NCBI GenBank assembly: GCA_037893245.1
Contig: JBAIAA010000100.1
Coordinates: forward strand, 124,001 to 188,000
Length of the DNA: 64,000 nucleotides
Direction of reading: 5' to 3'
Origin: Crossaster papposus
Taxonomy: Eukaryota > Echinodermata > Asteroidea > Velatida > Solasteridae
Part shown: positions 1 to 64,000 of the stretch, one piece after another
Layout: every line of letters starts with the position of its first letter
How positions within the stretch are numbered: position 1 is the first letter of the stretch
Notes under the pieces: model-generated
What the model saw: only the letters and a program-made list of their open reading frames with translations
Told to the model about the DNA's origin: nothing
The model's database searches: none
Position numbers and translations under genes: made by a program

Positions 1-3000
1 ATTTCGTGATCTGAAGGTAAATAGTGCCGAAAAGTGTTTGTAAGGCTCAATGGGCGCTATAGAGCATTTGGGAGTGTTGTAAGTCAATTTCGTGATCTGA
101 CCGTGAAAAGTGCCGAAAAGTGTTTGTTAGGCTCAATGGGCGCTATAGAGCATTTGGGAGTGTTGTAAGTCAATTTTGTGATCTGACCGTGAAAAGTGCC
201 AAAAAGTGTTTGTTAGGCTCAATGGGCGCTATAGAGCATTTGGGAGTGTTGTTAGTCAATTTCGTGATCTTACGGTAAATAGTGCCGAAAAGTGTTTGTT
301 AGGCTCAATGGGCGCTATAGAGCATTTGGGAGTGTTGTAAGTCAATTTCGTGATCTGACAGTGAAAAGTGCGGAAAAGTGTTTGTTAGGCTCAATGGGCG
401 CTATAGAGCATTTGGGAGTGTTGTAAGTCAATTTTGTGATCTGACCGTGAAAAGTGCCAAAAAGTGTTTGTTAGGCTCAATGGGCGCTATAGAGCATTTG
501 GGAGTATTGTAAGTCAATTTCGTGATCTGAAGGTAAAAAGTGCCAAAAAGTGTTTTTTACGCTCAATGGGCGCTATAGAGAATTTTGGAGTGTTGTAAGT
601 CCATTTCGTGATCTGAAGGTAAATAGTGCCGAAAAGTGTTTGTTAGGCTCAATGGGCGCTATAGAGCATTTGGGAGTGTTGTTAGTCAATTTCGTGATCT
701 GAAGGTAAATAGTGCCGAAAAGTGTTTGTTAGGCTCAATGGGCGCTATAGACCATTTGGGAGTATTGTAAGTCAATTTCGTGATCTGAAGGTAAATAGTG
801 CCGAAAAGTGTTTGTTAGGCTCAATGGGCGCTATAGAGCATTTGGGAGTGTTGTAAGTCAATTTCGTGATCTGACGGTGAAAAGTGCCGAAAAGTGTTTG
901 TTAGGCTCAATGGGCGCTATAGACCATTTTGGAGTGTTGTAAGTCCATTTCGTGATCTGAAGGTAAATAGTGCCAAAAAGTGTTTGTTAGGCTCAATGGG
1001 CTCTATAGACCATTTTGGAGTGTTGTTAGTCAATTTTGTGATCTGAAGGTAAATAGTGCCGAAAAGTGTTTGTTACGCTCAATGGGCGCTATAAACCATT
1101 TTGGAGTGTTGTAAGTCCATTTCGTGATCTGAAGGTAAATAGTGCCAAAAAGTGTTTGTTAGGCTCAATGGGCGCTATAGAGCATTTGGGAGTGTTGTTA
1201 GTCAATTTCGTGATCTGACAGTGAAAAGTGCCGAAAAGTGTTTGTTAGGCTCAATGGGCGCTATAGAGCATTTGGGAGTGTTGTAAGTCAATTTTGTGAT
1301 CTGACCGTGAAAAGTGCCAAAAAGTGTTTGTTAGGCTCAATGGGCGCTATAGAGCATTTGGGAGTATTGTAAGTCAATTTCGTGATCTGAAGGTAAAAAG
1401 TGCCAAAAAGTGTTTCTTACGCCCAATGGGCGCTATAGAGCATTTTGGAGTGTTGTAAGTCCATTTCGTGATCTGAAGGTAAATAGTGCCGAAAAGTGTT
1501 TGTTAGGCTCAATGGGCGCTATAGAGCATTTGGGAGTGTTGTTAGTCAATTTCGTGATCTGAAGGTAAATAGTGCCGAAAAGTGTTTGTTAGGCTCAATG
1601 GGCTCTATAGACCATTTTGGAGTGTTGTTAGTCAATTTCGTGATCTGAAGGTAAATAGTGCCGAAAAGTGTTTGTTAGGCTCAATGGGCGCTATAGAGCA
1701 TTTGGGAGTGTTGTTAGTCAATTTCGTGATCTGACGGTGAAAAGTGCCGAAAAGTGTTTGTTAGGCTCAATGGGCGCTATAAACCATTTTGGAGTGTTGT
1801 AAGTCCATTTCGTGATCTGAAGGTAAATAGTGCCAAAAAGTGTTTGTTAGGCTCAATGGGCGCTATAGAGCATTTTGGAGTGTTGTAAGTCCATTTCGTG
1901 ATCTGAAGGTAAATAGTGCCGAAAAGTGTTTGTTAGGCTCAATGGGCGCTATAGAGCATTTGGGAGTGTTGTTAGTCAATTTCGTGATCTGAAGGTAAAT
2001 AGTGTCGAAAAGTGTTTGTTAGGCTCAATGGGCGCTATAGACCATTTGGGAGTGTTGTAAGTCAATTTCGTGATCTGACTGTGAAAAGTGCCGAAAAGTG
2101 TTTGTTACGCTCAATGGGCGCTATAAACCATTTTGGAGTGTTGTAAGTCCATTTCGTGATCTGAAGGTAAATAGTGCCAAAAAGTGTTTGTTAGGCTCAA
2201 TGGGCGCTATAGAGCATTTGGGAGTGTTGTTAGTCAATTTCGTGATCTGACAGTGAAAAGTGCCCAAAAGTGTTTGTTAGGGCTCAATGGGCGCTATAGA
2301 GCATTTGGGAGTGTTGTAAGTCAATTTTGTGATCTGACCGTGAAAAGTGCCAAAAAGTGTTTGTTAGGCTCAATGGGCGCTATAGAGCATTTGGGAGTAT
2401 TGTAAGTCAATTTTGTGATCTGAAGGTAAATAGTGCCAAAAAGTGTTTCTTACGCTCAATGGGCGCTATAGAGCATTTTGGAGTGTCGTAAGTTCATTTC
2501 GTGATCTGAAGGTAAATAGTGCCGAAAAGTGTTTGTTAGGCTCAATGGGCGATATAGAGCATTTGGGAGTGTTGTAAGTCAATTTCGTGATCTGACGGTG
2601 AAAAGTGCCGAAAAGTGTTTGTTAGGCTCAATGGGCGCTATAGAGCATTTGGGAGTATTGTAAGTCAATTTCGTGATCTGAAGGTAAAAAGTGCCGAAAA
2701 GTGTTTGTTAGGCTCAATGGGCGCTATAGACCATTTGGGAGTGTTGGAAGTCCATTTTGTGATCTGAAGGTAAATAGTGCCAAAAAGTGTTTCTTACGCT
2801 CAATGGGCGCTATAGAGCATTTTGGAGTGTTGTAAGTCCATTTCGTGATCTGAAGGTAAATAGTGCCGAAAAGTGTTTGTTTGGCTCAATGTGCGCTATA
2901 GAGCATTTGGGAGTGTTGTTAGTCAATTTCGTGACCTGAAGGTAAATAGTGCAGAAAAGTGTTTGTTAGGCTCAATGGGCGCTATAGACCATTTGGGAGT

Positions 3001-3183
3001 GTTGGAAGTCCATTTTGTGATCTGAAGGTATATAGTGCCAAAAAGTGTTTCTTACGCTCAATGGGCGCTATAGACCATTTGGGAGTGTTGGAAGTCCATT
3101 TTGTGATCTGAAGGTAAATAGTGCCAAAAAGTGTTTCTTACGCTCAATGGGCGCTATAAACCATTCTGGAGTGTTGTAAGTCC
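1..3183 (+). repeat. Higher-order block of 37 monomers bounded by the TGTAAGG landmark
   Basis: It starts with a monomer carrying TGTAAGG in place of TGTTAGG and ends just before the next such monomer at 3184. The order of variants in the first part (ACCGTG, ATTTTG ACCGTG, CTTACGG, ACAGTG with GCGG, a TTTTTTACGC monomer with GAGAATTTT) is the same as from 5685 onward. Relative to that copy two monomers are missing near 1,030: the offset between the copies grows from 5,684 to 5,856, exactly 2 x 86. One extra G lies near 2280. The block holds no gene. Confidence 0.85.
775..860 (+). repeat. Reference monomer identical to the consensus
   Basis: This copy matches the majority base at all 86 positions as judged by eye. 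Landmarks in monomer coordinates: a GATC at 8-11; three CpG sites at 5-6, 28-29 and 55-56; a self-complementary CTATAG at 57-62; short GGG runs near 52-54 and 70-72; and the spacer AGTGTTGTAAGTCA at 73-86. Variable positions cluster at 5, 13-24, 26-29, 40-44, 55-66 and 78-86. The stretches between them, such as GTGATCT and AAGTGTTT, are nearly invariant. Invariance may reflect homogenisation or a bound protein; the sequence alone cannot tell these apart. Confidence 0.95.
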
Positions 3184-5684
3184 ATTTCGTGATCTGAAGG
3201 TAAATAGTGCCGAAAAGTGTTTGTAAGGCTCAATGGGCGCTATAGAGCATTTGGGAGTGTTGTTAGTCAATTTCGTGATCTTACGGTAAATAGTGCCGAA
3301 AAGTGTTTGTTAGGCTCAATGGGCGCTATAGAGCATTTGGGAGTGTTGTAAGTCAATTTCGTGATCTGACAGTGAAAAGTGCGGAAAAGTGTTTGTTAGG
3401 CTCAATGGGCGCTATAGAGCATTTGGGAGTGTTGTAAGTCAATTTTGTGATCTGACCGTGAAAAGTGCCAAAAAGTGTTTGTTAGGCTCAATGGGCGCTA
3501 TAGAGCATTTGGGAGTATTGTAAGTCAATTTCGTGATCTGAAGGTAAAAAGTGCCAAAAAGTGTTTCTTACGCTCAATGGGCGCTATAGAGCATTTTGGA
3601 GTGTTGTAAGTCCATTTCGTGATCTGAAGGTAAATAGTGCCGAAAAGTGTTTGTTAGGCTCAATGGGCGCTATAGAGCATTTGGGAGTGTTGTTAGTCAA
3701 TTTCGTGATCTGAAGGTAAATAGTGCCGAAAAGTGTTTGTTAGGCTCAATGGGCGCTATAGACCATTTGGGAGTATTGTAAGTCAATTTCGTGATCTGAA
3801 GGTAAATAGTGCCGAAAAGTGTTTGTTAGGCTCAATAGGCGCTATAGAGCATTTGGGAGTGTTGTAAGTCAATTTCGTGATCTGACGGTGAAAAGTGCCG
3901 AAAAGTGTTTGTTAGGCTCAATGGGCGCTATAGACCATTTGGGAGTATTGTAAGTCAATTTCGTGATCTGAAGGTAAATAGTGCCGAAAAGTGTTTGTTA
4001 GGCTCAATTGGCGCTATAGAGCATTTTGGAGTGTTGTAAGTCCATTTCGTGATCTGAAGGTAAATAGTGCCGAAAAGTGTTTGTTAGGCTCAATGGGCGC
4101 TATAGAGCATAGAGCATTTTGGAGTGTCCATAGTCCATTTCGTGATCTGAAGGTAAATAGTGCCGAAAAGTGTTTGTTAGGCTCAATGGGCGCTATAGAC
4201 CATTTGGGAGTGTTGTAAGTCAATTTCGTGATCTGACTGTGAAAAGTGCCGAAAAGTGTTTGTTAGGCTCAATGGGCTCTATAGACCATTTTGGAGTGTT
4301 GTTAGTCAATTTCGTGATCTGAAGGTAAATAGTGCCGAAAAGTGTTTGTTAGGCTCAATGGGCGCTATAAACCATTTTGGAGTGTTGTAAGTCCATTTCG
4401 TGATCTGAAGGTAAATAGTGCCAAAAAGTGTTTGTTAGGCTCAATGGGCGCTATAGAGCATTTGGGAGTGTTGTAAGTCAATTTCGTGATCTGACTGTGA
4501 AAAGTGCCGAAAAGTGTTTGTTAGGCTCAATGGGCTCTATAGACCATTTTGGAGTGTTGTTAGTCAATTTCGTGATCTGAAGGTAAATAGTGCCGAAAAG
4601 TGTTTGTTACGCTCAATGGGCGCTATAAACCATTTTGGAGTGTTGTAAGTCCATTTCGTGATCTGAAGGTCAATAGTGCCAAAAAGTGTTTGTTAGGCTC
4701 AATGGGCGCTATAGAGCATTTGGGAGTGTTGTTAGTCAATTTCGTGATCTGACAGTGAAAAGTGCCCAAAAGTGTTTGTTAGGCTCAATGGGCGCTATAG
4801 AGCATTTGGGAGTGTTGTAAGTCAATTTTGTGATCTGACCGTGAAAAGTGCCAAAAAGTGTTTGTTAGGCTCAATGGGCGCTATAGAGCATTTGGGAGTA
4901 TTGTAAGTCAATTTTGTGATCTGAAGGTAAATAGTGCCAAAAAGTGTTTCTTACGCTCAATGGGCGCTATAGAGCATTTTGGAGTGTTGTAAGTCCATTT
5001 CGTGATCTGAAGGTAAATAGTGCCGAAAAGTGTTTGTTAGGCTCAATGGGCGATATAGAGCATTTGGGAGTGTTGTAAGTCAATTTCGTGATCTGACGGT
5101 GAAAAGTGCCGAAAAGTGTTTGTTAGGCTCAATGGGCGCTATAGAGCATTTGGGAGTATTGTAAGTCAATTTCGTGATCTGAAGGTAAAAAGTGCCGAAA
5201 AGTGTTTGTTAGGCTCAATGGGCGCTATAGACCATTTGGGAGTGTTGCAAGTCCATTTTGTGATCTGAAGGTAAATAGTGCCAAAAAGTGTTTCTTACGC
5301 TCAATGGGCGCTATAGAGCATTTTGGAGTGTTGTAAGTCCATTTCGTGATCTGAAGGTAAATAGTGCCGAAAAGTGTTTGTTTGGCTCAATGTGCGCTAT
5401 AGAGCATTTGGGAGTGTTGTTAGTCAATTTCGTGATCTGAAGGTAAATAGTGCAGAAAAGTGTTTGTTAGGCTCAATGGGCGCTATAGACCATTTGGGAG
5501 TGTTGGAAGTCCATTTTGTGATCTGAAGGTATATAGTGCCAAAAAGTGTTTCTTACGCTCAATGGGCGCTATAGACCATTTGGGAGTGTTGGAAGTCCAT
5601 TTTGTGATCTGAAGGTAAATAGTGCCAAAAAGTGTTTCTTACGCTCAATGGGCGCTATAAACCATTCTGGAGTGTTGTAAGTCC
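3184..5684 (+). repeat. Higher-order block of 29 monomers bounded by the TGTAAGG landmark
   Basis: It runs from one TGTAAGG monomer to the next; its length is 29 x 86 plus 7. The extra 7 bases are a local duplication at 4104-4117. The second half repeats variants found in the first block, such as GGGCGATATAG, GTTTGGCTCAATGTGC and GGTATATAG, in the same order. It looks like a shortened version of the neighbouring 37- and 40-monomer blocks. Confidence 0.83.
4104..4117 (+). repeat. 7-bp direct duplication inside one monomer
   Basis: AGAGCAT is present twice in a row, making this monomer (4044-4136) 93 bp instead of 86. The same monomer also ends with GTGTCCATAGTCC where others have GTGTTGTAAGTCC. 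I saw no second copy of this combination in the window, so it looks like a private and recent replication-slippage event. Confidence 0.9.
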
Positions 5685-8600
5685 ATTTCGTGATCTGAAG
5701 GTAAATAGTGCCGAAAAGTGTTTGTAAGGCTCAATGGGCGCTATAGAGCATTTGGGAGTGTTGTAAGTCAATTTCGTGATCTGACCGTGAAAAGTGCCGA
5801 AAAGTGTTTGTTAGGCTCAATGGGCGCTATAGAGCATTTGGGAGTGTTGTAAGTCAATTTTGTGATCTGACCGTGAAAAGTGCCAAAAAGTGTTTGTTAG
5901 GCTCAATGGGCGCTATAGAGCATTTGGGAGTGTTGTTAGTCAATTTCGTGATCTTACGGTAAATAGTGCCGAAAAGTGTTTGTTAGGCTCAATGGGCGCT
6001 ATAGAGCATTTGGGAGTGTTGTAAGTCAATTTCGTGATCTGACAGTGAAAAGTGCGGAAAAGTGTTTGTTAGGCTCAATGGGCGCTATAGAGCATTTGGG
6101 AGTGTTGTAAGTCAATTTTGTGATCTGACCGTGAAAAGTGCCAAAAAGTGTTTGTTAGGCTCAATGGGCGCTATAGAGCATTTGGGAGTATTGTAAGTCA
6201 ATTTCGTGATCTGAAGGTAAAAAGTGCCAAAAAGTGTTTTTTACGCTCAATGGGCGCTATAGAGAATTTTGGAGTGTTGTAAGTCCATTTCGTGATCTGA
6301 AGGTAAATAGTGCCGAAAAGTGTTTGTTAGGCTCAATGGGCGCTATAGAGCATTTGGGAGTGTTGTTAGTCAATTTCGTGATCTGAAGGTAAATAGTGCC
6401 GAAAAGTGTTTGTTAGGCTCAATGGGCGCTATAGACCATTTGGGAGTATTGTAAGTCAATTTCGTGATCTGAAGGTAAATAGTGCCGAAAAGTGTTTGTT
6501 AGGCTCAATGGGCGCTATAGAGCATTTGGGAGTGTTGTAAGTCAATTTCGTGATCTGACGGTGAAAAGTGCCGAAAAGTGTTTGTTAGGCTCAATGGGCG
6601 CTATAGACCATTTTGGAGTGTTGTAAGTCCATTTCGTGATCTGAAGGTAAATAGTGCCAAAAAGTGTTTGTTAGGCTCAATTGGCGCTATAGAGCATTTT
6701 GGAGTGTTGTAAGTCAATTTCGTGATCTGAAGGTAAATAGTGCCGAAAAGTGTTTGTTAGGCTCAATGGGCGCTATAGACCATTTGGGAGTGTTGTAAGT
6801 CAATTTCGTGATCTGACGGTGAAAAGTGCCGAAAAGTGTTTGTTAGGCTAAATGGGCTCTATAGACCATTTTGGAGTGTTGTTAGTCAATTTTGTGATCT
6901 GAAGGTAAATAGTGCCGAAAAGTGTTTGTTACGCTCAATGGGCGCTATAAACCATTTTGGAGTGTTGTAAGTCCATTTCGTGATCTGAAGGTAAATAGTG
7001 CCAAAAAGTGTTTGTTAGGCTCAATGGGCGCTATAGAGCATTTGGGAGTGTTGTTAGTCAATTTCGTGATCTGACAGTGAAAAGTGCCGAAAAGTGTTTG
7101 TTAGGCTCAATGGGCGCTATAGAGCATTTGGGAGTGTTGTAAGTCAATTTTGTGATCTGACCGTGAAAAGTGCCAAAAAGTGTTTGTTAGGCTCAATGGG
7201 CGCTATAGAGCATTTGGGAGTATTGTAAGTCAATTTCGTGATCTGAAGGTAAAAAGTGCCAAAAAGTGTTTCTTACGCCCAATGGGCGCTATAGAGCATT
7301 TTGGAGTGTTGTAAGTCCATTTCGTGATCTGAAGGTAAATAGTGCCGAAAAGTGTTTGTTAGGCTCAATGGGCGCTATAGAGCATTTGGGAGTGTTGTTA
7401 GTCAATTTCGTTATCTGAAGGTAAATAGTGCCGAAAAGTGTTTGTTAGGCTCAATGGGCTCTATAGACCATTTTGGAGTGTTGTTAGTCAATTTCGTGAT
7501 CTGAAGGTAAATAGTGCCGAAAAGTGTTTGTTAGGCTCAATGGGCGCTATAGAGCATTTGGGAGTGTTGTAAGTCAATTTCGTGATCTGACGGTGAAAAG
7601 TGCCGAAAAGTGTTTGTTAGGCTCAATGGGCTCTATAGACCATTTTGGAGTGTTGTTAGTCAATTTCGTGATCTGAAGGTAAATAGTGCCGAAAAGTGTT
7701 TGTTACGCTCAATGGGCGCTATAAACCATTTTGGAGTGTTGTAAGTCCATTTCGTGATCTGAAGGTAAATAGTGCCAAAAAGTGTTTGTTAGGCTCAATG
7801 GGCGCTATAGAGCATTTTGGAGTGTTGTAAGTCCATTTCGTGATCTGAAGGTAAATAGTGCCGAAAAGTGTTTGTTAGGCTCAATGGGCGCTATAGAGCA
7901 TTTGGGAGTGTTGTTAGTCAATTTCGTGATCTGAAGGTAAATAGTGTCGAAAAGTGTTTGTTAGGCTCAATGGGCGCTATAGACCATTTGGGAGTGTTGT
8001 AAGTCAATTTCGTGATCTGACTGTGAAAAGTGCCGAAAAGTGTTTGTTACGCTCAATGGGCGCTATAAACCATTTTGGAGTGTTGTAAGTCCATTTCGTG
8101 ATCTGAAGGTAAATAGTGCCAAAAAGTGTTTGTTAGGCTCAATGGGCGCTATAGAGCATTTGGGAGTGTTGTTAGTCAATTTCGTGATCTGACAGTGAAA
8201 AGTGCCCAAAAGTGTTTGTTAGGCTCAATGGGCGCTATAGAGCATTTGGGAGTGTTGTAAGTCAATTTTGTGATCTGACCGTGAAAAGTGCCAAAAAGTG
8301 TTTGTTAGGCTCAATGGGCGCTATAGAGCATTTGGGAGTATTGTAAGTCAATTTTGTGATCTGAAGGTAAATAGTGCCAAAAAGTGTTTCTTACGCTCAA
8401 TGGGCGCTATAGAGCATTTTGGAGTGTCGTAAGTTCATTTCGTGATCTGAAGGTAAATAGTGCCGAAAAGTGTTTGTTAGGCTCAATGGGCGATATAGAG
8501 CATTTGGGAGTGTTGTAAGTCAATTTCGTGATCTGACGGTAAAAAGTGCCGAAAAGTGTTTGTTAGGCTCAATGGGCGCTATAGAGCATTTGGGAGTATT

Positions 8601-9124
8601 GTAAGTCAATTTCGTGATCTGAAGGTAAAAAGTGCCGAAAAGTGTTTGTTAGGCTCAATGGGCGCTATAGACCATTTGGGAGTGTTGGAAGTCCATTTTG
8701 TGATCTGAAGGTAAATAGTGCCAAAAAGTGTTTCTTACGCTCAATGGGCGCTATAGAGCATTTTGGAGTGTTGTAAGTCCATTTCGTGATCTGAAGGTAA
8801 ATAGTGCCGAAAAGTGTTTGTTTGGCTCAATGTGCGCTATAGAGCATTTGGGAGTGTTGTTAGTCAATTTCGTGACCTGAAGGTAAATAGTGCAGAAAAG
8901 TGTTTGTTAGGCTCAATGGGCGCTATAGACCATTTGGGAGTGTTGGAAGTCCATTTTGTGATCTGAAGGTATATAGTGCCAAAAAGTGTTTCTTACGCTC
9001 AATGGGCGCTATAGACCATTTGGGAGTGTTGGAAGTCCATTTTGTGATCTGAAGGTAAATAGTGCCAAAAAGTGTTTCTTACGCTCAATGGGCGCTATAA
9101 ACCATTCTGGAGTGTTGTAAGTCC
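5685..9124 (+). repeat. Higher-order block of exactly 40 monomers
   Basis: It is 3,440 bp, 40 x 86 with no net indel, bounded by TGTAAGG monomers at 5685 and 9125. Its first half (to about 7.3 kb) has the same monomer order as 57,754 to about 59.3 kb, apart from one missing monomer there, and as part of the block near 53.3-54.9 kb. Its end, from 7,749, is repeated almost base for base at 61,786-64,000. It is the fullest clean version of the landmark-bounded block and a useful reference for the others. Confidence 0.85.
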
Positions 9125-9963
9125 ATTTCGTGATCTGAAGGTAAATAGTGCCGAAAAGTGTTTGTAAGGCTCAATGGGCGCTATAGAGCATTTGGGAGTG
9201 TTGTTAGTCAATTTCGTGATCTTACGGTAAATAGTGCCGAAAAGTGTTTGTTAGGCTCAATGGGCGCTATAGAGCATTTGGGAGTGTTGTAAGTCAATTT
9301 CGTGATCTGAAGGTAAATAGTGCCGAAAAGTGTTTGTTAGGCTCAATGGGCGCTATAGACCATTTGGGAGTATTGTAAGTCAATTTCGTGATCTGAAGGT
9401 AAATAGTGCCGAAAAGTGTTTGTTAGGCTCAATAGGCGCTATAGAGCATTTGGGAGTGTTGTAAGTCAATTTCGTGATCTGACGGTGAAAAGTGCCGAAA
9501 AGTGTTTGTTAGGCTCAATGGGCGCTATAGACCATTTTGGAGTGTTGTAAGTCCATTTCGTGATCTGAAGGTAAATAGTGCCAAAAAGTGTTTGTTAGGC
9601 TCAATTGGCGCTATAGAGCATTTTGGAGTGTTGTAAGTCCATTTCGTGATCTGAAGGTAAATAGTGCCGAAAAGTGTTTGTTAGGCTCAATGGGCGCTAT
9701 AGAGTATTTGGGAGTGTTGTTAGTCAATTTCGTGATCTGAAGGTAAATAGTGCCGAAAAGTGTTTGTTAGGCTCAATGGGCGCTATAGACCATTTGGGAG
9801 TGTTGTAAGTCAATTTTGTGATCTGACCGTGAAAAGTGCCAAAAAGTGTTTGTTAGGCTCAATGGGCGCTATAGAGCAGTTGGGAGTGTTGTTAGTCAAT
9901 TTCGTGATCTTACGGTAAATAGTGCCGAAAAGTGTTTGTTAGGCTCAATGGGCGCTATAGAGC
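7749..9963 (+). repeat. Copy 1 of a 2,215-bp block repeated at 61,786-64,000
   Basis: Every diagnostic variant recurs at an offset of 54,037: GTGTCG at 7944 and 61,981, GTGTCGTAAGTTC near 8.42 and 62.46 kb, GACCTGAAGG near 8.87 and 62.91 kb, CAATAGGC, CAATTGGC, and GAGTATTTGGG at 9702 and 63,739. I found one difference, near 8,540 (GGTAAAAAG against GGTGAAAAG). The match stops abruptly on its left side and is cut by the window end on its right, so the real shared block may be longer. Confidence 0.88.
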
Positions 9964-10328
9964 ATTTGGGAGTGTTGTAAGTCAATTTCGTGATCTGACA
10001 GTGAAAAGTGCCGAAAAGTGTTTGTTAGGCTCAATGGGCGCTATAGAGCATTTGGGAGTGTTGTAAGTCAATTTTGTGATCTGACCGTGAAAAGTGCCAA
10101 AAAGTGTTTGTTAGGCTCAATGGGCGCTATAGAGCATTTTGGAGTGTTGTAAGTCCATTTCGAGATCTGAAGGTAAATAGTGCCGAAAACTGTTTGTTAG
10201 GCTCAATGGGCGCTATAGACCATTTGGGAGTGTTGGAAGTCCATTTTGTGATCTGAAGGTAAATAGTGCCAAAAAGTGTTTCTTACGCTCAATGGGCGCT
10301 ATAAACCATTCTGGAGTGTTGTAAGTCC

Positions 10329-12908
10329 ATTTCGTGATCTGAAGGTAAATAGTGCCGAAAAGTGTTTGTTAGGCTCAATGGGCGCTATAAACCATTTTGG
10401 AGTGTTGTAAGTCCATTTCGTGATCTGAAGGTAAATAGTGCCAAAAAGTGTTTGTTAGGCTCAATGGGCGCTATAGAGCATTTTGGAGTGTTGTAAGTCC
10501 ATTTCGTGATCTGAAGGTAAATAGTGCCGAAAAGTGTTTGTTAGGCTCAATGGGCGCTATAGAGCATTTGGGAGTGTTGTAAGTCAATTTTGTGATCTGA
10601 CCGTGAAAAGTGCCAAAAAGTGTTTGTTAGGCTCAATGGGCGCTATAGAGCAGTTGGGAGTGTTGTTAGTCAATTTCGTGATCTTACGGTAAATAGAGCC
10701 GAAAAGTGTTTGTTAGGCTCAATGGGCGCTATAGAGCATTTGGGAGTGTTGTAAGTCAATTTCGTGATCTGACAGTGAAAAGTGCCGAAAAGTGTTTGTT
10801 AGGCTCAATGGGCTCTATAGACCATTTTGGAGTGTTGTTAGTCAATTTCGTGATCTGAAGGTAAATAGTGCCGAAAAGTGTTTGTTACGCTCAATGGGCG
10901 CTATAAACCATTTTGGAGTGTTGTAAGTCCATTTCGTGATCTGAAGGTAAATAGTGCCGAAAAGTGTTTGTTAGGCTCAATGGGCGCTATAGAGCATTTG
11001 GGAGTGTTGTAAGTCAATTTTGTGATCTGACCGTGAAAAGTGCCAAAAAGTGTTTGTTAGGCTCAATGGGCGCTATAGAGCATTTGGGAGTATTGTAAGT
11101 CAATTTCGTGATCTGAAGGTAAAAAGTGCCAAAAAGTGTTTCTTACGCTCAATGGGCGCTATAGACCATTTGGGAGTGTTGGAAGTCCATTTTGTGATCT
11201 GAAGGTAAATAGTGCCAAAAAGTGTTTCTTTCGCTCAATGGGCGCTATAAACCATTCTGGAGTGTTGTAAGTCCATTTCGTGATCTGAAGGTAAATAGTG
11301 CCGAAAAGTGTTTGTTAGGCTCAATGGGCGCTATAGAGCATTTGGGAGTGTTGTAAGTCAATTTCGTGATCTGACGGTGAAAAGTGCCGAAAAGTGTTTG
11401 TTAGGCTCAATGGGCTCTATAGACCATTTTGGAGTGTTGTTAGTCAATTTCGTGATCTGAAGGTAAATAGTGCCGAAAAGTGTTTGTTACGCTCAATGGG
11501 CGCTATAAACCATTTTGGAGTGTTGTAAGTCCATTTCGTGATCTGAAGGTAAATAGTGCCAAAAAGTGTTTGTTAGGCTCAATGGGCGCTATAGAGCATT
11601 TTGGAGTGTTGTAAGTCCATTTCGTGATCTGAAGGTAAATAGTGCCGAAAAGTGTTTGTTACGCTCAATGGGCGCTATAAACCATTTTGGAGTGTTGTAA
11701 GTCCATTTCGTGATCTGAAGGTAAATAGTGCCAAAAAGTGTTTGTTAGGCTCAATGGGCGCTATAGAGCATTTTGGAGTGTTGTAAGTCCATTTCGTGAT
11801 CTGAAGGTAAATAGTGCCGAAAAGTGTTTGTTAGGCTCAATGGGCGCTATAGAGCATTTGGGAGTGTTGTTAGTCAATTTCGTGATCTGAAGGTAAATAG
11901 TGCCGAAAAGTGTTTGTTAGGCTCAATGGGCGCTATAGACCATTTGGGAGTGTTGTAAGTCAATTTCGTGATCTGAAGGTAAATAGTGCCAAAAAGTGTT
12001 TGTTAGGCTCAATGGGCGCTATAGAGCATTTGGGAGTGTTGTAAGTCAATTTTGTGATCTGACCGTGAAAAGTGCCAAAAAGTGTTTGTTAGGCTCAATG
12101 GGCGCTATAGAGCAGTTGGGAGTGTTGTTAGTCAATTTCGTGATCTTACGGTAAATAGTGCCGAAAAGTGTTTGTTAGGCTCAATGGGCGCTATAGAGCA
12201 TTTGGGAGTGTTGTAAGTCAATTTCGTGATCTGACAGTGAAAAGTGCCGAAAAGTGTTTGTTAGGCTCAATGGGCGCTATAGAGCATTTGGGAGTGTTGT
12301 AAGTCAATTTTGTGATCTGACCGTGAAAAGTGCCAAAAAGTGTTTGTTAGGCTCAATGGGCGCTATAGAGCATTTGGGAGTGTTGTTAGTCAATTTCGTG
12401 ATCTGAAGGTAAATAGTGCCGAAAAGTGTTTGTTAGGCTCAATGGGCTCTATAGACCATTTTGGAGTGTTGTTAGTCAATTTCGTGATCTGAAGGTAAAT
12501 AGTGCCGAAAAGTGTTTGTTACGCTCAATGGGCGCTATAAACCATTTTGGAGTGTTGTAAGTCCATTTCGTGATCTGAAGGTAAATAGTGCCAAAAAGTG
12601 TTTGTTAGGCTCAATGGGCGCTATAGAGCATTTGGGAGTGTTGTTAGTCAATTTCGTGATCTGACAGTGAAAAGTGCCCAAAAGTGTTTGTTAGGCTCAA
12701 TGGGCGCTATAGAGCATTTGGGAGTGTTGTAAGTCAATTTTGTGATCTGACCGTGAAAAGTGCCAAAAAGTGTTTGTTAGGCTCAATGGGCGCTATAGAG
12801 CATTTGGGAGTATTGTAAGTCAATTTTGTGATCTGAAGGTAAATAGTGCCAAAAAGTGTTTCTTACGCTCAATGGGCGCTATAGAGCATTTTGGAGTGTT
12901 GTAAGTCC
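10329..12908 (+). repeat. 30-monomer block, copy 1 of a 2,580-bp tandem duplication
   Basis: The block is repeated immediately downstream at an offset of exactly 2,580 bp (30 x 86). Rare markers confirm it: TAAATAGAGCC near 10,690 recurs near 13,270, and the GAGCAGTTGGG and CTTACGG monomers keep their places. I noticed two differences: TTTCTTTCGC near 11,228 against TTTCTTACGC, and GGGAGTG near 12,630 against GGGAGAG near 15,210. Upstream of 10,329 the monomers differ between the copies, which fixes the left edge to within one monomer. Confidence 0.93.
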
Positions 12909-15488
12909 ATTTCGTGATCTGAAGGTAAATAGTGCCGAAAAGTGTTTGTTAGGCTCAATGGGCGCTATAAACCATTTTGGAGTGTTGTAAGTCCATTTCG
13001 TGATCTGAAGGTAAATAGTGCCAAAAAGTGTTTGTTAGGCTCAATGGGCGCTATAGAGCATTTTGGAGTGTTGTAAGTCCATTTCGTGATCTGAAGGTAA
13101 ATAGTGCCGAAAAGTGTTTGTTAGGCTCAATGGGCGCTATAGAGCATTTGGGAGTGTTGTAAGTCAATTTTGTGATCTGACCGTGAAAAGTGCCAAAAAG
13201 TGTTTGTTAGGCTCAATGGGCGCTATAGAGCAGTTGGGAGTGTTGTTAGTCAATTTCGTGATCTTACGGTAAATAGAGCCGAAAAGTGTTTGTTAGGCTC
13301 AATGGGCGCTATAGAGCATTTGGGAGTGTTGTAAGTCAATTTCGTGATCTGACAGTGAAAAGTGCCGAAAAGTGTTTGTTAGGCTCAATGGGCTCTATAG
13401 ACCATTTTGGAGTGTTGTTAGTCAATTTCGTGATCTGAAGGTAAATAGTGCCGAAAAGTGTTTGTTACGCTCAATGGGCGCTATAAACCATTTTGGAGTG
13501 TTGTAAGTCCATTTCGTGATCTGAAGGTAAATAGTGCCGAAAAGTGTTTGTTAGGCTCAATGGGCGCTATAGAGCATTTGGGAGTGTTGTAAGTCAATTT
13601 TGTGATCTGACCGTGAAAAGTGCCAAAAAGTGTTTGTTAGGCTCAATGGGCGCTATAGAGCATTTGGGAGTATTGTAAGTCAATTTCGTGATCTGAAGGT
13701 AAAAAGTGCCAAAAAGTGTTTCTTACGCTCAATGGGCGCTATAGACCATTTGGGAGTGTTGGAAGTCCATTTTGTGATCTGAAGGTAAATAGTGCCAAAA
13801 AGTGTTTCTTACGCTCAATGGGCGCTATAAACCATTCTGGAGTGTTGTAAGTCCATTTCGTGATCTGAAGGTAAATAGTGCCGAAAAGTGTTTGTTAGGC
13901 TCAATGGGCGCTATAGAGCATTTGGGAGTGTTGTAAGTCAATTTCGTGATCTGACGGTGAAAAGTGCCGAAAAGTGTTTGTTAGGCTCAATGGGCTCTAT
14001 AGACCATTTTGGAGTGTTGTTAGTCAATTTCGTGATCTGAAGGTAAATAGTGCCGAAAAGTGTTTGTTACGCTCAATGGGCGCTATAAACCATTTTGGAG
14101 TGTTGTAAGTCCATTTCGTGATCTGAAGGTAAATAGTGCCAAAAAGTGTTTGTTAGGCTCAATGGGCGCTATAGAGCATTTTGGAGTGTTGTAAGTCCAT
14201 TTCGTGATCTGAAGGTAAATAGTGCCGAAAAGTGTTTGTTACGCTCAATGGGCGCTATAAACCATTTTGGAGTGTTGTAAGTCCATTTCGTGATCTGAAG
14301 GTAAATAGTGCCAAAAAGTGTTTGTTAGGCTCAATGGGCGCTATAGAGCATTTTGGAGTGTTGTAAGTCCATTTCGTGATCTGAAGGTAAATAGTGCCGA
14401 AAAGTGTTTGTTAGGCTCAATGGGCGCTATAGAGCATTTGGGAGTGTTGTTAGTCAATTTCGTGATCTGAAGGTAAATAGTGCCGAAAAGTGTTTGTTAG
14501 GCTCAATGGGCGCTATAGACCATTTGGGAGTGTTGTAAGTCAATTTCGTGATCTGAAGGTAAATAGTGCCAAAAAGTGTTTGTTAGGCTCAATGGGCGCT
14601 ATAGAGCATTTGGGAGTGTTGTAAGTCAATTTTGTGATCTGACCGTGAAAAGTGCCAAAAAGTGTTTGTTAGGCTCAATGGGCGCTATAGAGCAGTTGGG
14701 AGTGTTGTTAGTCAATTTCGTGATCTTACGGTAAATAGTGCCGAAAAGTGTTTGTTAGGCTCAATGGGCGCTATAGAGCATTTGGGAGTGTTGTAAGTCA
14801 ATTTCGTGATCTGACAGTGAAAAGTGCCGAAAAGTGTTTGTTAGGCTCAATGGGCGCTATAGAGCATTTGGGAGTGTTGTAAGTCAATTTTGTGATCTGA
14901 CCGTGAAAAGTGCCAAAAAGTGTTTGTTAGGCTCAATGGGCGCTATAGAGCATTTGGGAGTGTTGTTAGTCAATTTCGTGATCTGAAGGTAAATAGTGCC
15001 GAAAAGTGTTTGTTAGGCTCAATGGGCTCTATAGACCATTTTGGAGTGTTGTTAGTCAATTTCGTGATCTGAAGGTAAATAGTGCCGAAAAGTGTTTGTT
15101 ACGCTCAATGGGCGCTATAAACCATTTTGGAGTGTTGTAAGTCCATTTCGTGATCTGAAGGTAAATAGTGCCAAAAAGTGTTTGTTAGGCTCAATGGGCG
15201 CTATAGAGCATTTGGGAGAGTTGTTAGTCAATTTCGTGATCTGACAGTGAAAAGTGCCCAAAAGTGTTTGTTAGGCTCAATGGGCGCTATAGAGCATTTG
15301 GGAGTGTTGTAAGTCAATTTTGTGATCTGACCGTGAAAAGTGCCAAAAAGTGTTTGTTAGGCTCAATGGGCGCTATAGAGCATTTGGGAGTATTGTAAGT
15401 CAATTTTGTGATCTGAAGGTAAATAGTGCCAAAAAGTGTTTCTTACGCTCAATGGGCGCTATAGAGCATTTTGGAGTGTTGTAAGTCC
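12909..15488 (+). repeat. 30-monomer block, copy 2 of the 2,580-bp tandem duplication
   Basis: It follows copy 1 directly and in register, so the junction itself is an ordinary monomer boundary. After 15,488 the order changes (a GGGCGATATAG monomer follows), which marks the right edge. Near-identity over 2.6 kb implies a recent event or recent conversion. Unequal crossing over between sister chromatids is the usual mechanism for this pattern; that is inference. Confidence 0.93.
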
Positions 15489-16520
15489 ATTTCGTGATCT
15501 GAAGGTAAATAGTGCCGAAAAGTGTTTGTTAGGCTCAATGGGCGATATAGAGCATTTGGGAGTGTTGTAAGTCAATTTCGTGATCTGACGGTGAAAAGTG
15601 CCGAAAAGTGTTTGTTAGGCTCAATGGGCGCTATAGAGCATTTGGGAGTATTGTAAGTCAATTTCGTGATCTGAAGGTAAATAGTGCCGAAAAGTGTTTG
15701 TTACGCTCAATGGGCGCTATAAACCATTTTGGAGTGTTGTAAGTCCATTTCGTGATCTGAAGGTAAATAGTGCCAAAAAGTGTTTGTTAGGCTCAATGGG
15801 CGCTATAGAGCATTTGGGAGTGTTGTAAGTCAATTTTGTGATCTGACCGTGAAAAGTGCCAAAAAGTGTTTGTTAGGCTCAATGGGCGCTATAGAGCAGT
15901 TGGGAGTGTTGTTAGTCAATTTCGTGATCTTACGGTAAATAGTGCCGAAAAGTGTTTGTTAGGCTCAATGGACGCTATAGAGCATTTGGGAGTGTTGTAA
16001 GTCAATTTCGTGATCTGACAGTGAAAAGTGCCGAAAAGTGTTTGTTAGGCTCAATGGGCGCTATAGAGCATTTGGGAGTGTTGTAAGTCAATTTTGTGAT
16101 CTGACCGTGAAAAGTGCCAAAAAGTGTTTGTTAGGCTCAATGGGCGCTATAGAGCATTTGGGAGTGTTGTAAGTCAATTTTGTGATCTGACCGTGAAAAG
16201 TGCCAAAAAGTGTTTGTTAGGCTCAATGGGCGCTATAGAGCATTTGGGAGTATTGTAAGTCCATTTCGTGATCTGAAGGTAAATAGTGCCAAAAAGTGTT
16301 TGTTAGGCTCAATGGGCGCTATAGAGCATTTTGGAGTGTTGTAAGTCCATTTCGTGATCTGAAGGTAAATAGTGCCGAAAAGTGTTTGTTACGCTCAATG
16401 GGCGCTATAAACCATTTTGGAGTGTTGTAAGTCCATTTCGTGATCTGAAGGTAAACAGTGCCAAAAAGTGTTTGTTAGGCTCAATGGGCGCTATAGAGCA
16501 TTTTGGAGTGTTGTAAGTCC
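15489..16520 (+). repeat. Linker of 12 ordinary monomers with a small two-monomer repeat
   Basis: These are typical 86-bp monomers between the 2,580-bp duplication and the long block starting at 16,521. Near 16.35-16.70 kb an alternating pair (TTACGC with AAACCATTTTGG, then GTAAACAGTGCCA with GAGCATTTTGG) occurs twice in succession at a 172-bp spacing, the second time inside the next block. Nothing else is visible here. Confidence 0.8.
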
Positions 16521-18756
16521 ATTTCGTGATCTGAAGGTAAATAGTGCCGAAAAGTGTTTGTTACGCTCAATGGGCGCTATAAACCATTTTGGAGTGTTGT
16601 AAGTCCATTTCGTGATCTGAAGGTAAACAGTGCCAAAAAGTGTTTGTTAGGCTCAATGGGCGCTATAGAGCATTTTGGAGTGTTGTAAGTCCATTTCGTG
16701 ATCTGAAGGTAAATAGTGCCGAAAAGTGTTTGTTAGGCTCAATGGGCGCTATAGAGCATTTGAGAGTGTTGTTAGTCAATTTCGTGATCTGAAGGTAAAT
16801 AGTGCCGAAAAGTGTTTGTTAGGCTCAATGGGCGCTATAGACCATTTGGGAGTGTTGTAAGTCAATTTCGTGATCTGACTGTGAAAAGTGCCGAAAAGTG
16901 TTTGTTAGGCTCAATGGGCTCTATAGACCATTTTGGAGTGTTGTTAGTCAATTTCGTGATCTGAAGGTAAATAGTGCCGAAAAGTGTTTGTTACGCTCAA
17001 TGGGCGCTATAAACCATTTTGGAGTGTTGTAAGTCCATTTCGTGATCTGAAGGTAAATAGTGCCAAAAAGTGTTTGTTAGGCTCAATGGGCGCTATAGAG
17101 CATTTGGGAGTGTTGTAAGTCAATTTTGTGATCTGACCGTGAAAAGTGCCAAAAAGTGTTTGTTAGGCTCAATGGGCGCTATAGAGCAATTGGGAGTGTT
17201 GTTAGTCAATTTCGTGATCTTACGGTAAATAGTGCCGACAAGTGTTTGTTAGGCTCAATGGGCGCTATAGAGCATTTGGGAGTGTTGTAAGTCAATTTCG
17301 TGATCTGACAGTGAAAAGTGCCGAAAAGTGTTTGTTAGGCTCAATGGGCGCTATAGAGCATTTGGGAGTGTTGTAAGTCAATTTTGTGATCTGACCGTGA
17401 AAAGTGCCAAAAAGTGTTTGTTAGGCTCAATGGGCGCTATAGAGCATTTGGGAGTATTGTAAGTCAATTTCGTGATCTGAAGGTAAATAGTGCCGAAAAG
17501 TGTTTGTTAGGCTCAATGGGCGCTATAGAGCATTTGGGAGTGTTGTTAGTCAATTTCGTGATCTGAAGGTAAATAGTGCCGAAAAGTGTTTGTTAGGCTC
17601 AATGGGTGCTATAGACCATTTGGGAGTGTTGTAAGTCCATTTCGTGATCTGAAGGTAAATAGTGCCGAAAAGTGTTTGTTAGGCTCAATGGGCGCTATAG
17701 AGCATTTGGGAGTGTTGTAAGTCAATTTTGTGATCTGACCGTGAAAAGTGCCAAAAAGTGTTTGTTAGGCTCAATGGGCTCTATAGACCATTTTGGAGTG
17801 TTGTTAGTCAATTTCGTGATCTGAAGGTAAATAGTGCCGAAAAGTGTTTGTTACGCTCAATGGGCGCTATAAACCATTTTGGAGTGTTGTAAGTCCATTT
17901 CGTGATCTGAAGGTAAATAGTGCCAAAAAGTGTTTGTTAGGCTCAATGGGCGCTATAGAGCATTTGGGAGTGTTGTAAGTCAATTTTGTGATCTGACCGT
18001 GAAAAGTGCCAAAAAGTGTTTGTTAGGCTCAATGGGCGCTATAGAGCATTTGGGAGTATTGTAAGTCAATTTTGTGATCTGAAGGTAAATAGTGCCAAAA
18101 AGTGTTTCTTACGCTCAATGGGCGCTATAGAGCATTTTGGATGGTTGTAAGTCCATTTCGTGATCTGAAGGTAAATAGTGCCGAAAAGTGTTTGTTAGGC
18201 TCAATGGGCGATATAGAGCATTTGGGAGTGTTGTAAGTCAATTTCGTGATCTGACGGTGAAAAGTGCCGAAAAGTGTTTGTTAGGCTCAATGGGCGCTAT
18301 AGAGCATTTGGGAGTATTGTAAGTCAATTTCGTGATCTGAAGGTAAATAGTGCCGAAAAGTGTTTGTTACGCTCAATGGGCGCTATAAACCATTTTGGAG
18401 TGTTGTAAGTCCATTTCGTGATCTGAAGGTAAATAGTGCCAAAAAGTGTTTGTTAGGCTCAATGGGCGCTATAGAGCAGTTGGGAGTGTTGTTAGTCAAT
18501 TTCGTGATCTTACGGTAAATAGTGCCGAAAAGTGTTTGTTAGGCTCAATGGGCGCTATAGAGCATTTGGGAGTGTTGTAAGTCAATTTCGTGATCTGACA
18601 GTGAAAAGTGCCGAAAAGTGTTTGTTAGGCTCAATGGGCGCTATAGAGCATTTGGGAGTGTTGTAAGTCAATTTTGTGATCTGACCGTGAAAAGTGCCAA
18701 AAAGTGTTTGTTAGGCTCAATGGGCGCTATAGAGCATTTGGGAGTATTGTAAGTCA

Positions 18757-19874
18757 ATTTCGTGATCTGAAGGTAAATAGTGCTGAAAAGTGTTTGTTAG
18801 GCTCAATGGGCGCTATAGAGCATTTGGGAGTGTTGTAAGTCAATTTTGTGATCTGACCGTGAAAAGTGCCAAAAAGTGTTTGTTAGGTTCAATGGGCGCT
18901 ATAGAGCATTTGGGAGTATTGTAAGTCAATTTCGTGATCTGAAGGTAAAAAGTGCCAAAAAGTGTTTCTTACGCTCAATGGGCGCTATAGAGCATTTTGG
19001 AGTGTTGTAAGTCCATTTCGTGATCTGAAGGTAAATAGTGCCGAAAAGTGTTTGTTAGGCTCAATGGGCGCTATAGACCATTTGGGAGTGTTGGAAGTCT
19101 ATTTTGTGATCTGAAGGTAAATAGTGCCAAAAAGTGTTTCTTACGCTCAATGGGCGCTATAAACCATTCTGGAGTGTTGTAAGTCCATTTCGTGATCTGA
19201 AGGTAAATAGTGCCGAAAAGTGTTTGTTAGGCTCAATGGGCGCTATAGAGCATTTGGGAGTGTTGTTAGTCAATTTCGTGATCTGAAGGTAAATAGTGCC
19301 GAAAAGTGTTTGTTAGGCTCAATGGGCGCTATAGACCATTTGGGAGTGTTGTAAGTCAATTTCGTGATCTGACTGTGAAAAGTGCCGAAAAGTGTTTGTT
19401 AGGCTCAATGGGCTCTATAGACCATTTTGGAGTGTTGTTAGTCAATTTCGTGATCTGAAGGTAAATAGTGCCGAAAAGTGTTTGTTACGCTCAATGGGCG
19501 CTATAAACCATTTTGGAGTGTTGTAAGTCCATTTCGTGATCTGAAGGTAAATAGTGCCAAAAAGTGTTTGTTAGGCTCAATGGGCGCTATAGAGCATTTG
19601 GGAGTGTTGTAAGTCAATTTTGTGATCTGACCGTGAAAAGTGCCAAAAAGTGTTTGTTAGGCTCAATGGGCGCTATAGAGCAGTTGGGAGTGTTGTTAGT
19701 CAATTTCGTGATCTTACGGTAAATAGTGCCGAAAAGTGTTTGTTAGGCTCAATGGGCGCTATAGAGCATTTGGGAGTGTTGTAAGTCAATTTCGTGATCT
19801 GACAGTGAAAAGTGCCGAAAAGTGTTTGTTAGGCTCAATGGGCGCTATAGAGCATTTGGGAGTGTTGTAAGTCA
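18757..19874 (+). repeat. 13-monomer unit heading a nested tandem series
   Basis: It is marked by the AGGTTC monomer at 18,885. Its first 10 monomers are the same types as the two 860-bp units that follow; the last three (GAGCAGTTGGG, CTTACGG, ACAGTG types) are absent from those units. The next AGGTTC lies 1,118 bp on, exactly 13 x 86. One private variant is GTGCTG near 18,780. Confidence 0.88.
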
Positions 19875-20734
19875 ATTTCGTGATCTGAAGGTAAATAGTG
19901 CCGAAAAGTGTTTGTTAGGCTCAATGGGCGCTATAGAGCATTTGGGAGTGTTGTAAGTCAATTTTGTGATCTGACCGTGAAAAGTGCCAAAAAGTGTTTG
20001 TTAGGTTCAATGGGCGCTATAGAGCATTTGGGAGTATTGTAAGTCAATTTCGTGATCTGAAGGTAAAAAGTGCCAAAAAGTGTTTCTTACGCTCAATGGG
20101 CGCTATAGAGCATTTTGGAGTGTTGTAAGTCCATTTCGTGATCTGAAGGTAAATAGTGCCGAAAAGTGTTTGTTAGGCTCAATGGGCGCTATAGACCATT
20201 TGGGAGTGTTGGAAGTCTATTTTGTGATCTGAAGGTAAATAGTGCCAAAAAGTGTTTCTTACGCTCAATGGGCGCTATAAACCATTCTGGAGTGTTGTAA
20301 GTCCATTTCGTGATCTGAAGGTAAATAGTGCCGAAAAGTGTTTGTTAGGCTCAATGGGCGCTATAGAGCATTTGGGAGTGTTGTTAGTCAATTTCGTGAT
20401 CTGAAGGTAAATAGTGCCGAAAAGTGTTTGTTAGGCTCAATGGGCGCTATAGACCATTTGGGAGTGTTGTAAGTCAATTTCGTGATCTGACTGTGAAAAG
20501 TGCCGAAAAGTGTTTGTTAGGCTCAATGGGCTCTATAGACCATTTTGGAGTGTTGTTAGTCAATTTCGTGATCTGAAGGTAAATAGTGCCGAAAAGTGTT
20601 TGTTACGCTCAATGGGCGCTATAAACCATTTTGGAGTGTTGTAAGTCCATTTCGTGATCTGAAGGTAAATAGTGCCAAAAAGTGTTTGTTAGGCTCAATG
20701 GGCGCTATAGAGCATTTGGGAGTGTTGTAAGTCA
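19875..20734 (+). repeat. 10-monomer unit (860 bp), copy 1
   Basis: AGGTTC at 20,003 recurs at 20,863, exactly 860 bp later, with every monomer between in the same order (ATTTTG ACCGTG AGGTTC; AAGGTAAAAAG with CTTACGC; GACCATTTGGG with GGAAGTCT; AAACCATTCTGG; and so on). It is a shortened form of the preceding 13-monomer unit. Confidence 0.9.
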
Positions 20735-21594
20735 ATTTCGTGATCTGAAGGTAAATAGTGCCGAAAAGTGTTTGTTAGGCTCAATGGGCGCTATAGAGCA
20801 TTTGGGAGTGTTGTAAGTCAATTTTGTGATCTGACCGTGAAAAGTGCCAAAAAGTGTTTGTTAGGTTCAATGGGCGCTATAGAGCATTTGGGAGTATTGT
20901 AAGTCAATTTCGTGATCTGAAGGTAAAAAGTGCCAAAAAGTGTTTCTTACGCTCAATGGGCGCTATAGAGCATTTTGGAGTGTTGTAAGTCCATTTCGTG
21001 ATCTGAAGGTAAATAGTGCCGAAAAGTGTTTGTTAGGCTCAATGGGCGCTATAGACCATTTGGGAGTGTTGGAAGTCTATTTTGTGATCTGAAGGTAAAT
21101 AGTGCCAAAAAGTGTTTCTTACGCTCAATGGGCGCTATAAACCATTCTGGAGTGTTGTAAGTCCATTTCGTGATCTGAAGGTAAATAGTGCCGAAAAGTG
21201 TTTGTTAGGCTCAATGGGCGCTATAGAGCATTTGGGAGTGTTGTTAGTCAATTTCGTGATCTGAAGGTAAATAGTGCCGAAAAGTGTTTGTTAGGCTCAA
21301 TGGGCGCTATAGACCATTTGGGAGTGTTGTAAGTCAATTTCGTGATCTGACTGTGAAAAGTGCCGAAAAGTGTTTGTTAGGCTCAATGGGCTCTATAGAC
21401 CATTTTGGAGTGTTGTTAGTCAATTTCGTGATCTGAAGGTAAATAGTGCCGAAAAGTGTTTGTTACGCTCAATGGGCGCTATAAACCATTTTGGAGTGTT
21501 GTAAGTCCATTTCGTGATCTGAAGGTAAATAGTGCCAAAAAGTGTTTGTTAGGCTCAATGGGCGCTATAGAGCATTTGGGAGTGTTGTAAGTCA
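20735..21594 (+). repeat. 10-monomer unit (860 bp), copy 2
   Basis: It is an in-register repeat of the preceding 860 bp; I saw no difference by eye. It ends where an ATTTTG ACCGTG monomer followed by GAGCAGTTGGG resumes the 13-monomer pattern at 21,595. The paralogous region near 49.5-50.4 kb has only one such 10-monomer unit, so this is an extra copy gained here or lost there. Confidence 0.9.
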
Positions 21595-24500
21595 ATTTTG
21601 TGATCTGACCGTGAAAAGTGCCAAAAAGTGTTTGTTAGGCTCAATGGGCGCTATAGAGCAGTTGGGAGTGTTGTTAGTCAATTTCGTGATCTTACGGTAA
21701 ATAGTGCCGAAAAGTGTTTGTTAGGCTCAATGGGCGCTATAGAGCATTTGGGAGTGTTGTAAGTCAATTTCGTGATCTGACAGTGAAAAGTGCCGAAAAG
21801 TGTTTGTTAGGCTCAATGGGCGCTATAGAGCATTTGGGAGTGTTGTAAGTCAATTTCGTGATCTGAAGGTAAATAGTGCCGAAAAGTGTTTGTTACGCTC
21901 AATGGGCGCTATAAACCATTTTGGAGTGTTGTAAGTCCATTTCGTGATCTGAAGGTAAATAGTGCCAAAAAGTGTTTGTTAGGCTCAATGGGCGCTATAG
22001 AGCATTTTGGAGTGTTGTAAGACAATTTCGTGATCTGAAGGTAAATAGTGCCGAAAAGTGTTTGTTAGGCTCAATGGGCGCTATAGAGCATTTGGGGAGT
22101 GTTGTTAGTCAATTTCGTGATCTGAAGGTAAATAGTGCCGAAAAGTGTTTGTTAGGCTCAATGGGCGCTATAGACCATTTGGGAGTGTTGTAAGTCAATT
22201 TCGTGATCTGACTGTGAAAAGTGCCGAAAAGTGTTTGTTAGGCTCAATGGGCTCTATAGACCATTTTGGAGTGTTGTTAGTCAATTTCGTGATCTGAAGG
22301 TAAATAGTGCCGAAAAGTGTTTGTTACGCTCAATGGGCGCTATAAACCATTTTGGAGTGTTGTAAGTCCATTTCGTGATCTGAAGGTAAATAGTGCCAAA
22401 AAGTGTTTGTTAGGCTCAATGGGCGCTATAGAGCATTTGGGAGTGTTGTAAGTCAATTTTGTGATCTGACCGTGAAAAGTGCCACAAAGTGTTTGTTAGG
22501 CTCAATGGGCGCTATAGAGCAGTTGGGAGTGTTGTTAGTCAATTTCGTGATCTTACGGTAAATAGTGCCGAAAAGTGTTTGTTAGGCTCAATGGGCGCTA
22601 TAGAGCATTTGGGAGTGTTGTAAGTCAATTTCGTGATCTGACAGTGAAAAGTGCCGAAAAGTGTTTGTTAGGCTCAATGGGCGCTATAGAGCATTTGGGA
22701 GTGTTATAAGTCAATTTTGTGATCTGACCGTGAAAATTTCCAAAAAGTGTTTGTTAGGCTCAATGGGCGCTATAGAGCATTTGGGAGTATTGTAAGTCAA
22801 TTTCGTGATCTGAAGGTAAATAGTGCCGAAAAGTGTTTGTTAGGCTCAATGGGCGCTACAGACCATTTGGGAGTGTTGTAAGTCAATTTCGTGATCTGAC
22901 TGTGAAAAGTGCCGAAAAGTGTTTGTTAGGCTCAATGGGCTCTATAGACCATTTTGGAGTGTTGTTAGTCAATTTCGTGATCTGAAGGTAAATAGTGCCG
23001 AAAAGTGTTTGTTACGCTCAATGGGCGCTATAAACCATTTTGGAGTGTTGTAAGTCCATTTCGTGATCTGAAGGTAAATAGTGCCAAAAAGTGTTTGTTA
23101 GGCTCAATGGGCGCTATAGAGCATTTGGGAGTGTTGTAAGTCAATTTTGTGATCTGACCGTGAAAAGTGCCAAAAAGTGTTTGTTAGGCTCAATGGGCGC
23201 TATAGAGCAGTTGGGAGTGTTGTTAGTCAATTTCGTGATCTTACGGTAAATAGTGCCGAAAAGTGTTTGTTAGGCTCAATGGGCGCTATAGAGCATTTGG
23301 GAGTGTTGTAAGTCAATTTCGTGATCTGACAGTGAAAAGTGCCGAAAAGTGTTTGTTAGGCTCAATGGGCGCTATAGAGCATTTGGGAGTGTTGTAAGTC
23401 AATTTCGTGATCTGAAGGTAAATAGTGCCGAAAAGTGTTTGTTACGCTCAATGGGCGCTATAAACCATTTTGGAGTGTTGTAAGTCCATTTCGTGATCTG
23501 AAGGTAAATAGTGCCAAAAAGTGTTTGTTAGGCTCAATGGGCGCTATAGAGCATTTTGGAGTGTTGTAAGACAATTTCGTGATCTGAAGGTAAATAGTGC
23601 CGAAAAGTGTTTGTTAGGCTCAATGGGCGCTATAGAGCATTTGGGAGTGTTGTTAGTCAATTTCGTGATCTGAAGGTAAATAGTGCCGAAAAGTGTTTGT
23701 TAGGCTCAATGGGCGCTATAGACCATTTGGGAGTGTTGTAAGTCAATTTCGTGATCTGACTGTGAAAAGTGCCGAAAAGTGTTTGTTAGGCTCAATGGGC
23801 TCTATAGACCATTTTGGAGTGTTGTTAGTCAATTTCGTGATCTGAAGGTAAATAGTGCCGAAAAGTGTTTGTTACGCTCAATGGGCGCTATAAACCATTT
23901 TGGAGTGTTGTAAGTCCATTTCGTGATCTGAAGGTCAATAGTGCCAAAAAGTGTTTGTTAGGCTCAATGGGCGCTATAGAGCATTTGGGAGTGTTGTTAG
24001 TCAATTTCGTGATCTGACAGTGAAAAGTGCCCAAAAGTGTTTGTTAGGCTCAATGGGCGCTATAGAGCATTTGGGAGTGTTGTAAGTCAATTTTGTGATC
24101 TGACCGTGAAAAGTGCCAAAAAGTGTTTGTTAGGCTCAATGGGCGCTATAGAGCATTTGGGAGTATTGTAAGTCAATTTTGTGATCTGAAGGTAAATAGT
24201 GCCAAAAAGTGTTTCTTACGCTCAATGGGCGCTATAGAGCATTTTGGAGTGTTGTAAGTCCATTTCGTGATCTGAAGGTAAATAGTGCCGAAAAGTGTTT
24301 GTTAGGCTCAATGGGCGATATAGAGCATTTGGGAGTGTTGTAAGTCAATTTCGTGATCTGACGGTGAAAAGTGCCGAAAAGTGTTTGTTAGGCTCAATGG
24401 GCGCTATAGAGCATTTGGGAGTATTGTAAGTCAATTTCGTGATCTGAAGGTAAAAAGTGCCGAAAAGTGTTTGTTAGGCTCAATGGGCGCTATAGACCAT

Positions 24501-25512
24501 TTGGGAGTGTTGCAAGTCCATTTTGTGATCTGAAGGTAAATAGTGCCAAAAAGTGTTTCTTACGCTCAATGGGCGCTATAGAGCATTTTGGAGTGTTGTA
24601 AGTCCATTTCGTGATCTGAAGGTAAATAGTGCCGAAAAGTGTTTGTTTGGCTCAATGTGCGCTATAGAGCATTTGGGAGTGTTGTTAGTCAATTTCGTGA
24701 TCTGAAGGTAAATAGTGCCGAAAAGTGTTTGTTAGGCTCAATGGGCGCTATAGACCATTTGGGAGTGTTGGAAGTCCATTTTGTGATCTGAAGGTATATA
24801 GTGCCAAAAAGTGTTTCTTACGCTCAATGGGCGCTATAGACCATTTGGGAGTGTTGGAAGTCCATTTTGTGATCTGAAGGTAAATAGTGCCAAAAAGTGT
24901 TTCTTACGCTCAATGGGCGCTATAAACCATTCTGGAGTGTTGTAAGTCCATTTCGTGATCTGAAGGTAAATAGTGCCGAAAAGTGTTTGTAAGGCTCAAT
25001 GGGCGCTATAGAGCATTTGGGAGTGTTGTAAGTCAATTTCGTGATCTGACCGTGAAAAGTGCCGAAAAGTGTTTGTTAGGCTCAATGGGCGCTATAGAGC
25101 ATTTGGGAGTGTTGTAAGTCAATTTTGTGATCTGACCGTGAAAAGTGCCAAAAAGTGTTTGTTAGGCTCAATGGGCGCTATAGAGCATTTGGGAGTGTTG
25201 TTAGTCAATTTCGTGATCTTACGGTAAATAGTGCCGAAAAGTGTTTGTTAGGCTCAATGGGCGCTATAGAGCATTTGGGAGTGTTGTAAGTCAATTTCGT
25301 GATCTGACAGTGAAAAGTGCGGAAAAGTGTTTGTTAGGCTCAATGGGCGCTATAGAGCATTTGGGAGTGTTGTAAGTCAATTTTGTGATCTGACCGTGAA
25401 AAGTGCCAAAAAGTGTTTGTTAGGCTCAATGGGCGCTATAGAGCATTTGGGAGTATTGTAAGTCAATTTCGTGATCTGAAGGTAAAAAGTGCCAAAAAGT
25501 GTTTTTTACGCT

Positions 25513-28500
25513 GCAATGGGCGCTATAGAGAATTTTGGAGTGTTGTAAGTCCATTTCGTGATCTGAAGGTAAATAGTGCCGAAAAGTGTTTGTTAGGCTC
25601 AATGGGCGCTATAGAGCATTGAGTGTTGTTAGTCAATTTCGTGATCTGAAGGTAAATAGTGCCGAAAAGTGTTTTGTTAGGCTCAATGGGCGCTATAGAC
25701 CATCTGGGTAGTATTGTAAGTCAATTTCGTGATTCTGAAGGTAAAATAGCTGCCGAAAAGTGTTTGTTAGGCCTCAATGGGCGCTATAGAGATTTGGGAG
25801 TGTTGTAAGTCAATTTCGTGATCTGACGGTGAAAAGTGCCGAAAAGTGTTTGTTAGGCTCAATGGGCGCTATAGACCATTTTGAGTGTTGTAAGTCAATT
25901 TTCGTGATCTGACGGTGAAAAGTGCCGAAAAGTGTTTGTTAGGCTAAATGGGCTCTATAGACCATTTTGGAGTGTTGTTAGTCAATTTTTTGATCTGAAG
26001 GTAAATAGTGCCGAAAAGTGTTTTGTTACGCTCAATGGGCGCTATAGACCATTTGGGAGTGTTGGAAGTCCATTTTGTGGATCTGAAGGTATATAGTGCC
26101 AAAAAAGTGTTTCTTACGCTCAATGGGCGCTATAGACCATTTGGGAGTGTTGGAAGTCCATTTTGTGGATCTGAAGGTAAATAGTGCAAAAAGTGTTTCT
26201 TACGCTCAATGGGCGCTATAAAACCATTCTGGAGTGTTGTAAGTCATTTCGTGATCTGAAGGTAAATAGTGCCGAAAAGTGTTTGTAAGGCTCAATGGGC
26301 GCTATAGAGCATTTGGGAGTGTTGTAAGTCAATTTCGTGATCTGACCGTGAAAAGTGCCGAAAAGTGTTTGTTTAGGCTCAATGGGCGCTATAGAGCATT
26401 TGGGAGTGTTGTAAGTCAATTTTGTGATCTGACCGTGAAAGTGCCAAAAAGGTGTTTGTTAGGCTCAATGGGCGCTATAGAGCATTTGGGAGTGTTGTTA
26501 GTCAATTCGTGATCTGAAGGTAAAATAGTGCCGAAAAAGTGTTTGTTAGCTCAATGGGCGCTATAGACCATTTGGGAGTGTTGTAAGTCAATTTCGTGAT
26601 CTGACTGTGAAAAGTGCCGAAAAGTGTTTTGTTAGGCTCAATGGCTCTATAGACCATTTTGGAGTGTTGTTAGTCCACTTCGTGATCTGAAGGTAAATAG
26701 TGCCGAAAAGTGTTTGTACGTCCCAATGGGCCGCTATAAACCATTTTGGAGTGTTGTAAGTCCATTTCGTGATCTTGAAGTCAATAGTGCCAAAAAGTGT
26801 TTGTTAGGCTCAATGGGGCGCTATAGAGCATTTGGGAGTGTTGTTAGTCAATTTCGTGATCTGACAGTGAAAAGTGCCAAAAGTGTTTGTTAGGCTCAAT
26901 GGGCGCTATTAGAGCATTTGGGAGTGTTGTAAGTCAATTTGTGATCTGACCGTGAAAAGGTGCCAAAAAGTGTTTGTTAGGCCTCAATGGGCGCTATCGA
27001 GCATTTGGGAGAGTATTGTAAGTCATATTTTGTGATCTGAAGGAAATAGTGCCAAAAAGTGTTTCTTACGCTCAATGGGCGCTATAGAGCATTTTGGACG
27101 TGTTGTAAAGTCCCATTTCGTGATCTGAAGGTAAATAGTGCCGAAAGTGTTTGTTAGGCTCAATGGGCGATATAGAGCATTTGGGAGTGTTGTAAGTCAA
27201 TTTTGCTGATCTGACGGTGAAAAGTGCCGAAAAGGTGTTTGTTAGGCTCAATGGGCGCTATAGACGCATTTGGGAGTATTGTAAGTCAATTTCGTGATCT
27301 GAAGGTAAAAAGTGCCGAAAGTGTTTGTTAGGCTCAATGGGCGCTATAGACCATTTGGGAGTGTTGCAAGGTCCATTTGTGATCACTGAAGGTAAATAGT
27401 GCCAAAAAGTGTTTCTTACGCTCAATGGGCGCTTATAGAGCATTTTGGGAGTGTTGTAAGTCCATTCGTGATCTGAAGGTAAATAGTGCCGAAAAGTGTT
27501 TGTTTGGCTCAATGTGCGCTATAGAGCATTTGGGAGTGTTGTTAGTCAATTTCGTGATTGAAGGTAAATAGTGCCGAAAAGTGTTTGTTAGCTCAATGGC
27601 GCTATAGACCATTTGGGGAGTGTTGGAAGTCCATTTTGTGATCTGAAGGTATATAGTGCCAAAAAGTGTTTCTTACGCTCAATGGGCGCTATAGACCATT
27701 TGGAGTGTTGGGAAGTCCATTTTGTGATCTGAAGGTAAAAGTGCCACAAAAGTGTTTCTTACGCTCAATGGGCGCTATAAACCATTCTGGAGTGTTTGTA
27801 AGTCCATTTCGTGATCTGAAGGTAAATAGTGCCGAAAAGTGTTTGTAAGGCTCAATGGGCCGCTATAGAGCATTTGGGAGTGTTGTAAGTCAATTTCGTG
27901 ATCTGACCGTGAAAGTGCCGAAAAGTGTTTGTTAGGCTCAATGGGCGCTATAGAGCATTTGGGAGTGTTGTAAGTCAATTTTGTGATCTGACCGTGAAAA
28001 GTGCCAAAAAGTGTTTGTTAGGCTCAATGGGCGCTATAGAGCATTTGGGAGTGTTGTTAGTCAATTCGTGATCTCTACGGTAAATAGTGCCGAAAAGTGT
28101 TTGTTAGGCTCAATGGGCGCTATAGAGCATTTGGGAGTGTTGTAAGTCAATTTCGTGATCTGACAGTGAAAAGTGCGGAAAAGTGTTTGTTAGCTCAATG
28201 GGCGCTATAGAGCATTTGGGAGTGTTGAAGTCAATTTTGTGATCTGACCGTGAAAAGTGCCAAAAAGTGTTTGTTAGGCTCCAATGGGGCGCTATAGAGC
28301 ATTTGGGAGTATTGTAAGTCAATTTCGTGATCTGAAGGTAAAAGTGCCAAAAAGGTGTTTCTTTTACGCTCAATGGGCGCTATAGAGAATTTTGGAGTGT
28401 TGTAAGTCCATTTCGTGATCTGAAGGTAAATAGTGCCGAAAGTGTTTGTTAGGCTCAATGGGCGCATATAGAGCATTTGGGAGTGTTGTTAGTCAATTTC

Positions 28501-31500
28501 GTGATATGAAGGTAAATAGTGCCAAAAAGTGTTTCTTACGCTCAATGGGCGCTACTAGACCATTTGGGAGTATTGTAAGTCAATTTCGTGATCTGAAGGT
28601 AAATAGTGCCGAAAAGTGTTTGTTAGGCTCAATGGGCGCTATAGAGCATTTGGGAGTGTTGTAAGTCAATTTCGTGATCTGACGGTGAAAAAGTGCCGAA
28701 AAGTGTTTGTTAGGCTCAATGGGCGCTATAGACCATTTTGGAGTGTTGTAAGTCAATTCTCGTGATCTGAGCGGTGAAAGTGCCGAAAAGTGTTTGTTAG
28801 GGCTAAATGGGCTCTATAGACCATTTTGGAGTGTTGTTAGTCAATTTTGTGATCTGAAGGTAAATAGTGCCGAAAAGTGTTTGTTACGCTCAATGGGCGC
28901 TATAGACCATTTGGGAGTGTTGGAAGTCCATTTTTGTGATCTGAAGGTATATAGTGCCAAAAAGTGTTTCTTACGCTCAATGGGCGCTATAGACCATTTT
29001 GGGAGTGTTGGAAGTCCATTTTGTGATCTGAAGGTAATAGTGCCAAAAAGTGTTTCTTACGCTCAATGGGCGCTATAAACCATTCTGGAGTGTTTGTAAG
29101 TCCAATTTCGTGATCTGAAGGTAAATAGTGCCGAAAAGTGTTTGTAAGGCTCAATGGGCTGCTATAGGACATTTGGGAGTGTTGTAAGTCAATTCGTGAT
29201 CTGACCGTGAAAGTGCACGAAAAGTGTTTGTTAGGCTCAATGGGCGCTATAGAGCATTTGGGAGTGTTGTAAGTCAATTTGTGTATCTGACCGTGAAAAG
29301 TGCCAAAAAGTGTTTGTTAGGCTCAATGGGGCCTATAGAGCATTTGGGAGTGTTGTTAGTCAATTTCGTGATCTTACGGTAAATAGTGCCGAAAAGTGTT
29401 TGTTAGGCTCAATGGCGGCCTTATGAGCATTTTGGAGTGTTGTAAGTCAATTTCGTGATCTGACAGTGAAAAGTGCGGAAAAGTGTTTGTAGGCCTCAAT
29501 GGGCGCTATAGAGCATTAGGGAGTGTTGTAAGTCAATTTTGTGATCTGACCGTGAAAAGTGCCAAAAAGTGTTTGTTAGGCTCAATGGGCGCTATAGAGC
29601 ATTTGGGAGTATTGTAGTCAATTTCCGTGATCTGAAGGTAAACGTGCCAAAAAAGTGTTTTTTACGCTCAAATGGGCGCTATAGAGAATTTTGGAGTGTT
29701 GTAAGTCCATTTCGTGATCTGAAGGTAAATAGTGCCCGAAAAGTGTTTGTTAGGCTCAAATGGGCGCTATAGAGCATTTGGAGTGTTGTTAGTCAATTTC
29801 GTGATCTGAAGGGTTAAATAGTGCCGAAAAGTGTTTGTTAGGCTCAATGGGCGTATAGACCATTTGGGAGTATTGTAAGTCAATTTCGTGATTTGAAGGT
29901 AAATAGTGCCGAAAAGTGGTTTGTTAGGCTCAATGGGCGCTATAGAGCATTTGGGAGTGTTGTAAGTCCAATTTCGTGATCTGACGGTGAAAAGTGCCGA
30001 AAAAGTGTTTGTTAGTGCTCAGATGGGGCGCTATAGACCATTTTGGAGTGTTGTAAGTCAATTTCGTGATCTGACGGTGAAAAAGTGCCGAAAAGTGTTT
30101 TGTTAGGCTAAATGTGCTCTATAGACCCATTTTGGAGTGTTGCTAGTCAATTTTTGTGATCTGAAGGAATATAGTGCCGAAAAGTGTTTGTTAGGCTCAA
30201 TGGGCGCTATAGAGCATTGGGAGTGTTGTAAGTCAATTTTGTGATCTGACCGTGAAAAGTGCCAAAAGTGTTTTGTTAGGCTCAATGGGGCGCTATAAGA
30301 GCATTTGGAGGAATTGTAAGTCAATTTCGTGACTCTGAAGGTAAAAAGTTGCCAAAAAGTGTTTTTTACGCTCAATGGGCCTATAGAGAATTTTGGAGTG
30401 TTGTAAGTCCATTTCGTGATCTGAAGGTAAATAGTGCCAGAACAGTGTTTGTTAGGTCTCAATGGGGCCTATAGAGCATTTGGGAGTGTTGTTAGTCAAT
30501 TTCGTGATCTGAAGGTAAATAGTGCCGAAAAGTGTTTGTTATGGCTCAATGGGCGCTATAGCCCCCCCATTTGGGAGTATTGTAAGTCAATTTCGTGATC
30601 TGAAGGTAAATAGTGCCCGAAAAGTGTTTGTTAGGCTCAATGGCGCTATAGAGCATTTTGGAGTGTTGTAAGTCCAATATTCGTGATCTGACGCGTGAAA
30701 AGTGCCGAAAAGTGTTTGTTAGGCTCAATGGGCGCTATAGACCATTTTGAGTGTTGTAAGTCAATTTCGTGATCTGACGGTGAAAAGTGCCGAAAAGTGT
30801 TTTGTTAGGCATAAATGGGCTCTATAGACCATTTTGGAGTGTTGTTAGTCACTTTTGTGATCTGAAGGTAAATAGTGCCGAAAAGTGTTTGTTACGCTCA
30901 ATGGGCGCTATAAACCCATTTTGAGTGTTGTAAAGTCCATTTCGTGATCTGAAGGTAAATAGTGCCAAAAAGTGTTTGTTAGGCTCAATGGGCGCTATAG
31001 AGCATTTGGAGTGTTGTGTAGTCAAATTTCGTGATCTGACAGTGAAAAGTGCCGAAAAGTGTTTGTTAGGCTCAATGGCGCTATAGAGCATTTGGAGTGT
31101 TGTAAGTCAATTTTGTGATCTGACCGTGAAAAGTGCCCAAAAAGTGTTTGTTAGCCTCAATGGGCGCTATAGAGCTATTTGGGAGTATTGTAAGTCAATT
31201 TCGTGATCTGAAGGTAAAAAGTGCAAAAAGTGTTTCTTACGCCCAATGGGCGCTATAGAGCATTTTGGAGTGTTGTAAGTCCATTTCGTGATCTGAAGGT
31301 AAATAGTGCCGAAAAGTGTTTGTTAGGCTCAATGGGCGCTATAGACCATTTGGGAGTGTTGGAAGTCTATTTTGTGATCTGAAGGTAAATAGTGCCAAAA
31401 AGTGTTTTCTTACGCTCAATGGGCGCTATAAAACCATTCTGGAGTGTTGTAAGTCCATTTCGTGATCTGAAGGTAAATAGTGCCGAAAAGTGTTTGTTAG

Positions 31501-33494
31501 GCTCAATGGGCCGTATAGAGCATTTGGGAGTGTTGTTAGTCAATTTCGTGATCTGAAGGTAAATAGTGCCGAAAAGTGTTTGTTAGGCTCAATGGCGCTA
31601 TAGACCATTTGGGAGTGTGTGTAAGTCAATTTCGTGATCCTGACTGTGAAAAGTGCCGAAAAGGTTTGTTAGGTCAATGGGCGCTATAGAGCATTTGGGA
31701 GTGTTGTAAGTCAATTTTGTGATCTGACCGTGAAAAGTGCCAAAAAGTGTTTGTTAGGCTCAATGGGCGGCTATAGAGCAGTTGGGAGTGTTGTTAGTCA
31801 ATTTCGTGATCTTACGGTAAATAGTGCCGAAAAGTGTTTGTTAGGCTCAATGGGGCGCTATAGAGCATTTGGGAGTGTTGTAAGTCAATTTCGTGATCTG
31901 ACAGTGAAAAGTGCCGAAAAGTGTTTGTTAGGCTCAATGGGCGCTATTGAGCATTTGGGAGTGTTGTAAGTCAATTTCGTGATCTGAAGGTAAATAGTGC
32001 CGAAAAGTGTTTGTCTAGCTCAATGGGCGCTATAAGAGCATTTGGGATTGTTGTAGTCAATTTTGTGATCTGACGTGAAAAGTGCAAAAAGTGTTTGTTA
32101 GGTTCAATGGGCGCTATAGAGCATTTGGAGTATTGTAAGTCAATTTCGTGATCTGAAGGTGAAATAGTGCCGAAAAGTGTTTGTTAGGCTCAATGGGCGC
32201 TATAGAAGCATTTGGAGTGTTGTTAGTCAATTTCGTGATCTGAAGGTAAATAGTGCCGAAAAGTGTTTTGTTAGCTCAATGGGCTCTATAGACCATTTTG
32301 GAGTGTTGTAGTCAATTCGTGATCTGAAGGTAAATAGGTGCCGAAAAGTGTTTGTTAGCTACAATGGGCGCTATAGAGCATTTGGGAGTGTTGTAAGTCA
32401 ATTTCGTGATCTGACGGTGAAAAGTGCCGAAAAGTGTTTGTTAGGCTCAATGGGCTCTATAGACCATTTTTGGAGTGTTGTTAGTCAATTTCGTGATCTG
32501 AAGGTAAATAGTGCCGAAAAGTGTTTGTTACGCTCTAATGGGCGCTATAAACCATTTTGGAGGTGTTGTAAGTCCATTTCGTGATCTGAAGGTAAAATAG
32601 TGCCAAAAAAGTGTTTCTTAACGCTCAATGGGCGCTATAGACCATTTGGGAGTGTTGGAAGTCCTTTTGTGATCTGAAGGTAAATAGTGCCAAAAAGTGT
32701 TTCTTACGCTCAATGGGCGCTATAAACCATTCTGGAGTGTTGTAAGTCCATTTCGTGATCTGAAGGTAAATAGTGCCGAAAAGTGTTTGTAAGGCTCAAT
32801 GGGCCGCTATAGAGCATTTGGGAGTGTTGTAAGTCACATTTCGTGATCTGACCGTGAAAAGTGCCCGAAAAGTGTTTGTTAGGCTCAATGGGCGCTATAG
32901 AGCATTTGGGGAGTGTTGTAAGTCAATTTTGTGATCTGACCGTGAAAACGTGTCAAAAAGTGTTTGTTAGGCTCAATGGGCGCTATAGAGCATTTGGGAG
33001 TGTTGTTAGTCCAATTTCGTGATCTTACGGTAAATAGGGCCGAAAAGTGTTTTGTTAGGCTCAATGGGCGCTATAGAGCATTTGGGAGTGTTGTAAGTCA
33101 ATTTCGTGATCTGACAGTGAAAAGTGCGGCAAAAGGTGTTTGTTTTAGGCTCCAATGGGCGTCCTATAGAGCATTTGGGAGTGTTGTAGTCAATTTTGTG
33201 ATCTGACCGTGAAAAGTGCCAAAAAAGTGTTTGTTAGGCTCAATGGGCGCTATAGAGCATTTGGGAGTATTGTAAGTCAATTTCGTGATCTGAAGGTAAA
33301 AAGTGCCAAAAAGTGTTTTTTTACGCTCAATGGGCGCTATAGAGAATTTTGGAGTGTTGTAAGTCCATTTCGTGATCTGAGGTAAATAGTGCCGAAAAGT
33401 GTTTGTTAGGCTCAATGGGCGCTATAGAGCATTTGGAGTGTTGTTAGTCAATTTCGTGATCTGAAGGTAAATAGTGCCAAAAAGTGTTTCTTAA
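25513..33494 (+). other. Indel-rich satellite segment, probably unpolished long-read sequence
   Basis: Up to about 25,510 the monomers keep an exact 86-bp phase with only a handful of indels in 25 kb. From GCTGCAATGG near 25,512 the sequence carries roughly one single-base insertion or deletion every 60-90 bases (by eye, not counted), both in homopolymers and outside them, for example AATAGCTGCC near 25,745 and a run of seven C at 30,562-30,568 where GACC is expected. At 33,495 the exact phase returns. The monomer types are the same as in clean neighbours, so this is the same satellite. The error spectrum and sharp edges suggest raw noisy-read consensus, not biological decay. Landmark TGTAAGG monomers begin near 26,246, 27,806, 29,105 and 32,750. 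Confidence 0.88.
33451..33494 (+). repeat. Truncated monomer at an abrupt junction
   Basis: This monomer is cut after TTTCTTA, about 44 bases in, and a fresh ATTTCGTGATC starts at 33,495. It is the only place I found where two monomers join out of phase by about half a unit, and it coincides exactly with the end of the noisy segment. It is best explained as an assembly join; a real half-monomer deletion is the alternative. Confidence 0.85.
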
Positions 33495-34096
33495 ATTTCG
33501 TGATCTGAAGGTAAATAGTGCCGAAAAGTGTTTGTTAGGCTCAATGGGCGCTATAGAGCATTTGGGAGTATTGTAAGTCAATTTCGTGATCTGAAGGTAA
33601 AAAGTGCCGAAAAGTGTTTGTTAGGCTCAATGGGCGCTATAGACCATTTGGGAGTGTTGCAAGTCCATTTTGTGATCTGAAGGTAAATAGTGCCAAAAAG
33701 TGTTTCTTACGCTCAATGGGCGCTATAGAGCATTTTGGAGTGTTGTAAGTCCATTTCGTGATCTGAAGGTAAATAGTGCCGAAAAGTGTTTGTTTGGCTC
33801 AATGTGCGCTATAGAGCATTTGGGAGTGTTGTTAGTCAATTTCGTGATCTGAAGGTAAATAGTGCCGAAAAGTGTTTGTTAGGCTCAATGGGCGCTATAG
33901 ACCATTTGGGAGTGTTGGAAGTCCATTTTGTGATCTGAAGGTATATAGTGCCAAAAAGTGTTTCTTACGCTCAATGGGCGCTATAGACCATTTGGGAGTG
34001 TTGGAAGTCCATTTTGTGATCTGAAGGTAAATAGTGCCAAAAAGTGTTTCTTACGCTCAATGGGCGCTATAAACCATTCTGGAGTGTTGTAAGTCC
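33495..34096 (+). repeat. Clean monomers after the junction
   Basis: Seven monomers run in exact phase up to the TGTAAGG monomer at 34,097. They carry GTATTG, then GTTGCAAGTCC (near 33,656), GTTTGGCTCAATGTGC (near 33,790) and GGTATATAG (near 33,940), the same order as near 24.4-24.95 kb and 52.9-53.3 kb and, with errors, near 27.26-27.8 kb. Confidence 0.85.
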
Positions 34097-35730
34097 ATTT
34101 CGTGATCTGAAGGTAAATAGTGCCGAAAAGTGTTTGTAAGGCTCAATGGGCGCTATAGAGCATTTGGGAGTGTTGTAAGTCAATTTCGTGATCTGACCGT
34201 GAAAAGTGCCGAAAAGTGTTTGTTAGGCTCAATGGGCGCTATAGAGCATTTGGGAGTGTTGTAAGTCAATTTTGTGATCTGACCGTGAAAAGTGCCAAAA
34301 AGTGTTTGTTAGGCTCAATGGGCGCTATAGAGCATTTGGGAGTGTTGTTAGTCAATTTCGTGATCTTACGGTAAATAGTGCCGAAAAGTGTTTGTTAGGC
34401 TCAATGGGCGCTATAGAGCATTTGGGAGTGTTGTAAGTCAATTTCGTGATCTGACAGTGAAAAGTGCGGAAAAGTGTTTGTTAGGCTCAATGGGCGCTAT
34501 AGAGCATTTGGGAGTGTTGTAAGTCAATTTTGTGATCTGACCGTGAAAAGTGCCAAAAAGTGTTTGTTAGGCTCAATGGGCGCTATAGAGCATTTGGGAG
34601 TATTGTAAGTCAATTTCGTGATCTGAAGGTAAAAAGTGCCAAAAAGTGTTTTTTACGCTCAATGGGCGCTATAGAGAATTTTGGAGTGTTGTAAGTCCAT
34701 TTCGTGATCTGAAGGTAAATAGTGCCGAAAAGTGTTTGTTAGGCTCAATGGGCGCTATAGAGCATTTGGGAGTGTTGTTAGTCAATTTCGTGATCTGAAG
34801 GTAAATAGTGCCGAAAAGTGTTTGTTAGGCTCAATGGGCGCTATAGACCATTTGGGAGTATTGTAAGTCAATTTCGTGATTTGAAGGTAAATAGTGCCGA
34901 AAAGTGTTTGTTAGGCTCAATGGGCGCTATAGAGCATTTGGGAGTGTTGTAAGTCAATTTCGTGATCTGACGGTGAAAAGTGCCGAAAAGTGTTTGTTAG
35001 GCTCAATGGGCGCTATAGACCATTTTGGAGTGTTGTAAGTCAATTTCGTGATCTGACGGTGAAAAGTGCCGAAAAGTGTTTGTTAGGCTAAATGGGCTCT
35101 ATAGACCATTTTGGAGTGTTGTTAGTCAATTTTGTGATCTGAAGGTAAATAGTGCCGAAAAGTGTTTGTTAGGCTCAATGGGCGCTATAGAGCATTTGGG
35201 AGTGTTGTAAGTCAATTTTGTGATCTGACCGTGAAAAGTGCCAAAAAGTGTTTGTTAGGCTCAATGGGCGCTATAGAGCATTTGGGAGTATTGTAAGTCA
35301 ATTTCGTGATCTGAAGGTAAAAAGTGCCAAAAAGTGTTTTTTACGCTCAATGGGCGCTATAGAGAATTTTGGAGTGTTGTAAGTCCATTTCGTGATCTGA
35401 AGGTAAATAGTGCCGAAAAGTGTTTGTTAGGCTCAATGGGCTCTATAGACCATTTTGGAGTGTTGTTAGTCAATTTCGTGATCTGAAGGTAAATAGTGCC
35501 GAAAAGTGTTTGTTACGCTCAATGGGCGCTATAAACCATTTTGGAGTGTTGTAAGTCCATTTCGTGATCTGAAGGTAAATAGTGCCAAAAAGTGTTTCTT
35601 ACGCTCAATGGGCGCTATAGACCATTTGGGAGTGTTGGAAGTCCATTTTGTGATCTGAAGGTAAATAGTGCCAAAAAGTGTTTCTTACGCTCAATGGGCG
35701 CTATAAACCATTCTGGAGTGTTGTAAGTCC
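34097..35730 (+). repeat. Landmark block of 19 monomers
   Basis: It is exactly 1,634 bp (19 x 86) between TGTAAGG monomers. It contains the GCGG monomer, a TTTTTTACGC monomer with GAGAATTTT twice, the rare GATTTGAAGG near 34,880 and GGCTAAATGGGCTC near 35,090. The noisy segment lacks an obvious counterpart of this block although it has counterparts of its neighbours. Confidence 0.85.
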
Positions 35731-37018
35731 ATTTCGTGATCTGAAGGTAAATAGTGCCGAAAAGTGTTTGTAAGGCTCAATGGGCGCTATAGAGCATTTG
35801 GGAGTGTTGTAAGTCAATTTCGTGATCTGACCGTGAAAAGTGCCGAAAAGTGTTTGTTAGGCTCAATGGGCGCTATAGAGCATTTGGGAGTGTTGTAAGT
35901 CAATTTTGTGATCTGACCGTGAAAAGTGCCAAAAAGTGTTTGTTAGGCTCAATGGCGCTATAGAGCATTTGGGAGTGTTGTTAGTCAATTCGTGATCTTA
36001 CGGTAAATAGTGCCGAAAAGTGTTTGTTAGGCTCAATGGGCGCTATAGAGCATTTGGGAGTGTTGTAAGTCAATTTCGTGATCTGACAGTGAAAAGTGCG
36101 GAAAAGTGTTTGTTAGGCTCAATGGGCGCTATAGAGCATTTGGGAGTGTTGTAAGTCAATTTTGTGATCTGACCGTGAAAAGTGCCAAAAAGTGTTTGTT
36201 AGGCTCAATGGGCGCTATAGAGCATTTGGGAGTATTGTAAGTCAATTTCGTGATCTGAAGGTAAAAAGTGCCAAAAAGTGTTTTTTACGCTCAATGGGCG
36301 CTATAGAGAATTTTGGAGTGTTGTAAGTCCATTTCGTGATCTGAAGGTAAATAGTGCCGAAAAGTGTTTGTTAGGCTCAATGGGCGCTATAGAGCATTTG
36401 GGAGTGTTGTTAGTCAATTTCGTGATCTGAAGGTAAATAGTGCCAAAAAGTGTTTCTTACGCTCAATGGGCGCTATAGACCATTTGGGAGTATTGTAAGT
36501 CAATTTCGTGATCTGAAGGTAAATAGTGCCGAAAAGTGTTTGTTAGGCTCAATGGGCGCTATAGAGCATTTGGGAGTGTTGTAAGTCAATTTCGTGATCT
36601 GACGGTGAAAAGTGCCGAAAAGTGTTTGTTAGGCTCAATGGGCGCTATAGACCATTTTGGAGTGTTGTAAGTCAATTTCGTGATCTGACGGTGAAAAGTG
36701 CCGAAAAGTGTTTGTTAGGCTAAATGGGCTCTATAGACCATTTTGGAGTGTTGTTAGTCAATTTTGTGATCTGAAGGTAAATAGTGCCGAAAAGTGTTTG
36801 TTACGCTCAATGGGCGCTATAGACCATTTGGGAGTGTTGGAAGTCCATTTTGTGATCTGAAGGTATATAGTGCCAAAAAGTGTTTCTTACGCTCAATGGG
36901 CGCTATAGACCATTTGGGAGTGTTGGAAGTCCATTTTGTGATCTGAAGGTAAATAGTGCCAAAAAGTGTTTCTTACGCTCAATGGGCGCTATAAACCATT
37001 CTGGAGTGTTGTAAGTCC
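35731..37018 (+). repeat. Landmark block of 15 monomers
   Basis: It is 1,288 bp, 15 x 86 minus 2. The two missing bases are single-base losses near 35,955 (AATGGCGC) and 35,990 (CAATTCG). The monomer order, including a GCCA CTTACGC GACC GTATTG monomer near 36,440 and GGCTAAATGGGCTC near 36,720, equals that of the noisy block 27,806-29,104. Confidence 0.85.
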
Positions 37019-39165
37019 ATTTCGTGATCTGAAGGTAAATAGTGCCGAAAAGTGTTTGTAAGGCTCAATGGGCGCTATAGAGCATTTGGGAGTGTTGTAA
37101 GTCAATTTCGTGATCTGACCGTGAAAAGTGCCGAAAAGTGTTTGTTAGGCTCAATGGGCGCTATAGAGCATTTGGGAGTGTTGTAAGTCAATTTTGTGAT
37201 CTGACCGTGAAAAGTGCCAAAAAGTGTTTGTTAGGCTCAATGGGCGCTATAGAGCATTTGGGAGTGTTGTTAGTCAATTTCGTGATCTTACGGTAAATAG
37301 TGCCGAAAAGTGTTTGTTAGGCTCAATGGGCGCTATAGAGCATTTGGGAGTGTTGTAAGTCAATTTCGTGATCTGACAGTGAAAAGTGCGGAAAAGTGTT
37401 TGTTAGGCTCAATGGGCGCTATAGAGCATTTGGGAGTGTTGTAAGTCAATTTTGTGATCTGACCGTGAAAAGTGCCAAAAAGTGTTTGTTAGGCTCAATG
37501 GGCGCTATAGAGCATTTGGGAGTATTGTAAGTCAATTTCGTGATCTGAAGGTAAAAAGTGCCAAAAAGTGTTTTTACGCTCAATGGGCGCTATAGAGAAT
37601 TTTGGAGTGTTGTAAGTCCATTTCGTGATCTGAAGGTAAATAGTGCCGAAAGTGTTTGTTAGGCTCAATGGGCGCTATAGAGCATTTGGGAGTGTTGTTA
37701 GTCAATTTCGTGATCTGAAGGTAAATAGTGCCGAAAAGTGTTTGTTAGGCTCAATGGGCGCTATAGACCATTTGGGAGTATTGTAAGTCAATTTCGTGAT
37801 TTGAAGGTAAATAGTGCCGAAAAGTGTTTGTTAGGCTCAATGGGCGCTATAGAGCATTTGGGAGTGTTGTAAGTCAATTTCGTGATCTGACGGTGAAAAG
37901 TGCCGAAAAGTGTTTGTTAGGCTCAATGGGCGCTATAGACCATTTTGGAGTGTTGTAAGTCAATTTCGTGATCTGACGGTGAAAAGTGCCGAAAAGTGTT
38001 TGTTAGGCTAAATGGGCTCTATAGACCATTTTGGAGTGTTGTTAGTCAATTTTGTGATCTGAAGGTAAATAGTGCCGAAAAGTGTTTGTTAGGATCAATG
38101 GGCGCTATAGAGCATTTGGGAGTGTTGTAAGTCAATTTTGTGATCTGACCGTGAAAAGTGCCAAAAAGTGTTTGTTAGGCTCAATGGGCGCTATAGAGCA
38201 TTTGGGAGTATTGTAAGTCAATTTCGTGATCTGAAGGTAAAAAGTGCCAAAAAGTGTTTTTTACGCTCAATGGGCGCTATAGAGAATTTTGGAGTGTTGT
38301 AAGTCCATTTCGTGATCTGAAGGTAAATAGTGCCGAAAAGTGTTTGTTAGGCTCAATGGGCGCTATAGAGCATTTGGGAGTGTTGTTAGTCAATTTCGTG
38401 ATCTGAAGGTAAATAGTGCCGAAAAGTGTTTGTTAGGCTCAATGGGCGCTATAGACCATTTGGGAGTATTGTAAGTCAATTTCGTGATCTGAAGGTAAAT
38501 AGTGCCGAAAAGTGTTTGTTAGGCTCAATGGGCGCTATAGAGCATTTGGGAGTGTTGTAAGTCAATTTCGTGATCTGACGGTGAAAAGTGCCGAAAAGTG
38601 TTTGTTAGGCTCAATGGGCGCTATAGACCATTTTGGAGTGTTGTAAGTCAATTTCGTGATCTGACGGTGAAAAGTGCCGAAAAGTGTTTGTTAGGCTAAA
38701 TGGGCTCTATAGACCATTTTGGAGTGTTGTTAGTCAATTTTGTGATCTGAAGGTAAATAGTGCCGAAAAGTGTTTGTTACGCTCAATGGGCGCTATAAAC
38801 CATTTTGGAGTGTTGTAAGTCCATTTCGTGATCTGAAGGTAAATAGTGCCAAAAAGTGTTTGTTAGGCTCAATGGGCGCTATAGAGCATTTGGGAGTGTT
38901 GTTAGTCAATTTCGTGATCTGACAGTGAAAAGTGCCGAAAAGTGTTTGTTAGGCTCAATGGGCGCTATAGAGCATTTGGGAGTGTTGTAAGTCAATTTTG
39001 TGATCTGACCGTGAAAAGTGCCAAAAAGTGTTTGTTAGGCTCAATGGCGCTATAGAGCATTTGGGAGTATTGTAAGTCAATTTCGTGATCTGAAGGTAAA
39101 AAGTGCCAAAAAGTGTTTCTTACGCCCAATGGGCGCTATAGAGCATTTTGGAGTGTTGTAAGTCC
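37019..39165 (+). repeat. Clean monomers with a few residual indels
   Basis: About 25 monomers start with the TGTAAGG landmark. They include GATTTGAAGG near 37,799, two GGCTAAATGGGCTC monomers, and CTTACGCCC near 39,120. Single-base losses occur near 37,575, 37,650 and 39,046. The order matches the noisy stretch from 29,105. Confidence 0.82.
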
Positions 39166-42100
39166 ATTTCGTGATCTGAAGGTAAATAGTGCCGAAAAGT
39201 GTTTGTTAGGCTCAATGGGCGCTATAGACCATTTGGGAGTGTTGGAAGTCTATTTTGTGATCTGAAGGTAAATAGTGCCAAAAAGTGTTTCTTACGCTCA
39301 ATGGGCGCTATAAACCATTCTGGAGTGTTGTAAGTCCATTTCGTGATCTGAAGGTAAATAGTGCCGAAAAGTGTTTGTTAGGCTCAATGGGCGCTATAGA
39401 GCATTTGGGAGTGTTGTTAGTCAATTTCGTGATCTGAAGGTAAATAGTGCCGAAAAGTGTTTGTTAGGCTCAATGGGGCGCTATAGACCATTTGGGAGTG
39501 TTGTAAGTCAATTTCGTGATCTGACTGTGAAAAGTGCCGAAAAGTGTTTGTTAGGCTCAATGGGCGCTATAGAGCATTTGGGAGTGTTGTAAGTCAATTT
39601 TGTGATCTGACCGTGAAAAGTGCCAAAAAGTGTTTGTTAGGCTCAATGGGCGCTATAGAGCAGTTGGGAGTGTTGTTAGTCAATTTCGTGATCTTACGGT
39701 AAATAGTGCCGAAAAGTGTTTGTTAGGCTCAATGGGCGCTATAGAGCATTTGGGAGTGTTGTAAGTCAATTTCGTGATCTGACAGTGAAAAGTGCCGAAA
39801 AGTGTTTGTTAGGCTCAATGGGCGCTATAGAGCATTTGGGAGTGTTGTAAGTCAATTTCGTGATCTGAAGGTAAATAGTGCCGAAAAGTGTTTGTTAGGC
39901 TCAATGGGCGCTATAGAGCATTTGGGAGTGTTGTAAGTCAATTTTGTGATCTGACCGTGAAAAGTGCCAAAAAGTGTTTGTTAGGTTCAATGGGCGCTAT
40001 AGAGCATTTGGGAGTATTGTAAGTCAATTTCGTGATCTGAAGGTAAATAGTGCCGAAAAGTGTTTGTTAGGCTCAATGGGCGCTATAGAGCATTTGGGAG
40101 TGTTGTTAGTCAATTTCGTGATCTGAAGGTAAATAGTGCCGAAAAGTGTTTGTTAGGCTCAATGGGCTCTATAGACCATTTTGGAGTGTTGTTAGTCAAT
40201 TTCGTGATCTGAAGGTAAATAGTGCCGAAAAGTGTTTGTTAGGCTCAATGGGCGCTATAGAGCATTTGGGAGTGTTGTAAGTCAATTTCGTGATCTGACG
40301 GTGAAAAGTGCCGAAAAGTGTTTGTTAGGCTCAATGGGCTCTATAGACCATTTTGGAGTGTTGTTAGTCAATTTCGTGATCTGAAGGTAAATAGTGCCGA
40401 AAAGTGTTTGTTACGCTCAATGGGCGCTATAAACCATTTTGGAGTGTTGTAAGTCCATTTCGTGATCTGAAGGTAAATAGTGCCAAAAAGGTTTTGTTAG
40501 GCTCAATGGGCGCTATAGAGCATTTTGGAGTGTTTGTAAGTCCATTTCGTGATCTGAAGGTAAATAGTGCCGAAAAGTGTTTGTTAGGCTCAATGGGCGC
40601 TATAGAGCATTTGGGAGTGTTGTTAGTCAATTTCGTGATCTGAAGGTAAATAGTGTCGAAAAGTGTTTGTTAGGCTCAATGGGCGCTATAGACCATTTGG
40701 GAGTGTTGTAAGTCAATTTCGTGATCTGACTGTGAAAAGTGCCGAAAAGTGTTTGTTACGCTCAATGGGCGCTATAAACCATTTTGGAGTGTTGTAAGTC
40801 CATTTCGTGATCTGAAGGTAAATAGTGCCAAAAAGTGTTTGTTAGGCTCAATGGGCGCTATAGAGCATTTGGGAGTGTTGTTAGTCAATTTCGTGATCTG
40901 ACAGTGAAAAGTGCCCAAAAGTGTTTGTTAGGCTCAATGGGCGCTATAGAGCATTTGGGAGTGTTGTAAGTCAATTTTGTGATCTGACCGTGAAAAGTGC
41001 CAAAAAGTGTTTGTTAGGCTCAATGGGCGCTATAGAGCATTTGGGAGTATTGTAAGTCAATTTTGTGATCTGAAGGTAAATAGTGCCAAAAAGTGTTTCT
41101 TACGCTCAATGGCGCTATAGAGCATTTTGGAGTGTCGTAAGTTCATTCGTGATCTGAAGGTAAATAGTGCCGAAAAGTGTTTGTTAGGCTCAATGGGCGA
41201 TATAGAGCATTTGGGAGTGTTGTAAGTCAATTTCGTGATCTGACGGTGAAAAGTGCCGAAAAGTGTTTGTTAGGCTCAATGGGCGCTATAGAGCATTTGG
41301 GAGTATTGTAAGTCAATTTCGTGATCTGAAGGTAAAAAGTGCCGAAAAGTGTTTGTTAGGCTCAATGGGCGCTATAGACCATTTGGGAGTGTTGGAAGTC
41401 CATTTTGTGATCTGAAGGTAAATAGTGCCAAAAAGTGTTTCTTACGCTCAATGGGCGCTATAGAGCATTTTGGAGTGTTGTAAGTCCATTTCGTGATCTG
41501 AAGGTAAATAGTGCCGAAAAGTGTTTGTTTGGCTCAATGTGCGCTATAGAGCATTTGGGAGTGTTGTTAGTCAATTTCGTGACCTGAAGGTAAATAGTGC
41601 AGAAAAGTGTTTGTTAGGCTCAATGGGCGCTATAGACCATTTGGGAGTGTTGGAAGTCCATTTTGTGATCTGAAGGTATATAGTGCCAAAAAGTGTTTCT
41701 TACGCTCAATGGGCGCTATAGACCATTTGGGAGTGTTGGAAGTCCATTTTGTGATCTGAAGGTAAATAGTGCCAAAAAGTGTTTCTTACGCTCAATGGGC
41801 GCTATAAACCATTCTGGAGTGTTGTAAGTCCATTTCGTGATCTGAAGGTAAATAGTGCCGAAAAGTGTTTGTAAGGCTCAATGGGCGCTATAGAGCATTT
41901 GGGAGTGTTGTTAGTCAATTTCGTGATCTTACGGTAAATAGTGCCGAAAAGTGTTTGTTAGGCTCAATGGGCGCTATAGAGCATTTGGGAGTGTTGTAAG
42001 TCAATTTCGTGATCTGAAGGTAAATAGTGCCGAAAAGTGTTTGTTAGGCTCAATGGGCGCTATAGACCATTTGGGAGTATTGTAAGTCAATTTCGTGATC

Positions 42101-42519
42101 TGAAGGTAAATAGTGCCGAAAAGTGTTTGTTAGGCTCAATAGGCGCTATAGAGCATTTGGGAGTGTTGTAAGTCAATTTCGTGATCTGACGGTGAAAAGT
42201 GCCGAAAAGTGTTTGTTAGGCTCAATGGGCGCTATAGACCATTTTGGAGTGTTGTAAGTCCATTTCGTGATCTGAAGGTAAATAGTGCCAAAAAGTGTTT
42301 GTTAGGCTCAATTGGCGCTATAGAGCATTTTGGAGTGTTGTAAGTCCATTTCGAGATCTGAAGGTAAATAGTGCCGAAAACTGTTTGTTAGGCTCAATGG
42401 GCGCTATAGACCATTTGGGAGTGTTGGAAGTCCATTTTGTGATCTGAAGGTAAATAGTGCCAAAAAGTGTTTCTTACGCTCAATGGGCGCTATAAACCAT
42501 TCTGGAGTGTTGTAAGTCC
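39166..42519 (+). repeat. 39-monomer block (3,354 bp), copy 1
   Basis: It is repeated directly downstream with a period of 39 x 86 = 3,354 bp. Markers: GGAAGTCT (near 39,250 and 42,600), AGGTTC (39,983 and near 43,335), GTGTCG (40,653 and 44,005), TGTAAGG (41,832 and 45,186), and AGATCT (42,354 and 45,708). The offset is 3,352 at 40,653 and 3,354 after two single-base losses near 41,111 and 41,145 in this copy, so the underlying unit is exactly 39 monomers. Confidence 0.93.
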
Positions 42520-45500
42520 ATTTCGTGATCTGAAGGTAAATAGTGCCGAAAAGTGTTTGTTAGGCTCAATGGGCGCTATAGACCATTTGGGAGTGTTGGA
42601 AGTCTATTTTGTGATCTGAAGGTAAATAGTGCCAAAAAGTGTTTCTTACGCTCAATGGGCGCTATAAACCATTCTGGAGTGTTGTAAGTCCATTTCGTGA
42701 TCTGAAGGTAAATAGTGCCGAAAAGTGTTTGTTAGGCTCAATGGGCGCTATAGAGCATTTGGGAGTGTTGTTAGTCAATTTCGTGATCTGAAGGTAAATA
42801 GTGCCGAAAAGTGTTTGTTAGGCTCAATGGGCGCTATAGACCATTTGGGAGTGTTGTAAGTCAATTTCGTGATCTGACTGTGAAAAGTGCCGAAAAGTGT
42901 TTGTTAGGCTCAATGGGCGCTATAGAGCATTTGGGAGTGTTGTAAGTCAATTTTGTGATCTGACCGTGAAAAGTGCCAAAAAGTGTTTGTTAGGCTCAAT
43001 GGGCGCTATAGAGCAGTTGGGAGTGTTGTTAGTCAATTTCGTGATCTTACGGTAAATAGTGCCGAAAAGTGTTTGTTAGGCTCAATGGGCGCTATAGAGC
43101 ATTTGGGAGTGTTGTAAGTCAATTTCGTGATCTGACAGTGAAAAGTGCCGAAAAGTGTTTGTTAGGCTCAATGGGCGCTATAGAGCATTTGGGAGTGTTG
43201 TAAGTCAATTTCGTGATCTGAAGGTAAATAGTGCCGAAAAGTGTTTGTTAGGCTCAATGGGCGCTATAGAGCATTTGGGAGTGTTGTAAGTCAATTTTGT
43301 GATCTGACCGTGAAAAGTGCCAAAAAGTGTTTGTTAGGTTCAATGGGCGCTATAGAGCATTTGGGAGTATTGTAAGTCAATTTCGTGATCTGAAGGTAAA
43401 TAGTGCCGAAAAGTGTTTGTTAGGCTCAATGGGCGCTATAGAGCATTTGGGAGTGTTGTTAGTCAATTTCGTGATCTGAAGGTAAATAGTGCCGAAAAGT
43501 GTTTGTTAGGCTCAATGGGCTCTATAGACCATTTTGGAGTGTTGTTAGTCAATTTCGTGATCTGAAGGTAAATAGTGCCGAAAAGTGTTTGTTAGGCTCA
43601 ATGGGCGCTATAGAGCATTTGGGAGTGTTGTAAGTCAATTTCGTGATCTGACGGTGAAAAGTGCCGAAAAGTGTTTGTTAGGCTCAATGGGCTCTATAGA
43701 CCATTTTGGAGTGTTGTTAGTCAATTTCGTGATCTGACTGTGAAAAGTGCCGAAAAGTGTTTGTTACGCTCAATGGGCGCTATAAACCATTTTGGAGTGT
43801 TGTAAGTCCATTTCGTGATCTGAAGGTAAATAGTGCCAAAAAGTGTTTGTTAGGCTCAATGGGCGCTATAGAGCATTTTGGAGTGTTGTAAGTCCATTTC
43901 GTGATCTGAAGGTAAATAGTGCCGAAAAGTGTTTGTTAGGCTCAATGGGCGCTATAGAGCATTTGGGAGTGTTGTTAGTCAATTTCGTGATCTGAAGGTA
44001 AATAGTGTCGAAAAGTGTTTGTTAGGCTCAATGGGCGCTATAGACCATTTGGGAGTGTTGTAAGTCAATTTCGTGATCTGACTGTGAAAAGTGCCGAAAA
44101 GTGTTTGTTACGCTCAATGGGCGCTATAAACCATTTTGGAGTGTTGTAAGTCCATTTCGTGATCTGAAGGTAAATAGTGCCAAAAAGTGTTTGTTAGGCT
44201 CAATGGGCGCTATAGAGCATTTGGGAGTGTTGTTAGTCAATTTCGTGATCTGACAGTGAAAAGTGCCCAAAAGTGTTTGTTAGGCTCAATGGGCGCTATA
44301 GAGCATTTGGGAGTGTTGTAAGTCAATTTTGTGATCTGACCGTGAAAAGTGCCAAAAAGTGTTTGTTAGGCTCAATGGGCGCTATAGAGCATTTGGGAGT
44401 ATTGTAAGTCAATTTTGTGATCTGAAGGTAAATAGTGCCAAAAAGTGTTTCTTACGCTCAATGGGCGCTATAGAGCATTTTGGAGTGTCGTAAGTTCATT
44501 TCGTGATCTGAAGGTAAATAGTGCCGAAAAGTGTTTGTTAGGCTCAATGGGCGATATAGAGCATTTGGGAGTGTTGTAAGTCAATTTCGTGATCTGACGG
44601 TGAAAAGTGCCGAAAAGTGTTTGTTAGGCTCAATGGGCGCTATAGAGCATTTGGGAGTATTGTAAGTCAATTTCGTGATCTGAAGGTAAAAAGTGCCGAA
44701 AAGTGTTTGTTAGGCTCAATGGGCGCTATAGACCATTTGGGAGTGTTGGAAGTCCATTTTGTGATCTGAAGGTAAATAGTGCCAAAAAGTGTTTCTTACG
44801 CTCAATGGGCGCTATAGAGCATTTTGGAGTGTTGTAAGTCCATTTCGTGATCTGAAGGTAAATAGTGCCGAAAAGTGTTTGTTTGGCTCAATGTGCGCTA
44901 TAGAGCATTTGGGAGTGTTGTTAGTCAATTTCGTGACCTGAAGGTAAATAGTGCAGAAAAGTGTTTGTTAGGCTCAATGGGCGCTATAGACCATTTGGGA
45001 GTGTTGGAAGTCCATTTTGTGATCTGAAGGTATATAGTGCCAAAAAGTGTTTCTTACGCTCAATGGGCGCTATAGACCATTTGGGAGTGTTGGAAGTCCA
45101 TTTTGTGATCTGAAGGTAAATAGTGCCAAAAAGTGTTTCTTACGCTCAATGGGCGCTATAAACCATTCTGGAGTGTTGTAAGTCCATTTCGTGATCTGAA
45201 GGTAAATAGTGCCGAAAAGTGTTTGTAAGGCTCAATGGGCGCTATAGAGCATTTGGGAGTGTTGTTAGTCAATTTCGTGATCTTACGGTAAATAGTGCCG
45301 AAAAGTGTTTGTTAGGCTCAATGGGCGCTATAGAGCATTTGGGAGTGTTGTAAGTCAATTTCGTGATCTGAAGGTAAATAGTGCCGAAAAGTGTTTGTTA
45401 GGCTCAATGGGCGCTATAGACCATTTGGGAGTATTGTAAGTCAATTTCGTGATCTGAAGGTAAATAGTGCCGAAAAGTGTTTGTTAGGCTCAATAGGCGC

Positions 45501-45873
45501 TATAGAGCATTTGGGAGTGTTGTAAGTCAATTTCGTGATCTGACGGTGAAAAGTGCCGAAAAGTGTTTGTTAGGCTCAATGGGCGCTATAGACCATTTTG
45601 GAGTGTTGTAAGTCCATTTCGTGATCTGAAGGTAAATAGTGCCAAAAAGTGTTTGTTAGGCTCAATTGGCGCTATAGAGCATTTTGGAGTGTTGTAAGTC
45701 CATTTCGAGATCTGAAGGTAAATAGTGCCGAAAACTGTTTGTTAGGCTCAATGGGCGCTATAGACCATTTGGGAGTGTTGGAAGTCCATTTTGTGATCTG
45801 AAGGTAAATAGTGCCAAAAAGTGTTTCTTACGCTCAATGGGCGCTATAAACCATTCTGGAGTGTTGTAAGTCC
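42520..45873 (+). repeat. 39-monomer block (3,354 bp), copy 2
   Basis: It continues from copy 1 in phase and has the exact length of 39 monomers. One local difference is an ACTGTG monomer with TTACGC near 43,735 where copy 1 has AAGGTAAATAG. After 45,873 the order diverges (AAACCATTTTGG instead of GACCATTTGGG with GGAAGTCT), which marks the right edge. Confidence 0.92.
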
Positions 45874-46217
45874 ATTTCGTGATCTGAAGGTAAATAGTGC
45901 CGAAAAGTGTTTGTTAGGCTCAATGGGCGCTATAAACCATTTTGGAGTGTTGTAAGTCCATTTCGTGATCTGAAGGTAAATAGTGCCAAAAAGTGTTTGT
46001 TAGGCTCAATGGGCGCTATAGAGCATTTTGGAGTGTTGTAAGTCCATTTCGTGATCTGAAGGTAAATAGTGCCGAAAAGTGTTTGTTAGGCTCAATAGGC
46101 GCTATAGAGCATTTGGGAGTGTTGTAAGTCAATTTCGTGATCTGACGGTGAAAAGTGCCGAAAAGTGTTTGTTAGGCTCAATGGGCGCTATAGACCATTT
46201 TGGAGTGTTGTAAGTCC
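45874..46217 (+). repeat. Four linking monomers
   Basis: These ordinary monomers include a CAATAGGC variant near 46,095. They join the 39-monomer duplication to the second copy of the long block. Nothing else is visible. Confidence 0.8.
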
Positions 46218-49200
46218 ATTTCGTGATCTGAAGGTAAATAGTGCCGAAAAGTGTTTGTTACGCTCAATGGGCGCTATAAACCATTTTGGAGTGTTGTAAG
46301 TCCATTTCGTGATCTGAAGGTAAACAGTGCCAAAAAGTGTTTGTTAGGCTCAATGGGCGCTATAGAGCATTTTGGAGTGTTGTAAGTCCATTTCGTGATC
46401 TGAAGGTAAATAGTGCCGAAAAGTGTTTGTTAGGCTCAATGGGCGCTATAGAGCATTTGAGAGTGTTGTTAGTCAATTTCGTGATCTGAAGGTAAATAGT
46501 GCCGAAAAGTGTTTGTTAGGCTCAATGGGCGCTATAGACCATTTGGGAGTGTTGTAAGTCAATTTCGTGATCTGACTGTGAAAAGTGCCGAAAAGTGTTT
46601 GTTAGGCTCAATGGGCTCTATAGACCATTTTGGAGTGTTGTTAGTCAATTTCGTGATCTGAAGGTAAATAGTGCCGAAAAGTGTTTGTTACGCTCAATGG
46701 GCGCTATAAACCATTTTGGAGTGTTGTAAGTCCATTTCGTGATCTGAAGGTAAATAGTGCCAAAAAGTGTTTGTTAGGCTCAATGGGCGCTATAGAGCAT
46801 TTGGGAGTGTTGTAAGTCAATTTTGTGATCTGACCGTGAAAAGTGCCAAAAAGTGTTTGTTAGGCTCAATGGGCGCTATAGAGCAATTGGGAGTGTTGTT
46901 AGTCAATTTCGTGATCTTACGGTAAATAGTGCCGAAAAGTGTTTGTTAGGCTCAATGGGCGCTATAGAGCATTTGGGAGTGTTGTAAGTCAATTTCGTGA
47001 TCTGACAGTGAAAAGTGCCGAAAAGGGTTTTGTTAGGCTCAATGGGCGCTATAGAGCATTTGGGAGTGTTGTAAGTCAATTTTGTGATCTGACCGTGAAA
47101 AGTGCCAAAAAGTGTTTGTTAGGCTCAATGGGCGCTATAGAGCATTTGGGAGTGTTGTTAGTCAATTTCGTGATCTGAAGGTAAATAGTGCCGAAAAGTG
47201 TTTGTTAGGCTCAATGGGTGCTATAGACCATTTGGGAGTGTTGGAAGTCCATTTTGTGATCTGAAGGTAAATAGTGCCGAAAAGTGTTTGTTAGGCTCAA
47301 TGGGCGCTATAGACCATTTGGGAGTGTTGTAAGTCAATTTCGTGATCTGACTGTGAAAAGTGCCGAAAAGTGTTTGTTAGGCTCAATGGGCTCTATAGAC
47401 CATTTTGGAGTGTTGTTAGTCAATTTCGTGATCTGAAGGTAAATAGTGCCGAAAAGTGTTTGTTACGCTCAATGGGCGCTATAAACCATTTTGGAGTGTT
47501 GTAAGTCCATTTCGTGATCTGAAGGTAAATAGTGCCAAAAAGTGTTTGTTAGGCTCAATGGGCGCTATAGAGCATTTGGGAGTGTTGTAAGTCAATTTTG
47601 TGATCTGACCGTGAAAAGTGCCAAAAAGTGTTTGTTAGGCTCAATGGGCGCTATAGAGCATTTGGGAGTATTGTAAGTCAATTTTGTGATCTGAAGGTAA
47701 ATAGTGCCAAAAAGTGTTTCTTACGCTCAATGGGCGCTATAGAGCATTTTGGATGGTTGTAAGTCCATTTCGTGATCTGAAGGTAAATAGTGCCGAAAAG
47801 TGTTTGTTAGGCTCAATGGGCGATATAGAGCATTTGGGAGTGTTGTAAGTCAATTTCGTGATCTGACGGTGAAAAGTGCCGAAAAGTGTTTGTTAGGCTC
47901 AATGGGCGCTATAGAGCATTTGGGAGTATTGTAAGTCAATTTCGTGATCTGAAGGTAAATAGTGCCGAAAAGTGTTTGTTACGCTCAATGGGCGCTATAA
48001 ACCATTTTGGATTGTTGTAAGTCCATTTCGTGATCTGAAGGTAAATAGTGCCAAAAAGTGTTTGTTAGGCTCAATGGGCGCTATAGAGCAGTTGGGAGTG
48101 TTGTTAGTCAATTTCGTGATCTTACGGTAAATAGTGCCGAAAAGTGTTTGTTAGGCTCAATGGGCGCTATAGAGCATTTGGGAGTGTTGTAAGTCAATTT
48201 CGTGATCTGACAGTGAAAAGTGCCGAAAAGTGTTTGTTAGGCTCAATGGGCGCTATAGAGCATTTGGGAGTGTTGTAAGTCAATTTTGTGATCTGACCGT
48301 GAAAAGTGCCAAAAAGTGTTTGTTAGGCTCAATGGGCGCTATAGAGCATTTGGGAGTATTGTAAGTCAATTTCGTGATCTGAAGGTAAATAGTGCCGAAA
48401 AGTGTTTGTTAGGCTCAATGGGCGCTATAGAGCATTTGGGAGTGTTGTAAGTCAATTTTGTGATCTGACCGTGAAAAGTGCCAAAAAGTGTTTGTTAGGT
48501 TCAATGGGCGCTATAGAGCATTTGGGAGTATTGTAAGTCAATTTCGTGATCTGAAGGTAAAAAGTGCCAAAAAGTGTTTCTTACGCTCAATGGGCGCTAT
48601 AGAGCATTTTGGAGTGTTGTAAGTCCATTTCGTGATCTGAAGGTAAATAGTGCCGAAAAGTGTTTGTTAGGCTCAATGGGCGCTATAGACCATTTGGGAG
48701 TGTTGGAAGTCTATTTTGTGATCTGAAGGTAAATAGTGCCAAAAAGTGTTTCTTACGCTCAATGGGCGCTATAAACCATTCTGGAGTGTTGTAAGTCCAT
48801 TTCGTGATCTGAAGGTAAATAGTGCCGAAAAGTGTTTGTTAGGCTCAATGGGCGCTATAGAGCATTTGGGAGTGTTGTTAGTCAATTTCGTGATCTGAAG
48901 GTAAATAGTGCCGAAAAGTGTTTGTTAGGCTCAATGGGCGCTATAGACCATTTGGGAGTGTTGTAAGTCAATTTCGTGATCTGACTGTGAAAAGTGCCGA
49001 AAAGTGTTTGTTAGGCTCAATGGGCTCTATAGACCATTTTGGAGTGTTGTTAGTCAATTTCGTGATCTGAAGGTAAATAGTGCCGAAAAGTGTTTGTTAC
49101 GCTCAATGGGCGCTATAAACCATTTTGGAGTGTTGTAAGTCCATTTCGTGATCTGAAGGTAAATAGTGCCAAAAAGTGTTTGTTAGGCTCAATGGGCGCT

Positions 49201-52200
49201 ATAGAGCATTTGGGAGTGTTGTAAGTCAATTTTGTGATCTGACCGTGAAAAGTGCCAAAAAGTGTTTGTTAGGCTCAATGGGCGCTATAGAGCAGTTGGG
49301 AGTGTTGTTAGTCAATTTCGTGATCTTACGGTAAATAGTGCCGAAAAGTGTTTGTTAGGCTCAATGGGCGCTATAGAGCATTTGGGAGTGTTGTAAGTCA
49401 ATTTCGTGATCTGACAGTGAAAAGTGCCGAAAAGTGTTTGTTAGGCTCAATGGGCGCTATAGAGCATTTGGGAGTGTTGTAAGTCAATTTCGTGATCTGA
49501 AGGTAAATAGTGCCGAAAAGTGTTTGTTAGGCTCAATGGGCGCTATAGAGCATTTGGGAGTGTTGTAAGTCAATTTTGTGATCTGACCGTGAAAAGTGCC
49601 AAAAAGTGTTTGTTAGGTTCAATGGGCGCTATAGAGCATTTGGGAGTATTGTAAGTCAATTTCGTGATCTGAAGGTAAAAAGTGCCAAAAAGTGTTTCTT
49701 ACGCTCAATGGGCGCTATAGAGCATTTTGGAGTGTTGTAAGTCCATTTCGTGATCTGAAGGTAAATAGTGCCGAAAAGTGTTTGTTAGGCTCAATGGGCG
49801 CTATAGACCATTTGGGAGTGTTGGAAGTCTATTTTGTGATCTGAAGGTAAATAGTGCCAAAAAGTGTTTCTTACGCTCAATGGGCGCTATAAACCATTCT
49901 GGAGTGTTGTAAGTCCATTTCGTGATCTGAAGGTAAATAGTGCCGAAAAGTGTTTGTTAGGCTCAATGGGCGCTATAGAGCATTTGGGAGTGTTGTTAGT
50001 CAATTTCGTGATCTGAAGGTAAATAGTGCCGAAAAGTGTTTGTTAGGCGTGTTTAGTGTTTGTTGGGCGCTATAGACCATTTGGGAGTGTTGTAAGTCAA
50101 TTTCGTGATCTGACTGTGAAAAGTGCCGAAAAGTGTTTGTTAGGCTCAATGGGCTCTATAGACCATTTTGGAGTGTTGTTAGTCAATTTCGTGATCTGAA
50201 GGTAAATAGTGCCGAAAAGTGTTTGTTACGCTCAATGGGCGCTATAAACCATTTTGGAGTGTTGTAAGTCCATTTCGTGATCTGAAGGTAAATAGTGCCA
50301 AAAAGTGTTTGTTAGGCTCAATGGGCGCTATAGAGCATTTGGGAGTGTTGTAAGTCAATTTTGTGATCTGACCGTGAAAAGTGCCAAAAAGTGTTTGTTA
50401 GGCTCAATGGGCGCTATAGAGCAGTTGGGAGTGTTGTTAGTCAATTTCGTGATCTTACGGTAAATAGTGCCGAAAAGTGTTTGTTAGGCTCAATGGGCGC
50501 TATAGAGCATTTGGGAGTGTTGTAAGTCAATTTCGTGATATGACAGTGAAAAGTGCCGAAAAGTGTTTGTTAGGCTCAATGGGCGCTATAGAGCATTTGG
50601 GAGTGTTGTAAGTCAATTTCGTGATCTGAAGGTAAATAGTGCCGAAAAGTGTTTGTTACGCTCAATGGGCGCTATAAACCATTTTGGAGTGTTGTAAGTC
50701 CATTTCGTGATCTGAAGGTAAATAGTGCCAAAAAGTGTTTGTTAGGCTCAATGGGCGCTATAGAGCATTTTGGAGTGTTGTAAGACAATTTCGTGATCTG
50801 AAGGTAAATAGTGCCGAAAAGTGTTTGTTAGGCTCAATGGGCGCTATAGAGCATTTGGGAGTGTTGTTAGTCAATTTCGTGATCTGAAGGTAAATAGTGC
50901 CGAAAAGTGTTTGTTAGGCTCAATGGGCGCTATAGACCATTTGGGAGTGTTGTAAGTCAATTTCGTGATCTGACTGTGAAAAGTGCCGAAAAGTGTTTGT
51001 TAGGCTCAATGGGCTCTATAGACCATTTTGGAGTGTTGTTAGTCAATTTCGTGATCTGAAGGTAAATAGTGCCGAAAAGTGTTTGTTACGCTCAATGGGC
51101 GCTATAAACCATTTTGGAGTGTTGTAAGTCCATTTCGTGATCTGAAGGTAAATAGTGCCAAAAAGTGTTTGTTAGGCTCAATGGGCGCTATAGAGCATTT
51201 GGGAGTGTTGTAAGTCAATTTTGTGATCTGACCGTGAAAAGTGCCACAAAGTGTTTGTTAGGCTCAATGGGCGCTATAGAGCAGTTGGGAGTGTTGTTAG
51301 TCAATTTCGTGATCTTACGGTAAATAGTGCCGAAAAGTGTTTGTTAGGCTCAATGGGCGCTATAGAGCATTTGGGAGTGTTGTAAGTCAATTTCGTGATC
51401 TGACAGTGAAAAGTGCCGAAAAGTGTTTGTTAGGCTCAATGGGCGCTATAGAGCATTTGGGAGTGTTATAAGTCAATTTTGTGATCTGACCGTGAAAATT
51501 TCCAAAAAGTGTTTGTTAGGCTCAATGGGCGCTATAGAGCATTTGGGAGTATTGTAAGTCAATTTCGTGATCTGAAGGTAAATAGTGCCGAAAAGTGTTT
51601 GTTAGGCTCAATGGGCGCTACAGACCATTTGGGAGTGTTGTAAGTCAATTTCGTGATCTGACTGTGAAAAGTGCCGAAAAGTGTTTGTTAGGCTCAATGG
51701 GCTCTATAGACCATTTTGGAGTGTTGTTAGTCAATTTCGTGATCTGAAGGTAAATAGTGCCGAAAAGTGTTTGTTACGCTCAATGGGCGCTATAAACCAT
51801 TTTGGAGTGTTGTAAGTCCATTTCGTGATCTGAAGGTAAATAGTGCCAAAAAGTGTTTGTTAGGCTCAATGGGCGCTATAGAGCATTTGGGAGTGTTGTA
51901 AGTCAATTTTGTGATCTGACCGTGAAAAGTGCCAAAAAGTGTTTGTTAGGCTCAATGGGCGCTATAGAGCAGTTGGGAGTGTTGTTAGTCAATTTCGTGA
52001 TCTTACGGTAAATAGTGCCGAAAAGTGTTTGTTAGGCTCAATGGGCGCTATAGAGCATTTTGGAGTGTTGTAAGACAATTTCGTGATCTGAAGGTAAATA
52101 GTGCCGAAAAGTGTTTGTTAGGCTCAATGGGCGCTATAGAGCATTTGGGAGTGTTGTTAGTCAATTTCGTGATCTGAAGGTAAATAGTGCCGAAAAGTGT

Positions 52201-53720
52201 TTGTTAGGCTCAATGGGCGCTATAGACCATTTGGGAGTGTTGTAAGTCAATTTCGTGATCTGACTGTGAAAAGTGCCGAAAAGTGTTTGTTAGGCTCAAT
52301 GGGCTCTATAGACCATTTTGGAGTGTTGTTAGTCAATTTCGTGATCTGAAGGTAAATAGTGCCGAAAAGTGTTTGTTACGCTCAATGGGCGCTATAAACC
52401 ATTTTGGAGTGTTGTAAGTCCATTTCGTGATCTGAAGGTCAATAGTGCCAAAAAGTGTTTGTTAGGCTCAATGGGCGCTATAGAGCATTTGGGAGTGTTG
52501 TTAGTCAATTTCGTGATCTGACAGTGAAAAGTGCCCAAAAGTGTTTGTTAGGCTCAATGGGCGCTATAGAGCATTTGGGAGTGTTGTAAGTCAATTTTGT
52601 GATCTGACCGTGAAAAGTGCCAAAAAGTGTTTGTTAGGCTCAATGGGCGCTATAGAGCATTTGGGAGTATTGTAAGTCAATTTTGTGATCTGAAGGTAAA
52701 TAGTGCCAAAAAGTGTTTCTTACGCTCAATGGGCGCTATAGAGCATTTTGGAGTGTTGTAAGTCCATTTCGTGATCTGAAGGTAAATAGTGCCGAAAAGT
52801 GTTTGTTAGGCTCAATGGGCGATATAGAGCATTTGGGAGTGTTGTAAGTCAATTTCGTGATCTGACGGTGAAAAGTGCCGAAAAGTGTTTGTTAGGCTCA
52901 ATGGGCGCTATAGAGCATTTGGGAGTATTGTAAGTCAATTTCGTGATCTGAAGGTAAAAAGTGCCGAAAAGAGTTTGTTAGGCTCAATGGGCGCTATAGA
53001 CCATTTGGGAGTGTTGCAAGTCCATTTTGTGATCTGAAGGTAAATAGTGCCAAAAAGTGTTTCTTACGCTCAATGGGCGCTATAGAGCATTTTGGAGTGT
53101 TGTAAGTCCATTTCGTGATCTGAAGGTAAATAGTGCCGAAAAGTGTTTGTTTGGCTCAATGTGCGCTATAGAGCATTTGGGAGTGTTGTTAGTCAATTTC
53201 GTGATCTGAAGGTAAATAGTGCCGAAAAGTGTTTGTTAGGCTCAATGGGCGCTATAGACCATTTGGGAGTGTTGGAAGTCCATTTTGTGATCTGAAGGTA
53301 TATAGTGCCAAAAAGTGTTTGTTAGGCTCAATGGGCGCTATAGAGCATTTGGGAGTGTTGTTAGTCAATTTCGTGATCTTACGGTAAATAGTGCCGAAAA
53401 GTGTTTGTTAGGCTCAATGGGCGCTATAGAGCATTTGGGAGTGTTGTAAGTCAATTTCGTGATCTGACAGTGAAAAGTGCGGAAAAGTGTTTGTTAGGCT
53501 CAATGGGCGCTATAGAGCATTTGGGAGTGTTGTAAGTCAATTTTGTGATCTGACCGTGAAAAGTGCCAAAAAGTGTTTGTTAGGCTCAATGGGCGCTATA
53601 GAGCATTTGGTAGTATTGTAAGTCAATTTCGTGATCTGAAGGTAAAAAGTGCCAAAAAGTGTTTTTTACGCTCAATGGGCGCTATAGAGAATTTTGGAGT
53701 GTTGTAAGTCCATTTCGTGA
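46218..53720 (+). repeat. Long block, copy 2 of the dispersed duplication
   Basis: It is the counterpart of 16,521 onward. Relative to that copy it has one 860-bp unit fewer near 49.5-50.4 kb, an 11-bp net insertion at 50,049-50,064, three monomers fewer near 52.06 kb and several fewer near 53.3 kb. It shares even single-copy oddities such as AAAATTTCC and GTTATA, so the two copies descend from one ancestor. A small insertion of one base lies near 47,025. The right edge is approximate. Confidence 0.85.
50049..50064 (+). repeat. Aberrant 16-base insert replacing TCAAT in one monomer
   Basis: After TTAGGC this monomer reads GTGTTTAGTGTTTGTT and then resumes at GGGCGC, a net gain of 11 bases. 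The inserted stretch is two imperfect repeats of the monomer's own GTGTTTGTT, so slippage or template switching within the monomer is likely. I saw no other copy with it, and the equivalent monomers near 20.43 and 21.29 kb are normal. Confidence 0.88.
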
Positions 53721-56119
53721 TCTGAAGGTAAATAGTGCCGAAAAGTGTTTGTTAGGCTCAATGGGCGCTATAGAGCATTTGGGAGTGTTGTTAGTCAATT
53801 TCGTGATCTGAAGGTAAATAGTGCCGAAAAGTGTTTGTTAGGCTCAATGGGCGCTATAGACCATTTGGGAGTATTGTAAGTCAATTTCGTGATCTGAAGG
53901 TAAATAGTGCCGAAAAGTGTTTGTTAGGCTCAATGGGCGCTATAGAGCATTTGGGAGTGTTGTAAGTCAATTTCGTGATCTGACGGTGAAAAGTGCCGAA
54001 AAGTGTTTGTTAGGCTCAATGGGCGCTATAGACCATTTTGGAGTGTTGTAAGTCCATTTCGTGATCTGAAGGTAAATAGTGCCAAAAAGTGTTTGTTAGG
54101 CTCAATTGGCGCTATAGAGCATTTTGGAGTGTTGTAAGTCAATTTCGTGATCTGAAGGTAAATAGTGCCGAAAAGTGTTTGTTAGGCTCAATGGGCGCTA
54201 TAGACCATTTGGGAGTGTTGTAAGTCAATTTCGTGATCTGACGGTGAAAAGTGCCGAAAAGTGTTTGTTAGGCTAAATGGGCTCTATAGACCATTTTGGA
54301 GTGTTGTTAGTCAATTTTGTGATCTGAAGGTAAATAGTGCCGAAAAGTGTTTGTTACGCTCAATGGGCGCTATAAACCATTTTGGAGTGTTGTAAGTCCA
54401 TTTCGTGATCTGAAGGTAAATAGTGCCAAAAAGTGTTTGTTAGGCTCAATGGGCGCTATAGAGCATTTGGGAGTGTTGTTAGTCAATTTCGTAATCTGAC
54501 AGTGAAAAGTGCCGAAAAGTGTTTGTTAGGCTCAATGGGCGCTATAGAGCATTTGGGAGTGTTGTAAGTCAATTTTGTGATCTGACCGTGAAAAGTGCCA
54601 AAAAGTGTTTGTTAGGCTCAATGGGCGCTATAGAGCATTTGGGAGTATTGTAAGTCAATTTCGTGATCTGAAGGTAAAAAGTGCCAAAAAGTGTTTCTTA
54701 CGCCCAATGGGCGCTATAGAGCATTTTGGAGTGTTGTAAGTCCATTTCGTGATCTGAAGGTAAATAGTGCCGAAAAGTGTTTGTTAGGCTCAATGGGCGC
54801 TATAGACCATTTGGGAGTGTTGGAAGTCTATTTTGTGATCTGAAGGTAAATAGTGCCAAAAAGTGTTTCTTACGCTCAATGGGCGCTATAAACCATTCTG
54901 GAGTGTTGTAAGTCCATTTCGTGATCTGAAGGTAAATAGTGCCGAAAAGTGTTTGTTAGGCTCAATGGGCGCTATAGAGCATTTGGGAGTGTTGTTAGTC
55001 AATTTCGTGATCTGAAGGTAAATAGTGCCGAAAAGTGTTTGTTAGGCTCAATGGGCGCTATAGACCATTTGGGAGTGTTGTAAGTCAATTTCGTGATCTG
55101 ACTGTGAAAAGTGCCGAAAAGTGTTTGTTAGGCTCAATGGGCGCTATAGAGCATTTGGGAGTGTTGTAAGTCAATTTTGTGATCTGACCGTGAAAAGTGC
55201 CAAAAAGTGTTTGTTAGGCTCAATGGGCGCTATAGAGCAGTTGGGAGTGTTGTTAGTCAATTTCGTGATCTTACGGTAAATAGTGCCGAAAAGTGTTTGT
55301 TAGGCTCAATGGGCGCTATAGAGCATTTGGGAGTGTTGTAAGTCAATTTCGTGATCTGACAGTGAAAAGTGCCGAAAAGTGTTTGTTAGGCTCAATGGGC
55401 GCTATAGAGCATTTGGGAGTGTTGTAAGTCAATTTCGTGATCTGAAGGTAAATAGTGCCGAAAAGTGTTTGTTAGGCTCAATGGGCGCTATAGAGCATTT
55501 GGGAGTGTTGTAAGTCAATTTTGTGATCTGACCGTGAAAAGTGCCAAAAAGTGTTTGTTAGGTTCAATGGGCGCTATAGAGCATTTGGGAGTATTGTAAG
55601 TCAATTTCGTGATCTGAAGGTAAATAGTGCCGAAAAGTGTTTGTTAGGCTCAATGGGCGCTATAGAGCATTTGGGAGTGTTGTTAGTCAATTTCGTGATC
55701 TGAAGGTAAATAGTGCCGAAAAGTGTTTGTTAGGCTCAATGGGCTCTATAGACCATTTTGGAGTGTTGTTAGTCAATTTCGTGATCTGAAGGTAAATAGT
55801 GCCGAAAAGTGTTTGTTAGGCTCAATGGGCGCTATAGAGCATTTGGGAGTGTTGTAAGTCAATTTCGTGATCTGACGGTGAAAAGTGCCGAAAAGTGTTT
55901 GTTAGGCTCAATGGGCTCTATAGACCATTTTGGAGTGTTGTTAGTCAATTTCGTGATCTGAAGGTAAATAGTGCCGAAAAGTGTTTGTTACGCTCAATGG
56001 GCGCTATAAACCATTTTGGAGTGTTGTAAGTCCATTTCGTGATCTGAAGGTAAATAGTGCCAAAAAGTGTTTGTTAGGCTCAATGGGCGCTATAGAGCAT
56101 TTTGGAGTGTTGTAAGTCC
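51648..56119 (+). repeat. About 4.5-kb higher-order block, copy 1
   Basis: The run starting with an ACTGTG monomer with GGGCTC near 51.65 kb recurs from near 56.12 kb. Offsets between markers are 4,472 (AAGACAATT at 52,073 and 56,545), 4,386 (AAAAGAGTTTG near 52,971 and 57,357) and 4,558 (CAATTGGC near 54,103 and 58,661), that is 52, 51 and 53 monomers, so whole monomers were lost or gained between the copies. The shared AAAAGAGTTTG variant appears only in these two places. It overlaps the end of the long block at 46,218. Edges are good to about one monomer. Confidence 0.85.
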
Positions 56120-59100
56120 ATTTCGTGATCTGACTGTGAAAAGTGCCGAAAAGTGTTTGTTAGGCTCAATGGGCTCTATAGACCATTTTGGAGTGTTGTT
56201 AGTCAATTTCGTGATCTGAAGGTAAATAGTGCCGAAAAGTGTTTGTTACGCTCAATGGGCGCTATAAACCATTTTGGAGTGTTGTAAGTCCATTTCGTGA
56301 TCTGAAGGTAAATAGTGCCAAAAAGTGTTTGTTAGGCTCAATGGGCGCTATAGAGCATTTGGGAGTGTTGTAAGTCAATTTTGTGATCTGACCGTGAAAA
56401 GTGCCAAAAAGTGTTTGTTAGGCTCAATGGGCGCTATAGAGCAGTTGGGAGTGTTGTTAGTCAATTTCGTGATCTTACGGTAAATAGTGCCGAAAAGTGT
56501 TTGTTAGGCTCAATGGGCGCTATAGAGCATTTTGGAGTGTTGTAAGACAATTTCGTGATCTGAAGGTAAATAGTGCCGAAAAGTGTTTGTTAGGCTCAAT
56601 GGGCGCTATAGAGCATTTGGGAGTGTTGTTAGTCAATTTCGTGATCTGAAGGTAAATAGTGCCGAAAAGTGTTTGTTAGGCTCAATGGGCGCTATAGACC
56701 ATTTGGGAGTGTTGTAAGTCAATTTCGTGATCTGACTGTGAAAAGTGCCGAAAAGTGTTTGTTAGGCTCAATGGGCTCTATAGACCATTTTGGAGTGTTG
56801 TTAGTCAATTTCGTGATCTGAAGGTAAATAGTGCCGAAAAGTGTTTGTTACGCTCAATGGGCGCTATAAACCATTTTGGAGTGTTGTAAGTCCATTTCGT
56901 GATCTGAAGGTCAATAGTGCCAAAAAGTGTTTGTTAGGCTCAATGGGCGCTATAGAGCATTTGGGAGTGTTGTTAGTCAATTTCGTGATCTGACAGTGAA
57001 AAGTGCCCAAAAGTGTTTGTTAGGCTCAATGGGCGCTATAGAGCATTTGGGAGTATTGTAAGTCAATTTTGTGATCTGAAGGTAAATAGTGCCAAAAAGT
57101 GTTTCTTACGCTCAATGGGCGCTATAGAGCATTTTGGAGTGTTGTAAGTCCATTTCGTGATCTGAAGGTAAATAGTGCCGAAAAGTGTTTGTTAGGCTCA
57201 ATGGGCGATATAGAGCATTTGGGAGTGTTGTAAGTCAATTTCGTGATCTGACGGTGAAAAGTGCCGAAAAGTGTTTGTTAGGCTCAATGGGCGCTATAGA
57301 GCATTTGGGAGTATTGTAAGTCAATTTCGTGATCTGAAGGTAAAAAGTGCCGAAAAGAGTTTGTTAGGCTCAATGGGCGCTATAGACCATTTGGGAGTGT
57401 TGCAAGTCCATTTTGTGATCTGAAGGTAAATAGTGCCAAAAAGTGTTTCTTACGCTCAATGGGCGCTATAGAGCATTTTGGAGTGTTGTAAGTCCATTTC
57501 GTGATCTGAAGGTAAATAGTGCCGAAAAGTGTTTGTTTGGCTCAATGTGCGCTATAGAGCATTTGGGAGTGTTGTTAGTCAATTTCGTGATCTGAAGGTA
57601 AATAGTGCCGAAAAGTGTTTGTTAGGCTCAATGGGCGCTATAGACCATTTGGGAGTGTTGTAAGTCCATTTCGTGATCTGAAGGTAAATAGTGCCAAAAA
57701 GTGTTTCTTACGCTCAATGGGCGCTATAAACCATTCTGGAGTGTTGTAAGTCCATTTCGTGATCTGAAGGTAAATAGTGCCGAAAAGTGTTTGTAAGGCT
57801 CAATGGGCGCTATAGAGCATTTGGGAGTGTTGTAAGTCAATTTCGTGATCTGACCGTGAAAAGTGCCGAAAAGTGTTTGTTAGGCTCAATGGGCGCTATA
57901 GAGCATTTGGGAGTGTTGTAAGTCAATTTTGTGATCTGACCGTGAAAAGTGCCAAAAAGTGTTTGTTAGGCTCAATGGGCGCTATAGAGCATTTGGGAGT
58001 GTTGTTAGTCAATTTCGTGATCTGAAGGTAAATAGTGCCGAAAAGTGTTTGTTAGGCTCAATGGGCGCTATAGAGCATTTGGGAGTGTTGTAAGTCAATT
58101 TCGTGATCTGACAGTGAAAAGTGCGGAAAAGTGTTTGTTAGGCTCAATGGGCGCTATAGAGCATTTGGGAGTGTTGTAAGTCAATTTTGTGATCTGACCG
58201 TGAAAAGTGCCAAAAAGTGTTTGTTAGGCTCAATGGGCGCTATAGAGCATTTGGGAGTATTGTAAGTCAATTTCGTGATCTGAAGGTAAAAAGTGCCAAA
58301 AAGTGTTTTTTACGCTCAATGGGCGCTATAGAGAATTTTGGAGTGTTGTAAGTCCATTTCGTGATCTGAAGGTAAATAGTGCCGAAAAGTGTTTGTTAGG
58401 CTCAATGGGCGCTATAGAGCATTTGGGAGTGTTGTTAGTCAATTTCGTGATCTGAAGGTAAATAGTGCCGAAAAGTGTTTGTTAGGCTCAATGGGCGCTA
58501 TAGAGCATTTGGGAGTGTTGTAAGTCAATTTCGTGATCTGACGGTGAAAAGTGCCGAAAAGTGTTTGTTAGGCTCAATGGGCGCTATAGACCATTTTGGA
58601 GTGTTGTAAGTCCATTTCGTGATCTGAAGGTAAATAGTGCCAAAAAGTGTTTGTTAGGCTCAATTGGCGCTATAGAGCATTTTGGAGTGTTGTAAGTCAA
58701 TTTCGTGATCTGAAGGTAAATAGTGCCGAAAAGTGTTTGTTAGGCTCAATGGGCGCTATAGACCATTTGGGAGTGTTGTAAGTCAATTTCGTGATCTGAC
58801 GGTGAAAAGTGCCGAAAAGTGTTTGTTAGGCTAAATGGGCTCTATAGACCATTTTGGAGTGTTGTTAGTCAATTTTGTGATCTGAAGGTAAATAGTGCCG
58901 AAAAGTGTTTGTTACGCTCAATGGGCGCTATAAACCATTTTGGAGTGTTGTAAGTCCATTTCGTGATCTGAAGGTAAATAGTGCCAAAAAGTGTTTGTTA
59001 GGCTCAATGGGCGCTATAGAGCATTTGGGAGTGTTGTTAGTCAATTTCGTGATCTGACAGTGAAAAGTGCCGAAAAGTGTTTGTTAGGCTCAATGGGCGC

Positions 59101-60670
59101 TATAGAGCATTTGGGAGTGTTGTAAGTCAATTTTGTGATCTGACCGTGAAAAGTGCCAAAAAGTGTTTGTTAGGCTCAATGGGCGCTATAGAGCATTTGG
59201 GAGTATTGTAAGTCAATTTCGTGATCTGAAGGTAAAAAGTGCCAAAAAGTGTTTCTTACGCCCAATGGGCGCTATAGAGCATTTTGGAGTGTTGTAAGTC
59301 CATTTCGTGATCTGAAGGTAAATAGTGCCGAAAAGTGTTTGTTAGGCTCAATGGGCGCTATAGACCATTTGGGAGTGTTGGAAGTCTATTTTGTGATCTG
59401 AAGGTAAATAGTGCCAAAAAGTGTTTCTTACGCTCAATGGGCGCTATAAACCATTCTGGAGTGTTGTAAGTCCATTTCGTGATCTGAAGGTAAATAGTGC
59501 CGAAAAGTGTTTGTTAGGCTCAATGGGCGCTATAGAGCATTTGGGAGTGTTGTTAGTCAATTTCGTGATCTGAAGGTAAATAGTGCCGAAAAGTGTTTGT
59601 TAGGCTCAATGGGCGCTATAGACCATTTGGGAGTGTTGTAAGTCAATTTCGTGATCTGACTGTGAAAAGTGCCGAAAAGTGTTTGTTAGGCTCAATGGGC
59701 ATTTGGGAGTGTTGTAAGTCAATTTTGTGATCTGACCGTGAAAAGTGCCAAAAAGTGTTTGTTAGGCTCAATGGGCGCTATAGAGCAGTTGGGAGTGTTG
59801 TTAGTCAATTTCGTGATCTTACGGTAAATAGTGCCGAAAAGTGTTTGTTAGGCTCAATGGGCGCTATAGAGCATTTGGGAGTGTTGTAAGTCAATTTCGT
59901 GATCTGACAGTGAAAAGTGCCGAAAAGTGTTTGTTAGGCTCAATGGGCGCTATAGAGCATTTGGGAGTGTTGTAAGTCAATTTCGTGATCTGAAGGTAAA
60001 TAGTGCCGAAAAGTGTTTGTTAGGCTCAATGGGCGCTATAGAGCATTTGGGAGTGTTGTAAGTCAATTTTGTGATCTGACCGTGAAAAGTGCCAAAAAGT
60101 GTTTGTTAGGTTCAATGGGCGCTATAGAGCATTTGGGAGTATTGTAAGTCAATTTCGTGATCTGAAGGTAAATAGTGCCGAAAAGTGTTTGTTAGGCTCA
60201 ATGGGCGCTATAGAGCATTTGGGAGTGTTGTTAGTCAATTTCGTGATCTGAAGGTAAATAGTGCCGAAAAGTGTTTGTTAGGCTCAATGGGCTCTATAGA
60301 CCATTTTGGAGTGTTGTTAGTCAATTTCGTGATCTGAAGGTAAATAGTGCCGAAAAGTGTTTGTTAGGCTCAATGGGCGCTATAGAGCATTTGGGAGTGT
60401 TGTAAGTCAATTTCGTGATCTGACGGTGAAAAGTGCCGAAAAGTGTTTGTTAGGCTCAATGGGCTCTATAGACCATTTTGGAGTGTTGTTAGTCAATTTC
60501 GTGATCTGAAGGTAAATAGTGCCGAAAAGTGTTTGTTACGCTCAATGGGCGCTATAAACCATTTTGGAGTGTTGTAAGTCCATTTCGTGATCTGAAGGTA
60601 AATAGTGCCAAAAAGTGTTTGTTAGGCTCAATGGGCGCTATAGAGCATTTTGGAGTGTTGTAAGTCCATT
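56120..60670 (+). repeat. About 4.5-kb higher-order block, copy 2
   Basis: It follows copy 1 in register. Differences seen: one ATTTTG ACCGTG monomer missing near 57.03 kb, an AAGGTAAATAG monomer in place of the CTTACGG type near 58,020, one GACC GTATTG monomer missing near 58.5 kb, and a 10-bp deletion at 59,700. It contains a TGTAAGG landmark at 57,754 that copy 1 lacks because of a local loss near 53.3 kb. Confidence 0.85.
59700..59701 (+). repeat. 10-bp deletion inside a monomer
   Basis: GGGC is followed directly by ATTTGGGAG; the expected GCTATAGAGC between them is absent, so this monomer is 76 bp. The missing piece is flanked by a repeated GC, consistent with slippage. The equivalent monomers near 55,140 and 60,980 are intact. 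Confidence 0.9.
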
Positions 60671-61785
60671 TCGTGATCTGAAGGTAAATAGTGCCGAAAA
60701 GTGTTTGTTAGGCTCAATGGGCGCTATAGAGCATTTGGGAGTGTTGTTAGTCAATTTCGTGATCTGAAGGTAAATAGTGTCGAAAAGTGTTTGTTAGGCT
60801 CAATGGGCGCTATAGAGCATTTGGGAGTGTTGTAAGTCAATTTCGTGATCTGAAGGTAAATAGTGCCGAAAAGTGTTTGTTAGGCTCAATGGGCGCTATA
60901 GACCATTTGGGAGTGTTGTAAGTCAATTTCGTGATCTGACTGTGAAAAGTGCCGAAAAGTGTTTGTTAGGCTCAATGGGCGCTATAGAGCATTTGGGAGT
61001 GTTGTAAGTCAATTTTGTGATCTGACCGTGAAAAGTGCCAAAAAGTGTTTGTTAGGCTCAATGGGCGCTATAGAGCAGTTGGGAGTGTTGTTAGTCAATT
61101 TCGTGATCTTACGGTAAATAGTGCCGAAAAGTGTTTGTTAGGCTCAATGGGCGCTATAGAGCATTTGGGAGTGTTGTAAGTCAATTTCGTGATCTGACAG
61201 TGAAAAGTGCCGAAAAGTGTTTGTTAGGCTCAATGGGCGCTATAGAGCATTTGGGAGTGTTGTAAGTCAATTTCGTGATCTGAAGGTAAATAGTGCCGAA
61301 AAGTGTTTGTTAGGCTCAATGGGCGCTATAGAGCATTTGGGAGTGTTGTAAGTCAATTTTGTGATCTGACCGTGAAAAGTGCCAAAAAGTGTTTGTTAGG
61401 TTCAATGGGCGCTATAGAGCATTTGGGAGTATTGTAAGTCAATTTCGTGATCTGAAGGTAAATAGTGCCGAAAAGTGTTTGTTAGGCTCAATGGGCGCTA
61501 TAGAGCATTTGGGAGTGTTGTTAGTCAATTTCGTGATCTGAAGGTAAATAGTGCCGAAAAGTGTTTGTTAGGCTCAATGGGCTCTATAGACCATTTTGGA
61601 GTGTTGTTAGTCAATTTCGTGATCTGAAGGTAAATAGTGCCGAAAAGTGTTTGTTAGGCTCAATGGGCGCTATAGAGCATTTGGGAGTGTTGTAAGTCAA
61701 TTTCGTGATCTGACGGTGAAAAGTGCCAAAAAGTGTTTGTTAGGTTCAATGGGCGCTATAGAGCATTTGGGAGTATTGTAAGTCC
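60671..61785 (+). repeat. Partial second copy of a 15-monomer period
   Basis: From 60,840 about ten monomers repeat those from 59,560; AGGTTC at 60,108 recurs at 61,398, exactly 15 x 86 apart. The match ends near 61,712, where a third AGGTTC monomer (61,742) appears only four monomers after the second. The preceding monomers include GTGTCG at 60,777. Confidence 0.84.
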
Positions 61786-64000
61786 ATTTCGTGATCTGAA
61801 GGTAAATAGTGCCAAAAAGTGTTTGTTAGGCTCAATGGGCGCTATAGAGCATTTTGGAGTGTTGTAAGTCCATTTCGTGATCTGAAGGTAAATAGTGCCG
61901 AAAAGTGTTTGTTAGGCTCAATGGGCGCTATAGAGCATTTGGGAGTGTTGTTAGTCAATTTCGTGATCTGAAGGTAAATAGTGTCGAAAAGTGTTTGTTA
62001 GGCTCAATGGGCGCTATAGACCATTTGGGAGTGTTGTAAGTCAATTTCGTGATCTGACTGTGAAAAGTGCCGAAAAGTGTTTGTTACGCTCAATGGGCGC
62101 TATAAACCATTTTGGAGTGTTGTAAGTCCATTTCGTGATCTGAAGGTAAATAGTGCCAAAAAGTGTTTGTTAGGCTCAATGGGCGCTATAGAGCATTTGG
62201 GAGTGTTGTTAGTCAATTTCGTGATCTGACAGTGAAAAGTGCCCAAAAGTGTTTGTTAGGCTCAATGGGCGCTATAGAGCATTTGGGAGTGTTGTAAGTC
62301 AATTTTGTGATCTGACCGTGAAAAGTGCCAAAAAGTGTTTGTTAGGCTCAATGGGCGCTATAGAGCATTTGGGAGTATTGTAAGTCAATTTTGTGATCTG
62401 AAGGTAAATAGTGCCAAAAAGTGTTTCTTACGCTCAATGGGCGCTATAGAGCATTTTGGAGTGTCGTAAGTTCATTTCGTGATCTGAAGGTAAATAGTGC
62501 CGAAAAGTGTTTGTTAGGCTCAATGGGCGATATAGAGCATTTGGGAGTGTTGTAAGTCAATTTCGTGATCTGACGGTGAAAAGTGCCGAAAAGTGTTTGT
62601 TAGGCTCAATGGGCGCTATAGAGCATTTGGGAGTATTGTAAGTCAATTTCGTGATCTGAAGGTAAAAAGTGCCGAAAAGTGTTTGTTAGGCTCAATGGGC
62701 GCTATAGACCATTTGGGAGTGTTGGAAGTCCATTTTGTGATCTGAAGGTAAATAGTGCCAAAAAGTGTTTCTTACGCTCAATGGGCGCTATAGAGCATTT
62801 TGGAGTGTTGTAAGTCCATTTCGTGATCTGAAGGTAAATAGTGCCGAAAAGTGTTTGTTTGGCTCAATGTGCGCTATAGAGCATTTGGGAGTGTTGTTAG
62901 TCAATTTCGTGACCTGAAGGTAAATAGTGCAGAAAAGTGTTTGTTAGGCTCAATGGGCGCTATAGACCATTTGGGAGTGTTGGAAGTCCATTTTGTGATC
63001 TGAAGGTATATAGTGCCAAAAAGTGTTTCTTACGCTCAATGGGCGCTATAGACCATTTGGGAGTGTTGGAAGTCCATTTTGTGATCTGAAGGTAAATAGT
63101 GCCAAAAAGTGTTTCTTACGCTCAATGGGCGCTATAAACCATTCTGGAGTGTTGTAAGTCCATTTCGTGATCTGAAGGTAAATAGTGCCGAAAAGTGTTT
63201 GTAAGGCTCAATGGGCGCTATAGAGCATTTGGGAGTGTTGTTAGTCAATTTCGTGATCTTACGGTAAATAGTGCCGAAAAGTGTTTGTTAGGCTCAATGG
63301 GCGCTATAGAGCATTTGGGAGTGTTGTAAGTCAATTTCGTGATCTGAAGGTAAATAGTGCCGAAAAGTGTTTGTTAGGCTCAATGGGCGCTATAGACCAT
63401 TTGGGAGTATTGTAAGTCAATTTCGTGATCTGAAGGTAAATAGTGCCGAAAAGTGTTTGTTAGGCTCAATAGGCGCTATAGAGCATTTGGGAGTGTTGTA
63501 AGTCAATTTCGTGATCTGACGGTGAAAAGTGCCGAAAAGTGTTTGTTAGGCTCAATGGGCGCTATAGACCATTTTGGAGTGTTGTAAGTCCATTTCGTGA
63601 TCTGAAGGTAAATAGTGCCAAAAAGTGTTTGTTAGGCTCAATTGGCGCTATAGAGCATTTTGGAGTGTTGTAAGTCCATTTCGTGATCTGAAGGTAAATA
63701 GTGCCGAAAAGTGTTTGTTAGGCTCAATGGGCGCTATAGAGTATTTGGGAGTGTTGTTAGTCAATTTCGTGATCTGAAGGTAAATAGTGCCGAAAAGTGT
63801 TTGTTAGGCTCAATGGGCGCTATAGACCATTTGGGAGTGTTGTAAGTCAATTTTGTGATCTGACCGTGAAAAGTGCCAAAAAGTGTTTGTTAGGCTCAAT
63901 GGGCGCTATAGAGCAGTTGGGAGTGTTGTTAGTCAATTTCGTGATCTTACGGTAAATAGTGCCGAAAAGTGTTTGTTAGGCTCAATGGGCGCTATAGAGC
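61786..64000 (+). repeat. Copy 2 of the 2,215-bp block found at 7,749-9,963
   Basis: It is collinear and nearly identical with 7,749-9,963 and is cut by the window end. The same monomer series, from GTGTCG to CAATTGGC, is also present near 40.65-42.3 and 44.0-45.7 kb, making this the most repeatedly amplified sub-block in the window. Confidence 0.88.

Follow-up and report, generated by a model that had tools for sequence, protein, structure and literature searches.

The question raised by this locus is whether a sharply delimited, indel-rich stretch within a satellite array reflects biology or a flaw in the assembly. The window, i.e. the whole stretch of DNA that was analysed, comprises 64,000 bp and corresponds to bases 124,001-188,000 of contig JBAIAA010000100.1 (C100; 240,488 bp), in an assembly of 1.02 Gb and 1,841 contigs. 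An 86-bp satellite covers C100 over its full length, with many monomer types in recurring orders, and an intact 56-mer of the satellite was found 11,378 times by pattern search of the 1.02-Gb assembly. The first 4 kb of the window, compared with phage records, gave no match, a 23-base piece of the satellite was not found in a literature text search, and '86 bp' was absent among the matches listed in a literature search on the satellite. The features considered are:

1-64,000, forward strand: 86-bp satellite array, reported by TRF as a single array over the window

25,513-33,450, no strand: noisy stretch with about 25 small indels per kb, mostly insertions

33,451-33,494, no strand: truncated monomer of 44 bp, lacking 42 bp, with an off-register junction, at the right edge of the noisy stretch

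35,953-41,145, no strand: thin tail of 10 small indels to the right of the noisy stretch, belonging to a 17.5-kb segment with a rate of 0.68 per kb

Indels were called by wrap-around alignment to the 86-bp consensus, and the rate counts cover events of up to 4 bp. The sequence-only reading had described single-base indels as very dense in 25,513-33,494, with sharp edges, and the counts confirm this: 197 of the 211 small indel events in the window lie inside the segment, while the remaining 56,018 bp hold 14, a rate ratio of 99 (binomial p 3e-158). Poisson segmentation placed the edges at about 25,500 and 33,450 (contig 149,501-157,450); indel events begin at 25,513, and the last that involves a single base lies at 33,434. 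Inside the segment the density is flat, with Poisson-like counts per 500 bp (index of dispersion 0.98). The 1-kb bins from 26,001 to 33,000 hold 17-33 inserted plus deleted bases each, and most other bins hold few or none. Mismatches to the consensus run at 35-63 per kb across the whole window without a clear rise in the segment, because most of them are normal monomer variants. The statement that indels are almost absent on both sides holds overall, but not for the ten-event tail at 35,953-41,145 or for three larger indels of 7, 11 and 10 bp. The latter two are an 11-bp inserted stretch (4 + 7) at about 50,049 and a 10-bp deletion at about 59,698, both in clean surrounding array. The first, a 7-bp insertion at window position 4,102, yields a 93-bp monomer and is found at other places on C100 as well. 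Since it recurs (nine 93-bp monomers on the contig, in two forms, each seen more than once), it looks like a real variant of the array.

The monomer types themselves are unchanged in the noisy segment, as had also been noted from the sequence. Of its 91 neighbour pairs of monomer types, 79 occur elsewhere on C100, and the clean part of the contig has 2,563 such pairs, 2,232 of them combinations that recur. The segment is normal in its monomer types and in their order, which recurs to the same degree as in the flanks.

To characterise the differences, each noisy monomer was matched to its closest counterpart in a library of 120 monomer sequences that occur two or more times in clean C100, a choice that biases the edit counts slightly downward; pieces of 71 bp or less were excluded. 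Over 92 monomers (7,985 bp) this gave 141 inserted, 68 deleted and 47 substituted bases, i.e. a substitution:insertion:deletion ratio of about 18:55:27 and a total error of 3.2%. Clean monomers compared with the same library showed 0.14 edits per 100 bp, all kinds taken together. Insertion events outnumber deletion events about 2:1 (131 vs 66). The indel density is far above that of the flanks (99-fold) and substitutions are little raised (0.59 per 100 bp), the combination that an artefact would give. The inserted bases are compatible with an even use of the four letters (p 0.55) and reject the composition of the template (p 2e-6), which is 13% C; those of a second noisy tract, at the start of the contig, likewise fit a uniform four-letter mix (p 0.46). 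Pure slippage is expected to copy neighbouring bases, and 49 of the 141 inserted bases match neither neighbour, which makes the spectrum error-like. The remaining 92 copy a neighbour, against 43% expected for random insertion, and deletions are commoner in runs and rarer at single bases. Many inserted bases foreign to their neighbours are a mark of PacBio-type error.

These properties suggest that the noisy stretch is most likely an assembly flaw and not biology, and we consider it almost certain that 25,513-33,494 is uncorrected long-read sequence, whatever its route into the assembly. As to monomer types and order it is real satellite-array DNA, with a base-level sequence that carries about 3% error. 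The platform was probably PacBio. The simulator settings for substitution:insertion:deletion given in PMC9713900 are 22:45:33 for Sequel CLR and 39:24:36 for ONT RNA and cDNA reads, and the ratio in the segment is nearer to the former. Judged by these settings, PacBio is favoured over ONT because of the insertion excess and the random inserted bases. In one raw PacBio data set tabulated in PMC5964698 deletions exceed insertions, which is a caution on the platform, not on the artefact.

Similar tracts of read length occur elsewhere in the assembly, contig ends included, and three of them were checked base by base. The one at C100:1-11,950 has 35 events per kb with insertions over deletions at about 7:1; its 135 monomers (11,961 bp) contain 394 inserted, 50 deleted and 84 substituted bases. 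On contig C522 the indel rate rises stepwise toward the contig end (1.1, 9.9 and 38.8 per kb), and on contig C94 it passes through 3, 51, 19 and 0.45 per kb around a 9.75-kb noisy tract. Both tracts behave as thin coverage would. Further tracts are suggested by matches to two markers, each a satellite pattern with one extra base. These gave 85 and 55 matches, 140 in total in the assembly, and on C100 10 of 11 matches fell within the two tracts that are noisy, which make up some 20 of its 240 kb, so the markers work. As raw counts, the 140 matches form 54 clusters at 6-kb linking, 29 of which are single matches, while 16 clusters with at least three matches contain 93 of the 140, the widest spanning 13.2 kb. 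Four of these 16 reach a contig end and 12 do not. Among the 133 matches on contigs of known length (seven were left out), 53 lie within 14 kb of a contig end, a raw count given without a null model; satellite arrays tend to break assemblies in any case.

Scattered single-base indels were also observed on C100 at about 39-73 kb and 222-234 kb, at 0.3-0.7 per kb in the surrounding segments. In the two stretches counted, insertions and deletions numbered 15 vs 18 and 4 vs 7. With deletions slightly ahead, unlike in the tracts, this thin noise may be another class of error; perhaps the scatter reflects lower depth. Dense 'indels' at two places on contig C2 were considered as noise and rejected. 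At about 454.97-458.8 kb some 4 kb of inserted non-satellite sequence interrupts the array, and no open frame listed there reaches 100 aa. The non-satellite sequence from about 497.3 kb carries retroelement domains (matches to SCAN, integrase, reverse transcriptase and RNase H) and is presumably a Ty3/gypsy-like retroelement.

The edges of the noisy stretch differ. On the right the next monomer starts directly after the 44-bp cut monomer, and a 28-mer across this junction occurs once in the assembly by pattern search. The cut monomer implies an off-register join on at least one side of the stretch. No junction was seen at the left edge at 25,513. A 51-bp deletion closes the contig-start tract on the right, and one of 22 bp lies on the left side of the C94 tract; in the remainder of C100 the biggest deletion among the events listed is 16 bp.

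We infer low read depth, PacBio chemistry and a failure of correction at this stretch. In such a scenario it would have been covered by one or very few low-accuracy reads of about 3% error, and the assembler would have had no other reads with which to correct the noisy middle. Overlapping reads would have corrected the flanks, giving the sharp left edge. On the right side the noisy sequence would have been joined off-register, with a loss of 42 bp of monomer. The sequence-only reading had proposed raw long-read sequence left in the assembly, for instance through a gap patch or a stretch where polishing failed. The uncorrected long-read part of this proposal is supported by the spectrum, the right junction, the noise at the contig start and the tracts on other contigs, whereas the word raw needs qualifying: the total error of 3.2% is several-fold below that of single-pass PacBio, and a few-pass read or very thin coverage therefore fits better than a fully raw read. 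For comparison, the simulations in PMC9713900 have 10-20% error for a single pass and 0.99% for five passes, and the raw data set tabulated in PMC5964698 has 16.6%. Fewer than five passes could give a few per cent. Counting against an artefact are the 92 neighbour-copying insertions, the excess of shared indels in the segment, clear without context control (see below), and the 12 larger marker clusters that lie off contig ends.

A sub-case of uncorrected long-read sequence is a gap patch, where the space separating two clean contigs was closed with a separate tool or from a second, noisier data set, and not along the assembler's own path of thin coverage. We see this as a possible but rather doubtful route. 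On C100 each of the two noisy tracts has an off-register junction at its right edge, and these, together with the deletion on the left of the C94 tract, look like splices. However, the left edge at 25,513 is without a junction, and noise is also present at a contig start and at a contig end, places that offer no gap for filling; at the latter it rises stepwise.

If the indels were real, repeat copies might be expected to share them. Shared indels were counted between copies of the same monomer type and compared with shuffles in which the local sequence context was controlled. In the segment 15 indels are shared, where the context-controlled shuffles average 10.2 (sd 3.0, p 0.10). Without context control the excess is clear, with 0.122 shared per pair vs 0.056 and none of 300 shuffles as high, which taken alone would favour inherited indels; the control raised the chance mean, so that the excess fell from about 8 to about 5 and lost significance without vanishing. 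Six of the 15 shared pairs stem from a GGG run that loses one G in four of the eight copies of one monomer type, and three shared indels belong to one pair of repeat copies separated by 1,299 bp. The repeat offset that performed best gave 15 aligned pairs, carrying 36 and 31 indels, of which 3 are shared; the majority of indels therefore did not spread together with the repeats. One 30-mer that contains two indels of the segment was searched for and has a single occurrence in 1.02 Gb. In the contig-start tract 24 indels are shared against a context-controlled mean of 27.3 (p 0.78), which shows that indels there are independent between repeat copies.

A real, locally hypermutated satellite segment, produced by an error-prone copying or repair event, is very improbable. 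A repair tract could account for sharp edges with a large deletion at one of them, and same-type copies do share somewhat more indels than the chance mean. Yet most indels would then be common to local copies, which 3 of 36 and 31 are not, although mutation after the last duplication is outside the reach of this comparison. The inserted bases are uniform in composition with a third foreign to their neighbours, substitutions are few, and similar tracts are found at the contig start and stepping up to a contig end, all of which count against such an event. We give an equally slim chance to a variant in which error-prone copying, with random insertion of single bases, produced a real satellite patch here and patches like it at other satellite sites of the genome. 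The least credible explanation is decay with age in an old, inactive stretch of array. Such decay, as the sequence-only reading had argued, would give substitutions and affect neighbours as well, whereas 47 substituted bases stand against 209 inserted or deleted ones, the flanks are clean and the order of monomers recurs as it does there; apart from the differences themselves, nothing was found in favour of decay.

Uncorrected long-read sequence makes the noisy stretch an ordinary assembly artefact, correctly spotted from the letters, and of low interest as biology. It has practical consequences nevertheless. Before monomers are dated, repeat structure is analysed or mutation rates are studied, indel-rich tracts of the 86-bp array should be masked, and copy number and continuity at the junction at 33,494 are unreliable. 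Scanning an array for bursts of indels against its own consensus indicates such tracts and can serve as a quality check that requires no reads.

Comparable flaws are known. According to PMC12667832, HiFi-read assemblers correct each read with supporting reads, and ONT ultra-long assemblies contain small erroneous contigs built from few high-error reads. Low-depth uncorrected stretches in long-read assemblies resemble the present case in their indel-rich sequence in repeats and at contig ends. The difference is that the stretch described here is also contig-interior. The coverage dropouts of HiFi data described for HiCanu (PMC7545148) would be alike in that accurate coverage is lost locally, provided that the depth at this stretch is in fact low. 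In that description the dropouts are tied to long A/G- or T/C-rich low-complexity sequence, whereas the noisy stretch consists of the same monomers as its clean flanks.
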